From contig JAGXRQ010000036.1 in NCBI GenBank assembly GCA_018335675.1, positions 1 to 50,467 of the forward strand: DNA of 50,467 nt, read 5' to 3'. Under the pieces are notes generated by a model, which had not been told where the DNA came from, did not search any database, and worked only from the letters and a program-made list of their open reading frames with translations. Shown here in pieces: positions 1 through 50,467 of the stretch. Source of the stretch: Bacteroidota bacterium. GTDB taxonomy: Bacteria > Bacteroidota > Bacteroidia > Bacteroidales > UBA7960. The position numbers and the translations under genes are program-made. Positions within the stretch are counted from its first letter, which is position 1; every line of letters begins with the position of its first letter.

Positions 1-91
1 TACCAATAACATCCGCTATCTCTTGTTGTTTGTATCCACTACTTCTCATTTCAGAAATTGTGTACCTTTGTTCTCTGGTTAAATGTTTCAT
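1..91 (-). CDS. IS30-family transposase, N-terminal fragment (runs off window)
   Basis: Reading the minus strand from an ATG at 91 gives 30 codons that run off the left edge. The peptide begins MKHLTREQRYTISEMRSSGY and continues with a KQQEIADVIG segment. This matches the start of IS30-family transposases, whose N-terminal helix-turn-helix recognises the terminal inverted repeats. Only this DNA-binding start is present; the DDE catalytic domain would lie outside the window. An imperfect palindrome directly upstream may contain the element's end. It is cut by the window edge, so nothing can be said about whether the element is intact. Confidence 0.8.
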   Translation of the reverse strand, partial: MKHLTREQRYTISEMRSSGYKQQEIADVIG

Positions 92-93
92 TT

Positions 94-217
94 TGCAACT
101 TTTTTTTGACGAGGAAAGCCAATTTAAACTTTATCCATCAGGACAAGGGGAAAGATAATTTCTTTCTCCTTTGTCTTGAAAAATATTATTTACTTTATAT
201 CCTCGTAAAAAGTTGCA
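94..217. repeat. Imperfect inverted repeat next to the IS30 fragment
   Basis: The 21 bases at 94-114 (TGCAACTTTTTTTTGACGAGG) recur in inverted form at 201-217 (CCTCGTAAAAAGTTGCA), differing by a small length change in the A/T run. Nested between them, 142-155 and 161-174 form a second inverted pair (GACAAGGGGAAAGA against TCTTTCTCCTTTGT). The whole stretch could fold as one long interrupted hairpin. It sits just upstream of the IS30-type start codon, so one or both arms may be the terminal repeat of that element. A small non-autonomous element is an alternative. Confidence 0.5.
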
Positions 218-267
218 TTAATTACTTGAATTTAGGTAGAATTTAATGAATTATAAAAAAAAAAAAA

Positions 268-1653
268 ATGAGCGAAGATTTTTTTCAAGGATATAAAGGA
301 AGAGCACTTGAAGTACTTAAAAAATTCAATGTAAGGGTGTGGGGCCAGACAAATATAGAAACTACAAGAGGGAATTTCACAGGTACTGTATTGCCTAGAT
401 CTGAAAATGATGATGCCAATCATATCGTTTTAAAAATTCCTACAGGATATAATGTCGGAGTGAATGTTGAAACTATCAAATCTATGGTGGAAACCGGATA
501 TAAAAAGGCAAATTACAAAATTCCGGAGAAGGAGTTTCCTTATACTGAAGGTTTACCTAAAGTAAAACTAATTGGCACAGGAGGAACTATTGCATCTCGA
601 CTTGACTACAGAACAGGAGCTGTTATTCCCGCTTTTACTCCAGGAGAACTTTATGGTGCTGTTCCTGAACTTGCAGATATATGCAACCTTAACACTGAAA
701 AGGTATTTGCCGTTTTTAGTGAAAATATGGGGCCAAGCCAATACAAACATCTGGCCGTTGCAATTGGCAAAGAAATAGAAAATGGAGTTGATGGTATCGT
801 AATTGGGCATGGAACAGATACTTTGCATCATACTGCCGCAGCATTAACATTTATGATTCAGGATCCACCGGTTCCTATTGTTCTTGTTGGTTCACAAAGA
901 TCTTCAGACAGGCCATCTTCCGATGCAGCACTTAATCTTATGCATGCATGTTACACTGCAGGACACGGAGATATTGCAGAGGTAATGGTTTGCATGTTTG
1001 GTCCTACATCAGATGACTATGCTTTTCTTCACAGAGGAACAAGAGTTAGAAAAATGCACTCTTCATATAGAAGTACTTTCAGAACTTTAGGTGATATACC
1101 ACTGGCAAGAGTTTCTCGAAAGGGTATTATCCATATGAAAGAGGATTATAATCAAAGAAGGAAGAAAGGTAAAGCTAAAATACTTCCATACTTTGAAGAA
1201 AAGGTTGCCATTGTTTATTATTATCCTAATATGATGCCTGATATGATTGATTCTCTTGTTGATAATGGGTATAAAGGGATTGTAATTGCAGGTACCGGAC
1301 TTGGCCATGTTAATAAACCGTTGTATGCTCCTCTCGAAAGAGCTTGCAAAGCTGGTGTTTCAGTTTATATGACTGTTCAGACATTATGGGGGTATACACA
1401 AATGTTTGTTTACGAAACAGGTCGCGAACTAATGGCGCTAGGCGTAGTTCCTGCGGCAAATATGCTGCCGGAAGTTGCATATATAAAGCTTGGATGGGCT
1501 TTAGGTCAAACTCATGATCCGGAAGAAGTTAAAAAACTTATGCTTACTCCGATAAAAGATGATATAACGTCAAGAGAACCTTATAATGGATATTTGGTTT
1601 ACCAAGGGGGAATTCCTGAAGTTGATGAATTTGTTAAAAAGTTTAGGAAGTAG
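268..1653 (+). CDS. gatD: Glutamyl-tRNA(Gln) amidotransferase subunit D (GatD), asparaginase-like
   Basis: The 461-residue product has the layout of archaeal GatD: an N-terminal beta domain (about 1-90) and an L-asparaginase-like domain from about 97. The asparaginase signatures are visible as GTGGTIAS (residues 103-110, nucleophile Thr107) and HGTDT (181-185, Thr183-Asp184). GatD releases ammonia from glutamine and passes it to GatE, which converts Glu-tRNA(Gln) to Gln-tRNA(Gln). No gatE is present in the window, so the partner must be elsewhere or the protein may act alone as an amidohydrolase. The start ATG follows a run of twelve or more A residues. A plain type I asparaginase is less likely because of the extra N-terminal domain and the length. 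Confidence 0.85.
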   Translation: MSEDFFQGYKGRALEVLKKFNVRVWGQTNIETTRGNFTGTVLPRSENDDANHIVLKIPTGYNVGVNVETIKSMVETGYKKANYKIPEKEFPYTEGLPKVKLIGTGGTIASRLDYRTGAVIPAFTPGELYGAVPELADICNLNTEKVFAVFSENMGPSQYKHLAVAIGKEIENGVDGIVIGHGTDTLHHTAAALTFMIQDPPVPIVLVGSQRSSDRPSSDAALNLMHACYTAGHGDIAEVMVCMFGPTSDDYAFLHRGTRVRKMHSSYRSTFRTLGDIPLARVSRKGIIHMKEDYNQRRKKGKAKILPYFEEKVAIVYYYPNMMPDMIDSLVDNGYKGIVIAGTGLGHVNKPLYAPLERACKAGVSVYMTVQTLWGYTQMFVYETGRELMALGVVPAANMLPEVAYIKLGWALGQTHDPEEVKKLMLTPIKDDITSREPYNGYLVYQGGIPEVDEFVKKFRK

Positions 1654-1662
1654 GGGGAGGAA

Positions 1663-1702
1663 AGTTAAAAACTAAAAGTTAAAAGTTGAAAACTGAAAGT
1701 TG
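1663..1702. repeat. Short degenerate tandem repeat (AAAGTTnAAAACT type)
   Basis: Just after the gatD stop there are about four imperfect copies of a roughly 10-base unit made of AAAGTT, AAAACT and GAAAGTT, followed by a run of eight G residues. No protein or hairpin explains it. Similar degenerate arrays occur at 5857-5880 and 5901-5943 in this window. Confidence 0.55.
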
Positions 1703-1764
1703 GGGGGGGTGTATATTTTTAAAAATAGATATATGGTTTAGGAATAGAAACTAAATAAAAAAAC

Positions 1765-2670
1765 ATGAAAAAATTGTCGCTTCTAGTTGTTGCATTATTG
1801 CTTCTAAGCTTGTCTTTAGTTGCAAAGGCTCCTGATATTGTTGTTGTTAAGGGGGAGGGTATTTATGAAAACACTCTTTTTGCTGTTGAGAAAATGGGTG
1901 GAATGCAAAGATTTGTTCAACCGGGGCAGAAAGTAGGATTGCTTGTTAATTCAGATTTTAAAGAATATGGAGCATATGTCAATCCTGATATTGTTATTGC
2001 GGTATTGAAGATGATTTTTGATGCAGGTGTATCAGATGTTGTTTTTCTGCAGCCTGTTTCTGAAGAATATTGGAAAAAAAGCAATCTAGCAGAGTCGCAC
2101 TGGGATATAATTTCAAAAACTAGAGGCATTGACGCCAATAAGTTTCCGGCCCAATTTTCTGAAGAGTATTTTGTAAAAATTGAGAATGTTGAAAATGCTA
2201 AAGCAATTAATTTTGAACTTGAAATTGTGAAAGAATTTTTTGATGTAGATGTGTTTATTAATATTCCGATTGCTAAACATCATGCAACTACGGTTCTTAC
2301 TAATGCTATGAAAAATCTAATGGGGTTGAATACAAGGGCATCAAATGTGAAATTTCATCTTAATGGACCATCCAGAAATGACCCTGACTTTATTGCGCAA
2401 TGTATTGTAGATCTAAATCTTTTACGAAAAGCGGATCTGATAATTTCAGACATGACTAATGTGATCAAAACTAATGGACCCGGAGGTCCCGGTGAAATAA
2501 TTAGCCCGATGAAAATTGTTGCTGGAAGGGATGCTGTGGCAATTGATAAATATTGTGCTCAGGAATTAGGGTTTTTCATTGAAGATGTATTAACTGTTCA
2601 AAAAGGATTTGAAGCCGGACTTGGTAAAATTGACTTAAATCAATTGAATATTGTTGAATTTGAGAATTAA
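1765..2670 (+). CDS. DUF362 domain protein, exported
   Basis: The 301-residue protein starts with a signal peptide (MKK followed by a run of Leu/Val/Ser, likely cleaved after about residue 21). The rest matches the DUF362 family: an IVVVKGEG start, a KVGLLVNSDF segment, an NIPIAKHHATTVLTNAMKN block, a central KNLMGL, and a GRDAVAIDKYC block near the C-terminus. DUF362 proteins often carry ferredoxin-type iron-sulfur domains, but no CxxCxxC cluster motif is present here, so this is the stand-alone form. The molecular function of the family is not established. It precedes the DUF6599-like gene by 46 bases on the same strand and probably shares its transcript. Confidence 0.75.
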   Translation: MKKLSLLVVALLLLSLSLVAKAPDIVVVKGEGIYENTLFAVEKMGGMQRFVQPGQKVGLLVNSDFKEYGAYVNPDIVIAVLKMIFDAGVSDVVFLQPVSEEYWKKSNLAESHWDIISKTRGIDANKFPAQFSEEYFVKIENVENAKAINFELEIVKEFFDVDVFINIPIAKHHATTVLTNAMKNLMGLNTRASNVKFHLNGPSRNDPDFIAQCIVDLNLLRKADLIISDMTNVIKTNGPGGPGEIISPMKIVAGRDAVAIDKYCAQELGFFIEDVLTVQKGFEAGLGKIDLNQLNIVEFEN

Positions 2671-2716
2671 GCTTCCATTATTGTTTTGTAATTATAAATA
2701 TTGAAAAACAAAAGTT

Positions 2717-3550
2717 ATGAGAGTAACATTATTTCTAATATTGCTTCTTACGGTATTTAGTTTGAGTTCACAAACTTCAAAAGAAATTCTGCCTAATTCC
2801 GGATGGCAAGAGGGGTGGCAAAAGGGAGAGGTTCAGTTTTATAAAGGAGATGATTTGTTTTTCCTTATAAATGGAGGTGCTGATCTTTATATGGAGTATG
2901 GCTTTGTTGACGTTGCTGCAGCTGATTATGTCCATTCGAGTTTAGGTAAATTATATGTTGAGATTTATAAAATGGAGAACGAGAAGGCGGCATTTGGTAT
3001 TTTTAGTATGAGCAAGGCTAGTAGCTTAGTTAAAATTGCCCCGTCTCCATGGATAATTATGGCTGATAAGTTTTTGCATATTTGGAAAGGAAGTTATTAC
3101 ATTACAATTTCAGGTGCTGATTTTAATAAGGCGGGATTTAGTATAGATTATCTTATGCTTATGAGTCTGATTACTGATAAGATAAAAGAAGAAAATATCC
3201 TTCCGGAAACCTTTACTAAATATGAAAAAGAGGGTTGTATTTATGATTTTGCTTATATAATGGGCCCTTTAGCCTTAAATAATGTTTATTCTTTTGGTTT
3301 TCAGGATATTTTTAATGTTGAAAGTGCTGTAATGATAGATACTGGGGTAGTAAAAATTATAGAATTTGAATACAGCAATGTGCAAAAGTGCGAAGAAACC
3401 TATAGAAATGTATCGGATTTTATGATGAGAACAAACAGATTCAGTAGTTATTCGTCAGAAGATAATACTTTGTTTTCAGTAACAGACAGAAATGGCAAGA
3501 TTCTTATAATTTCTTTGAAAGAGAATAGAATAATAGTGGAAATCAGCTAA
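2717..3550 (+). CDS. DUF6599-like exported protein
   Basis: The 277-residue protein has an N-terminal signal peptide (MRVTLFLILLLTVFSLSSQ). The motif INGGADLYMEYGF at about residues 51-63 resembles the N-G-G-A-E-L-Y-x-E-Y-G-F block of DUF6599 proteins. Further on, KMENEKAAFGIFSMSK fits the same family. No catalytic motif is evident and the function is unknown. It lies 46 bases after the DUF362 gene, with the A-rich leader ATTGAAAAACAAAAG directly before the ATG, and the two are probably co-transcribed. The export signals on both suggest a shared periplasmic role. Confidence 0.65.
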   Translation: MRVTLFLILLLTVFSLSSQTSKEILPNSGWQEGWQKGEVQFYKGDDLFFLINGGADLYMEYGFVDVAAADYVHSSLGKLYVEIYKMENEKAAFGIFSMSKASSLVKIAPSPWIIMADKFLHIWKGSYYITISGADFNKAGFSIDYLMLMSLITDKIKEENILPETFTKYEKEGCIYDFAYIMGPLALNNVYSFGFQDIFNVESAVMIDTGVVKIIEFEYSNVQKCEETYRNVSDFMMRTNRFSSYSSEDNTLFSVTDRNGKILIISLKENRIIVEIS

Positions 3551-3569
3551 TAAATTCAATGTCAATCAA

Positions 3570-4205
3570 TTAATGATCTTTTGGGATTATCCCATAGCAG
3601 CATCTGCATCCTGCACCTTGAGTGCACTCCATAAGTGGCAAAGGCAAGTCGTTAATGGCTCTTTCTAGAGTATATCTTTTCTTCGAAAATGTTTTGCAAT
3701 AGTCGCAAGAGTTTTTTGTTGGAAGAATTTCAATTTCAAATGGAGTTTTAATGTTTTTTTGATACGACAATAACTCCATTTGTCCGGCTAATTTTCTTAA
3801 TTTCAGATATTCAGTTGGTTCATTTATTTGCATTGATGCCATTTGGCTATAAATGATATTCAGAGCCTCGAAATTATCTGATTTTGCATTTTCTTTTAAT
3901 AGGTGACCAAAAAGAGCCCAATGCACATCGTATAAAGTTACGTTCGATTTAGCAGATTCAATAAATTCCTTTTTGAATTTTTCGTACTGTTTTTTTGAAA
4001 ACCCAAGTGATTCAACATGGTGAATCACAATAAGTTCCATATGATCTTCCTCCTTAAGAAGTTGAATCCCTTTTCTGGTTTTCAAAACAAAAACACTATT
4101 GTTGCATTCTGGGCAAATAACCTTGTTTTGTGGGGTAAAACCAAAAACAAAGCCACAATAAGGACACTTACTGGCTTTGTTTTTATTTAATGAGAATAAT
4201 CCCAT
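3570..4205 (-). CDS. Hypothetical zinc-ribbon protein with Cys-rich C-terminus
   Basis: The 211-residue protein begins at the ATG at 4205. The reading frame stays open further upstream, but that part is translated tRNA-Leu and tRNA-Gly and is not coding. An N-terminal zinc ribbon is clear (CPYC at about 14-17, CPEC at about 32-35). The middle is charged and helical. The C-terminus carries CDYC, a lone Cys in LPLPLMECTQ, then GCRCCYG. That pattern of CxxC, Pro-rich turn and CRC resembles the zinc-binding tail of phage minor head (Mu F-like) proteins, but no phage genes are nearby. I do not recognise the family and assign no function. Confidence 0.7.
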   Translation of the reverse strand: MGLFSLNKNKASKCPYCGFVFGFTPQNKVICPECNNSVFVLKTRKGIQLLKEEDHMELIVIHHVESLGFSKKQYEKFKKEFIESAKSNVTLYDVHWALFGHLLKENAKSDNFEALNIIYSQMASMQINEPTEYLKLRKLAGQMELLSYQKNIKTPFEIEILPTKNSCDYCKTFSKKRYTLERAINDLPLPLMECTQGAGCRCCYGIIPKDH

Positions 4206-4222
4206 ACTCGTTAGTATAATTG

Positions 4223-4307
4223 TACCCGGGGCCGGGATCGAACCGGCACGGCCGCAATGGCCACAGGATTTTAAGTCCTGCGTGTCTACCAATTCCACCA
4301 CCCGGGC
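4223..4307 (-). tRNA. tRNA-Leu (anticodon UAA)
   Basis: The minus strand folds as an 85-base tRNA with a long variable arm. The acceptor is GCCCGGG paired with CCCGGGT. The anticodon stem CAGGA/TCCTG encloses loop CTTAAAA, giving anticodon UAA. The T arm is GCCGG-TTCGATC-CCGGC. The discriminator is A, as expected for leucine, and the 3' CCA is not encoded. It lies 17 bases upstream of the zinc-ribbon gene on the same strand. Confidence 0.95.
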
Positions 4308-4319
4308 AACATGAGTGGT

Positions 4320-4347
4320 AAAAAAAACCTCTATTTTAGAGGTTTTT
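4320..4347 (-). terminator. Intrinsic terminator between tRNA-Gly and tRNA-Leu
   Basis: A perfect 10-base stem (4323-4332 with 4338-4347) and a 5-base loop are followed on the minus strand by a run of eight T residues. It lies directly after the tRNA-Gly 3' end. The hairpin is nearly symmetric, but the longer T run favours termination on the minus strand. Transcripts of tRNA-Gly would thus end before tRNA-Leu, unless readthrough is allowed. Confidence 0.7.
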
Positions 4348-4348
4348 G

Positions 4349-4421
<73 letters not shown>

Positions 4422-4432
4422 ATTTGAGGCTG

Positions 4433-4440
4433 CAAATATA
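4433..4440 (-). promoter_or_regulatory. Putative -7 promoter element for tRNA-Gly
   Basis: The minus strand reads TATATTTG, a full match to the Bacteroidota -7 consensus TAnnTTTG, ending 11 bases before the tRNA-Gly 5' end. No clear TTTG -33 box is seen at the right distance. Confidence 0.5.
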
Positions 4441-4639
4441 AATACTTTTTTTTTAAGAAAAAGATTTTTTTTAAAAAAATCTTGACTTTTGCCTTTTTGT
4501 CTTATTAAGTCGTTAGTTGTGAAGAAGTTGAACATCCTAAGTTGCCTTTTATTTGAAAACGTAAAATAAAATTCAATTTTTCATGTTTTATTTACGCTGG
4601 TTGCATTATGTAGTGGAATTATCGTTTATTGATTTAAAA

Positions 4640-4672
4640 TTGTTTAATTATTCGAATAAATGTTTAATTTTG
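4640..4672 (+). promoter_or_regulatory. Putative promoter of ompH
   Basis: TAATTTTG at 4665-4672 matches the Bacteroidota -7 consensus TAnnTTTG. A TTG at 4640-4642, 22 bases upstream, could serve as the -33 element. The ompH start codon is 55 bases downstream of the -7 box. Confidence 0.45.
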
Positions 4673-4727
4673 CGCTTTGTGTGACTAAAATAAAACTGAA
4701 AAGTATTAACAATTAATAAAAGACCAA

Positions 4728-5246
4728 ATGAAAAAATTAGGAAGAGTTTTAGTAATTGCTTTATCAATTATGATTATTAGTGGGATTTCCACAACTGTTA
4801 GCGCTCAAAAAGTTGCTCATATTAATTCAAATGAACTATTAAGAATGATGCCGGGAGTTGATTCTGTGCAAGCAAAAGTTGAAGCTTATGCTAAAGAATT
4901 ACAGGATACATATCTTGCTCTTATTACTGAATTTCAGAAAAAATCCCAGGAGTTCGAAGCAAATCAGGCAAACTTTTCTGATCTTATTAGACAATCAAGA
5001 CAAAGAGAAATAGAGAGTCTTAGAGAGAGAATTATGGAGTTTCAGAATATGGCAGAAGAAGATTTAATGCAACATGAAAACAGATTACTTTCTCCAATAA
5101 TTGACAAAGCGAAAAAGGCTATTGCAGATGTAGCTAAAGAAAAAGGATATTTGTATGTATTGGATTCTGGAATGGGTACAGTGCTTTTTGCAGCTCCATC
5201 CGAAGATATTATGCCTCTTGTAAAAACAAAACTAGGCATTAAGTAA
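4728..5246 (+). CDS. OmpH/Skp-family periplasmic chaperone
   Basis: The 172-residue protein has a signal peptide (MKKLGRVLVIALSIMIISG, predicted cleavage after VSAQ). The mature start KVAHINSNELLRMMPGVDSV resembles the Skp beta core. A long helical coiled coil follows (about 45-130, rich in Gln/Glu/Arg), and the C-terminal strand returns with YLYVLDSGMGTVLFA. This is the trimeric holdase architecture of OmpH/Skp proteins, which carry outer-membrane proteins across the periplasm. It has its own promoter and terminator, so it seems to be monocistronic. It is not next to bamA as in many bacteria. Confidence 0.88.
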   Translation: MKKLGRVLVIALSIMIISGISTTVSAQKVAHINSNELLRMMPGVDSVQAKVEAYAKELQDTYLALITEFQKKSQEFEANQANFSDLIRQSRQREIESLRERIMEFQNMAEEDLMQHENRLLSPIIDKAKKAIADVAKEKGYLYVLDSGMGTVLFAAPSEDIMPLVKTKLGIK

Positions 5247-5269
5247 TTTCTAATACACCATAAGAAAAA

Positions 5270-5303
5270 GGGCTGCTATTGTTTATTAGCAGCCCTTTTT
5301 TTT
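5270..5303 (+). terminator. Intrinsic terminator after ompH
   Basis: GGGCTGCT at 5270-5277 pairs with AGCAGCCC at 5288-5295, extended by A/T pairs in the loop region, and is followed by eight T residues. A run of A residues on the other side means it may also stop transcripts from the convergent carbonic anhydrase gene. Confidence 0.85.
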
Positions 5304-5318
5304 ATTTTACATAGTATA

Positions 5319-5843
5319 TTATTTTTCTTCATCTTTATACCAACCTGCATACTTAACGTAATTGTTAGAAATTCTTTCAAGAAGGTTTTTTGTTAAATCT
5401 TGACTTATGTCTTTTACCTTTTTGGCAGGCACTCCGGCATAAACACTCCCCGGTTCAATAATTGTATTTTCAAGAACTACTGCGCCAGCTGCAATAATTG
5501 AATTACTTCCAACAACTGCATTGTCCATAATTACGGATCTCATTCCAACTAAAACATTGTCATGTATAGTGCATCCGTGAACAATAGCCTGATGCGCGAT
5601 AGATACATTATTTCCAATGTTGGTTGGTGCTGTTTGATATGTTGCGTGGATAATTGCCCCATCTTGAACATTAACTTTATTGCCCATTTTTATATAATGA
5701 ACATCGCCTCTTATTACAGCATTAAACCAAATACTACATTCATCCCCCATAACAACATCTCCTATTATTGTGGCATTATAAGCAATGTAGCAGTCCTTTC
5801 CGAATTGAGGAGATATCCCTCTAAGTGGTTTTATTATTGGCAT
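5319..5843 (-). CDS. Gamma-class carbonic anhydrase family protein
   Basis: The 174-residue protein is built from left-handed beta-helix hexapeptide repeats across about residues 15-145, the YrdA/PaaY/CaiE-type fold. The three candidate zinc histidines are H66 (AIIHATY), H84 and H89 (SIAHQAIVHGC), matching the usual spacing. RGDVHYIKMG before them is the conserved trimer-interface block. Members hydrate CO2 or have related uncharacterised roles, and activity cannot be read from sequence. It converges on ompH and sits downstream of nadB with short repeats in the 76-base gap between nadB and its start. Confidence 0.85.
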   Translation of the reverse strand: MPIIKPLRGISPQFGKDCYIAYNATIIGDVVMGDECSIWFNAVIRGDVHYIKMGNKVNVQDGAIIHATYQTAPTNIGNNVSIAHQAIVHGCTIHDNVLVGMRSVIMDNAVVGSNSIIAAGAVVLENTIIEPGSVYAGVPAKKVKDISQDLTKNLLERISNNYVKYAGWYKDEEK

Positions 5844-5856
5844 GTGTTCGGTATTA

Positions 5857-5880
5857 AGTCGATAGTCGATAGTCGACAGT
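5857..5880. repeat. Short tandem repeat (AGTCGAT unit)
   Basis: Three adjacent copies of a 7-8 base unit (AGTCGAT, AGTCGAT, AGTCGACAGT) lie between the carbonic anhydrase start and the nadB stop. The unit is partly palindromic (GTCGAC). No gene or known site explains it. Confidence 0.6.
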
Positions 5881-5900
5881 TAATAATTAATAAAGCTTTT

Positions 5901-5943
5901 AATCTTCAATCTTAGAATCTTATAAATCTTCAATCTTAGAATC
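5901..5943. repeat. 19-bp direct repeat across the nadB stop codon
   Basis: AATCTTCAATCTTAGAATC occurs at 5901-5919 and again at 5925-5943, a 24-base period. The second copy encodes the last residues of NadB (ending I-E-D-L) and the stop lies between the copies. It looks like a recent tandem duplication that set the present C-terminus. Confidence 0.75.
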
Positions 5944-7497
5944 CGAGTAATCCAACGAATAATGCAATCCAATACTGTTAGTTCTTTTCATCGCATGTTT
6001 AATAACCAGATAAGCAACACTGATAATATTCCTCAATTCGCACAACCTAGGAGAGAGGATAGACTTTATATATAATTCTTCAGTTTCTCTGAATATAAGG
6101 TTCAGTCTGTTAAATGCTCTTTTTAGCCTAAGGTTAGATCTTACAATTCCTACATAATTGCTCATTATGCTTTGGACTTCTCGGAGGCTTTGAATGATAA
6201 GAATCATTTCTTCATTTAATACTGTGCCCTCAGCATTCCAGTCGGGAACATTTTCGTAGATTTCAGTTTTGTTAAACTCCTGCACAGCGCTTTCTGCAGC
6301 ACGGTTGGCCATAACAAGTGCTTCTAAAAGTGAATTTGATGCCATTCGGTTTGCTCCATGCATTCCTGTTGATGCACATTCGCCTGCTGCGTATAGATTT
6401 ATTATGCTTGATTTTCCAAATGCATCTGTTTTAATGCCACCGCAAATGTAATGTGCTGAAGGCACAACAGGAATCATGTCTTTTCTTATATCAATTCCTA
6501 GAGATAGACATTTTTCAAATATAGTTGGAAATTTGTTTATAAGTTCGTCACTGTTTAATTGAGTGCAGTCAAGGCAGACATGATCATCGCCACTGATTTT
6601 CATTTCCTGGTCTATAGCACGGGCTACAACATCTCTAGGTGCCAAGGATTTTCGTGGATCATATTTGTGCATAAACTCTTTTCCGTCTAGTGTTTTCAAT
6701 ACAGCACCAAAACCCCTTATTGCTTCTGTAATAAGAAAAGAAGGTCTTTGATTGAGATTGTATAAGCTTGTAGGATGAAATTGCACAAACTCCATATTTT
6801 CAACAATCCCTCTTGCGCGGTGAACCATTGCTACACCATCTCCTGTTGCAATAATAGGATTCGTTGTGTTGTTGTATATCATCCCAGCTCCTCCTGTGGC
6901 CATAAGAATTTTCTTGGCAAGAAATGTTTCCACTTTGCCTGTAGCCGGGTTTAACACATATGTTCCGTAGCATTTTATTCCGGGAAAATGTTTTGTTACA
7001 ACATGCCCTAAGTGATGTTGAGTTATTATTTCAATTGCAAAATGATTTTCAAATATCTCAATATTGGGATGCTCTCTGACTTTCTTTTCCAGGGCTCTTA
7101 TTATTTCTTGTCCTGTATTGTCTTTGTGATGTAAAACCCTGTATTCAGAATGTCCGCCTTCTCTGCCCAAGTTATATTTTCCGTCATGGTCTGTGTCAAA
7201 TTGGGTTCCCAAATTTATAAGGTCTCTAATTCTATCCGGAGATTCGCCTATGATAAGCCTTACAATACTCTCGTTGCACAATCCACGCCCGCAATCTAAA
7301 GTGTCTTTTACATGTTTTTCGATAGAGTCGGGAGGGTACATAACCGCAGCAATTCCACCTTGGGCATATCTCGTGTTTGACTCAGGTAATGTAGTTTTTG
7401 AGATAAGATTAACTTTTCCTTTATCAGCAACTTTTAAAGCAAAAATTAATCCTGTAATACCACTTCCTATTACTAGAAAATCACTTCTTTTTTGCAT
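5920..7497 (-). CDS. nadB: L-aspartate oxidase (NAD biosynthesis)
   Basis: The 525-residue protein starts with the FAD-binding Rossmann motif (LVIGSGITGLIFAL, GxGxxG at about 11-16). The succinate dehydrogenase/aspartate oxidase family blocks follow: NTRYAQGGIAAV, DCGRGLCNE, the active-site HPTSLY region, REGGHSEYRVLHHKDNTGQ and GANRMASNSLLEAL. A helical C-terminal domain follows. The enzyme oxidises L-aspartate to iminoaspartate, the first step of de novo NAD synthesis. No nadA or nadC is in the window. Length fits the family. The last codons come from a tandem duplicated 19-bp repeat, so the very C-terminus may vary among relatives. Confidence 0.93.
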   Translation of the reverse strand: MQKRSDFLVIGSGITGLIFALKVADKGKVNLISKTTLPESNTRYAQGGIAAVMYPPDSIEKHVKDTLDCGRGLCNESIVRLIIGESPDRIRDLINLGTQFDTDHDGKYNLGREGGHSEYRVLHHKDNTGQEIIRALEKKVREHPNIEIFENHFAIEIITQHHLGHVVTKHFPGIKCYGTYVLNPATGKVETFLAKKILMATGGAGMIYNNTTNPIIATGDGVAMVHRARGIVENMEFVQFHPTSLYNLNQRPSFLITEAIRGFGAVLKTLDGKEFMHKYDPRKSLAPRDVVARAIDQEMKISGDDHVCLDCTQLNSDELINKFPTIFEKCLSLGIDIRKDMIPVVPSAHYICGGIKTDAFGKSSIINLYAAGECASTGMHGANRMASNSLLEALVMANRAAESAVQEFNKTEIYENVPDWNAEGTVLNEEMILIIQSLREVQSIMSNYVGIVRSNLRLKRAFNRLNLIFRETEELYIKSILSPRLCELRNIISVAYLVIKHAMKRTNSIGLHYSLDYSDSKIEDL

Positions 7498-7570
7498 TAT
7501 TATTTATTTTACGCAAAAGTAACAAATGTTTTAAATCATAATCTGTTTTAAAACACTCATAAATTCAAAC

Positions 7571-8827
7571 TTATTCACCTAAAAACATCTTTTCAGGATT
7601 TTCCAAAAACTCTTTTACTTTGACAAGAAAGCCAACAGATTCACGGCCGTCAATTATCCTGTGGTCGTATGAAAGAGCAACATACATCATGGGTTTTATT
7701 ACCACTCTTCCATTTAAAGCTACAGGTCTGTCAACAATATTGTGCATTCCGAGTATTGCGCTTTGAGGTGGGTTGATAATAGGAGTGGCAAGAAGAGAGC
7801 CGAAAACTCCGCCGTTTGTAATACTGAAAGTTCCGCCTGTAATTTCTTCAATGCTGATTTTAGAATCTCTTGCTTTTTGCGCCAAGCCGGCAATTGTAAC
7901 TTCAATCTGCGCAATCGACATGCTTTCAGCGTTTCTTATAACAGGAACCATAAGCCCTTTTGGTGTGCTAACTGCAATTCCTACATCAACATATTTTGGA
8001 ACTATTATTTCTTCGTCTTTTATTTGACCATTAACTAATGGGAAATGTTTTACACTTTCCGTAACAGCTTTGACGAAAAATGACATAAAGCCTAGCTTTA
8101 CTCCATATTTATTGTAAAATGAATCTTTGTTTCTATTTCTTATCTCAAGAATATTACTCATGTCAACTTCATTGAAAGTTGTTAGCATTGCTGTTTCATT
8201 TTTGACTGATACTAGTCGTTCGGCAATTTTTCGTCTTATAGTTGACATTTTCATCACTTCCTCTTCCCTGGAGGGATTTTCAATCTGCATTGCATCAAAA
8301 TTGAATTCCTGCCTCTCTTGTCCCGGTGAAAATTGTTTTGCAATTGCATTCAGGATATCCTGTTTTGTAATTCTTGTGCTGTTAGGGTTTGGGATTTTTA
8401 TGTTATGCTCATCCAAAAGTCTTTGAGCTTGAGGAGTAAGGGTTATATGCGAATGTGTAATAATTTCCTGTTCAGGTTTAGTATGCTCTTTAGTTTCAGT
8501 ATTTTTAGTAGATTCTTCCTGCTGAGGCTTTTGTGATGTTTCTTCTTTAATAGCTTCAGTTTCCTTAATTTCAGTTCTTTCAGGCTTTAGCGCCTCAGTG
8601 TCGATTTTTCCAATCATGCTACCTACTTCAAGATTTGAGCCTTCTGCAACTTTAATGGAAATTTTACCCGAAGTTTCTGCATTTATTGTTAGAGTAGCTT
8701 TGTCGGAGTCAATCTCAGCTATTTCCTGATCTTTTTCTATATAATCGCCATCATTTACAAGCCATTTGGCAAGTTCAACGTGGGTGATAGATTCTCCTAC
8801 CTGTGGAAGTTTTATATCTATTATCAT
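7571..8827 (-). CDS. odhB: 2-oxoglutarate dehydrogenase E2, dihydrolipoyl succinyltransferase
   Basis: The 418-residue protein has three parts: a lipoyl domain (about 1-77) with the lipoylated Lys in DSDKATLTI, a Glu/Thr/Lys-rich linker (about 82-125), a peripheral-subunit-binding domain (about 128-165, [13 protein letters not shown]), and a catalytic domain from about 190. The active-site motif [10 protein letters not shown] near residue 388 supplies the catalytic His and Asp. It transfers succinyl groups from lipoamide to CoA. The gene lies 10 bases downstream of odhA, clearly in one operon. The E3 subunit (lipoamide dehydrogenase) is not in the window. Confidence 0.94.
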
Positions 8828-8837
8828 AACTAATATT

Positions 8838-11627
8838 TTACGAATTCTTTAAATGGCTAATGCATAATTGTTTGCATTCTCTGCAAACATCATCGCAATC
8901 ACATTCTTCAAACGATTTTTCAACTATTTTTCTTTGTTGCATTTTGTGAAATTGTGAAGAACCACTTGCAGGACTTGCGCTTGGCGGTCTGGCAATTACA
9001 CTTAAATTTAAGGAGCCAAGATGATTTTTAAGAAATGGCCAAGCACCCATATTTTCAGGTTCTTCTTGCACCCATATTATTTTTTTTGCATTGAGGTATT
9101 TCTTTTTTAAAGCCTCCAATTGTTCGAATGGTAAAGGATATATTTGCTCTAGCCTTATAATAGCAGTGTCATCAATATTTTTACTTTCCTTTTCAGATAG
9201 TAAATCGTAGTATATTTTTCCGGTGCAAATAATTATCCTTTCAACTTTTTCAGGCACAGCATTATTATCGTCAATTACCTCATTAAATCTTCCGCTGGAC
9301 AATTCGTCTAATGATGAAACGCATGCCGGATGTCTAAGGGTGCTTTTTGGTGAAAAAAGAATCAAAGGCTTGCGGTAATCTCTTTTTATTTGTCTTCTAA
9401 GAAGATGGAAAAGGTTTGCCGGTGTCGTACAATTTACAATTTGCATATTATTGTTGGCGCACATTGTTAAGAATCTCTCCATCCTCGCTGATGAATGTTC
9501 GGGGCCTTGGCCTTCAAAACCATGAGGAAGATACATCACAAGTCCGTTGCTAATCTTCCATTTCTCTTCAGCTCCGCTAAGGTAATTGTCAATAATAATC
9601 TGAGCGCCATTGAAAAAGTCGCCAAATTGGGCTTCCCAAATAACAAGACTTTGAGGTGCCCCAAGAGCATATCCATACTCAAATCCTAGCACGCCATATT
9701 CAGACAAAAGAGAATTGTATATTTCAAATTTTCCCTGATCTTCAGAAATGTTGCTCAATGGAATATATTCCAACTCAGAGTCTTCCATTTTCAAAACAGC
9801 ATGTCGATGGCTAAAGGTGCCTCTTTCAACATCCTGACCGCTAATTCTTATATTAACACCCTCATTAAGAAGGGAAGCATAGGCCAAAGCTTCGCCCATC
9901 GCCCAATCGAGAACCATAGCTTCATTAATCATATAATTCCTTTCCTGCATTAATCTTGCAGTTTTGTTGAAGAAAGGCATTCCTTTGGGCAGTTGAGTAA
10001 TTTTATTTCCTAACTCCTTAATAACGTCCTGGTTTACTGTAGTTTTAATATCATCTTCAGTGTCGCATTCAACGCACTTTCTATAAGGTTTCCAGATATT
10101 CTCAAGAAACGGATACACAGTGTTTTTTTCTATTCTCTTGGCGATTTCCAGTTCGTTATCAAGTTGTTCTAAATAATCAGCTCTGATTTGTTCGTAAATT
10201 TCATTGTTGAAATTTTCAACAGACAAAAGTTTATCCAAATATATATTTGCCGGATTAGGATGTTTTGCAATTGCTTTGTATAAAACAGGTTGAGTGAAAC
10301 GAGGCTCGTCGCTTTCATTATGTCCGTATTTTCTATAGCAAAGAAGGTCTATATATACATCAATGTTAAATCTTTGTCTGAATTCAAGCGCAAGTTCGAT
10401 TGTGTATACCACAGCTTCAACATCGTCGCCATTTACGTGAAATATTGGCGACTGTATAGTTTTTGCAACATCAGTGCAGTATGTGCTGCTTCTGGCATCT
10501 GTGTAGTTTGTTGTGAAACCAAGTTGGTTATTAATGACAAGATGTAATGTCCCGCCGGTTTTAAAACCATCAAGCTTCGACATTTGGATTACTTCATAAA
10601 CAATTCCTTGTCCGGCCATTGCAGCATCCCCATGAATAAGTATAGGCATCAGTTTTTTGTAATCCTCGTTATGCTGAAGGTCAATCTTTGCTCTGCTTAA
10701 ACCTTCAACAACCGGGTCGACAGTTTCAAGATGGCTTGGATTTGGACATATGCTTAATTTTACGTTTGCGCCTGTTTTTGTATTGGCTTCTAGGGTACAA
10801 CCTAAGTGATATTTTACATCTCCCAGAACTGTTTCGTCGTCGTACTCTTTGCCTTCAAACTCACTAAAAAGTTCATGGAAAGGTTTTTTGAGAATATTTC
10901 CCAATACATTAAGCCTTCCTCTATGAGCCATTCCAATAACAAATTCAGACAACCCCAATTCTGAGCCTTTTTCAATAACAGAATTAAGAGCAGGTATCAA
11001 AGATTCGCAACCCTCTAGTGAAAATCTCTTTTGTCCGGTGAATCTTTTATTTAAAAATTGCTCAAATTCAACAGCATGAATTAAGTTTTTTAAAATTTCT
11101 TTTTTCTTTTCGATAGAAAAGGAGGGTTTGTTTCTTGATCTTTCCATTCTGCTTCTGAGCCATTCAACTATTTCCGGAGTTCGGATGTACATATATTCAA
11201 CTCCAATGCTTTGGCAGTATGTTTTCTGAAGATGCTCAACAATTTCTTTGAGAGTAGCGTCTCCTATGCCAATCTCATTTCCTGCTTTAAATCTTGTGTT
11301 AAGATCATTTTCAGTAAGTCCGAAGTTTTCAATATCTAAAGTAGGTGAGTATTTTCTTCTTACTCTTACAGGGTTTGTTTTGGTAAAAAGATGACCTCTC
11401 TCTCTATAGGCATTTATTAGATCAATAACGTTAAATTCGTTCCTTAAGATTGGAGACTCTGAATCGGTTGATGACTTTTTTGCAGGATAATTAGCTTGTG
11501 CAAATTCAAATCCTTCAAAAAACTTTTTCCACTGAATATCAACAGAATTATTGTCATTCCTGTATTTTTTATATAATTCGTCTATAGAATCGGGGGTGAG
11601 GTTGCTGAGGTAATTATTGTTATCCAT
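8838..11627 (-). CDS. odhA: 2-oxoglutarate dehydrogenase E1 component with Cys-rich tail
   Basis: I chose the ATG at 11627, giving 929 residues: the start [20 protein letters not shown] is the usual E1 N-terminus, and upstream codons do not resemble it. Recognisable blocks include [15 protein letters not shown], the diphosphate-binding [30 protein letters not shown], and the transketolase-like [16 protein letters not shown]. The enzyme decarboxylates 2-oxoglutarate with thiamine diphosphate. After the usual end (KIVEKSF) there is an extra tail of about 25 residues, [20 protein letters not shown], with five cysteines, which is not normal for the family. The TACATTTG at 11642-11649 lies just upstream. 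Confidence 0.94.
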
Positions 11628-11641
11628 ATTTGGCGTTTTCT

Positions 11642-11649
11642 CAAATGTA
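11642..11649 (-). promoter_or_regulatory. Putative -7 promoter element of odhAB
   Basis: TACATTTG on the minus strand matches TAnnTTTG. It is only 14 bases before the odhA ATG, so the leader would be very short. A CTTG 23 bases further upstream is a weak -33 candidate. Confidence 0.4.
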
Positions 11650-11860
11650 TTACAAAAATAAGACAGAAATTTCAAGTTTGTCAATATAAACAGAAATCAT
11701 ATGCAATTGTTCCCATTAATAATAATTTTTTCCAATACAATTTTTCTTACCAAAAACTATAATACAATAATTGTTAATGCAACAATTTATAGGGTTTTTC
11801 GTACAAATATTTGCGTAAAAATTCGTATATTGTAAACATAAATGTTTCCTGCTATTTGTG

Positions 11861-14800
11861 ATGAAAAAGTATACTGTGTTAGTTTTTTTCTTATTGACAG
11901 TTGCCCTAAAGCCTAGTTTAGGGCAGACTGACACAGAGTTTTGGTTTGCTGCGCCAAGAATTACAACAGGGCATGGTACCGGAGGTATCCCTATTTATAT
12001 TAGACTTGCATCGGCAAATTTAGCTTCAGACATAACTATATCAGTGCCTGCAAATCCTGCTTTTACTCCTATTTACATTAATCTGCCCGCAAACACTGCT
12101 CATACTCAAGATGTTTCAGCTTTTCGTGCTTTTTTCGAGAATGAACCTTTTGATCAAGTTTTAAATAGGGGGATATTAATAGAGGCAACAAATTTAATTA
12201 CAGCATATTATGAAGTTGGGACGCATTTGAATCCAGATATATTCTCATTAAAGGGTAGAAATGCTTTAGGAAATGAATTTTATGTTCCTTTTCAAAATTT
12301 CTTTTCAAATGGTAGTTACACTCCTCAGCCTTATTCTTCTGCATTAATTGTTGCAACTGAAGATAATACAACGGTTACAATTACTCCAACGCGACCGGCA
12401 TTTCCAGGAAGACCTGCGGGAGTGCCATTTACAATTACTTTGAATCGAGGTCAGACTTTCGCTGTTGTTCCAAATGAAATTACGGCCGGGGCTTATCCCC
12501 GAACCGGGCAGTTAGCTGCAAACAGATTAACGGGAACTCATATTGTTAGCAATAAGCCGATTGCTGTTACAACGGCGGATGATTCTGTTAGAGCAAATGA
12601 AGCCAATAATTGGGGTTGCAGAGATTTAATCGGGGATCAGATCGTTCCCGTAAGTATATTAGGTGATGAATATATTGCCATGAGAGGCAGATTATATAAG
12701 CCTCCGGCTAATTCGATGTTTGAATCCTTTTATGTAATTGCAACTGCACCTTCGACTCAAATATTTGTTGATGGAATTTTAAGAGCTACAATAAATGCAG
12801 GTCAAAGCTATCGGCACGAATTTTCAGCTCAAGCGCATTATATCAATTCATCTGAACCGATTTATGTTTATCACGTTGCCGGATTTGGTTGTGAGATGGG
12901 TGGTGGATTGTTGCCGCCTATCAGTGTTTGTACAGGTAGCACTCAAGTTTCATTTACCAGGTCAAAGGGTGAAAGTTTTTTCTTAAATATATTAGTAAGA
13001 GTAGGAGCAGAAGATGGTTTTATTCTTAACGGCAATGGACCAAATACTCTTATTAATCAAGCAATATTTAATCCGGTTCCGGGGACAGACAAGTGGTTGG
13101 CGGGTGAAATAGAGCTTAGCCCTGTTGCCACTATACCAGTTGGGGTAGCCAGTCTAATCTCAAATACTAAGGATGTATTCCACCTTGGCATTATCAATGG
13201 TGGCCCGGGAAGTGGAACAATGTATGGGTATTTTTCTGATTTTAATATACTTGACGTGCAGAGTGTAATTGCCGGTGTTGGGACTGACATTGAGTTGTTC
13301 TGCCACGGCTATCCAATTCAACTTCTTGCTACTGGCGGAACAAGTTATGTTTGGGAACCACCTGATTTTCTTGATGATCCATTTAGTCCCACTCCGATAG
13401 CTTTACCTGATACTACAATTAGATATACGGTAACTGTTAGTGGAGCATGCGATATGACTGATGAAGCCAGTTTAACACTAGTTATTACTGATCCTGTTAG
13501 AGCGATTTTTTCTACAAGCCAAATTAGTGGATGTTCGCCTTTGGAAATATCAGTTTTTAATCATTCAATTGGTGTAACTAATTATTCATGGCGATTTGGT
13601 GATGGGCAGTCATCAAGTATAAATATGTCAGAGTTTGCTTATACTTATATTAATGATACAGATGTTCCACAGCAATATCAATTGATGCTGGTGGGTCGAA
13701 ATCCGTATTTCTGTGTCGATACTATGTATACATACATAACAGTAAACCCTGAAATAAGGGCAGAAGCAAGAGCAAATGTAATTTCAGGATGTGCTCCTCT
13801 AGATGTTGATTTCGAAAGCATAACAACAGGTGCTTCAAAATACCTCTGGAAGTTTGGTGATGGTGGTGAAACAACTCAGGAAAACCCTACTCATAGGTTT
13901 CATAATTACACAAATGAAGAAATCAGTTATCAGGTGGTTCTTAAAGCTTCATCAGATTTTGGTTGTGTTGATTATGATACTTTATATGTTAATGTTAAAC
14001 CATACCTTAAGGGAGGCTTTGCATTTAGTGATCCTGAATACTGCAGCCCGATAAATCTGGAGATACATAATACTTCTGTCGGGTTTATTAGTAGTTTTTC
14101 TTGGGATTTTGATGATGGACAAGCAACTCAGGATATCCCAGACTCCTCGTTTAATTACTTTTTTGAGAATACAGGAGATACGCCTGTAACTCATTATATT
14201 GAGCTAATTGTTGAAAACGTTTTTGGATGTGCTGATGTAATTGTTAAGCCTGTGATAATTCTTCCCAATATCAAATCTGATTTTTCTATTGATGTTGCCC
14301 CGGTTGGATGCAATCCTTTAGAAGTCGATTTTACAAATCTTTCTGAAGGAGCAACTAGTTATTTTTGGACTTTTGGATTAGACCAGGGAGGTTCAATGCT
14401 TGAAAATCCTAATCATATATTTATTAATAATGACCCTGATAATGTTGCTGATTTCTTTGTGCAGCTAATTTCGACATCTGATTATGGATGTAAGGATACT
14501 TCTGATATTTTGATACAAGTTTATCCACGAACTGAAGCTGATTTCTCAACTGATTATGCTGAGTATTGTGCTCCTCAAGATGTTGATTTCACAAATCTTT
14601 CAATTGGTGGTACTTCATTTTTGTGGGATTTTGGGGATGGTACAATTGTATATTCTGATGATGCAGTAGTAAATCATACTTTTAATAATCAGGGAAATGT
14701 TGCTGAAACTTTTCTTGTTACACTCACTGTTGAAAATGATTTTGGATGCAAAAGCGTAATTACAAGACCTATTATTATTTATCCTGATATTACTGCGGCA

Positions 14801-17659
14801 TTTATTACCGAAACTTCGGGTTGCCATCCGTTAGAAATTGACTTTTTAAATAATTCGATTGGAGCATCAAGCTATTACTGGGAATTCGGAGACGGTGGGT
14901 CTTCAAATATTGTTAATCCAAATAGAATATACTACAATCCTAGTCATACAGATATTGCTTATGCAACTGTGAGGCTGTTTGCATTATCAGCATTTGGGTG
15001 CAGAGATACAACTGAAACGTTAATTACTATTTTCCCTAAGCCCCTGGCGGAGTTTGAGGCTGATAACAGTCAAGGTTGTGCTCCTTTAGATGTCAGTTTT
15101 ACTGATCAGACAATAGGTGGCTTGCAGTTGTTGTGGAGGTTTGGAGACGGAGTTGTGATAAATGCAGGTATTGGAAATCAGAATCACATTTATAATAATT
15201 CAACAAATAATGCAATACTATTTAATCCTGAACTTTTCGTTACAAATCAATATGGATGTATTGATACATTGTCATATTTTATAAATGTTTTTCCTGAAAT
15301 TTCTGCTGAGTTTAATCTATCAGTTAATGAAGGATGCCATCCGCTTGAGGTAACATTTAGTAATTTATCATCAGGGGCTTCAGCCACAAACCCTTTTCAA
15401 TGGAATTATGGAGATGGAAGTTCGTCTTCAGAGACTGGCAATTCGCATACACATCTATTTGAAAACCCAAGTCATATAAGTATTGCCGAATACCAAATTA
15501 AGCTAAATGCAAAATCTAGTTATGGTTGTGTTGATTCTTTAACAAAAAGTGTAAGAGTTTTCCCCAAACCTAAATCACTGTTCGATTCTCCTGATGATGC
15601 TATATGTAGTCCTGCTGTTGTTTCATTCACAGATCAGTCAATTGGAGGGTTGTTTTATACCTGGAACTTTGGTAATGGATTCCAGTCCGGAGTATCAGGT
15701 AGTGTTACTCATACATTTAATCAGCCTGCAGGGCAGGGTATTGGGTGGTTTGAAACGTCCTTATATATTGTTAATCAATATGGTTGCAATGACACATACT
15801 CTAAGCAAGTGAAGGTTTACCCTTTGGTTACATCATCTTTTGCAGGTAATATTAGTGGATGCCACCCATTAACAGTTAACTTCATAAATAATTCAACAGG
15901 AGGAAACACCTATCAATGGTCATTTGGTGACAATACTTTTTCAAATTTATTTACACCTCAAAAGTTGTTTAATAATTTTAGTAATACTAATTCTCAGCAA
16001 TATAATGTAACGCTTACAACTACTTCAGAATATGGTTGTGTTGCTTCTTATCAAAGACAAGTAAATGTTTATCCGGTGCCAAAATCTGAATTTACTATCA
16101 CCCCTAATCAAGCCTGTTCTCCTATTAATGTTAGGATAAACAATCTTTCTGTTGGGGGTTCCAATTTTAATTGGAATTTTGGAAATGGCTCATCTACAAA
16201 TTCTAGTCCGGTTTTCTATAGAGTATTTAGAAACCAAATAACAGAACCCAAAACTTTCAATGTTTTACTAACTGTTGGCAATACAAATGGCTGTAGTAGT
16301 CAGTATTCGCAATCTGTTTTGGTTTATCCGGAAGTTAAAGCAGAATTCTCAACTCAATCAGGAGTTTTTGCAGGATGCACTCCAATTACATTGAATTTTG
16401 TTAATGAATCTGTACTCGCTAATCAGTTTGATTGGTCTTTTGGCGATGGTGTTACAAGTACCTTGTTAAATCCAACCCACATGTTTATTACTACCGATGA
16501 TGTGCAAACGGATTATGATGTAAGGCTTATTGCAACTTCCCGATATGGATGCAAAGATACTGTCGATAAGGTTGTTGAGGTTTATCCAAAACCAATTGCA
16601 GATTTCTTTGTTAATCCGTTTGAGCAGTTTTATCCTTCAACAACTGTTAGTTTAAGAAATTTAAGCAGTTTAGGTAATTGGAATTTTAAATGGGAGTTAG
16701 GAGATGGATTTATCCTTAACACAACCAACAGAGATGAGTTTGATTATACCTATCAATGGACAGACGGAGTATATCAAACAAGATATTACAATATAAGGTT
16801 GCAGGCTTCCAATCCATATTGCAATGACATAATTACAAAACAGATTATGATTAAGGCTCCTCATCCTGTAGTTGGGTTTTCTCCTTCAGCTCAAGGTTGT
16901 CCTCCCTTTGAAGTTCAATTTGTAAATCAATCTCTTTACGGATTGTATTATTATTGGGACTTCGGCGATGGAAATACATCAAATGCAGTAAGCCCGTTTC
17001 ATGTATTTGAAGAACCTGGCAATTTTCTTGTGAAGTTGGTTGTTGAAGGTGATGGAGGATTAGATTCTGCATATCAAACTATTACGGTTTTTTACCCACC
17101 GATTGCTGATTTTAGAGTAGACCCTGATAGTGTTCAGCTGCCATATGATTTTGTTAGAATGATAAATCTCAGTAGTTTAGGAGCTACATTTGAATGGCAT
17201 TTTGGAGATGGCGCTATTTCTTTTGACTTTGAGCCTATTCATTATTATCCGGAAGCAGGAGTTTATGATGTTACGTTAATTGTTGGAACAGATACATATC
17301 CACAGTGCTTTGATACAATGACGAAATTAGGCGCTGTAGTTGCTGCTGAGCCATGCAATATTTATTTTCCCAATGCATTTATCCCTGATGCTTCAGGCCC
17401 TCAAGGTGGAAGTTATGTTATTGGCGATCCCTCAAATAAAATATTTCATCCGATACAGGAAGGAGTGGAAGAATATGTTTTAGAGATTTATAACAGATGG
17501 GGCGAGTTGATATTCCGAACAGAAGATGTAAATTATGGGTGGGATGGATATTTTAGAGGAAAACTGGTGAATACAGGAGTCTATGTGTATAAAGTATGGG
17601 CAACTTGCAGCAATGGAAATAGAATAAAAAAAGCAGGAGATGTAACAGTTTACAGATAA
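11861..17659 (+). CDS. Giant PKD-repeat surface protein, T9SS type B cargo
   Basis: The ATG at 11861 starts a 1932-residue protein; the frame also has a GTG one codon earlier, which is less likely. A signal peptide ends at SLGQ. Residues 24-about 470 resemble the IgGFc-binding-like N-terminal domain of Bacteroidota surface proteins. Then come fifteen PKD-like domains, each with a W/F-x-F-G-D-G-type core. Most start with G-C-x-P-L and have a second Cys near the end (YGCxD), suggesting one disulfide per domain. The last 100 residues (NIYFPNAFIP ... NRWGELIF ... GWDGYFRGK ... GVYVYKVWA) are the gliding-motility-associated C-terminal domain (CHU_C, type B sorting signal) for T9SS. The PorP/SprF gene directly downstream supports this. 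Confidence 0.92.
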   Translation: MKKYTVLVFFLLTVALKPSLGQTDTEFWFAAPRITTGHGTGGIPIYIRLASANLASDITISVPANPAFTPIYINLPANTAHTQDVSAFRAFFENEPFDQVLNRGILIEATNLITAYYEVGTHLNPDIFSLKGRNALGNEFYVPFQNFFSNGSYTPQPYSSALIVATEDNTTVTITPTRPAFPGRPAGVPFTITLNRGQTFAVVPNEITAGAYPRTGQLAANRLTGTHIVSNKPIAVTTADDSVRANEANNWGCRDLIGDQIVPVSILGDEYIAMRGRLYKPPANSMFESFYVIATAPSTQIFVDGILRATINAGQSYRHEFSAQAHYINSSEPIYVYHVAGFGCEMGGGLLPPISVCTGSTQVSFTRSKGESFFLNILVRVGAEDGFILNGNGPNTLINQAIFNPVPGTDKWLAGEIELSPVATIPVGVASLISNTKDVFHLGIINGGPGSGTMYGYFSDFNILDVQSVIAGVGTDIELFCHGYPIQLLATGGTSYVWEPPDFLDDPFSPTPIALPDTTIRYTVTVSGACDMTDEASLTLVITDPVRAIFSTSQISGCSPLEISVFNHSIGVTNYSWRFGDGQSSSINMSEFAYTYINDTDVPQQYQLMLVGRNPYFCVDTMYTYITVNPEIRAEARANVISGCAPLDVDFESITTGASKYLWKFGDGGETTQENPTHRFHNYTNEEISYQVVLKASSDFGCVDYDTLYVNVKPYLKGGFAFSDPEYCSPINLEIHNTSVGFISSFSWDFDDGQATQDIPDSSFNYFFENTGDTPVTHYIELIVENVFGCADVIVKPVIILPNIKSDFSIDVAPVGCNPLEVDFTNLSEGATSYFWTFGLDQGGSMLENPNHIFINNDPDNVADFFVQLISTSDYGCKDTSDILIQVYPRTEADFSTDYAEYCAPQDVDFTNLSIGGTSFLWDFGDGTIVYSDDAVVNHTFNNQGNVAETFLVTLTVENDFGCKSVITRPIIIYPDITAAFITETSGCHPLEIDFLNNSIGASSYYWEFGDGGSSNIVNPNRIYYNPSHTDIAYATVRLFALSAFGCRDTTETLITIFPKPLAEFEADNSQGCAPLDVSFTDQTIGGLQLLWRFGDGVVINAGIGNQNHIYNNSTNNAILFNPELFVTNQYGCIDTLSYFINVFPEISAEFNLSVNEGCHPLEVTFSNLSSGASATNPFQWNYGDGSSSSETGNSHTHLFENPSHISIAEYQIKLNAKSSYGCVDSLTKSVRVFPKPKSLFDSPDDAICSPAVVSFTDQSIGGLFYTWNFGNGFQSGVSGSVTHTFNQPAGQGIGWFETSLYIVNQYGCNDTYSKQVKVYPLVTSSFAGNISGCHPLTVNFINNSTGGNTYQWSFGDNTFSNLFTPQKLFNNFSNTNSQQYNVTLTTTSEYGCVASYQRQVNVYPVPKSEFTITPNQACSPINVRINNLSVGGSNFNWNFGNGSSTNSSPVFYRVFRNQITEPKTFNVLLTVGNTNGCSSQYSQSVLVYPEVKAEFSTQSGVFAGCTPITLNFVNESVLANQFDWSFGDGVTSTLLNPTHMFITTDDVQTDYDVRLIATSRYGCKDTVDKVVEVYPKPIADFFVNPFEQFYPSTTVSLRNLSSLGNWNFKWELGDGFILNTTNRDEFDYTYQWTDGVYQTRYYNIRLQASNPYCNDIITKQIMIKAPHPVVGFSPSAQGCPPFEVQFVNQSLYGLYYYWDFGDGNTSNAVSPFHVFEEPGNFLVKLVVEGDGGLDSAYQTITVFYPPIADFRVDPDSVQLPYDFVRMINLSSLGATFEWHFGDGAISFDFEPIHYYPEAGVYDVTLIVGTDTYPQCFDTMTKLGAVVAAEPCNIYFPNAFIPDASGPQGGSYVIGDPSNKIFHPIQEGVEEYVLEIYNRWGELIFRTEDVNYGWDGYFRGKLVNTGVYVYKVWATCSNGNRIKKAGDVTVYR

Positions 17660-17729
17660 ATACATATAAAGAATAAATAGATGTTTGATAAAATTTGTAA
17701 TATTGCCAAAAAAAAATAGTTTTAAATAC

Positions 17730-18773
17730 ATGCAAAACAAAAATAGATATATCATAAGTAAGGTATTCAAAATCAATTTGATGATTTTGGCATTACTTGT
17801 TTTGCATGTTGGTGTTGCAATTGGTCAAAAACCGCAGTTCACACAATTTTATGCATCTCCATTATACTTGGCACCATCATTTACGGGTGCTACTGATGGC
17901 TCCCGTGCAGCCCTTAATTATAGAAACCAATGGCCTGAAATTCCTGGTGCATTTGTAACATATGCTTTTTCTCTTGATCACTTCTTCCATAATTACAATA
18001 GTGGATTAGGTTTGTTTATTTTAAGGGATGAAGCAGGTAGCGCAAGGCTTGGAAATACAACAGCAGGAATTCTTTACTCTTATGTTTTTAATGCAGACCA
18101 TAGATGGACTATGAGGCCTGGCATTCACTTGAATTATACTCAGCAAACTATTGACTATAGTCGTTTAATTTTTGGCGATCAGCTTTCAATTGACGGCAAT
18201 CACTCGCCTAACTCTTTAATTACTTTGCCTCCAATGGAAAATGTTGCATATTTTGATGCTTCATTCTCTTGGCTGGCTTATACTTCTGATATTTGGATTG
18301 GAATAACGGCAGATCATTTAATGATGCCCAATCAATCATTAACCGGGCAAAATGATAGAATTCCATTGAAGTTTAGCCTTTTTGGAGGTTATAAGTGGTT
18401 GTTGTCGGGTACTTACGCCGGTATAGAAGAAGAAAGTATTTCCACAGCATTTTTATATAAGAATCAAGGCTCATTTAATCAATTAGATATTGGGGTTTAT
18501 TGGTTCAAATATCCATTTTCACTTGGACTGCTATATAGAGGTATTCCTATTTTCAATAATCCGGTATATGGAATTGCAAATAATGATGCAGTTGCCATAA
18601 TAGGAGGGTTGAGAACAAAAAATCTGAGAATTGGTTATAGTTACGACTTTACAATTAGCAGATTGATGACATCAACAGGAGGTGCTCACGAAATTTCTCT
18701 AATTTATCATTTTAATCAAGGAGCTCCTGTGAAAAAGCCAGGCAAAATTCCTTGTCCTGCCAATCAGTTTTAA
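17730..18773 (+). CDS. PorP/SprF-family T9SS outer-membrane protein
   Basis: I prefer the ATG at 17730 (347 residues) because it gives a regular signal peptide ending VAIGQ; the open frame begins earlier. The mature start KPQFTQFYASPLYLAPSFTGA is the PorP/SprF family signature, and the rest alternates hydrophobic strands as expected for a beta-barrel, ending DFTISRLMTSTGGAHEISLIYHF. SprF-like proteins help secrete and anchor specific type B cargo. The PKD protein with a type B C-terminal domain ends 70 bases upstream, so the two form a cargo-partner pair. Confidence 0.93.
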   Translation: MQNKNRYIISKVFKINLMILALLVLHVGVAIGQKPQFTQFYASPLYLAPSFTGATDGSRAALNYRNQWPEIPGAFVTYAFSLDHFFHNYNSGLGLFILRDEAGSARLGNTTAGILYSYVFNADHRWTMRPGIHLNYTQQTIDYSRLIFGDQLSIDGNHSPNSLITLPPMENVAYFDASFSWLAYTSDIWIGITADHLMMPNQSLTGQNDRIPLKFSLFGGYKWLLSGTYAGIEEESISTAFLYKNQGSFNQLDIGVYWFKYPFSLGLLYRGIPIFNNPVYGIANNDAVAIIGGLRTKNLRIGYSYDFTISRLMTSTGGAHEISLIYHFNQGAPVKKPGKIPCPANQF

Positions 18774-18854
18774 TGATTAAAGTAATATTTTTTTAGCCTT
18801 TATTTTTTCTAATAAAAAAACTTTAAAACTTTGCATTACACTTTATTTTTTTAC

Positions 18855-18862
18855 TTACTTTG
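18855..18862 (+). promoter_or_regulatory. Possible -7 element for the TPR gene
   Basis: TTACTTTG differs from TAnnTTTG at one position and lies 44 bases before the ATG. A long A/T-rich stretch precedes it. Tentative. Confidence 0.3.
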
Positions 18863-18906
18863 CAATGCGTACAAAGTTTTAATTTTTTTAAATATTTGAC
18901 TTATTA

Positions 18907-19620
18907 ATGAGCAAACAAGATTGTAAAAAAATCACCGAGCAAGCATGGCAAAAGTTTTTTGAAAAAGACTTTCAATCAAGTGTAGACATTTTTGAAGAAG
19001 TGCTTGAAGCAGAAGAAGAAAATAAAGAAGCTATTTATGGGAAAGCATGTGCTTTGTTCAGATTGTTGGATTATGATGCCGCAGAAAAAGATTATAATAA
19101 ACTTATAAAAATAAGTCCTAACGATTCAAAACTTTTTCATGCCAGAGGGCTGTTAAAAGGTGCTGATGAAAATGCTGAAGGTGCAATAAAGGACCTTGAA
19201 AAAGCATTTGACCTTGAGCCTGAGAGTGCTGAAGCTTGTCAAGACTTGGCTTTTGCCTATTTGACAGCAGAAGAGTATAATAAAGCAGCTCTAGCATTTG
19301 AAAAGTTAGTCGAACTTCATAAAAATTGTCCGCAGGGATGGTGTGGTAAAGGGCTTGTTGCTCTGTTTAAGAAAGAACACAAAAAGGCTGTTGAGTATTT
19401 TAATCTAGCAATAAAATCTGAGCCAAATTATTTACTTGCATTACTTGCTAGAGCTGACGCATATCTTGAATTGGGGAAAACTGCCGAAGCTCAAAGAGAT
19501 TTGAAAAAAGTATTGGGAATAGATGCTAAAATATTCGATAAAAAATCGGAAGATCTTGAGGATGATGATGAAAACATTAACGAAGATGATGAGATTGAAG
19601 AATTTGATATTGATGATTAA
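18907..19620 (+). CDS. Tetratricopeptide repeat protein with acidic tail
   Basis: The 237-residue protein has about five TPR units from residue 10 to 200 (alternating helices with W-x-x-F, A-Y-x-x-R-G, and Y-x-x-A-L-A-x-R patterns). It has no signal peptide or membrane segment and is probably cytoplasmic. The C-terminal 28 residues are almost entirely Asp/Glu (EDLEDDDENINEDDEIEEFD). TPRs mediate protein contacts; no partner can be named. It lies 27 bases before the M48 protease gene and may be co-transcribed with it. Confidence 0.85.
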   Translation: MSKQDCKKITEQAWQKFFEKDFQSSVDIFEEVLEAEEENKEAIYGKACALFRLLDYDAAEKDYNKLIKISPNDSKLFHARGLLKGADENAEGAIKDLEKAFDLEPESAEACQDLAFAYLTAEEYNKAALAFEKLVELHKNCPQGWCGKGLVALFKKEHKKAVEYFNLAIKSEPNYLLALLARADAYLELGKTAEAQRDLKKVLGIDAKIFDKKSEDLEDDDENINEDDEIEEFDIDD

Positions 19621-19647
19621 AATCTGTATATAAAAAACATTGAATCC

Positions 19648-20463
19648 ATGAAATCAAAAACTGTAAAAGCAACAACTACATTAATAATTGTATTGTCGTT
19701 AATGTTAACTTTTTCATGCGACAGAGGAAAATTTAATGTATTTACTGTTCAGGATGATAAGGAGTTAGGCGATGAAGTGCATGCTGAAATTGAAAAAGAC
19801 CCTGCAACCTATCCAATTCTTGACAAAACAGTACATTCGGAATTATACAATCATCTTTACAGAATTAGGGACGTTATTTTAGCCTCTCCTGACATCAAGT
19901 ATAAAAACGAATTCAACTGGGAAATTTATATTATTCATGATGATAATGTTATTAATGCATTTGCGATACCGGGAGGAAGAACTTATTATTATACCGGACT
20001 TCTTAAGTTTTTGGAGGATGAGGCATCTTTAGCCGGTGTGATGGCTCACGAAGTTGCTCACGCCGACTGGAGGCATAGCACAGCTAGGTTGTCAAAAATG
20101 TATTCTTATCAAACAATTCTTTCAGTAATATTAGGTGATAACCCAAGCCTTGCGGCAGAGATTGCTGCTAATCTTGCACTAGGACTTACAGCACTTGCTT
20201 ATAGCCGTCAGGATGAGTATGAAGCAGATGAATATTCTCTAAGATATTTAGGTCCTGCTGAACACGACCCAAGGGGAGTAGCCTATTTTTTTGAAATGTT
20301 TGACTTGGAAAACCCGCCTTCAACCGTATCTACTTACTTAAGCACTCACCCATATGCCGGCGACAGAATAACCGAAATTTATAGACTTTTTGCTGAATTA
20401 GGGTATGCTGAAGGAAACAGATTCACAGAAAGATATCAGCAAATAAAGGCTTTACTTCCTTAA
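19648..20463 (+). CDS. M48-family metalloprotease, lipoprotein
   Basis: The 271-residue protein has a lipoprotein signal peptide with lipobox LTFSC (Cys24). The zinc motif HEVAH is at residues 134-138 and the third ligand is in EYEAD (Glu190). This places it with the BepA/LoiP/Oma1-type M48 peptidases that act on envelope proteins. No transmembrane segments beyond the signal are seen, so it should be a periplasm-facing lipoprotein. It lies 27 bases downstream of the TPR gene and converges with the sulfur cluster. Confidence 0.9.
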   Translation: MKSKTVKATTTLIIVLSLMLTFSCDRGKFNVFTVQDDKELGDEVHAEIEKDPATYPILDKTVHSELYNHLYRIRDVILASPDIKYKNEFNWEIYIIHDDNVINAFAIPGGRTYYYTGLLKFLEDEASLAGVMAHEVAHADWRHSTARLSKMYSYQTILSVILGDNPSLAAEIAANLALGLTALAYSRQDEYEADEYSLRYLGPAEHDPRGVAYFFEMFDLENPPSTVSTYLSTHPYAGDRITEIYRLFAELGYAEGNRFTERYQQIKALLP

Positions 20464-20481
20464 ATGATTTCCCAGTATTAA

Positions 20482-21075
20482 TTAACAACCACCAGAAACC
20501 GTTATTTTAGTTTCTTTTGTTGTTGATGCTGCATCAGAGCTGCTTACAGAGCTTCCAATTCTAATATAACGAGGATAATCAAACTTTGCCTTATCTTCAG
20601 AGTAATATCCATAAGCTGGATTAAATTTCTCAATAACGTGTTTTATTACCATTGAATAATTACCTGAAAGAACCAGAATGTTTTCGAATCCATTACCTAC
20701 TAATGTAGTTCTTGCAACATGAGCATCAGATTCTTTGTTGGCAATTATTACCTTGGTTTTATCTTTTTTGAAAACTTTTTTTGATTTCTTAGATAGAATA
20801 TCATTGAATGGAACATTAACAGAACCCTCAATGTGACCTTCTTCGAATTCTTCCTCTGTTCTAATATCAACAAAAATAAAATCTTTAATCCTTTCGCTAT
20901 TTATTATATCATTTAATTCAGCAAAAGGCATTATAGACGATTCATTTGTAATTTCATTAAGAACATCTTTTTTGTTAGTTTTATAGCTCTTGGTTGTAAA
21001 CCAATGAAAAACAAGGGCTAATATTATTACTAGGAAGAATAAAAACGCACTATTGTTTAAATTTTTTATTGCCAT
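20482..21075 (-). CDS. Membrane-anchored rhodanese-like protein with C-terminal GGC
   Basis: The 197-residue protein has one membrane segment (about 10-27) and then a rhodanese fold (FVDIRTEEEFEEGHIEGSVNVPF at about 68-90). Where the catalytic Cys loop should be it reads VIIANKESDAHVA (about 109-121), with no Cys. The only cysteine in the whole protein is the last residue, in the tail KETKITVSGGC. The same kind of tail ends the two related genes upstream. It is last in the cluster, 18 bases downstream of the YeeE-rhodanese fusion. Side of the membrane is unclear: the segment is followed by several lysines. A sulfur-binding or scaffolding role is inferred. Confidence 0.8.
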   Translation of the reverse strand: MAIKNLNNSAFLFFLVIILALVFHWFTTKSYKTNKKDVLNEITNESSIMPFAELNDIINSERIKDFIFVDIRTEEEFEEGHIEGSVNVPFNDILSKKSKKVFKKDKTKVIIANKESDAHVARTTLVGNGFENILVLSGNYSMVIKHVIEKFNPAYGYYSEDKAKFDYPRYIRIGSSVSSSDAASTTKETKITVSGGC

Positions 21076-21093
21076 AATTGTCCTTTTTTATTA

Positions 21094-22323
21094 TTAACAA
21101 CCGCCGCTACCCTCAGGTATTGAAATTTCAATAATTGTTTTAACAGGTTTTTGTTGAGGCCTCAACTCTCTAACTGCTTTTCCTTCAAGGAAAAAATTCT
21201 TTACTTCATTAAGAAATCTATGTCGGTATAATGCCATGAAATCACCATTCTGATCTTCGGGAATGCTTTCTTCAATATTAAAAACAGCGTCAAAGAATCC
21301 ATTAAGTCCACCTTTAAGTATATGAATATTGCTGTAACCTGCTCTGGCAGCTATCATCCAGGCATTTGCAGCGTTAGATTCTCCATCGGAATAAAACAGT
21401 TTCTTCTGGTTTTTATCTCTTAAGATACTTCTGTATTGATTGTCTAATAAGTTTTTTAAAGGAATATTAATGGCGCCAGGCATCATAAATCTGTTTGCAC
21501 TTTCAGCGTCTCTAACATCTATAAATACACACTCTGCCTCTTCCCTGATAATTCTATAAGCCACTTCGACAGCATCAACGTGATACTCTTGAGAATTATA
21601 CATTTCCAATACTGTTTCAGGCGACCTTTCGTGAAGGCTACTAGCACGCTCTGCAGGAAGGAAAAGATATATTGTCATAAGAACCATTAGCAAAAATGAC
21701 GGCATTGTATAATTCGGTCTATCATCAAATTTCTTATAGTCAACTTTATTAGTTTTATCCTCAATAATTTTTGTAAAAATAAATGCCATTAAAGCCATAA
21801 AAGCTAAAAAGAAAGCAAACCATTTTTTCGACATTCCTAAAGAGTCATAAATAAATGGCTGTCCTAAATAACTACCTTTATAAATTGGCTCAAAATCAGA
21901 ATAGAAATGCCCGAAAATGAAAATCCCTAAAAATGCTCCCAGTATAAAAACCATGGCATCAATTTTCCCAATTACGGCAGCTACGACGCTTGTTCCTGGG
22001 CAAAAGCCTCCCAGTATAAAGCCAAATCCCATAATTACTCCGCCAACAATTGCAGACCAAAGGTATGTTGGGTTTATATAAATAAGATCCATGTCAACCC
22101 AGCCCAAGTAACTCATAAAGACAAGTCCTGTCATTGCAGTAATTCCTGCTGTAAAAAACACTCTCAAGACAACGAAATCATAGCCGTAAAAAACTCCTGC
22201 AAGTTTTTTAGAGGAAGAAAATCCTGCTTGTTCTAGAATATAACCGAATCCAAAACCTATTATCAGAGCGAAGAACAGGTTGAGTTCCGGGTTTACTAAT
22301 CCTTGTGGTATAAAAGGAGCCAT
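21094..22323 (-). CDS. YeeE/YedE transporter half fused to rhodanese domain, C-terminal GGC
   Basis: The 409-residue protein has about six to seven membrane segments in residues 12-225. The YeeE/YedE motif GGFCPGTS contains Cys108. Residues about 235-345 are a rhodanese domain (CVFIDVRDAESANRFMMPGAINIPL), but the active-site loop reads LFYSDGESNA (309-318) without Cys. The protein ends EISIPEGSGGC. YeeE/TsuA proteins import thiosulfate through conserved cysteines; family assignment is clear, substrate is inferred. It lies 18 bases after the companion half. A rhodanese fused to the transporter suggests sulfur is handed over at the channel. Confidence 0.85.
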   Translation of the reverse strand: MAPFIPQGLVNPELNLFFALIIGFGFGYILEQAGFSSSKKLAGVFYGYDFVVLRVFFTAGITAMTGLVFMSYLGWVDMDLIYINPTYLWSAIVGGVIMGFGFILGGFCPGTSVVAAVIGKIDAMVFILGAFLGIFIFGHFYSDFEPIYKGSYLGQPFIYDSLGMSKKWFAFFLAFMALMAFIFTKIIEDKTNKVDYKKFDDRPNYTMPSFLLMVLMTIYLFLPAERASSLHERSPETVLEMYNSQEYHVDAVEVAYRIIREEAECVFIDVRDAESANRFMMPGAINIPLKNLLDNQYRSILRDKNQKKLFYSDGESNAANAWMIAARAGYSNIHILKGGLNGFFDAVFNIEESIPEDQNGDFMALYRHRFLNEVKNFFLEGKAVRELRPQQKPVKTIIEISIPEGSGGC

Positions 22324-22341
22324 ATTTATTAGTTTTTTAAA

Positions 22342-22860
22342 TTAAACCCACAATTTCTTGAAAAAATAAGCAATTACGTAGCCTGTTCCGAAGATAGCCA
22401 TCATTGTAAGAATGCCGCCAGTGCTTAACACAGCCATTCCGCTTAGTGCTGCCCCACTTGTGCATCCTCTTCCGAATTGTGCTCCAAGTCCGAACAAAAC
22501 ACCTCCTGACAGAGCAAAAATAAGTCTTGTTAATGCGCTTATCCTTGGGCCTCTCTCAACTTTAAGTCCAAGTCTGCCCGCCATCGCGCCACTAAAGAAC
22601 CCGCCGAAAATAACTCCAATAACCAGATATACTAGCCAAGAATTCAATGGGTTATTTCCGGGTGTGAAATACTCCTCATAAAACGCCGATTTTTCAGCAT
22701 ATTCGGGAGCAGTACTTCCGACTGTTGAAATAACTACACTTTTTGCAGCGCCTGATGCGCCAAGACCACGGCCTGTAATAACAAATGCTGACAGTAGAAC
22801 CAGGCCTAGCAGAAAGCCGGCCAAGTATGGGTTCATGTAACTTTTTGGATTAACGCTCAT
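22342..22860 (-). CDS. YeeE/YedE family transporter half
   Basis: I start at the ATG at 22860 (172 residues); the open frame extends to a TTG at 22884 that would overlap the upstream stop. The protein has four to five membrane segments and the family motif GRGCTSGAAL with Cys133. Full-length YeeE/YedE proteins carry two such Cys-containing repeats; here they are split over this gene and the next. The two halves probably assemble as a heterodimer. It sits between the double-rhodanese lipoprotein and the fusion gene, with gaps of 17 and 18 bases. Confidence 0.88.
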   Translation of the reverse strand: MSVNPKSYMNPYLAGFLLGLVLLSAFVITGRGLGASGAAKSVVISTVGSTAPEYAEKSAFYEEYFTPGNNPLNSWLVYLVIGVIFGGFFSGAMAGRLGLKVERGPRISALTRLIFALSGGVLFGLGAQFGRGCTSGAALSGMAVLSTGGILTMMAIFGTGYVIAYFFKKLWV

Positions 22861-22877
22861 AATATATTGTGTTTTTA

Positions 22878-23957
22878 TTAGCAACCTCCTTGTATTGTAA
22901 TCGTTTCAGTTTTAACTTCAACTTGTTCTCCATTTTCATCTCCGCTTACTAATGGGAAATTATTAATGTGGATATCCTGAAAACCTCTAAAAGTAGTTTG
23001 TGTTTTAATCATTGTATTATTCATAAATGCATTGGCCCCATATGCCTGATTATAAGCATTGTAGCCTAGTATCCTTAAGTACGCAGTTACAAATGAAGAA
23101 TGACTTGCTGTATAGCAAAATACTGCTATTGGTTTATCAGTAGGTAGTGTAAGTAAGTCTTTATTTCTTGCCAAAGATTGTTTTGGAGCGTAATGTACTG
23201 CTCCGGGAAGGTGACCTTCATCGTAAGTGCTCTTTGGCCAATAACAAATTATAAAATATTTATCAGGATTTTCTAATATCTCTTGAGTAGTAACAACAAC
23301 ATCTTTTAATGAAACATCAAGAATTTCCTGAACTCTGTGCCTTAATGCTTGATATACACTGCTTTGGTCTGTTTTGATTGAAGGAAGACTGCCCATTTCT
23401 GGCTTTGGATATTCCGTTTTATCTAGTTTTCCTTCAAAATATGAGCCCACACCGGCAAGCCAGTAATTCTGAGCTGCTTCACGATTCCATGAGCTTAATC
23501 CATATCGCAGAGTGTAAACATTATCATACCCTAATAGCATTAATGTCATATTTACATATCCTGATAAGAAAGAATTTGGGCAAACCAGAACAATTTTCTC
23601 GAAAGAATTTGGGTCAATTATATTCTCAAAATAATGCAAAATATTAACAGGCCTGACATTTACTGAGTTTGCGATGTGAGCTTCTTTGTATGATTCCTCA
23701 ATTCTTAGATCAATAATAAGATAATTCTTGCCTTTCATGTTTTGATAAACTTCGTCTGCATTTATAAGTGCCGGTACTTTTGCGCTGTTTATCAAGTTGC
23801 CGTTTTCTTCCAGATAATCAATAATCGCAGATGCAGGATTGTCAATTACTGCATTGGTTTGATTTTTATCCGTACTTCCGCATGAATTCAAAATTATTAT
23901 TGAAGATATTATCAGAAGCAGAGTGATTACTTTGAACTTCGAGTTTCTTATATTCAT
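22878..23957 (-). CDS. Double-rhodanese lipoprotein with C-terminal GGC
   Basis: Taking the ATG at 23957 gives 359 residues (the frame opens earlier only at a TTG). The signal peptide ends in a lipobox (IILNSCGS, Cys26), so it should be anchored on the periplasmic side. Two rhodanese domains follow. The first has its catalytic Cys at 126 (VLVCPNSF) and the second at 281 (AVFCYTASH). The tail VEVKTETITIQGGC ends in Cys359. Rhodaneses move sulfane sulfur between thiols, thiosulfate or cyanide. Of the three tailed proteins in the cluster it is the only one with intact rhodanese loops, so it may load the others. Confidence 0.88.
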   Translation of the reverse strand: MNIRNSKFKVITLLLIISSIIILNSCGSTDKNQTNAVIDNPASAIIDYLEENGNLINSAKVPALINADEVYQNMKGKNYLIIDLRIEESYKEAHIANSVNVRPVNILHYFENIIDPNSFEKIVLVCPNSFLSGYVNMTLMLLGYDNVYTLRYGLSSWNREAAQNYWLAGVGSYFEGKLDKTEYPKPEMGSLPSIKTDQSSVYQALRHRVQEILDVSLKDVVVTTQEILENPDKYFIICYWPKSTYDEGHLPGAVHYAPKQSLARNKDLLTLPTDKPIAVFCYTASHSSFVTAYLRILGYNAYNQAYGANAFMNNTMIKTQTTFRGFQDIHINNFPLVSGDENGEQVEVKTETITIQGGC

Positions 23958-23987
23958 GGTGAAATGTTGTTTCAAAATTCCTAATAT

Positions 23988-24638
23988 TTATTCTTTCTTT
24001 TTATTCTCTTTTATATCCTTTTTGTCGTCTTCATCGTCTTCAAGTTCTTCCCACCCTGTAATCATTGCATTAAGGTTAGAAGAAATAGTATGTCCGGTTG
24101 TTATAAGATAGAGATGCACAACAACAAAAGCTATAATCAGATATGCCCCAACTGTGTGCAATAGAGCGATAGGCTCAATGCTTTCGATACCAAGGCTTTT
24201 CATTTCTCCCTGCCATTGATATCTATAGAACATATATAACAAACCAGTAATAATCATTATTGGGAACAGCATTACTTTAAGCATAAAATAAACTATTCTC
24301 TGCAAAGGATTTAGCTTGCTGAGAATGGTTTTTCTTACCGGGTGTGGTGCGTTTCTAAAAATCCCTGTAAGGTAATATTCTATTTGAGATTTTAAGTTTT
24401 TGGTTGTAGGTAAGTACTGTCGCCACTCTCCGGTTGTAAAATGCCAGAATATTGTAAAAACAGTAAGTATTATTAACGCCCATGCGGCCTTGTTGTGAAG
24501 GTCTACAGCACTTTCATATCCAAAGAAAGAAAAGGAACCATGTACTTCAAATCCGGTAAAAGCCAGAAAAACGACTAAAAAAGCCTGAGTCCAGTGCCAA
24601 AATCTTTCATATTTTTTATAAATAAAAACTCGCTTCAT
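23988..24638 (-). CDS. Cytochrome b561-type membrane subunit
   Basis: The ATG at 24638 gives 216 residues and the typical start YKKYERFWHWTQAFLV. Four to five membrane segments carry histidines suited to bind two b hemes (H15 in RFWHW, H48 in DLHNK, the His in FWHFTTG, LLHTVGA and VVHLY). This is the thiosulfate-reductase/hydrogenase cytochrome b fold. It would link the menaquinone pool to a periplasmic redox partner. The C-terminal 30 residues are highly charged (Glu/Asp/Lys). It lies 10 bases downstream of the octaheme cytochrome, so they likely work together. Confidence 0.88.
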   Translation of the reverse strand: MKRVFIYKKYERFWHWTQAFLVVFLAFTGFEVHGSFSFFGYESAVDLHNKAAWALIILTVFTIFWHFTTGEWRQYLPTTKNLKSQIEYYLTGIFRNAPHPVRKTILSKLNPLQRIVYFMLKVMLFPIMIITGLLYMFYRYQWQGEMKSLGIESIEPIALLHTVGAYLIIAFVVVHLYLITTGHTISSNLNAMITGWEELEDDEDDKKDIKENKKKE

Positions 24639-24648
24639 GTTATGAACT

Positions 24649-26220
24649 TTAATTATTAGCCTTAAGTTTTTTGTACGAGATATATCTGAATAAAGCATGT
24701 GACAACGCACCGATAAATGAAAATATTATCAGCAATTTACCAAGGTTGTCAATAGTTGCATTGTATGATTTGCCCGGAATATATATACCTTCAATGCTCT
24801 GTAGCCTGCTGTTGTTCCTTGTGTGGCAATCGGTGCAGGTTAATGCTTCTGAAGATGGTGAAACCATATGGTTAACAGGAAGAAACATTTGACTTTCAAC
24901 AAAATCCCACTTTCCACTATATGGGAGTCCCACATAGTCCATCCCTGTTTTTAGCGCAAGTTCCCAATTGAAGTCGAGCCATAGAGCACCAACCCCCGGA
25001 TGAGGTCCCCATAGTTTAGCTTGAAGTATTGTATGATATTCTGAGTCGTAAGGTTGCTTGCCTGTATGGATTTTCACAGGTACAATTCTGGAATTTTTAT
25101 CACGCGAAGAGCCAAATAATGTATTAATCTTAAGAGGTAAATTATCAAAATCAATTTTATCAGAAAGAAGATGATGATCTGCTGTTCCATTAAACCATAA
25201 ATAATCGGGGATTGCATTAACTGCCCATTGCTGATCTCCTTTTTCGGAAGAATAAACCGGATTGCCCAATGAATCAAGCATTTCATAAGGCATGCCTTCG
25301 GTCTTTTTAGTGGCTGTAGACCAGTCCCATCTCATTTTTGTTGCATTAACTTTTGCATATCTGGGAATGTGACAGGTTTGACAAGCTATTTTCGCAACAT
25401 GTTCATTTAGCTTATAAACTGTATGTGGTGTATTGGTATGACATTGTTCGCAAGTTGCCCTGTTTGTATTTTCAGATGATAATCCATAATAGCGGCCCTT
25501 CATAACATGATTTTCAGCAGTGTGGCAATCGACGCAAGTTAGGTTTGCGCCATCAACACCCATGTGAACATCAACTGTTCGAGGTGCAGTAAGCAAGGCT
25601 AATTCAAGGTCGCCATGCTTAACATTATTACCTCCACCTCCATGAAAGTGACAGTATCCGCAGTTTTCTTTTTTAGGTTTGCCAACGCTTTGAACAATTG
25701 TCTTTAAATCAATACCGGGAGTCGGATATCCTGAACCTCCACGGGCTTTATCATACAGGCCGCTATTGTCATGGCAAGCTAGGCAATCAACATTATACTG
25801 ATTAGTAAAATCAAAGTCTTTATCTGCCCATCCGTAGCCGGCATGACATCTATTGCAAGATGGTTCATTAGAAAAAATTCCTGTGCAAAAATTATTCAGT
25901 AGATTTCTTTTGCCAATATAAGTAATGCCTCTTCCTTCAATATATGCTTCTCTTTCCCATGTGAAATGAGGACTCGATAGTAATTCTTCACCTCTTTTGT
26001 TATGGCATGAAATACAAGTCTCAGTAATTTCATGTGCGTTTTTGAATTCTTTTTGAAGTTCTTTGTGCTGACTATGGTCAACTGATGAAATATGCAATGC
26101 AGCATATTGTGTTTTTAGTTCTTCAAGGTTTGTATTCTCTTTGTATGAATCCCTAAGTACGAATGTAATTATAACCAAAGGAATTACTACAGAAAGGAAA
26201 AAGATTATTGAATTCTTCAT
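24649..26220 (-). CDS. Octaheme c-type cytochrome, tetrathionate reductase (Otr) family
   Basis: The 523-residue protein has an N-terminal membrane anchor (about 4-21), a second hydrophobic segment near the C-terminus (about 494-513), and exactly eight CxxCH motifs, at Cys69, 122, 146, 187, 229, 257, 280 and 462. The spacing, with seven clustered hemes and the last far downstream, matches octaheme tetrathionate reductases, which in Shewanella reduce tetrathionate, nitrite or hydroxylamine. The physiological substrate here is not proven; the sulfur-transfer genes downstream argue for a sulfur compound. It is first in the operon and a good promoter lies 34 bases upstream. Confidence 0.92.
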   Translation of the reverse strand: MKNSIIFFLSVVIPLVIITFVLRDSYKENTNLEELKTQYAALHISSVDHSQHKELQKEFKNAHEITETCISCHNKRGEELLSSPHFTWEREAYIEGRGITYIGKRNLLNNFCTGIFSNEPSCNRCHAGYGWADKDFDFTNQYNVDCLACHDNSGLYDKARGGSGYPTPGIDLKTIVQSVGKPKKENCGYCHFHGGGGNNVKHGDLELALLTAPRTVDVHMGVDGANLTCVDCHTAENHVMKGRYYGLSSENTNRATCEQCHTNTPHTVYKLNEHVAKIACQTCHIPRYAKVNATKMRWDWSTATKKTEGMPYEMLDSLGNPVYSSEKGDQQWAVNAIPDYLWFNGTADHHLLSDKIDFDNLPLKINTLFGSSRDKNSRIVPVKIHTGKQPYDSEYHTILQAKLWGPHPGVGALWLDFNWELALKTGMDYVGLPYSGKWDFVESQMFLPVNHMVSPSSEALTCTDCHTRNNSRLQSIEGIYIPGKSYNATIDNLGKLLIIFSFIGALSHALFRYISYKKLKANN

Positions 26221-26253
26221 GGTAGTTGATTGGTTTGACGGTTTTTACATATG

Positions 26254-26281
26254 CAAATATATCAATATATTATTGTGCAAA
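26254..26281 (-). promoter_or_regulatory. Putative promoter of the cytochrome-rhodanese operon
   Basis: On the minus strand TATATTTG (26254-26261) is a full match to the -7 consensus and TTTG (26278-26281) lies 16 bases upstream as a -33 box. The octaheme cytochrome ATG is 33 bases downstream. Two CATATG hexamers (26248-26253 and 26285-26290) flank the boxes. Confidence 0.5.
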
Positions 26282-26350
26282 AATCATATGCCAAAAAAAT
26301 AAATATAACTTATATCGTGGTTATAAAAGTAAGAAATTTTTCAATGAAAT

Positions 26351-28057
26351 TTATTCAATAAAAAATTTGATTTCCTTGGTGGATTCATTTCCTAAAATAT
26401 CAGTAGAACGCACGGAAATGACATTAATGCTGTTTCTTATAAAGTCAGTAACAAATCCTTTGTACTCCTGTTCCTTGCCAGAGTTAAGAGTGTAAAAGAT
26501 TTTATCTGTTCCGGTGTGAACATCTTTTGAAGTAATAAATACTTTCAAATGACGAGGATAGGATTCTATTTTTTCTCCATCTATGCTTGTAGTAGCATAT
26601 GAATTAATGCTAAATTCGACTTTGATTTCAGGCCCTGTTATATCAACATATGCTGAGAAATTGCCGGTATTAGCATTGTCAACGTTGTCGAATGCTGTAT
26701 AATACACGCTGTGGAATCCCTGATTCTCAATTCTAAAAGGATTGTTGTATTGAGTTTCTTCTTGATTGCTAATCTTGTATATTATATAATTTAAACCGGA
26801 TTCATTATCTGTGGCATTAAGTATAATTTGCGTTCTAGGAGAAATAAATAAAGTATCTCTGAGGGTTATTTGTGCTCCTCTGATGCTGTGGCTAATTTCC
26901 GGGGCATTAAGGTCAACATAAGGAATGGCAATGCTTGTGCCGCTGGCCGTACTAAAGCTTTTATTGTTGACATTGTCCAAAGCATAAGAGCGGATTGTTA
27001 TATTGCCTGAAACCATAGATAAAAAAACAGGAATTTCATAAAGGAAAAAATCTTTTCCGTTTAGTGAATAGTAAATCTCTTTTACACCTGCTTTATTGTC
27101 AATAGCAGTAATTTTAAGTTGAGATCTGCCAGAGGAGTATTCTCTGCCGCCTCTTATAAACTTATTGCCTAGTATTTCTTCAAATATAATAGGAGGGGTT
27201 TTGTCAAGATAAAAATCGTATGTTTTTGTTTCTTCAATATTTCCAAGGTTGTCAATGGAGTAATATGAAAAACTATGATTTCCTTCTGCAAGTTTAGAGA
27301 TAGACACAGGTTTGTTATATAATGAAGGTTTCTCATCATTTAGCCAATACCATGTTTCTTTAATTCCATTTACATCTGTGGCTTCAAGATTAAACAATGA
27401 CCTAGTAGAAACTATGTTTTCAAGTTGGTCATTTATTATGCTTAGATGTGTTGTAGGGGTAGAATTGTCAATAAAAATAATAAGATGATGTGGGGTTTCT
27501 TTATTTCCAACAAAGTCTTCTGAGTAGTATTTAAGAATGAATTTTTCTGCTTTCTCAAATTTAAGTTTGTTAGTATACTTCTGGAACGAAGAATTATTTA
27601 CAGAATAAAAAATATCCTTTACGCCTGAAATGTTATCTGTTGCAGATAAGTCAATCTCAAATCCCGATGCAGCAATTATAGTGTCATTTTTTTTAATATT
27701 GTCACTTAGTGTGCTGAGCTTTGTTTTGGGCGATTCTCCATCTGCCATAAAAATATATATTTTTTGCTGACTCTTGCTGGGGTCTGCATGTATAAGTCTG
27801 TGTCGGCCCTGATTAATGATTTTTAACGGTTGAGAATTGTTGGATTTAGAATTTAATTGAATTGCGTTTTCTCCAATTGTGTCGGTTGATATAAAGAATA
27901 AAACCTGAGTAGAAGTATTGGTGATTATTCTTCCATCTTTATCCTTAATAATGGGATGATTATTAAGTTCTTTGTTGTTTTCTTGTGAATATGCCGGGCT
28001 TATGATGACAAACATCATCATAATATGAATAAAAAGATTTATTTTCCCGCGCTTCAT
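26351..28057 (-). CDS. Exported protein of OmpL47-like repeats
   Basis: The 568-residue protein has a signal peptide (MKRGKINLFIHIMMMFVIISPAYS). The N-terminal part (about 30-120) resembles the start of the adjacent OmpA gene product. Four to five repeats of about 90 residues follow, each with A-T-D-x-x-S-G-(V/L)-K-x-I-Y-Y-x-(L/V)-N and a Y-x-x-D-N-(V/L)-x-N signature, the pattern of OmpL47-type beta-rich domains. No enzyme motif and no OmpA domain are seen. Role unknown, probably surface or periplasmic structural. It starts 2 bases after the OmpA gene and is last in the operon. Confidence 0.75.
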   Translation of the reverse strand: MKRGKINLFIHIMMMFVIISPAYSQENNKELNNHPIIKDKDGRIITNTSTQVLFFISTDTIGENAIQLNSKSNNSQPLKIINQGRHRLIHADPSKSQQKIYIFMADGESPKTKLSTLSDNIKKNDTIIAASGFEIDLSATDNISGVKDIFYSVNNSSFQKYTNKLKFEKAEKFILKYYSEDFVGNKETPHHLIIFIDNSTPTTHLSIINDQLENIVSTRSLFNLEATDVNGIKETWYWLNDEKPSLYNKPVSISKLAEGNHSFSYYSIDNLGNIEETKTYDFYLDKTPPIIFEEILGNKFIRGGREYSSGRSQLKITAIDNKAGVKEIYYSLNGKDFFLYEIPVFLSMVSGNITIRSYALDNVNNKSFSTASGTSIAIPYVDLNAPEISHSIRGAQITLRDTLFISPRTQIILNATDNESGLNYIIYKISNQEETQYNNPFRIENQGFHSVYYTAFDNVDNANTGNFSAYVDITGPEIKVEFSINSYATTSIDGEKIESYPRHLKVFITSKDVHTGTDKIFYTLNSGKEQEYKGFVTDFIRNSINVISVRSTDILGNESTKEIKFFIE

Positions 28058-28059
28058 AA

Positions 28060-29013
28060 TTATTTATTGAATGGTAAAATTTTAAATTCTGTTCTTCTGT
28101 TTTCCTGATGCTTTTCTTCCGAGCAATTAACTCCTGAAACACATTCATTTCTTATCATAGTATCGCCATATCCAACAGCTTCCAATCTGTTTGCTTGAAT
28201 ACCTTTTGAAACTAAATATGTTTTAACTGATTCAGCACGTTGTTTTGATAATCTTAAGTTATAGGATGATGTTCCTCTTGAGTCGGTATGTGACATAAGC
28301 ATAATACGTAGCTCCGGAAAATCTTTTAATGATTTCACTAGTTCGTCAAGCTTACGCATAGATTCTCTTGTTAAGTCCGCACTGTTGTGATCAAAGAAAA
28401 TATCCTCTAGCTCAATAATACTTTCTGTATCGAAATAAATGAAAACTGTTTGATGTTTTTCAATATTCCCAACATTATCAACAGAATAGAATTTTAATTC
28501 ATATTGTGATTTATCTGAAAGATTAATTGGCTTGCCATTCCATTTTTCATAAGGGTTTTTATCCAATGAATAATAAGTGTGGCTTACTCCTGAGTTTTCG
28601 TCTTGTCCCAAAAAGGTTATTTGTGCTTTATTGTTGCAATAATATCTGTTTGCAAATTTCAATATCAAGCCTTCAGTAATCTTAATGTCAGTTTTTGGTG
28701 GATTTGCATCTGCAAATATCTCGTAAATTGTTTGCTGATTTGTTATTGGGTCAATGTGTGTGAAAGTATGCAACCCATGTCTGCTGAAGCGTATTTTATT
28801 GCCGTTATTTGATGAAGATGGCACAATATGTTTGTTTTTTGTATCTACGTCAGTAGACATAAGCAAGAAAACGTCCAACTGACGATTAACGAATATGTTG
28901 CCATTTTCATTAGTAAAAATCTTTTTTCCCTCTTCAGGTATTTCTTGAGAATAAGACAAAAACCATGTCAAACACAAAAATGCAAAAAGCAATAATTTTT
29001 TTATTGCTTTCAT
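28060..29013 (-). CDS. OmpA-family protein with OmpL47-like domain
   Basis: Starting at the ATG at 29013 (317 residues) gives a compact signal peptide ending FLSYSQ; an ATG ten codons earlier is also possible. Residues about 25-115 match the N-terminal domain of the next gene (RHGLHTFTHIDP against RHRLIHADPSKS), and about 120-185 is one OmpL47-like repeat. The last 110 residues are an OmpA/MotB peptidoglycan-binding domain (FFDHNSADLTRESMRKLDELV, HTDSRGTSSYNLRLSKQRA, VGYGDTM). It probably ties the envelope to peptidoglycan. It lies 36 bases downstream of the phosphatase gene. Confidence 0.88.
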   Translation of the reverse strand: MKAIKKLLLFAFLCLTWFLSYSQEIPEEGKKIFTNENGNIFVNRQLDVFLLMSTDVDTKNKHIVPSSSNNGNKIRFSRHGLHTFTHIDPITNQQTIYEIFADANPPKTDIKITEGLILKFANRYYCNNKAQITFLGQDENSGVSHTYYSLDKNPYEKWNGKPINLSDKSQYELKFYSVDNVGNIEKHQTVFIYFDTESIIELEDIFFDHNSADLTRESMRKLDELVKSLKDFPELRIMLMSHTDSRGTSSYNLRLSKQRAESVKTYLVSKGIQANRLEAVGYGDTMIRNECVSGVNCSEEKHQENRRTEFKILPFNK

Positions 29014-29049
29014 TAAATCTGTTGTGTTTGTATAATTATGCATAAAATT

Positions 29050-30885
29050 CTATTGTTGTTCAGGGTTTATTCTAAATCCTACAATTAATAAGTCATCAAC
29101 CTGTTTGTAAGTGTCAGATGTCCAATTCTTAAACTCCTGATCTACCAAAACCTTTTGTTCAATCATAGGTTTTTTGTTGTTTTGACCAAGTAGTTCTTTA
29201 AGTCTTTTTGTTGAAAATTTATCTCCATTCGGACCTCCGAATTGGTCAGGATACCCATCAGAAAAAAGATAACAGGCTGTAGGTTTTTTAATTTCAAGCT
29301 CAAAGTTTGTAAACAAACGTTCTTCCTCTAGTTGTAATCCACCTATAGGAGTTGGGTCCCCTTTTATTGTATGCACTTTTTTATCAGTTACATAAATTAG
29401 AGGATTTTTAGCTCCGGCAAACTCAAGCTTTTTGCACTTATCGTGAATTAAGGCAATGCTCATTTCCATACCATCACGGTTGTCGTTTTTGTATTGCTTC
29501 AGGCTTTTTCTAATAGTTTTATGAAGTTCGTTAAGAATTTGCGCTGGGTTTATAATGCCTCTTCTAGTAATAGTTTCGAGTAGGTTTACCCCAATCATCG
29601 ACATAAATGCTCCTGGAACTCCATGCCCAGTGCAGTCTACCGCAGCGACGATCATTGCATTTTCATATGCAGGATTGTCTTTGGCGCTGATTTTTCTAAA
29701 CCAGAAAAAATCACCACTTACAACATCTCTTGGCCTAAAGAAAATAAATGAATCCTTAAATAAACTTTGAAAATCTTCTTCTCCAGGTAGTATGGCTTCT
29801 TGTATTCTTTGAGCATAAGCAATGCTATCAGTGATTTTGTCGTTTTGCCATTTAATCTCTTTATAGGCATGCTCAATTTCGTTGTTTTTGATAGCAATTT
29901 GGTCTCTTTGCTGAGATATTTCAATGTTTTGCTGGGCTAGTTTTTTATTAGCTCTCTTCTTTTCAAAAAGTGAATAAAGAATAACCAAGGCAAATAGTAT
30001 TACAAATGCAGATCCGCTGATGAGAGTATTTCTAAGAAGCTTCTGGCGTCTGATCTGTTCTTCCTGAAGTAGTCTTTCTTGTTCCATAAGGTCTATTTGC
30101 AGCTGTCTTTCTCTTGAAACCTGCTCTACCTCTTGTAATGTCTGTCGTGTGCTTACAAGTTCTTGCTGTCGCACGGTTAATTCAACCGCTGTTGCTTGTT
30201 TTTCTGCCTGAGCTTGTTCAACCATTCTTGAAGCTTTTTCACGGGTTTTTCTTGCTTGTTCTTCTTGTATTCGTCTTTCAATTATGGCAAATAAATCATA
30301 ATATTCTCTCGCCTTTTCAGCTTTACCGATAGCATCATAATTCTTTGCTAAAAGAACATAGCAACTTCTCAAAACAATCATCTCGTTTAGTTCTGTTGCT
30401 ATCTGCAATGCCTCCTCAAGGTTGTTAATAGCTTTTTGGTTAAGCCCTTTTTCAGTTTTTGTAGATGCAAGATTAATAAGAGATGAGGCTATTTCAGCTC
30501 TACGTTTTTGCGACCTTGCAATATCCAGCCCTTTTTTCTGATAGTCAATTGATGAGTCAAAATCCTGAAGTTCAAAGTAAATCTGTCCAATATTGTTATA
30601 AATCTGACGAACTGCATTTATATTGCCAATCTTTTCATTTGCTTTAACAGATTCTTTGAAAATGTCTATTGCATTTTTATACTGATTTTTTTCCCAATAA
30701 AAGAACCCCAAATTATTAAACCTCCGAGATGCTTCAGTGAAATTCCCGTCTTGAAAATGCTTAAATGCTTCTGCTTTATATTCTTCGGCTTTTTCAGGTG
30801 CAAAATCAAACCCCTGCCCAAAATTAGATAAACTAATCAGTGCAAATATTAAAGCAAATGTAATTTTTATAAATTGTATCTTCAT
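29050..30885 (-). CDS. TPR and SpoIIE-type PP2C phosphatase, SiaA-like partner of SiaC
   Basis: The ATG at 30885 gives 611 residues with a signal peptide (MKIQFIKITFALIFALI). TPR repeats span about 33-205, then a coiled coil (about 205-285), a membrane segment (288-306), a short coiled coil, and a cytoplasmic PP2C/SpoIIE phosphatase domain from about 370. Metal-binding Asp residues lie in VSGDFFWF (Asp392) and VDCTGHGVPGAFMSM (Asp417). Such proteins sense the periplasm and dephosphorylate a cytoplasmic regulator. The gene just upstream encodes a SiaC-type protein, the known substrate of the SiaA phosphatase in Pseudomonas, which makes this the likely target. Confidence 0.88.
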   Translation of the reverse strand: MKIQFIKITFALIFALISLSNFGQGFDFAPEKAEEYKAEAFKHFQDGNFTEASRRFNNLGFFYWEKNQYKNAIDIFKESVKANEKIGNINAVRQIYNNIGQIYFELQDFDSSIDYQKKGLDIARSQKRRAEIASSLINLASTKTEKGLNQKAINNLEEALQIATELNEMIVLRSCYVLLAKNYDAIGKAEKAREYYDLFAIIERRIQEEQARKTREKASRMVEQAQAEKQATAVELTVRQQELVSTRQTLQEVEQVSRERQLQIDLMEQERLLQEEQIRRQKLLRNTLISGSAFVILFALVILYSLFEKKRANKKLAQQNIEISQQRDQIAIKNNEIEHAYKEIKWQNDKITDSIAYAQRIQEAILPGEEDFQSLFKDSFIFFRPRDVVSGDFFWFRKISAKDNPAYENAMIVAAVDCTGHGVPGAFMSMIGVNLLETITRRGIINPAQILNELHKTIRKSLKQYKNDNRDGMEMSIALIHDKCKKLEFAGAKNPLIYVTDKKVHTIKGDPTPIGGLQLEEERLFTNFELEIKKPTACYLFSDGYPDQFGGPNGDKFSTKRLKELLGQNNKKPMIEQKVLVDQEFKNWTSDTYKQVDDLLIVGFRINPEQQ

Positions 30886-30916
30886 TGTGAGGTATTGTGG
30901 TTTGTAAAAATCTCTT

Positions 30917-31291
30917 TTACATCTCGTAATAATCAAATTCAAGCTTTGTCATAGTTTCAAAATCTTTTCCTTCCTCAAACATATCTTCATCTTCAAATTT
31001 ATGAAACCAATTAATCTCTAATTCATAGCCCATTGCCAGCAATTGTTTTAAAATAACAAGAAGCTCAAGTATTTTTTTTGACGATGCTGAATTCAAATAT
31101 TCAAGCTTAAAATCGATTTTAGTTTTTGGTTTTGGGTTTTTAATGTATTGCAATGCCCAGTCAATAATTGGGTGGTAAAAAACATTTATATTTTCCGGAA
31201 GCGATCTGCCTGTTATTTCTAACATTCCATTTTCTGCATCAAAATATACTCTGGGAGAATCTTCCGTTCCAAAAATGCTTAGGTTATCCAT
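30917..31291 (-). CDS. SiaC-family regulatory phosphoprotein (DUF1987)
   Basis: The 124-residue cytoplasmic protein matches DUF1987: SPRVYFDAENGMLEITGRSLPEN, a FYHPIIDWALQYI helix, and the block LEYLNSASSKKILELL. In Pseudomonas SiaC the phosphorylated Thr lies in the corresponding N-T-S-S block; here it is N67-S68-A-S-S, so Ser68 or a neighbour may be the target. SiaC proteins are toggled by a kinase and a PP2C phosphatase. The PP2C-type gene follows 31 bases downstream. No kinase (SiaB) or diguanylate cyclase (SiaD) is in the window. Confidence 0.85.
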   Translation of the reverse strand: MDNLSIFGTEDSPRVYFDAENGMLEITGRSLPENINVFYHPIIDWALQYIKNPKPKTKIDFKLEYLNSASSKKILELLVILKQLLAMGYELEINWFHKFEDEDMFEEGKDFETMTKLEFDYYEM

Positions 31292-31610
31292 GTTTTAATT
31301 ATTAAACCGTTTGTTATTATTTTATTATAATCCTAATGTTTTTATTATCTGCAAATATATTTTATTTTTTTGCATAGATTGTAAAAAAAACCCTTAATTC
31401 GTCGGCTTTTTGATAATTATTGAATAAAATATATGACTTTTATTGAATTTACTACCGTAATATGCATATTGTCAATGCGTTGCAATTATTTATTTTTTTA
31501 AAAAAATTATTAAGATAGTCCTGATATTTGCAAAATTACCGGTAAGTCAATTGACACGCATCCAATTATCGTAAAATAATCGTAAATTAGCAGATAGAAA
31601 ATTCATATAA
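31292..31610. other. Divergent intergenic region between siaC-like gene and ygiQ
   Basis: This 319-base stretch is very A/T rich and holds no supported gene. On the minus strand TATATTTG at 31352-31359 matches the -7 promoter consensus for the siaC-like operon. On the plus strand GATATTTGCAAAATTACC around 31526-31543 contains a near-match. No terminator or RNA structure was convincing. Confidence 0.5.
31352..31359 (-). promoter_or_regulatory. Putative -7 promoter element of the SiaC-OmpA operon
   Basis: TATATTTG on the minus strand matches TAnnTTTG, 60 bases before the siaC-like ATG. No convincing TTTG -33 box was found upstream. Confidence 0.45.
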
Positions 31611-33398
31611 ATGGCTGAGCAAAAGAAAAACGAATCATTCCTTCCGATAACGCTAGATGAAATTAAAACCTTGGGTTGGGATTGTGTAGATGTAATTTTA
31701 GTTACTGGAGATGCTTATGTTGATCATCCTTCATTTGGCGCTTCAATAATAGGCCGACTTATTGAATATCTAGGATTTCGGGTTGCAATATTGCCTCAGC
31801 CCAACTGGCAGGATGATCTTAGAGACTTTAAAAAGCTGGGAAAACCCAGACTTTTTTTTGGTGTTACTGCCGGCAATATGGATTCTATGGTAAATCATTA
31901 TACTGCTCTTAAGCGACTTAGAAGTAATGATGTATATACACCTGGAGGCAGAGCCGGAGCAAGACCGGATTATGCTACCATTGTTTATTCGAAAATATTA
32001 AAGCAATTATATCCGGAAGTTCCTATTATTATTGGTGGCGTTGAGGCCTCGATGAGAAGGTTTACTCATTATGACTATTGGTCAGACTCTGTAAAGCCAT
32101 CCATTTTAGTTGAATCAGGAGCAGATATGCTTGTTTATGGCATGGCTGAAAAGGCGATTTCTCAATTGTTGAAGCTCCTTGATAAAGGCGTGCCTCTTGC
32201 ATCAATTAAAAATGTGCCTCAAACATCATTCATTTTAAATGATGAGGAAAAGCTTCACGAAATAAAAGAATATCTCACTGAATTTATGCCATCACACGAG
32301 GAGTGCTCATCAAATAAGGAGGAATTTGCAAAGGCATTTAGAATTTTTGAAGAGTCGGGAAATCAACTAAAGCCGATTAGGTTGGTTCAGGAAATTGGCA
32401 AAAAAACTATTGTTGCTAATCCGCCAGTTGCAGTATTTGATCAAGAGGATTTAGACGTGTATTACGGATTGCCTTATACTCGATTGCCTCATCCTAAATA
32501 CAAAAAGAAACCACCGATTCCGGCTTATGATATGATAAAGCACTCTGTTACAATGCACAGGGGATGCTTTGGAGGGTGTAGTTTTTGCACCATATCTGCT
32601 CATCAGGGGAAGTTTGTGTCGAGCAGGAGTGAACACTCAATTCTTAAGGAAGTTTCAGACATTGCAGCAATGAGCGATTTTAAAGGCTATGTTTCTGACC
32701 TTGGCGGACCATCTGCAAATATGTATAAGATGCAAGGGTTCGATATGAAAATTTGTTATGAATGCAAAAGACATTCTTGCCTATTTCCACGAATTTGCAA
32801 CAATCTCAATTACGACCACCGGCCGCTTACAGAACTATACAAAGGAGCTTCTGAAATAAAAGGCGTTAAAAAAATAATTGTTAGTAGTGGGGTAAGATAT
32901 GATATGCTTGTTGATACTAAGCCAAGCGACCAGTCGAGGTTTGGGTTGAATGATTATATGAAAGATTTGATTAGAAACAGGGTGTCTGGAAGATTAAAAG
33001 TTGCCCCCGAGCATACATCCGAAAAAGTTTTATCACTGATGCGAAAGCCTTCCTTTAGGCTTTATAAAATATTTCATAATGAATTTCTAAATATTTGCAA
33101 CAAGGCAGAGTTGAATCAACAAATTATTCCATATTTCATTAGCGGCCATCCGGCAACAACACAATCAGATATGGCTAATCTTGCAGCTGAACTCAAAAAA
33201 TTAAGTGCAAACCCTGAACAGGTTCAGGAATTTACTCCCACGCCAATGACTCTGGCAACTACGATTTATTATACAGGTATAAATCCTTATACAGGAGAAA
33301 AGTTATTTGTTGAAAAAAATACTATTGAGAAAAGAAGACAGAAAGACCATTTTTTTGCTAGTAAGCAAAAATCCTTCTATAAGAAACGGAAATCATAA
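31611..33398 (+). CDS. ygiQ: YgiQ-family radical SAM protein
   Basis: The 595-residue protein has an N-terminal cobalamin-binding-like region (about 1-190, with GDAYVDHPSFG, and IIIGGVEASMRR) and a radical SAM domain with the cluster motif RGCFGGCSFCTI (CxxxCxxC near residue 318). Further conserved blocks include KVAPEHTSEKVLSLMRKP and PYFISGHPATT, and the Lys/Arg-rich C-terminus. The YgiQ family is widespread and its reaction is not established. It has its own divergent promoter region and converges on a small membrane protein gene. Confidence 0.92.
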   Translation: MAEQKKNESFLPITLDEIKTLGWDCVDVILVTGDAYVDHPSFGASIIGRLIEYLGFRVAILPQPNWQDDLRDFKKLGKPRLFFGVTAGNMDSMVNHYTALKRLRSNDVYTPGGRAGARPDYATIVYSKILKQLYPEVPIIIGGVEASMRRFTHYDYWSDSVKPSILVESGADMLVYGMAEKAISQLLKLLDKGVPLASIKNVPQTSFILNDEEKLHEIKEYLTEFMPSHEECSSNKEEFAKAFRIFEESGNQLKPIRLVQEIGKKTIVANPPVAVFDQEDLDVYYGLPYTRLPHPKYKKKPPIPAYDMIKHSVTMHRGCFGGCSFCTISAHQGKFVSSRSEHSILKEVSDIAAMSDFKGYVSDLGGPSANMYKMQGFDMKICYECKRHSCLFPRICNNLNYDHRPLTELYKGASEIKGVKKIIVSSGVRYDMLVDTKPSDQSRFGLNDYMKDLIRNRVSGRLKVAPEHTSEKVLSLMRKPSFRLYKIFHNEFLNICNKAELNQQIIPYFISGHPATTQSDMANLAAELKKLSANPEQVQEFTPTPMTLATTIYYTGINPYTGEKLFVEKNTIEKRRQKDHFFASKQKSFYKKRKS

Positions 33399-33402
33399 TG
33401 GC

Positions 33403-33588
33403 TTAATATGGGTAAGATCTTCTCTGCTTGTGAACAACAAGAATTCCTAAGTAAATCAGCACAGGTGTTATTAATAGACAATTAAATAACCATCCGGCAA
33501 TTCCAAAGTCTAGTAGCCACGAAGTAAGTGAAGAAAACAGCAGATGTGAAGCAAGCCAAAAATATTTTTGTTTTTTTGTCATATCCAT
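33403..33588 (-). CDS. Small two-pass membrane protein, hypothetical
   Basis: The 61-residue product is mostly hydrophobic with two predicted membrane helices (about 10-28 and 31-50) between basic ends (MTKKQK at the start, KQRRSYPY at the end). A TAAATTTG -7 element lies 19 bases upstream, which supports expression. It ends 4 bases from the convergent ygiQ stop. No family is recognised. The start could equally be the ATG two codons later. Confidence 0.6.
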   Translation of the reverse strand: MDMTKKQKYFWLASHLLFSSLTSWLLDFGIAGWLFNCLLITPVLIYLGILVVHKQRRSYPY

Positions 33589-33606
33589 TATTATTACTTA
33601 CTTGAA

Positions 33607-33614
33607 CAAATTTA
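33607..33614 (-). promoter_or_regulatory. Putative -7 element for the small membrane protein
   Basis: TAAATTTG on the minus strand matches TAnnTTTG, 18 bases before the ATG at 33588. No clear -33 box. Confidence 0.4.
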
Positions 33615-33791
33615 TTCGTTTTATTGATGAATTATATATTAAAACTGAATATTTTGCCTTTCATTTCTTATTTTTACAAACGCTTTATAACATATGCATT
33701 CAGGGTGCTTATTAACAGATTGTCAATAACTTTGACTTGGTTTTAAAGTTTTAAAAATAGTTTTTTAGTAATAATCTTCAAAAAATAATAT

Positions 33792-34487
33792 ATGTCAAAA
33801 AAGAAAATTGTAGTTCTGACAGGTGCAGGTATTAGCGCTGAAAGTGGAATAAAAACATTCAGAGACAGCGATGGTTTGTGGGAAGAGCATGATATTATGG
33901 ATGTGGCTACTTATGAGGCCTGGCTTAGGAATAAGGAACTTGTTATTGAATTCTACAACCAAAGGAGAAAACAACTATTTGAGGTTGAGCCAAACGCCGG
34001 ACATTATGCTATTGTTAAACTTGAAGATAAATTTGACGTTTTTGTTGTCACTCAGAATGTTGATGATCTTCACGAAAGAGCTGGCTCCAAAAATGTTATG
34101 CACCTGCATGGTGAACTGAAAAAGGTTAGAAGTACTGTTGATGAAGATCTTGTTTATGTATTGGATGGTTGGGAATTGAAAATTGGAGATAAATGTGAAA
34201 AAGGTTCTCAGCTTAGACCTCATATTGTTTGGTTTGGAGAGGCGGTTCCTATGATATACGAAGCTGCTCAGCTTGCTTCTAATGCCGATATTATCATTAT
34301 TGTCGGAACTTCATTAAATGTATATCCTGCAGCCGGATTGGTTGGATATGCAAAGCAGGGGACTCCTGTTTACCTTGTTGATCCGGGAGACATAAATACT
34401 GCCCATATCCAAAATCTTACTTTTATTAAAGAAAAAGGTTGTGTTGGTGTTCCCAAGCTAGTTGATGAATTGCTTCAGAAAGGATAA
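33792..34487 (+). CDS. NAD-dependent protein deacylase (sirtuin), zinc-site degenerate
   Basis: The 231-residue protein has the sirtuin blocks GAGISAESGIKTFRDSDGLW, TQNVDDLHERAGS, catalytic His in HLHGEL, and the NAD-binding VGTSLNVYPAAGL. The YNQRR motif resembles the Tyr/Arg pair of SIRT5-like desuccinylases. Most sirtuins have four zinc cysteines; here only one Cys remains in that module (GDKCEKGSQLRP), so no tetra-Cys site can form. The enzyme removes acyl groups from lysines using NAD. It is upstream of trmH on the same strand by 45 bases. Confidence 0.92.
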   Translation: MSKKKIVVLTGAGISAESGIKTFRDSDGLWEEHDIMDVATYEAWLRNKELVIEFYNQRRKQLFEVEPNAGHYAIVKLEDKFDVFVVTQNVDDLHERAGSKNVMHLHGELKKVRSTVDEDLVYVLDGWELKIGDKCEKGSQLRPHIVWFGEAVPMIYEAAQLASNADIIIIVGTSLNVYPAAGLVGYAKQGTPVYLVDPGDINTAHIQNLTFIKEKGCVGVPKLVDELLQKG

Positions 34488-34532
34488 ATGATTTCGGTAG
34501 TTTGAACAGTTATTAATTAAGATTTTATTGCG

Positions 34533-35063
34533 ATGAAAAAACTTTCAATGGATGAATTGAATAGAATGTCAGTTGATGAATTTCACCGAACAGATAAGTT
34601 TCCTTTAGTTATAGTTCTTGATAATATTAGGTCTATGATGAATATTGGCTCTGTTTTTCGCACAGCTGATGCATTTAGGGTAGAAAGTATTTTTTTATGT
34701 GGGATTACTGCCACACCACCAAATCGTGAAATTCATAAGACCGCACTAGGAGCAACTGAGTCTGTTGATTGGAAGTATTTTGAAAAAACTACTGACGCCA
34801 TTATGCAATTAAAAAAAGATGATTTTTTTGTTGTTGCAATGGAACAGACGGATTCTTCAATAAGCTTATCTAACTTCAAGCCATCAAATGATAAGAAATA
34901 TGCAATTGTTTTTGGTAATGAAGTAAAAGGAGTAGAGGACGAGGTTTTAAAAATGTGTGATGCTTGTATAGAAATCCCCCAGTTTGGAACTAAGCATTCT
35001 CTGAATATTGCGGTTACTGCAGGAATGGTTGTATGGGACTTTTATTCAAAACTGTTGAAATAA
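34533..35063 (+). CDS. SpoU/TrmH-family RNA 2'-O-methyltransferase
   Basis: The 176-residue protein carries the SPOUT motifs: motif 1 NIRSMMNIGSVFRTADAF (about 31-48), motif 2 IVFGNEVKGV (about 129-138) and motif 3 HSLNIAVTAGMVVWDF (about 153-170). The knotted fold binds S-adenosylmethionine and methylates a ribose in tRNA or rRNA. The exact target cannot be told. It is shorter than E. coli TrmH and lacks extra RNA-binding domains, so it is likely a catalytic core dimer. It probably shares a transcript with the sirtuin gene. Confidence 0.9.
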   Translation: MKKLSMDELNRMSVDEFHRTDKFPLVIVLDNIRSMMNIGSVFRTADAFRVESIFLCGITATPPNREIHKTALGATESVDWKYFEKTTDAIMQLKKDDFFVVAMEQTDSSISLSNFKPSNDKKYAIVFGNEVKGVEDEVLKMCDACIEIPQFGTKHSLNIAVTAGMVVWDFYSKLLK

Positions 35064-35066
35064 AAT

Positions 35067-35780
35067 CTATTCTTTTGTCTGGTCGTGGTCGGCTTGGAAT
35101 CTGAATCCCAATCTTTTTCCGGTTTTTTGCTTCATAAAAAATGAATTTTCAAAAACCTCATTAACACTCGTTTCCTTAACCATGTCGTAGGGTGGTGTCA
35201 GCAAATCAAAATCAATACTATATAGGATAGCAGATTCAATAATTTTTCTGATGGAATCTTTTTCTATAGGATTATTCATAAACTGGTCAAAATAAAAGCC
35301 TGTTTGATGCTTTCCTTCAACTAGAAAGTGCTTTTCTTTGTTAATAAAAACCCTTGCAACTAAATATCCTGAATCGTTTAGCCTATTATATTTAAATGAA
35401 TCTGTGAGGAAGTTGTATAAATTGATAACTCCTGAATATGACCTCGTTTGGTCTTGCTGAATATAGGGAGTCTTCATAACATTGTGTAAACGAGGAAACT
35501 CAAACACGTTGGTGTGCATCGACATTATTAAGGTGTCGCCTGCAAAAATTATTTCGCCCTCAAACTCGCTTTTATCTTTGAAGTCAACTTTTATCTTTTC
35601 ATTATTATCTCTAAGCGATTTTCTTGTGTCGGTGCAAATATGCTCTGCTGCTTTTTTGAATTCTTGAAAGACTTCTTTGGTATTATTATACACAAGTCTT
35701 TTTAATGATGCTTTTGAAACAAGTTTATTGTAGAACTTGCTGTTTTCAAGATTCTCAAGATTGTTCGTAGCTGCTTCCAT
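35067..35780 (-). CDS. Hypothetical protein, cytoplasmic
   Basis: The 237-residue protein has no signal peptide or membrane segment. The first 70 residues look helical and charged (NLENLENSKFYNKL, KEVFQEFKKAAEH). A beta-rich middle contains DKSEFEGEIIFAGDTLIMSMHTNVF. The C-terminal third includes DFDLLTPPYDMVKETSVNEV and a basic end. I do not recognise a family. It converges with the methyltransferase gene (3 bases between the stops) and has 138 bases of unassigned DNA upstream toward the FAD-protein gene. Confidence 0.7.
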   Translation of the reverse strand: MEAATNNLENLENSKFYNKLVSKASLKRLVYNNTKEVFQEFKKAAEHICTDTRKSLRDNNEKIKVDFKDKSEFEGEIIFAGDTLIMSMHTNVFEFPRLHNVMKTPYIQQDQTRSYSGVINLYNFLTDSFKYNRLNDSGYLVARVFINKEKHFLVEGKHQTGFYFDQFMNNPIEKDSIRKIIESAILYSIDFDLLTPPYDMVKETSVNEVFENSFFMKQKTGKRLGFRFQADHDQTKE

Positions 35781-35918
35781 ATATGATTAATTTTTGGTTA
35801 GCAAACCTAATAATTATTAGTGAGATTTGGGATTTTTTTTTAATGACAATAGAAGTTACAGAAAAAGTAGCAAAGTAATTGCCGGCAAACCTTTTCCAAT
35901 CTTGAAAATCTTCAGCCC

Positions 35919-37484
35919 CTAACCCAAAGAGCCAACTGCGGCTATAGCGGAGTTTTCGCCGTCAATAGCTGATGAAACAATTCCTCCGGCATATCCTGCA
36001 CCTTCTCCGCTTGGATATAGGTTCTCAATCTGGAAATGGCACAACTTCTCAGGGTGCCTTGGTATTCTTACAGGAGATGATGTTCTGGATTCGGGAGCCA
36101 AAAGCATAGCCTCGGAGGTGTAGTATCCTTTCATCTTTTTTCCGAAATCTATAAATGCTTTTTGCAATGATAAAGTTATAAAGTCGGGGAGAATTTCATG
36201 AAGAGCAACGCTAGTAACTCCAGGATTGAATGAAGTTTTTCCGAGTGTTGCAGATTGTCGTGCAATACAAAAGTCTGTCATTCTTTGTGCAGGTGCTTTT
36301 TGCTCTTTACCTGCTGCATCAAAGCATTTTATCTCTAAATCTTGCTGAAACTTTAATCCCGCAAGCGCGCCGTATTGCTGATAACTTATTAGCTCTTCTG
36401 GATTTATAGTAACCACAATCCCTGAATTTGCATAAGGAGAGTTTCGCTTTGAATTAGACATTCCGTTAACAATTACTTCTCCGGGCTTGCTTGCCGCCGG
36501 AACGATTATCCCTCCGGGGCACATACAAAACGAGAAAACTCCTCGGCCTTCAACTTGTGTTACTAATTTGTAACTTGCAGTGGGAAGGTAAGGGCTTCTT
36601 TTTCTTGATTTATATTGAATAGAATCTATCAATTCCTGTGGGTGCTCTGCCCTAACTCCCATAGCAAATGGTTTTGACTCAAGTGAAATGTTCTTAGAAA
36701 TTAGTAGCTCGTAAATGTCAGTTGCTGAATGCCCGGTTGCCAGAATGAAAGCATCACCTTCAAACTCTTTGCCTTCAGTGCTTATAGCCGATTTAATCTT
36801 TCCATTAGAAATTATAAAGTCTGAAATAAATGTATTAAAATGGAATTCTCCCCCGGCATTTATTATAGTATTTCGAATGTTTGTAATAATTCCCGGCAAC
36901 TTATCAGACCCAATATGAGGGTGTGAGTCGTAAATTATTTCAGGATTGGCGCCATGTTCAACAAGTATCTTTAGAATGTCATTTACATTCCCTCTTTTTG
37001 TGCTTCTTGTATAAAGCTTGCCGTCTGAGAATGTCCCTGCACCACCTTCTCCAAAGCTATAATTTGAATGGATATTTACTAAACCGGCTGTGTCGGGTCT
37101 GTTTATAATTGCAATATCTTGTTTTCGATCACTTACATTTTTGCCTCTTTCCAAAACAATAGGTTTTGCTCCAAGTTCAATACATTTCAGTGCCGCAAAT
37201 AATCCAGCCGGCCCTGAGCCAATAATAACGACTTTTCTTGATGATAATGTCTTTTGATATCTACTATGAAATGGCTCAAATACTTTTGGTTCTTCGTCAA
37301 TAAATGCATTAACTGAAAGAATAACCTTTATGTTTGGTTTTCGTGCATCAATAGATTTCTTTAAAATTTCTATGTGCTTAACGCGCAAGGGGGGCATATT
37401 CAGTGTCCTTGCAACAATACCTGCAAGTCCCGAAATATTTGAGCCCTGTTCGGGGCTAAGTGTAAGAATGAGGTTTTTGATCAC
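35919..37484 (-). CDS. FAD-dependent oxidoreductase (COG2509-like)
   Basis: The 521-residue protein starts at a GTG (37484): the segment LILTLSPEQGSNISG right after it fits the family N-terminus and no ATG lies nearby. An N-terminal alpha/beta domain (about 1-75) precedes the Rossmann FAD site VVIIGSGPAGLFAAL (GxGxxG at 89-94). Other blocks are FGEGGAGTFSDGKLYTRS, ILATGHSATDIYELL and CMCPGGIIVPAAS, and the C-terminal GEGAGYAGGIVSSAIDG. This is the uncharacterised FAD-dependent dehydrogenase family. It starts 14 bases after the porT stop, so it belongs to the same transcript. Confidence 0.85.
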   Translation of the reverse strand: MIKNLILTLSPEQGSNISGLAGIVARTLNMPPLRVKHIEILKKSIDARKPNIKVILSVNAFIDEEPKVFEPFHSRYQKTLSSRKVVIIGSGPAGLFAALKCIELGAKPIVLERGKNVSDRKQDIAIINRPDTAGLVNIHSNYSFGEGGAGTFSDGKLYTRSTKRGNVNDILKILVEHGANPEIIYDSHPHIGSDKLPGIITNIRNTIINAGGEFHFNTFISDFIISNGKIKSAISTEGKEFEGDAFILATGHSATDIYELLISKNISLESKPFAMGVRAEHPQELIDSIQYKSRKRSPYLPTASYKLVTQVEGRGVFSFCMCPGGIIVPAASKPGEVIVNGMSNSKRNSPYANSGIVVTINPEELISYQQYGALAGLKFQQDLEIKCFDAAGKEQKAPAQRMTDFCIARQSATLGKTSFNPGVTSVALHEILPDFITLSLQKAFIDFGKKMKGYYTSEAMLLAPESRTSSPVRIPRHPEKLCHFQIENLYPSGEGAGYAGGIVSSAIDGENSAIAAVGSLG

Positions 37485-37498
37485 TTTAATTAAACTTG

Positions 37499-38248
37499 TT
37501 ATTCAAACAAAAGCGAAACCATAATAATTTGCGATTTCAACTGATCTATTGAGTTTGAAAATATTGTGTTATCTCGGTTTATCATATCTCTAATTCCAAA
37601 AGCAGCTTTTATTTCCATAGAAAACTTGAAATAAAAGAAGTAATGATCGAAGCCAACTCCAAGTTCATAGAAATAATCGTTTTTCTTAATGCTCGATAAA
37701 ACTTCCTCTTCATAGTCTTCTTTTTCTTCTCCTGACGCAAGGTCATAACTATATTTTAAACCTCCAATCACGTATGCTCTTGTGTTGCCCATTCTAACTG
37801 ATTTGTACTTAAGATGTAGAGGTATGTCAATAAATGTGGATTCAATCTTTTGTATTTTCTTTATAGCCTGACCGTTTCTTACTCCGTAATACTCAATGTT
37901 TCTATCACCAAAAGTCAAGGTAGGTATAAATCTGAGGTCCCAATGCTGCCCAAGTTTTAGATTAGAAACAATTCCTATATTAAATCCATATTCATGACGA
38001 GGTAAAACAGAATATACAGTGTCAAATATTGTTCTATTTTGTAGTGAATAGTCAAGCGCGCTTAAATCTTCTGAAGATTTCAAAGCAAAATTCATCTTAT
38101 TCAGACCTATTGAAAACCCAAAATGATAAGGTTTATGATCGTAATGCAAAAGATTTGGAGCAATGTATCTTTTTTTCTGCGAAAATGAATGACTTGCTGA
38201 TGCTATTAGCAGAATTATTACAAGTGTAAATAACTTTAATTTATTCAT
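37499..38248 (-). CDS. porT: PorT-family T9SS outer-membrane protein
   Basis: The 249-residue protein has a signal peptide (MNKLKLFTLVIILLIASASHSFS) and a beta-barrel-like mature part with alternating strands (HYDHKPYHFGFSIGLNKMNF, LRFIPTLTFGDRNIEYY, FIDIPLHLKYKSVRM). It resembles PorT, required for T9SS in Porphyromonas. In Bacteroidota it is commonly next to ubiE, as here: the ubiE stop is 105 bases upstream of its start. The C-terminal residues MVSLLFE end in Glu after an aromatic, as often in outer-membrane barrels. Confidence 0.85.
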   Translation of the reverse strand: MNKLKLFTLVIILLIASASHSFSQKKRYIAPNLLHYDHKPYHFGFSIGLNKMNFALKSSEDLSALDYSLQNRTIFDTVYSVLPRHEYGFNIGIVSNLKLGQHWDLRFIPTLTFGDRNIEYYGVRNGQAIKKIQKIESTFIDIPLHLKYKSVRMGNTRAYVIGGLKYSYDLASGEEKEDYEEEVLSSIKKNDYFYELGVGFDHYFFYFKFSMEIKAAFGIRDMINRDNTIFSNSIDQLKSQIIMVSLLFE

Positions 38249-38353
38249 AGTTATGATGAATTTTTCCTTTCACAAAAATCAACGCAAATGTATTAAAAAT
38301 ATTGTTTTTTAGTTTTTGACGTAAGGGCTTAATAGTATAATATAAAAGGTGTT

Positions 38354-39064
38354 TTACTTTTTTCCGATATATAAATATACTATCCCAAATGTTAATTTTA
38401 TAAATCTGGCTTCTTCAAAGCCTGCAGTTTTCATTAATTCGCAAAAATTATCACCAAACAAAAACTTTTTTACTGAGCTTGGCAAGTACTTATATGCTTT
38501 GGTATGGCCTGAAAATAACTTTCCAAAAAATGGTAGTATGTGAGAGGAATATAATTTGTAAAAACTTTTCATAGGTTGCTTTTCGGGTTTGCCAAATTCC
38601 AATATGTATGCATAACCTCCCGGTTTCAAAACTCTTAAAATATCCTCTAATCCTTTTTGGGGATTTTCAAAATTTCTTATTCCAAAAGATATTGAGGCCG
38701 CATCAAACGAATTATCAGAAAAAGGAAGTTCTGAGCCATCAGCTAATTGAAATGAAACTCTATCGTTTAGTTTTTTCTTTTGTGATTTTTCTTTAGCTAT
38801 TATCAGCATTTTCTCGGCAATATCTACTCCAATAATAGATGCCTCTTTTATTTTTGATAATTCAAACGCAAGGTCTCCTGTCCCTGTGGCTACATCAATA
38901 ATTGATATGGGAGTATTTTTTGCCATTTCTTTTCTCAATCTCTTTCTCCATCTTTTATCTATACCCATAGAAAGAAAGTGATTAAGGAAATCATACTTAG
39001 GGGCAATGTCGTCAAACATTTCCCTTACATCTTCTTTTTGAACATGATTGATTGAAATCGGCAT
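38354..39064 (-). CDS. ubiE: Demethylmenaquinone methyltransferase
   Basis: The 236-residue protein has the SAM-binding motif IDVATGTGDLAFELSK (about 55-70), the GVDIAEKML segment, and the UbiE/MenG signatures YDFLNHFLSMGIDKRWRK near the start and SFGIRNF with LEFGKPEKQP later. It adds the methyl group to demethylmenaquinone in the last step of menaquinone synthesis. In Bacteroidota menaquinone is the usual quinone, so MenG is a fitting name as well. The stop of pdxH lies 10 bases upstream of its start. Confidence 0.93.
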   Translation of the reverse strand: MPISINHVQKEDVREMFDDIAPKYDFLNHFLSMGIDKRWRKRLRKEMAKNTPISIIDVATGTGDLAFELSKIKEASIIGVDIAEKMLIIAKEKSQKKKLNDRVSFQLADGSELPFSDNSFDAASISFGIRNFENPQKGLEDILRVLKPGGYAYILEFGKPEKQPMKSFYKLYSSHILPFFGKLFSGHTKAYKYLPSSVKKFLFGDNFCELMKTAGFEEARFIKLTFGIVYLYIGKK

Positions 39065-39074
39065 TAATTTTTAT

Positions 39075-39716
39075 TTAAGGAGAAAGTCTTTTTATTTTCC
39101 AATTATGGTTTTCGAGGATGTAAACAATTCTGTCGTGCAGCCTACTCTCTCTGCCTTGCCAGAACTCAATTCTGTCGGGGATCAGGCGATAGCCTCCCCA
39201 ATATTTTGGGCGGGGAATATTTTTATCTTTAAAAGTTTTTTCGAGTTCTGCAAACTTTTGCTCTAATTCTTCTCTGCTATCTATTTCTTTGCTTTGCTCT
39301 GAAGCCCATGCCCCAATTCGACTTTGAAATGGTCTGCTATTATAATATTCATCAGACTCAGAATCGCTTATTTTCTCCACCCTGCCTTCAATAATTACTT
39401 GCCGCTGTAGTTCCAGCCAGAGAAAAACTATTGATGCGTATGGGTTTTCATTAATCTGATTTCCTTTTCTGCTGTTGTAGTTTGTAAAAAACAAAAATCC
39501 TGATTCGTCAACGCCTTTCAGTAATACTGTTCTTGAAGAAGGTCTGCCCTTTTGATCCACAGTTGCAATATTCATAGCATTGGGCTCATCAACACCTGAT
39601 TTTAACGATTGCTCAAACCAGGTACTGAATTGCTTCAAAGGATTTTTGTCAACATCCTTAATGTCAAGGCTATGCTTGCCGTATTCTTTTCTTAAATTTG
39701 AAATATTATCCTTCAA
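39075..39716 (-). CDS. pdxH: Pyridoxamine 5'-phosphate oxidase
   Basis: The 213-residue protein matches PdxH over its full length: an N-terminal segment LRKEYGKHSLDIKDVDKNP, FMN-binding RTVLLKGVDESGFLFFTNY and SRKGNQINENPYASIVFLW, then the C-terminal EFWQGRESRLHDRI. It oxidises pyridoxamine or pyridoxine phosphate to pyridoxal phosphate. Its upstream neighbour is a PLP-dependent aminotransferase, 41 bases away, so cofactor supply and use are adjacent. The downstream ubiE gene starts 10 bases later. Confidence 0.94.
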   Translation of the reverse strand: MKDNISNLRKEYGKHSLDIKDVDKNPLKQFSTWFEQSLKSGVDEPNAMNIATVDQKGRPSSRTVLLKGVDESGFLFFTNYNSRKGNQINENPYASIVFLWLELQRQVIIEGRVEKISDSESDEYYNSRPFQSRIGAWASEQSKEIDSREELEQKFAELEKTFKDKNIPRPKYWGGYRLIPDRIEFWQGRESRLHDRIVYILENHNWKIKRLSP

Positions 39717-39757
39717 AATTTATGATGGATTTGTGAATGCAGGTTTTAAAATAAAAT

Positions 39758-40951
39758 TTACTTCAATCTTGAAAGTCCAATTTTAATTCTTTTTACAGCT
39801 TCAATAAGCAAATCATTTGATGTTGCATATGAAAATCTAATGCAGTCAGGGGATCCGAAAGCATCTCCTGAAACCATTGCCACATGCACTGTGTTTAGAA
39901 GATACATTGCAAGGTCTTCTGCTGTTTTTATAACATAATCGCCATCTTTTTTGCCTAGATATGATTTGATGTCAGCAAAAACATAAAATGCTCCCTGTGG
40001 TTTATTTGTAATAACTCCAGGAATATCCTTCATTAATTCAAGTACAAGGTCTCGTCTTTCTCTAAATTTTTCAAGCATAGATTTAACATCCTCGGCTCCC
40101 ATGCTCATGGCTTCAATGACAGTTCTCTGAGTAATACTGCATGTTGCAGAAGTAAATTGTCCTTGAAGTTTTGTGCATGCTTTTGCAATGTCAAGGTTTG
40201 ATGCTGAATAGCCAAGTCTCCAACCCGTCATTGCATATCCTTTAGAAAGTCCATTGATAATGATAACTCTGTCTTTTATTGAATCAAACTGAGCAATACT
40301 TTCATGTTTGCCATCAAAAACTATGTATTCATATATTTCGTCAGACATTATATAGACATGGGGGTGCTTTTCAAAAACCTTAGCCAAAGCAGCAAGTTCA
40401 TCTTTTGTATAAACAGTACCGCTTGGGTTGCAAGGACTTGAAAACATGAAAAGCTTTGATTTTGGGGTTATTGCTTTTTCAAGTTGTTCAGGAGTAATTT
40501 TAAAATCGGTTGTTATATCAGTATCTATATATACTTCTTTTGCTTCTGCCATTTTAACTATTTGCCTGTAACTAACCCAAAATGGTTTAGGAATAATAAC
40601 TTCTTCACCCGGATTTGCGAGGCATAAAACTGCATTTGCTATTGCTTGCTTACCGCCTGTTGTAAGAACGATTTGCTCTGCAGTATAGTCAAGATTGTTA
40701 TCTCTTTTTAATTTATTGCAAACTGCTTGTCTTGCATCCTGATAGCCGTTTACAGGTGTATAAAATGTATAGTTGTTGTCAATTGCCTTTTTTGCTGCTT
40801 CTTTAATTCTGTCGGGAGTGTTAAAATCTGGTTCGCCTAGACTTAAATTTATTACATCATACCCTTTTTCTTTTAATTCGCGGCTTTTTTTTGCCATTGC
40901 CAATGTTTCGGATTCACCCAAAAGATTGATTCTGTCTGATAATTTAGTCAT
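39758..40951 (-). CDS. Class I/II PLP-dependent aminotransferase (aspartate aminotransferase-like)
   Basis: The 397-residue protein shows the fold-type I blocks: LSLGEPDFNTP near the start, TTGGKQAIANAV (about 97-108), NPSGTVY (about 175-181), SDEIYEYIVFDG with Asp204, and PLP Lys237 in GLSKGYAMTGWRLGY, followed by RFSYA near the C-terminus. It resembles bacterial aspartate/prephenate aminotransferases of group Ib; the exact amino donor cannot be fixed. It is first in the aspAT-pdxH-ubiE-porT run on the minus strand, with TAATTTTG upstream at 41033-41040. Confidence 0.9.
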   Translation of the reverse strand: MTKLSDRINLLGESETLAMAKKSRELKEKGYDVINLSLGEPDFNTPDRIKEAAKKAIDNNYTFYTPVNGYQDARQAVCNKLKRDNNLDYTAEQIVLTTGGKQAIANAVLCLANPGEEVIIPKPFWVSYRQIVKMAEAKEVYIDTDITTDFKITPEQLEKAITPKSKLFMFSSPCNPSGTVYTKDELAALAKVFEKHPHVYIMSDEIYEYIVFDGKHESIAQFDSIKDRVIIINGLSKGYAMTGWRLGYSASNLDIAKACTKLQGQFTSATCSITQRTVIEAMSMGAEDVKSMLEKFRERRDLVLELMKDIPGVITNKPQGAFYVFADIKSYLGKKDGDYVIKTAEDLAMYLLNTVHVAMVSGDAFGSPDCIRFSYATSNDLLIEAVKRIKIGLSRLK

Positions 40952-41032
40952 GATATATAAGGATTTATTTTGTGAAAAATGTTTTTGTTTAATAAGCTTC
41001 TGATTTTTCGAAGTTTATCTTTCATAAAGGCG

Positions 41033-41040
41033 CAAAATTA
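41033..41040 (-). promoter_or_regulatory. Putative -7 element of the aminotransferase operon
   Basis: TAATTTTG on the minus strand matches TAnnTTTG, 81 bases before the ATG. It overlaps the divergent promoter region of the gene at 41107. Confidence 0.4.
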
Positions 41041-41061
41041 AAAAATTACTTTAATAATGTG

Positions 41062-41069
41062 TATTTTTG
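41062..41069 (+). promoter_or_regulatory. Putative -7 element for the gene at 41107
   Basis: TATTTTTG matches TAnnTTTG and lies 37 bases before the ATG at 41107. It also falls within the apparent earlier extension of that frame, arguing for the later start. Confidence 0.4.
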
Positions 41070-41106
41070 CAAGCCAAATCATTATAAAGATTTAAAACAT
41101 AGTTTT

Positions 41107-41622
41107 ATGAATACATTATATACTGTTCTAACCGTTGTCCTTGTTGCAGGTGGTGTGTTTGCAATTGCATATTTCCTTCTTAAAGAATTTTTTCAGAACG
41201 AACAAAGTAAAAGGAATTATAGCTCTTTTGAAGAAAAAGTTAGTATATCACTTCCTGTTAAAATGCAGGCCTACGAAAGAATTGTATTGTTGCTTGAAAG
41301 AATGTCGCCCACTAATCTTGTTATGCGTACGCACAAACAAGGACTTACTGCGGCTCAATTTCATCAAATTTTGATTCAAACAATTAGGGAAGAGTTTGAT
41401 CACAATCTTTCGCAACAGCTATATATCTCTGACAAAGCTTGGGAAATGGTTTCAAATGCCAAGGAAGAAATGATTCGTCAGATTAATACTTCTGCCGGGC
41501 TGCTTGATGATAAAGCTACTTCAACTGATTTAAGTAAAAAGCTGCTTGAGATGAGTATTGATAAACTTGCCACAAGAAAAGCTCTGGATTTTGTTAAAAA
41601 TGAAGCAAGAAAAGTTTTTTAA
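41107..41622 (+). CDS. Membrane-anchored hypothetical protein
   Basis: Starting at the ATG at 41107 gives 171 residues. One membrane segment (about 4-24, TVLTVVLVAGGVFAIAYFLL) is followed by a charged helical domain. The block LPVKMQAYERIVLLLERMSPTNLVMR (spread over about 45-71) and the segment AAQFHQILIQTIREEFDHNLSQQLY look like a conserved Bacteroidota family of unknown function. The cytoplasmic side would carry the domain. The thiS-like gene starts 2 bases after its stop, so they are probably translated from one message. Confidence 0.75.
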   Translation: MNTLYTVLTVVLVAGGVFAIAYFLLKEFFQNEQSKRNYSSFEEKVSISLPVKMQAYERIVLLLERMSPTNLVMRTHKQGLTAAQFHQILIQTIREEFDHNLSQQLYISDKAWEMVSNAKEEMIRQINTSAGLLDDKATSTDLSKKLLEMSIDKLATRKALDFVKNEARKVF

Positions 41623-41624
41623 TA

Positions 41625-41831
41625 ATGAAAATAGTTTTAAACAATAGAAGCGAAGAAATAGAAGGATTTTCTAAACTAACTGTTCAAGAGTTGTTGGATT
41701 TTAAAAAATTCTCCTTCAAATTTTTAGTTGTTAAGATTAATGATGCCGTCGTAAGGCCTGATGAGTTTTCGTCTGCAATTATTAATGATGGTGACATAGT
41801 GCATGTACTTCACTTAATTAGTGGAGGTTGA
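41625..41831 (+). CDS. thiS: Sulfur carrier protein ThiS
   Basis: The 68-residue protein has the small ubiquitin-like fold pattern and ends in SGG, the di-glycine that is thiocarboxylated in ThiS/MoaD proteins. KIVLNNRSEEIEGFSKLTVQELL at the start and the VVKINDAVV segment fit ThiS better than MoaD. ThiS donates sulfur for thiazole synthesis with ThiF and ThiG. No other thi gene is nearby, so it is an isolated copy in the window. It follows the membrane-protein gene by 2 bases and abuts the convergent plug gene. Confidence 0.85.
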   Translation: MKIVLNNRSEEIEGFSKLTVQELLDFKKFSFKFLVVKINDAVVRPDEFSSAIINDGDIVHVLHLISGG

Positions 41832-43208
41832 TTATCTGTTTTGTCTTATGCCCGAGTTTAAATGTAAAATGCCAATTAAACTATCGTAAACATTACCGGG
41901 CTTTCTGTGATATACATAGATAGTATAATCGTTTTCTGCATCTGAATGATTGCCTTCCGATAAATATGTCTCACCTTGTGTTTTCCCATCTTGCAGAAAT
42001 ACATACATATAATTGTAATATCCTTGTTTTAGAAGCATGCTTAAATAATATTCATTATCTCTGAAAGAATATTTCATTCTGTTTTCAGCAGTATAAGACC
42101 AGTCTGTTAATGATCCTACAATGTAGAAATTTCCATTTTGCTCAGGTATTTGGTACTTCAGACTGAAATGCACCCATGCATAGTCCGCTTCTATACCAGA
42201 ATCTTGCGCATCTGTTGTTTTAATATAAAACCTTCCATTGATATCGTCATCTGTTGTGTATCTTCTTGATGATCTTCTTTGATCTTTAAATAAAAACACC
42301 TCATAATGTGAATGAGTGGCTGAAATGTCGCTTACTCTTTCCGTAGTAAATCTTAAGCTTCTAATGTCGAACCTCCTAAATTCATTGCCCCCGTCAAATA
42401 GGTTCTTTTCTTCATATTCATAAACCAACTTGTCGCCTAAAACTAACTTTGGCTTTAAATCCCAGATAATATTATCTGTTCGTCCATTTTGCTTTATAGT
42501 TACTTTTAAATCTTGATATGGGTTTGAAATTCTATATCCTGTTGAATTTATTGTGAAATTAATTTCTTGCATCTCATCTCTTTTTGATACTAGTGTCGCT
42601 TTTTTAACACTTCCTTCAATGGAAATTAATTGCTCAAAGACCTGAAATTTCCTAGTTAAAACTATTTGGTCAGGGTCATTGTTAAGATATACCTTAAGAA
42701 TGAAATTCCCGGAAACTTTTGGTCTGATATTTTTGTTCGGAAATTCTAAAGTGTAATGTGTATAATCAATTAATGTGTTTATTGAAAATTGATAGTCGGT
42801 AATCTGGTCATCAAAAAAGCCATCAATATATTCTGAATTCCTTAATTGAGAAGGCTGCCAATCTGAATTACAATGAATAATCGTATAAAAATAATTTTTG
42901 TAATCTCCGTCAAGATCATCAAATTTCAATATTAAACTTTCATTAGAATTGTAACGAATTAATGGAGGCGATAATTCAAATCCTTTTTTATAAAACAAAA
43001 TGGTTTTAATGTTGTTGTTATAAACAAAATCTCCGTATTTGAGGAAATTATCTTGATAGTAATCTTCAGATGGTGGTTGGTTATTTAGCTGAGAGCCAGT
43101 TGATTCGTTGATGCTTGATTTTACAATAAATGTATTTAATAAAAATATACAGGTAAACAAGACTTGAAATGCCTGAACTTTTTTTATTTTTGTCGCGTTT
43201 TGTATCAT
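41832..43208 (-). CDS. Type IX secretion system plug protein (DUF5103)
   Basis: The 458-residue protein has an N-terminal export signal (hydrophobic run at about 12-28). It matches DUF5103: YGDFVYNNNIKTILFYKKGF and SPPLIRYNSNESLILKFDDLDGD at the start, YFYTIIHCNSDWQPSQL, then NGRTDN and FEQ blocks, and a C-terminal region with FYIVGSLTDWSYTAENRM. In Flavobacterium this protein plugs the SprA translocon pore. The gene is divergent from nqrA, an arrangement also common in other Bacteroidota. A TAGATTTG -7 element sits upstream. Confidence 0.85.
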   Translation of the reverse strand: MIQNATKIKKVQAFQVLFTCIFLLNTFIVKSSINESTGSQLNNQPPSEDYYQDNFLKYGDFVYNNNIKTILFYKKGFELSPPLIRYNSNESLILKFDDLDGDYKNYFYTIIHCNSDWQPSQLRNSEYIDGFFDDQITDYQFSINTLIDYTHYTLEFPNKNIRPKVSGNFILKVYLNNDPDQIVLTRKFQVFEQLISIEGSVKKATLVSKRDEMQEINFTINSTGYRISNPYQDLKVTIKQNGRTDNIIWDLKPKLVLGDKLVYEYEEKNLFDGGNEFRRFDIRSLRFTTERVSDISATHSHYEVFLFKDQRRSSRRYTTDDDINGRFYIKTTDAQDSGIEADYAWVHFSLKYQIPEQNGNFYIVGSLTDWSYTAENRMKYSFRDNEYYLSMLLKQGYYNYMYVFLQDGKTQGETYLSEGNHSDAENDYTIYVYHRKPGNVYDSLIGILHLNSGIRQNR

Positions 43209-43244
43209 TGATTTGAGTATTTTATTAGATTTGTTAAATCAATA

Positions 43245-43252
43245 CAAATCTA
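43245..43252 (-). promoter_or_regulatory. Putative -7 element of the plug gene
   Basis: TAGATTTG on the minus strand matches TAnnTTTG, 36 bases before the DUF5103 ATG. Confidence 0.4.
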
Positions 43253-43280
43253 AGTAATAATGCTAATCTTGTAAATTTAT

Positions 43281-43310
43281 TTTGAAGATATGAAAATATC
43301 TATAATTTTG
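43281..43310 (+). promoter_or_regulatory. Promoter of the nqr operon
   Basis: TTTG at 43281-43284 and TAATTTTG at 43303-43310, 18 bases apart, match both boxes of the Bacteroidota primary promoter. nqrA begins about 35 bases downstream. This is the best two-box match in the window. Confidence 0.65.
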
Positions 43311-43345
43311 TGTTTGTAAAGGCTATTAAAAACCAGGCACTAATG

Positions 43346-44707
43346 ATGTCAAAAGTAATAAAAATACGCAAGGGGTTAAATATCCCGCTTATAGGCGAAG
43401 CAGAAAAAATTTTAACAACCCTACCAAGGTCGAATGTATATTCAATAAAACCTGCTGACTTTCACGGATTAACACCAAAAATGTTAATTAATGAAGGTGA
43501 GAAAGTTAAACCCGGGACTCCTTTATTCAAGGATAAGTATAATGAGGATGTAATATTTACATCTCCTGTAAGTGGTACTTTTTCCGGTTTAATAAGGGGA
43601 GATAAGAGAAAGATTCTTGAAGTGCAAATTAAACCTGAAGAAACAGATGATTATGTTGATTTTGGAGCAAGGGATCCATTATCATTAGATAGGGCAGAAG
43701 TTGTTAGTAAAATTCTTCAAAGTGGTTTGTGGCCTGTAATTCGTCAAAGACCATATTCTGTTATCGCCAAAACATCTGATAACCCAAAGAGCATTTTTGT
43801 GGCGGCTTTTAGTTCGGTACCTTTAGGGCCTGATCTTGATTTTATTGTAAATGGTCAGGAAGCAACTTTTCAAACAGGGTTGAATGCGTTGTCTAAATTA
43901 ACAAATGGCAAAGTTCATCTTTCACTCCATAATGAAAATTCTATTTCTAAAGCCTATACTGACGCTAAAAATGTTGAAATACATTATTTTAAAGGGCCTC
44001 ATCCTGCCGGGAATGTTGGTATTCAGATACATCATATAGATCCTATCAATAAAGGAGATGTTGTTTGGTATCTTGATGTGCAGGGTGTTATTATGATTGG
44101 AAGATTGTTTGAAAAGGGAATTTATGACGCAAGGAAGATAGTTGCTCTTGTTGGTTCTGAAGCATCAAATCAAAGATATTTTAAACTAATCAATGGTGCT
44201 TGTGTAAAGTCTGTTATTGAGAATAACTTAAAGCCTAATGACAGTAATGATATTAGAATTATCAGTGGAGATGTTTTAAGTGGCTCTATTGTTAGCAACG
44301 ATGGTTTTATTGGTTTTTATGACCAGATGATTAGTGTGATTCCTGAAGGTAATAAGCCTGAATTTGTAGGATGGATTACTCCCCAGCTTAATAAGTTCAG
44401 TATTTCAAGAACATTTTTCTCTTTCCTAACTCCCTGGAAAAAATACAGAATTGACACAAACATTAGAAGTGGGGAAAGACCTTTTGTTGTTACCGGTCAG
44501 TATGAAAAGGTTCTTCCTATGGATATTTACCCTGTTCAATTGTTGAAAGCTATTTTGGCCGGAGATATTGAGTTAATGGAAAAGCTGGGAATTTATGAAG
44601 TTGCTCCTGAAGACCTCGCTCTTTGCGAATTTGTTTGTTCTTCAAAAACAGAAGTTCAGCATATTATTCGCGAAGGACTGGATTTGATTAAAAAAGAATT
44701 TGAATAA
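43346..44707 (+). CDS. nqrA: Na+-translocating NADH:quinone reductase subunit A
   Basis: The ATG at 43346 (another ATG lies one codon before) starts the normal NqrA N-terminus SKVIKIRKGLNIPLIGEA. The product is 453 residues. Family blocks include YSIKPADFHGLTPKMLINEG, SPVSGTFSGLIRGDKRKILE, the HPAGNVGIQIHHIDPINKGD region and KSGER-like TNIRSGERPFVVTGQYEKVLPMD (as separate segments). NqrA is the peripheral cytoplasmic subunit that contributes to quinone handling. First gene of the operon with its own promoter. Confidence 0.95.
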   Translation: MSKVIKIRKGLNIPLIGEAEKILTTLPRSNVYSIKPADFHGLTPKMLINEGEKVKPGTPLFKDKYNEDVIFTSPVSGTFSGLIRGDKRKILEVQIKPEETDDYVDFGARDPLSLDRAEVVSKILQSGLWPVIRQRPYSVIAKTSDNPKSIFVAAFSSVPLGPDLDFIVNGQEATFQTGLNALSKLTNGKVHLSLHNENSISKAYTDAKNVEIHYFKGPHPAGNVGIQIHHIDPINKGDVVWYLDVQGVIMIGRLFEKGIYDARKIVALVGSEASNQRYFKLINGACVKSVIENNLKPNDSNDIRIISGDVLSGSIVSNDGFIGFYDQMISVIPEGNKPEFVGWITPQLNKFSISRTFFSFLTPWKKYRIDTNIRSGERPFVVTGQYEKVLPMDIYPVQLLKAILAGDIELMEKLGIYEVAPEDLALCEFVCSSKTEVQHIIREGLDLIKKEFE

Positions 44708-44752
44708 GATATTATGTTTTTGTAGAATTGTTAAACCAAAAACTATCAAACA

Positions 44753-45952
44753 TTGAAAGCATTAGAAAAACTTGTAAATAAAGTTAAACCTAGCTTCGAA
44801 AAAGGCGGCAAATTTCACAAGCTGCATCGCACTTTCGAAGCCTTTGAAACTTTTCTTTTTGTTCAGGGTAGGGTTACATATACCGGAAGCCACATAAGAG
44901 ACGCAATTGATATGAAGAGAACGATGATGTTTGTGATCATTGCTCTTATGCCGGCAATGCTATTTGGTATGTGGAATGTTGGATTTCAGCATTACAATGC
45001 AATTGGCTTATTTGACGCGAGTCTTATAGATAGATTTCTGTTTGGATTTTTTAAGGTACTGCCTATAATAGTTGTGTCTTATGTTTCAGGTCTTGCTGTT
45101 GAATTTGTTTTTGCAACTTTAAGAGATCACGAAGTTAATGAAGGGTTTCTTGTTTCAGGGATGTTAATTCCTCTAATTGTGCCTGTTACTACTCCTTTGT
45201 GGATGGTCGCCTTAGCTACTATTTTTGCTGTCATTATCGGTAAAGAAGTTTTTGGTGGAACAGGTATGAATATAGTTAACCCGGCGCTTCTTGCTCGTGC
45301 ATTCTTGTTTTTTGCTTATCCTGCTTATATGTCGGGTGAGGTTTATACTGATACTACTTTAAAAGCCGGACAAATGCTTGTTGATGGGTTCTCCGGAGCT
45401 ACTCCTCTTTCTTTTGGTGCTCTGGCTGCCAGCGGTCAATTATCATTGGCTGAATTAAATTCATCACTGCCATCCGTTATGGAAATGTTTATAGGTTACA
45501 TTCCGGGCGTAATTGGTGAAACTTCCACTCTTGCAATTTTATTAGGAGCAATAATTCTTGTTCTTACCGGAATAGGTAGTTTGAGAATTATGTTGTCGGT
45601 TGTTGCTGGTGGATTGTTTATGGGTGGTATCTTTAATCTTTTTGCTGTTAATCCTTTTATGGAAATACCCGCTTATTATCACCTAATGTTAGGTGGTTTC
45701 GCTTTTGGAGCTGTTTTTATGGCAACTGATCCTGTTACAGCTTCTCAAACTGGTACCGGCAAATATATATATGGATTTTTAATCGGTGTAATAACCATAT
45801 TAATAAGGGTTGTTAATCCTGCTTATCCTGAAGGTATGATGCTGGCGATACTTCTTATGAACGTATTTGCGCCACTTATCGACCATTATGTTGTTCAGGC
45901 AAATATTAAACGCAGGCTAAAAAGAATGAATACGTCAACTGTTAAAGTTTAA
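44753..45952 (+). CDS. nqrB: Na+-translocating NADH:quinone reductase subunit B
   Basis: The 399-residue protein begins at a TTG codon. The segment KALEKLVNKVKPSFEKGGKF after it fits the conserved NqrB start and no ATG is available until residue 54, so the TTG is well supported. It has about ten membrane segments. FMN is covalently bound at the Thr of SGATPLS (Thr217). NqrB carries FMN and riboflavin and forms part of the sodium channel. It starts 45 bases after nqrA. Confidence 0.95.
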   Translation: MKALEKLVNKVKPSFEKGGKFHKLHRTFEAFETFLFVQGRVTYTGSHIRDAIDMKRTMMFVIIALMPAMLFGMWNVGFQHYNAIGLFDASLIDRFLFGFFKVLPIIVVSYVSGLAVEFVFATLRDHEVNEGFLVSGMLIPLIVPVTTPLWMVALATIFAVIIGKEVFGGTGMNIVNPALLARAFLFFAYPAYMSGEVYTDTTLKAGQMLVDGFSGATPLSFGALAASGQLSLAELNSSLPSVMEMFIGYIPGVIGETSTLAILLGAIILVLTGIGSLRIMLSVVAGGLFMGGIFNLFAVNPFMEIPAYYHLMLGGFAFGAVFMATDPVTASQTGTGKYIYGFLIGVITILIRVVNPAYPEGMMLAILLMNVFAPLIDHYVVQANIKRRLKRMNTSTVKV

Positions 45953-45978
45953 TGTGTAACAATTGAAAAACAAAAACT

Positions 45979-46674
45979 ATGTATAGTAACAAATATATTT
46001 TTTTATATGCCAGCGCAATGGTTGTGATTGTTGCAGTTCTGTTATCTGTAGCGGCTACTGTTCTAACGCCATTTCAGGAGAAGAATGTCAGAATTGAAAA
46101 AATGCAGAATATTCTTTCCTCAATGAGTATAGAATCAACAAAGAAAAATGCCGAAGATGTTTTTGCTAAGCATATTATTGAATCTAAAGTAGTTAATTAC
46201 CTCGGAGAAGCCATACCCGGCGATGCTTTTGAAATTGACTTACTTGAAGAAAACAGAAAAGATATTTCCTTAAGAAGATTGCCTCTTTTTGTTGCGACGC
46301 TTAACAGCGACACATTGTATGTGATTCCATTGCATGGAGCCGGTTTATGGGGGCCTATTTGGGGATATGTAAGTCTTAAATCTGATCTAAACACTATTAT
46401 GGGTGCAAATTTCGACCATGCTTCAGAAACTCCTGGGCTTGGCGCTGAAATATCTACACCTGTTTTTGAAAGCCAGTTTACTGGAAAGAAATTATACGAT
46501 AACAACGGTGTGTTTCGCTCTGTTAAAACTATCAGAGGTGGTGCAGATGTATCAGATAATCACGGTGTTGATGGTATTTCTGGTGGTACAATTACATCCA
46601 ATGGACTTAGTTCAATGCTGGAACAAGGATTAAAAGTTTATGAACCATTTTTCAAAAAACTCAAGGATATATGA
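45979..46674 (+). CDS. nqrC: Na+-translocating NADH:quinone reductase subunit C
   Basis: The 231-residue protein has one N-terminal membrane segment (about 7-29) and a periplasmic FMN-binding domain. The covalent FMN site is SGGTITS with Thr204. GLWGPIWGYV and ASETPGLGAEI are the other conserved blocks. Its stop overlaps the nqrD start by four bases (ATGA), a sign of translational coupling. It starts 26 bases after nqrB with an A-rich leader. Confidence 0.95.
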   Translation: MYSNKYIFLYASAMVVIVAVLLSVAATVLTPFQEKNVRIEKMQNILSSMSIESTKKNAEDVFAKHIIESKVVNYLGEAIPGDAFEIDLLEENRKDISLRRLPLFVATLNSDTLYVIPLHGAGLWGPIWGYVSLKSDLNTIMGANFDHASETPGLGAEISTPVFESQFTGKKLYDNNGVFRSVKTIRGGADVSDNHGVDGISGGTITSNGLSSMLEQGLKVYEPFFKKLKDI

Positions 46675-47330
46675 GTGATAACAATATTCAAAAAAGAGAA
46701 CCTCTGTTTTCAATGAAAAACAGAAGGCTTCTTTCCAATCCTATTGGAAAGGAAAATCCTATTACGGTGCAAGTTCTAGGTATTTGTTCTGTGCTGGCTA
46801 TTACAGTTCAGCTGAAAACATCGCTGGTTATGGCGCTATCTGTTGTGGCAGTAATGGCATTAGCAAACGTAATAATTTCTTTGCTTAGAAAAACTATTCC
46901 ACCAAGAATCAGAATTATTGTTCAATTAATTGTTATTTCAGCTCTTGTGATATTGGTAGATCAGATTCTTAAAGCATTTGTGTACGATGTTAGTCGTCAG
47001 TTGTCGGTTTTTGTCGGACTTATCATCACCAACTGCATTATTATGGGCCGACTAGAAGCTTTTGCTTTAAGTAATAAAGTTTGGCCTTCTTTCCTCGATG
47101 GTATTGGAAATGCTGCCGGATATGGCGCCGTGCTTCTGGCCGTCGGGTTTATTAGAGAATTATTCGGGTCGGGTAGCATCTTTGGTTATAAAGTTATACC
47201 TCAGGCATTTTATGATATAGGATATGTGGATAATGGGCTTATGATATTGCCGCCTATGGCACTTATTACTGTTGGAGTAATTATTTGGGCTCATAGATCT
47301 AAAGACAAAAGCCTTGTTGATGTAAGTTAA
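46671..47330 (+). CDS. nqrD: Na+-translocating NADH:quinone reductase subunit D
   Basis: The 219-residue integral membrane protein has about six membrane segments and the family blocks NPIGKENPITVQVLGICS, GLIITNCIIMGRLEAFA and DGIGNAAGYGAVL. NqrD and NqrE are homologous, inverted and form the membrane iron-sulfur site between them; the TNC motif supplies Cys. It overlaps nqrC by four bases and is followed by nqrE after 24 bases. Confidence 0.95.
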   Translation: MSDNNIQKREPLFSMKNRRLLSNPIGKENPITVQVLGICSVLAITVQLKTSLVMALSVVAVMALANVIISLLRKTIPPRIRIIVQLIVISALVILVDQILKAFVYDVSRQLSVFVGLIITNCIIMGRLEAFALSNKVWPSFLDGIGNAAGYGAVLLAVGFIRELFGSGSIFGYKVIPQAFYDIGYVDNGLMILPPMALITVGVIIWAHRSKDKSLVDVS

Positions 47331-47354
47331 GTTTAATGTATTAATTGAAAAGCA

Positions 47355-47972
47355 ATGGAAGAATATCTAAATATTTTTGTAAGGTCAATCTTTGTTGACA
47401 ATATGGTGTTTGCATACTTTCTTGGTATGTGTTCATATTTGGCCGTTTCTAGAACAATCAATACTTCTGTTGGACTTGGTCTGGCTGTAATTTTTGTTTT
47501 AGGAATTACTGTTCCTGTTAATTATCTGCTTGAAAACTATGTGCTTGGGAAAGGTGCCCTTGCCTGGCTCGGCCCTCAATACGCTGATGTAAACCTTAGC
47601 TTTCTTACATTTATTATGTTTATCGCTATAATTGCAGCTATGGTTCAGCTTGTTGAAATGGTAATTGAGAAATTTAGCCCTACCTTGTATAGCAATCTTG
47701 GAATTTTTCTTCCTCTAATTGCCGTGAACTGTGCTATTCTTGGCGGGTCACTTTTTATGCAGCAAAGAAATTATGCTAATATCGGCGAAGCTGCAACTTT
47801 CGGATTAGGGAGTGGAATAGGCTGGTTTTTAGCTATTGTGGGAATTGCTGCAATACGCGAAAAAATTAAATATTCAAATGTGCCTGCTCCTTTAAGAGGC
47901 CTTGGTATTACTTTTATAATTACCGGTCTTATGGGTATTGCTTTTATGAGCTTTATGGGAATTCAATTGTAA
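47355..47972 (+). CDS. nqrE: Na+-translocating NADH:quinone reductase subunit E
   Basis: The 205-residue membrane protein has six predicted segments. It carries [20 protein letters not shown] near the start (with the Cys conserved in the family) and [18 protein letters not shown] in the middle (the second Cys). These Cys pair with those of NqrD to bind iron. The next gene starts 75 bases later, the longest gap in the operon. Confidence 0.95.
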
Positions 47973-48047
47973 TAAGTTTGGTAAATAGATGTGATATGTT
48001 TACTGAGTAGTTTTGTTTTGATTAATGAATAATAAAAAGATCTGAAT

Positions 48048-49307
48048 ATGATGCTTCTGGAAATTGGAAACTTTGGAATAATAGGACTTAGTATTGCAAT
48101 ATTTTTTATTGTTATGCTTTTATTAGTTGCATTATTGCTTTATGCAAGAGCCAAGCTAGTTCCAAGCGGCCCTGTAAAAATTGTTATTAATAAAGATAAA
48201 GAGCTTGTTGCTGACTCAGGAAGTACTTTACTTAATACTTTAGCTCAGAATTCTATTTATCTCCCAAGTGCTTGTGGCGGTGGTGGAACTTGTGCAATGT
48301 GCAAATGCCAAGTGTTCTCCGGTGCCGGAAGTATTTTGCCAACAGAAGTTGGATATTTCACTAGAAAACAAATTCAGGAAAACTGGAGGTTAAGTTGTCA
48401 GGTTAAAGTTAGAGCTGATATTGAAATTGGAATCCCAAAAGAAATTTTCGGTATTAAGAAATGGGAATGTGAAGTTGTTTCTAATGATAATGTTGCAACT
48501 TTTATTAAGGAGTTTGTTGTTAAATTGCCGGAAGGTGAAAAGCTTGAGTTTAAATCTGGTGGATATATTCAAATAGACGTTCCTGCTATTGAGGTCGATT
48601 TTAAAGATATTAGTGTTGATAAGAAGTTCCGTGAAGATTGGGATAAGTATAAAATGTGGGATTTGAAAATGAAAAATCCTGAACCAATTTTTAGAGCATA
48701 TTCAATGGCCAATCACCCAGCTGAAGGTAATATTATCAAGCTTAATATCAGAATCGCAACTCCACCATGGGATGGTAAAAATGAAAAATTTATGGATGTG
48801 AATCCAGGTATTTGCTCTTCTTTTATATTTTCTCGTAAGCCTGGTGATAAAGTTGTTATATCTGGCCCTTATGGAGAATTCCACATTAAAGAAACAGAAA
48901 AGGAAATGGTTTATATTGGAGGTGGAGCTGGTATGGCACCTCTTCGTTCTCATATTTTTCATCTTTTTCATACTTTAAAGTCAAATAGAAAAGTTTCTTA
49001 TTGGTATGGAGCTCGATCTAAAAGAGAGGTGTTTTATGAGGATGAGTTTAGAAAAATAGAAATGGATTTTCCAAATTTCAAATTTAATATAGCCTTATCT
49101 GAACCATTACCTGAAGATAAATGGACAGGTTATACCGGATTTATTCATCAGGTAGTATTGGAAAACTATCTAAGCAAACATAATGAACCCGAAGAAATTG
49201 AATACTATCTTTGCGGGCCTCCTGTTATGAATGATGCAGTTTTAAAAATGCTTGATAACTTAGGAGTACCTGAAGAAAATATAGACCTTGATGATTTTGG
49301 AGGGTAA
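48048..49307 (+). CDS. nqrF: Na+-translocating NADH:quinone reductase subunit F
   Basis: The 419-residue protein has an N-terminal membrane helix (about 10-33), a [2Fe-2S] ferredoxin domain with Cys76, 82, 85 and 117 (ACGGGGTCAMC), an FAD domain with RAYSMANHP, and an NADH-binding domain ending YLCGPPVMNDAV. It is the NADH entry point of the complex. It ends 16 bases before the CDF transporter gene. The start is one of two adjacent ATGs. Confidence 0.95.
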   Translation: MMLLEIGNFGIIGLSIAIFFIVMLLLVALLLYARAKLVPSGPVKIVINKDKELVADSGSTLLNTLAQNSIYLPSACGGGGTCAMCKCQVFSGAGSILPTEVGYFTRKQIQENWRLSCQVKVRADIEIGIPKEIFGIKKWECEVVSNDNVATFIKEFVVKLPEGEKLEFKSGGYIQIDVPAIEVDFKDISVDKKFREDWDKYKMWDLKMKNPEPIFRAYSMANHPAEGNIIKLNIRIATPPWDGKNEKFMDVNPGICSSFIFSRKPGDKVVISGPYGEFHIKETEKEMVYIGGGAGMAPLRSHIFHLFHTLKSNRKVSYWYGARSKREVFYEDEFRKIEMDFPNFKFNIALSEPLPEDKWTGYTGFIHQVVLENYLSKHNEPEEIEYYLCGPPVMNDAVLKMLDNLGVPEENIDLDDFGG

Positions 49308-49323
49308 TCTTTCTTATTAAATA

Positions 49324-50214
49324 ATGAACAACGAACGCAAGTCGGCTGCGCAAAAAGTTACTTGGATTGGCTTTTTTGCGAATCTCCTGTTAATGGTTTT
49401 TAAACTGTTTGCAGGAATATATGGGCGAAGTTCTGCTATGATTGCCGACGCCATTCACTCTCTTAGTGACTTTGCTACAGATCTTGTTGTTGTTTTAGGA
49501 ATAAATATCTCATCAAAACCTCTTGACCTTACTCATAAATACGGACATGGTAAGGTCGAAACTCTTGCCACTGCATTTATCGGAATTGTTCTTTTTGGTG
49601 TGGGCATAGGTATTGCCTATTCAAGTATAATGAAGATTTATTCTCATTTTTATGTAAGTAATATTGTTCAGCCCGGAATGCTGGCTTTATATGCTGCTCT
49701 TTTTTCTATTCTGGTGAAAGAAATTCTATTTCATTATACTATAAGAATCGGAAAAAAAATTAAAAGTAGTGTTGTTTTAGCTAATGCTTGGCACCATAGA
49801 AGCGATGTTTTCTCTTCTGTTGGGACTTTAATTGGGATAGCGGGAGCAATTTTTCTCGGCGAAAAATGGGTTATTCTTGATCCTATTGCTGCATTGGTTG
49901 TGAGTTTCTTTATATTTAAAGTTGCATTTAAAATTGCTAGAGAAGCAATCCTAGAACTAATTGAAACATCTTTGCCTAAAGATCATGAACAAGAAATATT
50001 GAAAATTGCAGAAAATGTCGCCGGTGTGTACTTGCCACATGAGCTAAGAACTCGCCGTATAGGTAATGTTATAGCAATAGATTTACATATTAATGTGAAA
50101 AGTAGTCTTAATGTAAAAGAAGCTCACGATATTACTGTTGTTCTTGAAGATAAACTCAGACACGTATATGGTGAAGATACCTTTATCTCTATTCATGTTG
50201 AACCATTAGATTAG
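49324..50214 (+). CDS. Cation diffusion facilitator family metal transporter
   Basis: The 296-residue protein has six membrane segments in about residues 10-195 and a C-terminal cytoplasmic domain. Metal-site motifs are HxxxD-type: DAIHSLSDFATD and NAWHHRSDVFSS. The family exports zinc, iron or related divalent metals in exchange for protons; the specific metal cannot be read. The GKIGHGKVE-like block HKYGHGKVET fits. It is 16 bases after nqrF and may be co-transcribed, though its role is separate. Confidence 0.9.
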   Translation: MNNERKSAAQKVTWIGFFANLLLMVFKLFAGIYGRSSAMIADAIHSLSDFATDLVVVLGINISSKPLDLTHKYGHGKVETLATAFIGIVLFGVGIGIAYSSIMKIYSHFYVSNIVQPGMLALYAALFSILVKEILFHYTIRIGKKIKSSVVLANAWHHRSDVFSSVGTLIGIAGAIFLGEKWVILDPIAALVVSFFIFKVAFKIAREAILELIETSLPKDHEQEILKIAENVAGVYLPHELRTRRIGNVIAIDLHINVKSSLNVKEAHDITVVLEDKLRHVYGEDTFISIHVEPLD

Positions 50215-50252
50215 TATTAATAGCTAAGTTCTAAATATATCAGCAAATATAT

Positions 50253-50260
50253 TATCTTTG
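50253..50260 (+). promoter_or_regulatory. Putative -7 element of the right-end transposase
   Basis: TATCTTTG matches TAnnTTTG and ends 4 bases before the ATG, so transcripts would be nearly leaderless if this is used. It may equally be part of the element's terminal sequence. Confidence 0.35.
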
Positions 50261-50264
50261 CCAA

Positions 50265-50467
50265 ATGAAAACAATACAAGAAATCCGCAACTTATTCCAA
50301 GAGTTAACAGGAGCATCACAAGAGCAATTACTTGATGACTTATTAAAAGACTTTGAGTTAAAAGGTCAAGTATTAGAGAATGTGAAGCAAGAGCGTATAG
50401 AGAAAAGAATCATTAAATCATGTCCTCATTGCTCAAGTACAAAAGTGCACAAGCGAGGGAAACAAAA
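50265..50467 (+). CDS. Zinc-ribbon transposase (IS1/IS1595-like), N-terminal fragment
   Basis: The reading frame runs off the right edge after 67 codons. A helical N-terminal segment is followed by KSCPHCSSTKVHKRGKQ, the first half of the zinc ribbon that precedes the catalytic domain in IS1 and IS1595-family transposases. The catalytic part is outside the window, so the exact family is uncertain. A -7-like box lies immediately upstream. Confidence 0.75.
   Translation, partial: MKTIQEIRNLFQELTGASQEQLLDDLLKDFELKGQVLENVKQERIEKRIIKSCPHCSSTKVHKRGKQ

Follow-up and report, generated by a model that had tools for sequence, protein, structure and literature searches.

A Bacteroidota cluster of rhodanese-fold proteins with a C-terminal Gly-Gly-Cys arm that probably hands sulfur to an adjacent YeeE channel

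Our results identify a gene cluster of a Bacteroidota bacterium in which three neighboring open reading frames (ORFs) end in Gly-Gly-Cys (GGC), a tail that is conserved among their relatives. In two of the encoded proteins the rhodanese fold is retained and the catalytic Cys is gone, and the genes lie beside a split YeeE channel and a redox enzyme. The tail Cys probably hands sulfur to the adjacent sulfur channel, and this appears to be a type of sulfur shuttle that has not been described before. SoxYZ is the textbook example of a periplasmic swinging-arm sulfur carrier, and to our knowledge there are few others with such an arm. In the titles and abstract openings of an open-access literature collection, we found no description of a GGC tail on rhodaneses. 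In the window, by which we mean the whole stretch of 50,467 nucleotides that was analyzed, the cluster comprises the following features.

20482 to 21075, minus strand: rhoC, rhodanese fold with GGC arm (ORF list, Pfam, AlphaFold and fold search)
20482 to 20493, minus strand: GGC and stop codon of rhoC, GGT GGT TGT TAA
21094 to 22323, minus strand: YeeE N-terminal half (PmpB-like) fused to a rhodanese, with GGC arm and without catalytic Cys (Pfam)
21094 to 21105, minus strand: GGC and stop codon of the YeeE-rhodanese fusion, GGC GGT TGT TAA
22342 to 22884, minus strand: YeeE C-terminal half (PmpA-like), one Cys, without GGC tail (Pfam)
22878 to 23957, minus strand: rho2, two rhodanese domains with GGC tail (C359) (Pfam)
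22878 to 22889, minus strand: GGC and stop codon of rho2, GGA GGT TGC TAA
23988 to 24710, minus strand: b-type cytochrome (Ni_hydr_CYTB)
24649 to 26220, minus strand: octaheme tetrathionate reductase (OTR) family cytochrome (TIGR04315, 547 bits; cut-off, 375)

The three tailed ORFs terminate in KETKITVSGGC (20482-21075), IIEISIPEGSGGC (21094-22323) and KTETITIQGGC (22878-23957). The genome (3.36 Mb, 98% complete) contains 19 Gly-Gly-Cys-stop sites (10 GGNGGNTGYTAR and 9 GGNGGNTGYTGA). Only three of these, those of the cluster, close an ORF of at least 60 amino acids, which indicates that the tails exceed chance. The shared end reported in a preliminary description of this DNA is thus confirmed. 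Its proposal that the tail is conserved at the protein level is also supported; the three sets of codons differ, and the tail is kept in relatives in which the linker varies. That description had further asked whether homologues lack the GGC end or vary freely in the tail Cys; both points were looked at, and neither proved to be the case.

Relatives were collected by a homology search with the middle protein, using six peptide patterns, none of them in the tail. Among the de-duplicated complete ORFs from the best 80 of 287 stretches plus the window, GGC stands at the very end of 53/59 rhoC-type proteins, 46/52 two-domain proteins and 80/97 members of the YeeE-rhodanese class, and is followed by one to three further residues in another 3, 4 and 2, respectively. 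The remainder consists of one AGC end and two ORFs without a tail (rhoC type), two ORFs without a tail (two-domain), and 12 YeeE halves, one VGC end and two ORFs without a tail (YeeE-rhodanese class); the 12 halves are coded separately from the rhodanese and therefore offer no place for a tail. When 205 Cys-less rhodanese ORFs from Bacteroidota are considered, the last residue is Cys in 177, position -2 is Gly in 179 and position -3 is Gly in 167 or Glu in 15. Entropy is 0.8 to 1.25 bits in the tail versus 2.9 to 3.9 bits at positions -4 to -30. A conserved tail after a variable linker is likewise seen in the 80 best loci of the tail-blind search. Across the 59 rows of the rhoC family, no window-occupied column outside the tail exceeds 10% Cys. 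GGC is invariant in our two alignments (A1, the window and 45 of 54 listed rows; A2, the window and 48 of 62) because only tailed rows were entered, whereas the counts by class, in the 205 ORFs and by gene context were not selected for the tail.

Variant ends bear on a further interpretation, in which GGC is a metal or heme ligand, or a GG-thiocarboxylate precursor that loses its Cys. Some ubiquitin-like sulfur carriers do have GG-C ends. EGC (15/205) and MGC (3/205) ends break the di-glycine, which argues against such a precursor, and the fold is that of a rhodanese; we consider this interpretation very improbable.

The tailed proteins match PF00581 and have the rhodanese fold according to Pfam, AlphaFold and a fold search, in which the best PDB matches of rhoC are mostly rhodanese-domain proteins. 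An NCBIfam scan of the three tailed proteins of the window and two of another locus (L116) gave no model above cut-off. Active rhodaneses carry a Cys in the active-site loop. In rhoC, Ala112 occupies this position and the sole Cys is C197 of the tail, and the fusion, with Cys at 108 (YeeE part, conserved), 265 and 409 (tail), also lacks a catalytic Cys. The preliminary description had overlooked this loss in two of the three rhodanese-bearing proteins. Rho2 has kept the catalytic Cys in both domains (C126 and C281) and is tailed as well, and the tail is therefore not merely a replacement.

Throughout Bacteroidota, a tail (a GC end, or GGC with one or two further residues) is present on 188 of the 205 Cys-less ORFs; the 17 without it include L124, the sole other rhodanese found in the window genome. 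The catalytic column, which we set from its spacing to a conserved Gly and in which two-domain proteins place a Cys, holds Ser (72), Ala (60), Gly (52) or Asp (2) in the 188 tailed ORFs, with two unread. Rhodanese ORFs with a single detected domain and a catalytic Cys are untailed in 65 cases and tailed in 19, the latter being 14 two-domain proteins with one domain detected, one with a neighboring Cys only, and four true exceptions (L094, L114, L139 and L140), single-domain proteins with both catalytic Cys and tail. In a phylogeny of 191 domains, the two traits, Cys and tail, change 11 and 10 times, few of these changes falling on supported branches. An independent-pairs test of whether Cys loss goes with the tail has 2 supported pairs and hence no power; the link is based on few evolutionary events. 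Judged by sequence, the group consists of membrane-anchored rhodanese-like proteins that have mostly lost the catalytic Cys and kept the tail Cys.

In the AlphaFold model of rhoC, the core has block means of 93 to 98, and residues 171 to 197, approximately the arm with GGC at its end, have block means of 53 to 58; the arm is thus predicted to be disordered. Together with the terminal Cys in 177/205 ORFs, this supports the flexible Cys-ended arm that had been proposed. The location of the arm is probably periplasmic. Loop charge alternates in the YeeE-rhodanese fusion in a manner that places the rhodanese outside, and in 97 single proteins Lys and Arg are more numerous before the anchor than after it in 70, equal in 14 and fewer in 13. 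The rhoC of the window, anchored by an N-terminal helix (residues 2 to 27) and having one Lys before its anchor and four after, runs against this positive-inside trend. A lipobox is present in 27/52 two-domain proteins, and rho2 is itself a putative lipoprotein (LNSC, C26).

The tailed proteins thus appear to be anchored N-terminally, and this weakens the alternative, raised in the preliminary description, that the tail is a new C-terminal tag for sorting or lipidation. In favor of such a tag, several proteins of one compartment have a short C-terminal motif in common. Membrane binding is probably already provided by the N-terminal anchor or lipobox, GCS and GCA ends occur, and 13/240 tailed ORFs extend one or two residues beyond GGC. 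The motif is followed by neither hydrophobic nor basic residues. Loci L011 to L120 hold 254 complete ORFs with a GGC end (duplicates included), and 253 of them encode proteins related to those of the cluster. We give this alternative almost no credence.

PF04143 is found in both YeeE halves, with C108 conserved in the N-terminal half and a single Cys in the C-terminal half, whose ORF begins at TTG as listed and more likely starts at an internal ATG. Among loci retrieved by a rhoC profile, with YeeE absent from the query, YeeE occurs in the same locus for 48/50 tailed versus 6/78 untailed rhodanese ORFs. The b-type cytochrome has thiosulfate reductase cytochrome B as its top NCBIfam match, under cut-off, and the adjoining cytochrome belongs to the OTR family by its TIGR04315 score and eight CxxCH motifs, being a relative of PDB 1sp3. 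Of 89 loci, 59 contain OTR and 14 a PhsA/PsrA-type molybdoenzyme, and the redox partner is interchangeable between OTR and PhsA/PsrA-NrfD; of the 16 others, 12 are on contigs below 11 kb, three of which have fragments of OTR or cytochrome b. Among culturable flavobacteria, Maribacter and Yeosuana carry the PhsA-type cluster.

The presence of OTR or PhsA/NrfD in 73/89 loci raises the possibility that tail-borne sulfane sulfur or thiosulfonate is the substrate or product of these enzymes, in the manner of SoxY, and is not destined for the channel. L062 and L064, in which no redox gene was seen, have lost two of the three tails, and in L134 and L243 (one genome) two tailed rhodaneses lie beside PhsA and NrfD, in 9 kb of DNA that reaches a contig end and has no match to YeeE. 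In lucinid symbionts soxY and soxZ are described as adjoining otr (PMC11237559), a pairing known from the literature. Of five plasmids with OTR, two were examined: in Paracoccus ferrooxidans OTR is adjoined by suf genes and the annotation of that stretch includes no sox gene, and in Photobacterium OTR lies in an unannotated stretch. We nevertheless consider this possibility unlikely, as in L240 to L242 an MGC-tailed rhodanese lies beside YeeE in 19.9 kb of DNA that has no match to OTR, PhsA or NrfD, the arm in the window is fused to YeeE and not to the redox enzyme, and YeeE was found near nearly all tailed ORFs without being queried. When plasmids were searched with the YeeE fusion, a single weak match was obtained. 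Counting against delivery to the channel, searches of the window genome for TusA and DsrE gave no match (11/14 and 8/14 control genomes matched, respectively), leaving the usual cytosolic YeeE acceptor without a match.

The same terminal Cys on three proteins of one cluster, on long and variable linkers, would also suit tails that are disulfide-bonded to one another or to the Cys of YeeE and so work as structural tethers or redox switches. This seems improbable, as a tether does not require the catalytic Cys to be lost, and in the DNA examined of 14 OTR loci (L095, L097 to L101, L103, L104, L106, L108, L112, L115, L119 and L120) the fusion is the sole tailed rhodanese ORF, leaving no partner tail.

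We therefore favor, with reasonable confidence, a reading in which the GGC tail is a SoxY-like swinging thiol arm in the periplasm, borne by a Cys-less rhodanese, and delivers sulfane sulfur to YeeE. In rhoC and the fusion, the rhodanese fold would act as a docking body, with the working thiol at the tip of a disordered arm of about 25 to 30 residues. Rho2, with its two catalytic Cys, would probably draw sulfane sulfur from thiosulfate, polysulfide or the product of the redox enzyme and then load the GGC arms. The arms would deliver it, as persulfide or Cys-S-sulfonate, to the split YeeE (C108 of the PmpB-like half and the only Cys in its PmpA-like counterpart), or alternatively exchange sulfur with the neighboring redox enzyme. 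We infer the sulfur loading, the direction (uptake rather than export) and the partner of each arm. Of the preliminary description, the conserved flexible Cys arm is supported, the sorting tag is not supported, and DsrC/TusE is not the closest parallel.

DsrC/TusE embody the idea of a C-terminal Cys arm, and the likeness of the tailed rhodaneses to them is limited to that idea: the DsrC domain is unmatched in Pfam, the best fold matches are other proteins, and SoxY is nearer in form. The rhodanese sulfurtransferases GlpE and PspE share the PF00581 family and fold, whereas two of the three window proteins have an arm-end Cys instead of the catalytic one. Among PF04143 channels (PmpA/PmpB, YeeE/TsuA and SoxT), PmpA/B have been described as the halves of YeeE, each bearing a single conserved Cys (PMC11582611), and the window likewise has two half-length channel genes, which differ in being fused to or beside a GC-tailed rhodanese in a genome with no TusA-family match; in Escherichia coli, YeeD is reported as essential to YeeE uptake (PMC11073785). 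The OTR of the window resembles that of Shewanella (1sp3) in the features given above and, in contrast to it, clusters with a b-type cytochrome, the two YeeE halves and tailed rhodaneses. In the Psr operon of Desulfurivibrio dismutans, a secreted triple-rhodanese lipoprotein lies beside Psr and a relay to YeeE has been proposed; the accessible part of that description mentions neither a GGC arm nor loss of the catalytic Cys (PMC12142623).

In form, the tailed proteins come closest to SoxY of SoxYZ, a periplasmic carrier whose C-terminal Gly-Gly-Cys arm (GGCGG) binds sulfur substrates on its Cys (PMC6067878, PMC5336275), as the tailed rhodaneses may do by analogy. The latter differ in their rhodanese fold, their membrane anchor and a Cys that is usually the last residue. 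They do not match PF13501 (Pfam gives only rhodanese and Sulf_transp), and a genome-wide PF13501 search without a match is uninformative, as control genomes gave none either. If our reading is true, the same GGC arm has arisen by convergence in a second swinging-arm design, from a disarmed sulfurtransferase tied to a channel; this would suggest a route for sulfur movement in a bacterium without a TusA or DsrE match and give OTR a plausible physiological partner. We lean slightly toward the broader view that Bacteroidota own a distinct class of periplasmic carrier, an anchored pseudo-rhodanese with its thiol moved to a C-terminal (G/E/M)GC arm, which forms a sulfur shuttle independent of Sox with split YeeE and interchangeable redox enzymes and which evolved in parallel to SoxYZ.

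Three neighbouring minus-strand ORFs were described preliminarily as ending in Gly-Gly-Cys (GGC) with differing codons, and the sequence confirms this. They belong to a cluster with the following gene order on the minus strand.

Genes of the cluster, in minus-strand order
minus strand: cytochrome of the octaheme tetrathionate reductase (OTR) family, with eight CxxCH motifs and a TIGR04315 score of 547 bits (cut-off, 375)
minus strand: b-type cytochrome, second in order, after OTR
22878-23957, minus strand: rho2, with two rhodanese domains and an LNSC lipobox
minus strand: C-terminal half of the sulfur channel YeeE (PF04143), between rho2 and the fusion
21094-22323, minus strand: fusion of the N-terminal half of YeeE to a rhodanese domain, between the YeeE C-half and rhoC
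20482-21075, minus strand: rhoC, an anchored single rhodanese

The tail is present on rho2, the fusion and rhoC, and absent from the YeeE C-half, cytochrome b and OTR. The whole genome (3.36 Mb) contains 10 GGNGGNTGYTAR and 9 GGNGGNTGYTGA sites, of which only 3 of 19 end an ORF of at least 60 amino acids, all three within this cluster. The sole other rhodanese found in the genome (L124, contig C19) ends in KGKKN, with neither a tail nor a Cys at the catalytic position. Just upstream of OTR lies a 568-amino-acid protein (26351-28057, minus strand) that carries domains of the OmpL47 type (216 bits in NCBIfam, against a cut-off of 40), a name familiar from Leptospira surface proteins. On the plus strand, a repetitive secreted protein of 1,933 amino acids (11858-17659), whose C-terminus we take to be gliding/T9SS-like, is followed by a gene (17685-18773) whose product is presumably PorP/SprF-like.

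A homology search with the fusion gave 287 relatives; the best 80 loci were retained, every one with a record title that names a Bacteroidota group or Ignavibacteriae. Counted over complete ORFs without duplicates, 53 of 59 rhoC, 46 of 52 rho2 and 80 of 97 fusion-class proteins end in GGC (12 of the 97 being separately coded YeeE halves). The rhoC profile at 1e-8 matched 169 of 395 genomes of the phylum, ordinary rhodaneses counted in. Outside the window, 15 of the best 29 loci (L131-L159) have ends of REGC, KEGC or RDGC, beside YeeE, and three further loci have RMGC. Since these ends occur alongside GGC, and since 227 of 240 tailed ORFs end in GC and 13 in GGC plus one or two residues, the nearly invariant element is Gly-Cys at the C-terminus or no more than two residues from it.

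Cysteines in the window proteins are C197 alone in rhoC, C108, C265 and C409 in the fusion, and C26, C126, C238, C281 and C359 in rho2. The catalytic Cys was surveyed with a core profile, tail excised, over all complete ORFs of the collected loci, leaving out genome copies (L001-L040) and window repeats. Among 328 distinct rhodanese ORFs, a sample that mixes the tailed families with rhodaneses matched elsewhere in the phylum by the same profile and whose proportions are therefore not a census, 205 lacked the catalytic Cys, 122 had it and one (L241) had no scorable domain. The tail was present on 188 of the 205 (176 + 11 + 1), with Ser (72), Ala (60), Gly (52) or Asp (2) at the catalytic position and two unread. 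The 17 untailed Cys-less ORFs comprise four whose tail is lost or truncated (L053, L062, L064, L118), a copy with a frameshift whose downstream REGC falls in a different frame (L188), two with a GGLCS end (L199, L203) and a further ten rhodaneses, L124 among them. Cys-bearing ORFs with a single detected domain were untailed in 65 cases and tailed in 19; 14 of the 19 are two-domain rho2-type proteins, L187 has a neighbouring Cys only, and L094, L114, L139 and L140 are true single-domain exceptions with both features. Multidomain ORFs with Cys were tailed in 33 cases versus 5 untailed. On a tree built from 191 domains without the columns of the active site and the tail, the Cys trait requires 11 changes and the tail 10, few of them on supported branches, and an independent-pairs test of Cys loss against tail on this tree was without power. 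The safe reading is one or few origins, followed by long conservation.

YeeE is the usual neighbour of tailed rhodaneses. Because the fusion-search loci contain YeeE by construction, it was counted only in the loci that the rhoC profile retrieved (L131-L239), where a YeeE match accompanied 48 of 50 tailed versus 6 of 78 untailed rhodanese ORFs, in loci of 1.6-5.6 kb, so that some YeeE genes may fall outside. Both tailed ORFs without YeeE sit in one locus, L134; the 9-kb contig end carrying it (L243) had no YeeE match and had PhsA and NrfD matches. At the start of this contig, two GGC-tailed rhodaneses lie near the PhsA and NrfD matches.

Redox context was counted in 89 loci (the best 80 of the 287 fusion relatives plus 9 further loci): OTR occurs in 57, OTR with NrfD in 2 (L082, L085), the molybdoenzyme-type alternative PhsA plus NrfD in 14, and neither in 16. 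Contigs under 11 kb account for 12 of these 16, three of which carry cytochrome b or OTR fragments (L054, L078, L105). In L062 (5429-8500) and L064, no OTR, cytochrome b or PhsA was seen, rho2 and the fusion are untailed, and rhoC keeps GGC. L240-L242 gave no OTR, PhsA or NrfD match and contain YeeE and an RMGC rhodanese. Three PhsA-like proteins scored highest against thiosulfate reductase PhsA, under its cut-off. In L082 (1-8839), NrfD, a split YeeE and a GGCS-tailed rhodanese directly precede a complete OTR cluster bearing three GGC tails, and L085 has the same arrangement; these loci seem to hold both redox versions in tandem, with NrfD alone of the first version on the contig. In a Maribacter locus (L116), a multihaem cytochrome gene related to ExtM (622-2523, minus strand; 240 bits, cut-off 800) is divergent from a PhsA-YeeE-GGC cluster.

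In the predicted rhoC model (mean pLDDT, 86.5), residues 2-27 form a helix, the rhodanese core has block means of 93-98 and residues 171-197 are unstructured (block means, 53-58); proteins with rhodanese domains make up most of its best fold matches (query-normalised TM-scores, 0.32-0.46). For the fusion, the model is weaker (mean pLDDT, 74), with rhodanese blocks mostly above 90, a poor channel part and residues 387-409 below 50. Loop charges over 49 fusion sequences alternate (36-44, +2.0; 73-87, -1.4; 140-165, -1.9; 193-205, +0.8; N-terminus without K/R), and the rhodanese domain of the fusion is therefore predicted to lie outside. Of 97 single proteins, 70 have more K/R before the anchor than after it, 14 equal numbers and 13 fewer; window rhoC, judged by eye, is among those with fewer. 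A lipobox occurs in 27 of 52 two-domain proteins versus 1 of 100 single ones.

In the proposed mechanism, the tail Cys would be a carrier of sulfane sulfur, the two-Cys lipoprotein rho2 would load it, and the arm would offer the sulfur to a Cys in the YeeE pore. PmpA and PmpB, counterparts of the two YeeE halves, are reported to need one Cys each (PMC11582611), and such an arm is reported to function in the periplasm in SoxY (PMC6067878; PMC5336275). The genome had no match to TusA or DsrE, which matched in 11 and 8 of 14 control genomes, respectively.

The open-access literature searched, mainly titles and abstract openings, held no description of a tailed-rhodanese system. OTR has been listed in Bacteroidetes bins and many phyla, in reports whose available portions do not mention this cluster (PMC7887784; PMC9040765). 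In lucinid symbionts, soxY and soxZ are reported beside otr, and the same study used GGC as the SoxY motif (PMC11237559). The three tailed proteins of the window are not DsrC; they share the rhodanese fold, although the catalytic residue is missing from two of them, and they appear to resemble SoxY in outline of working, yet are not SoxY.
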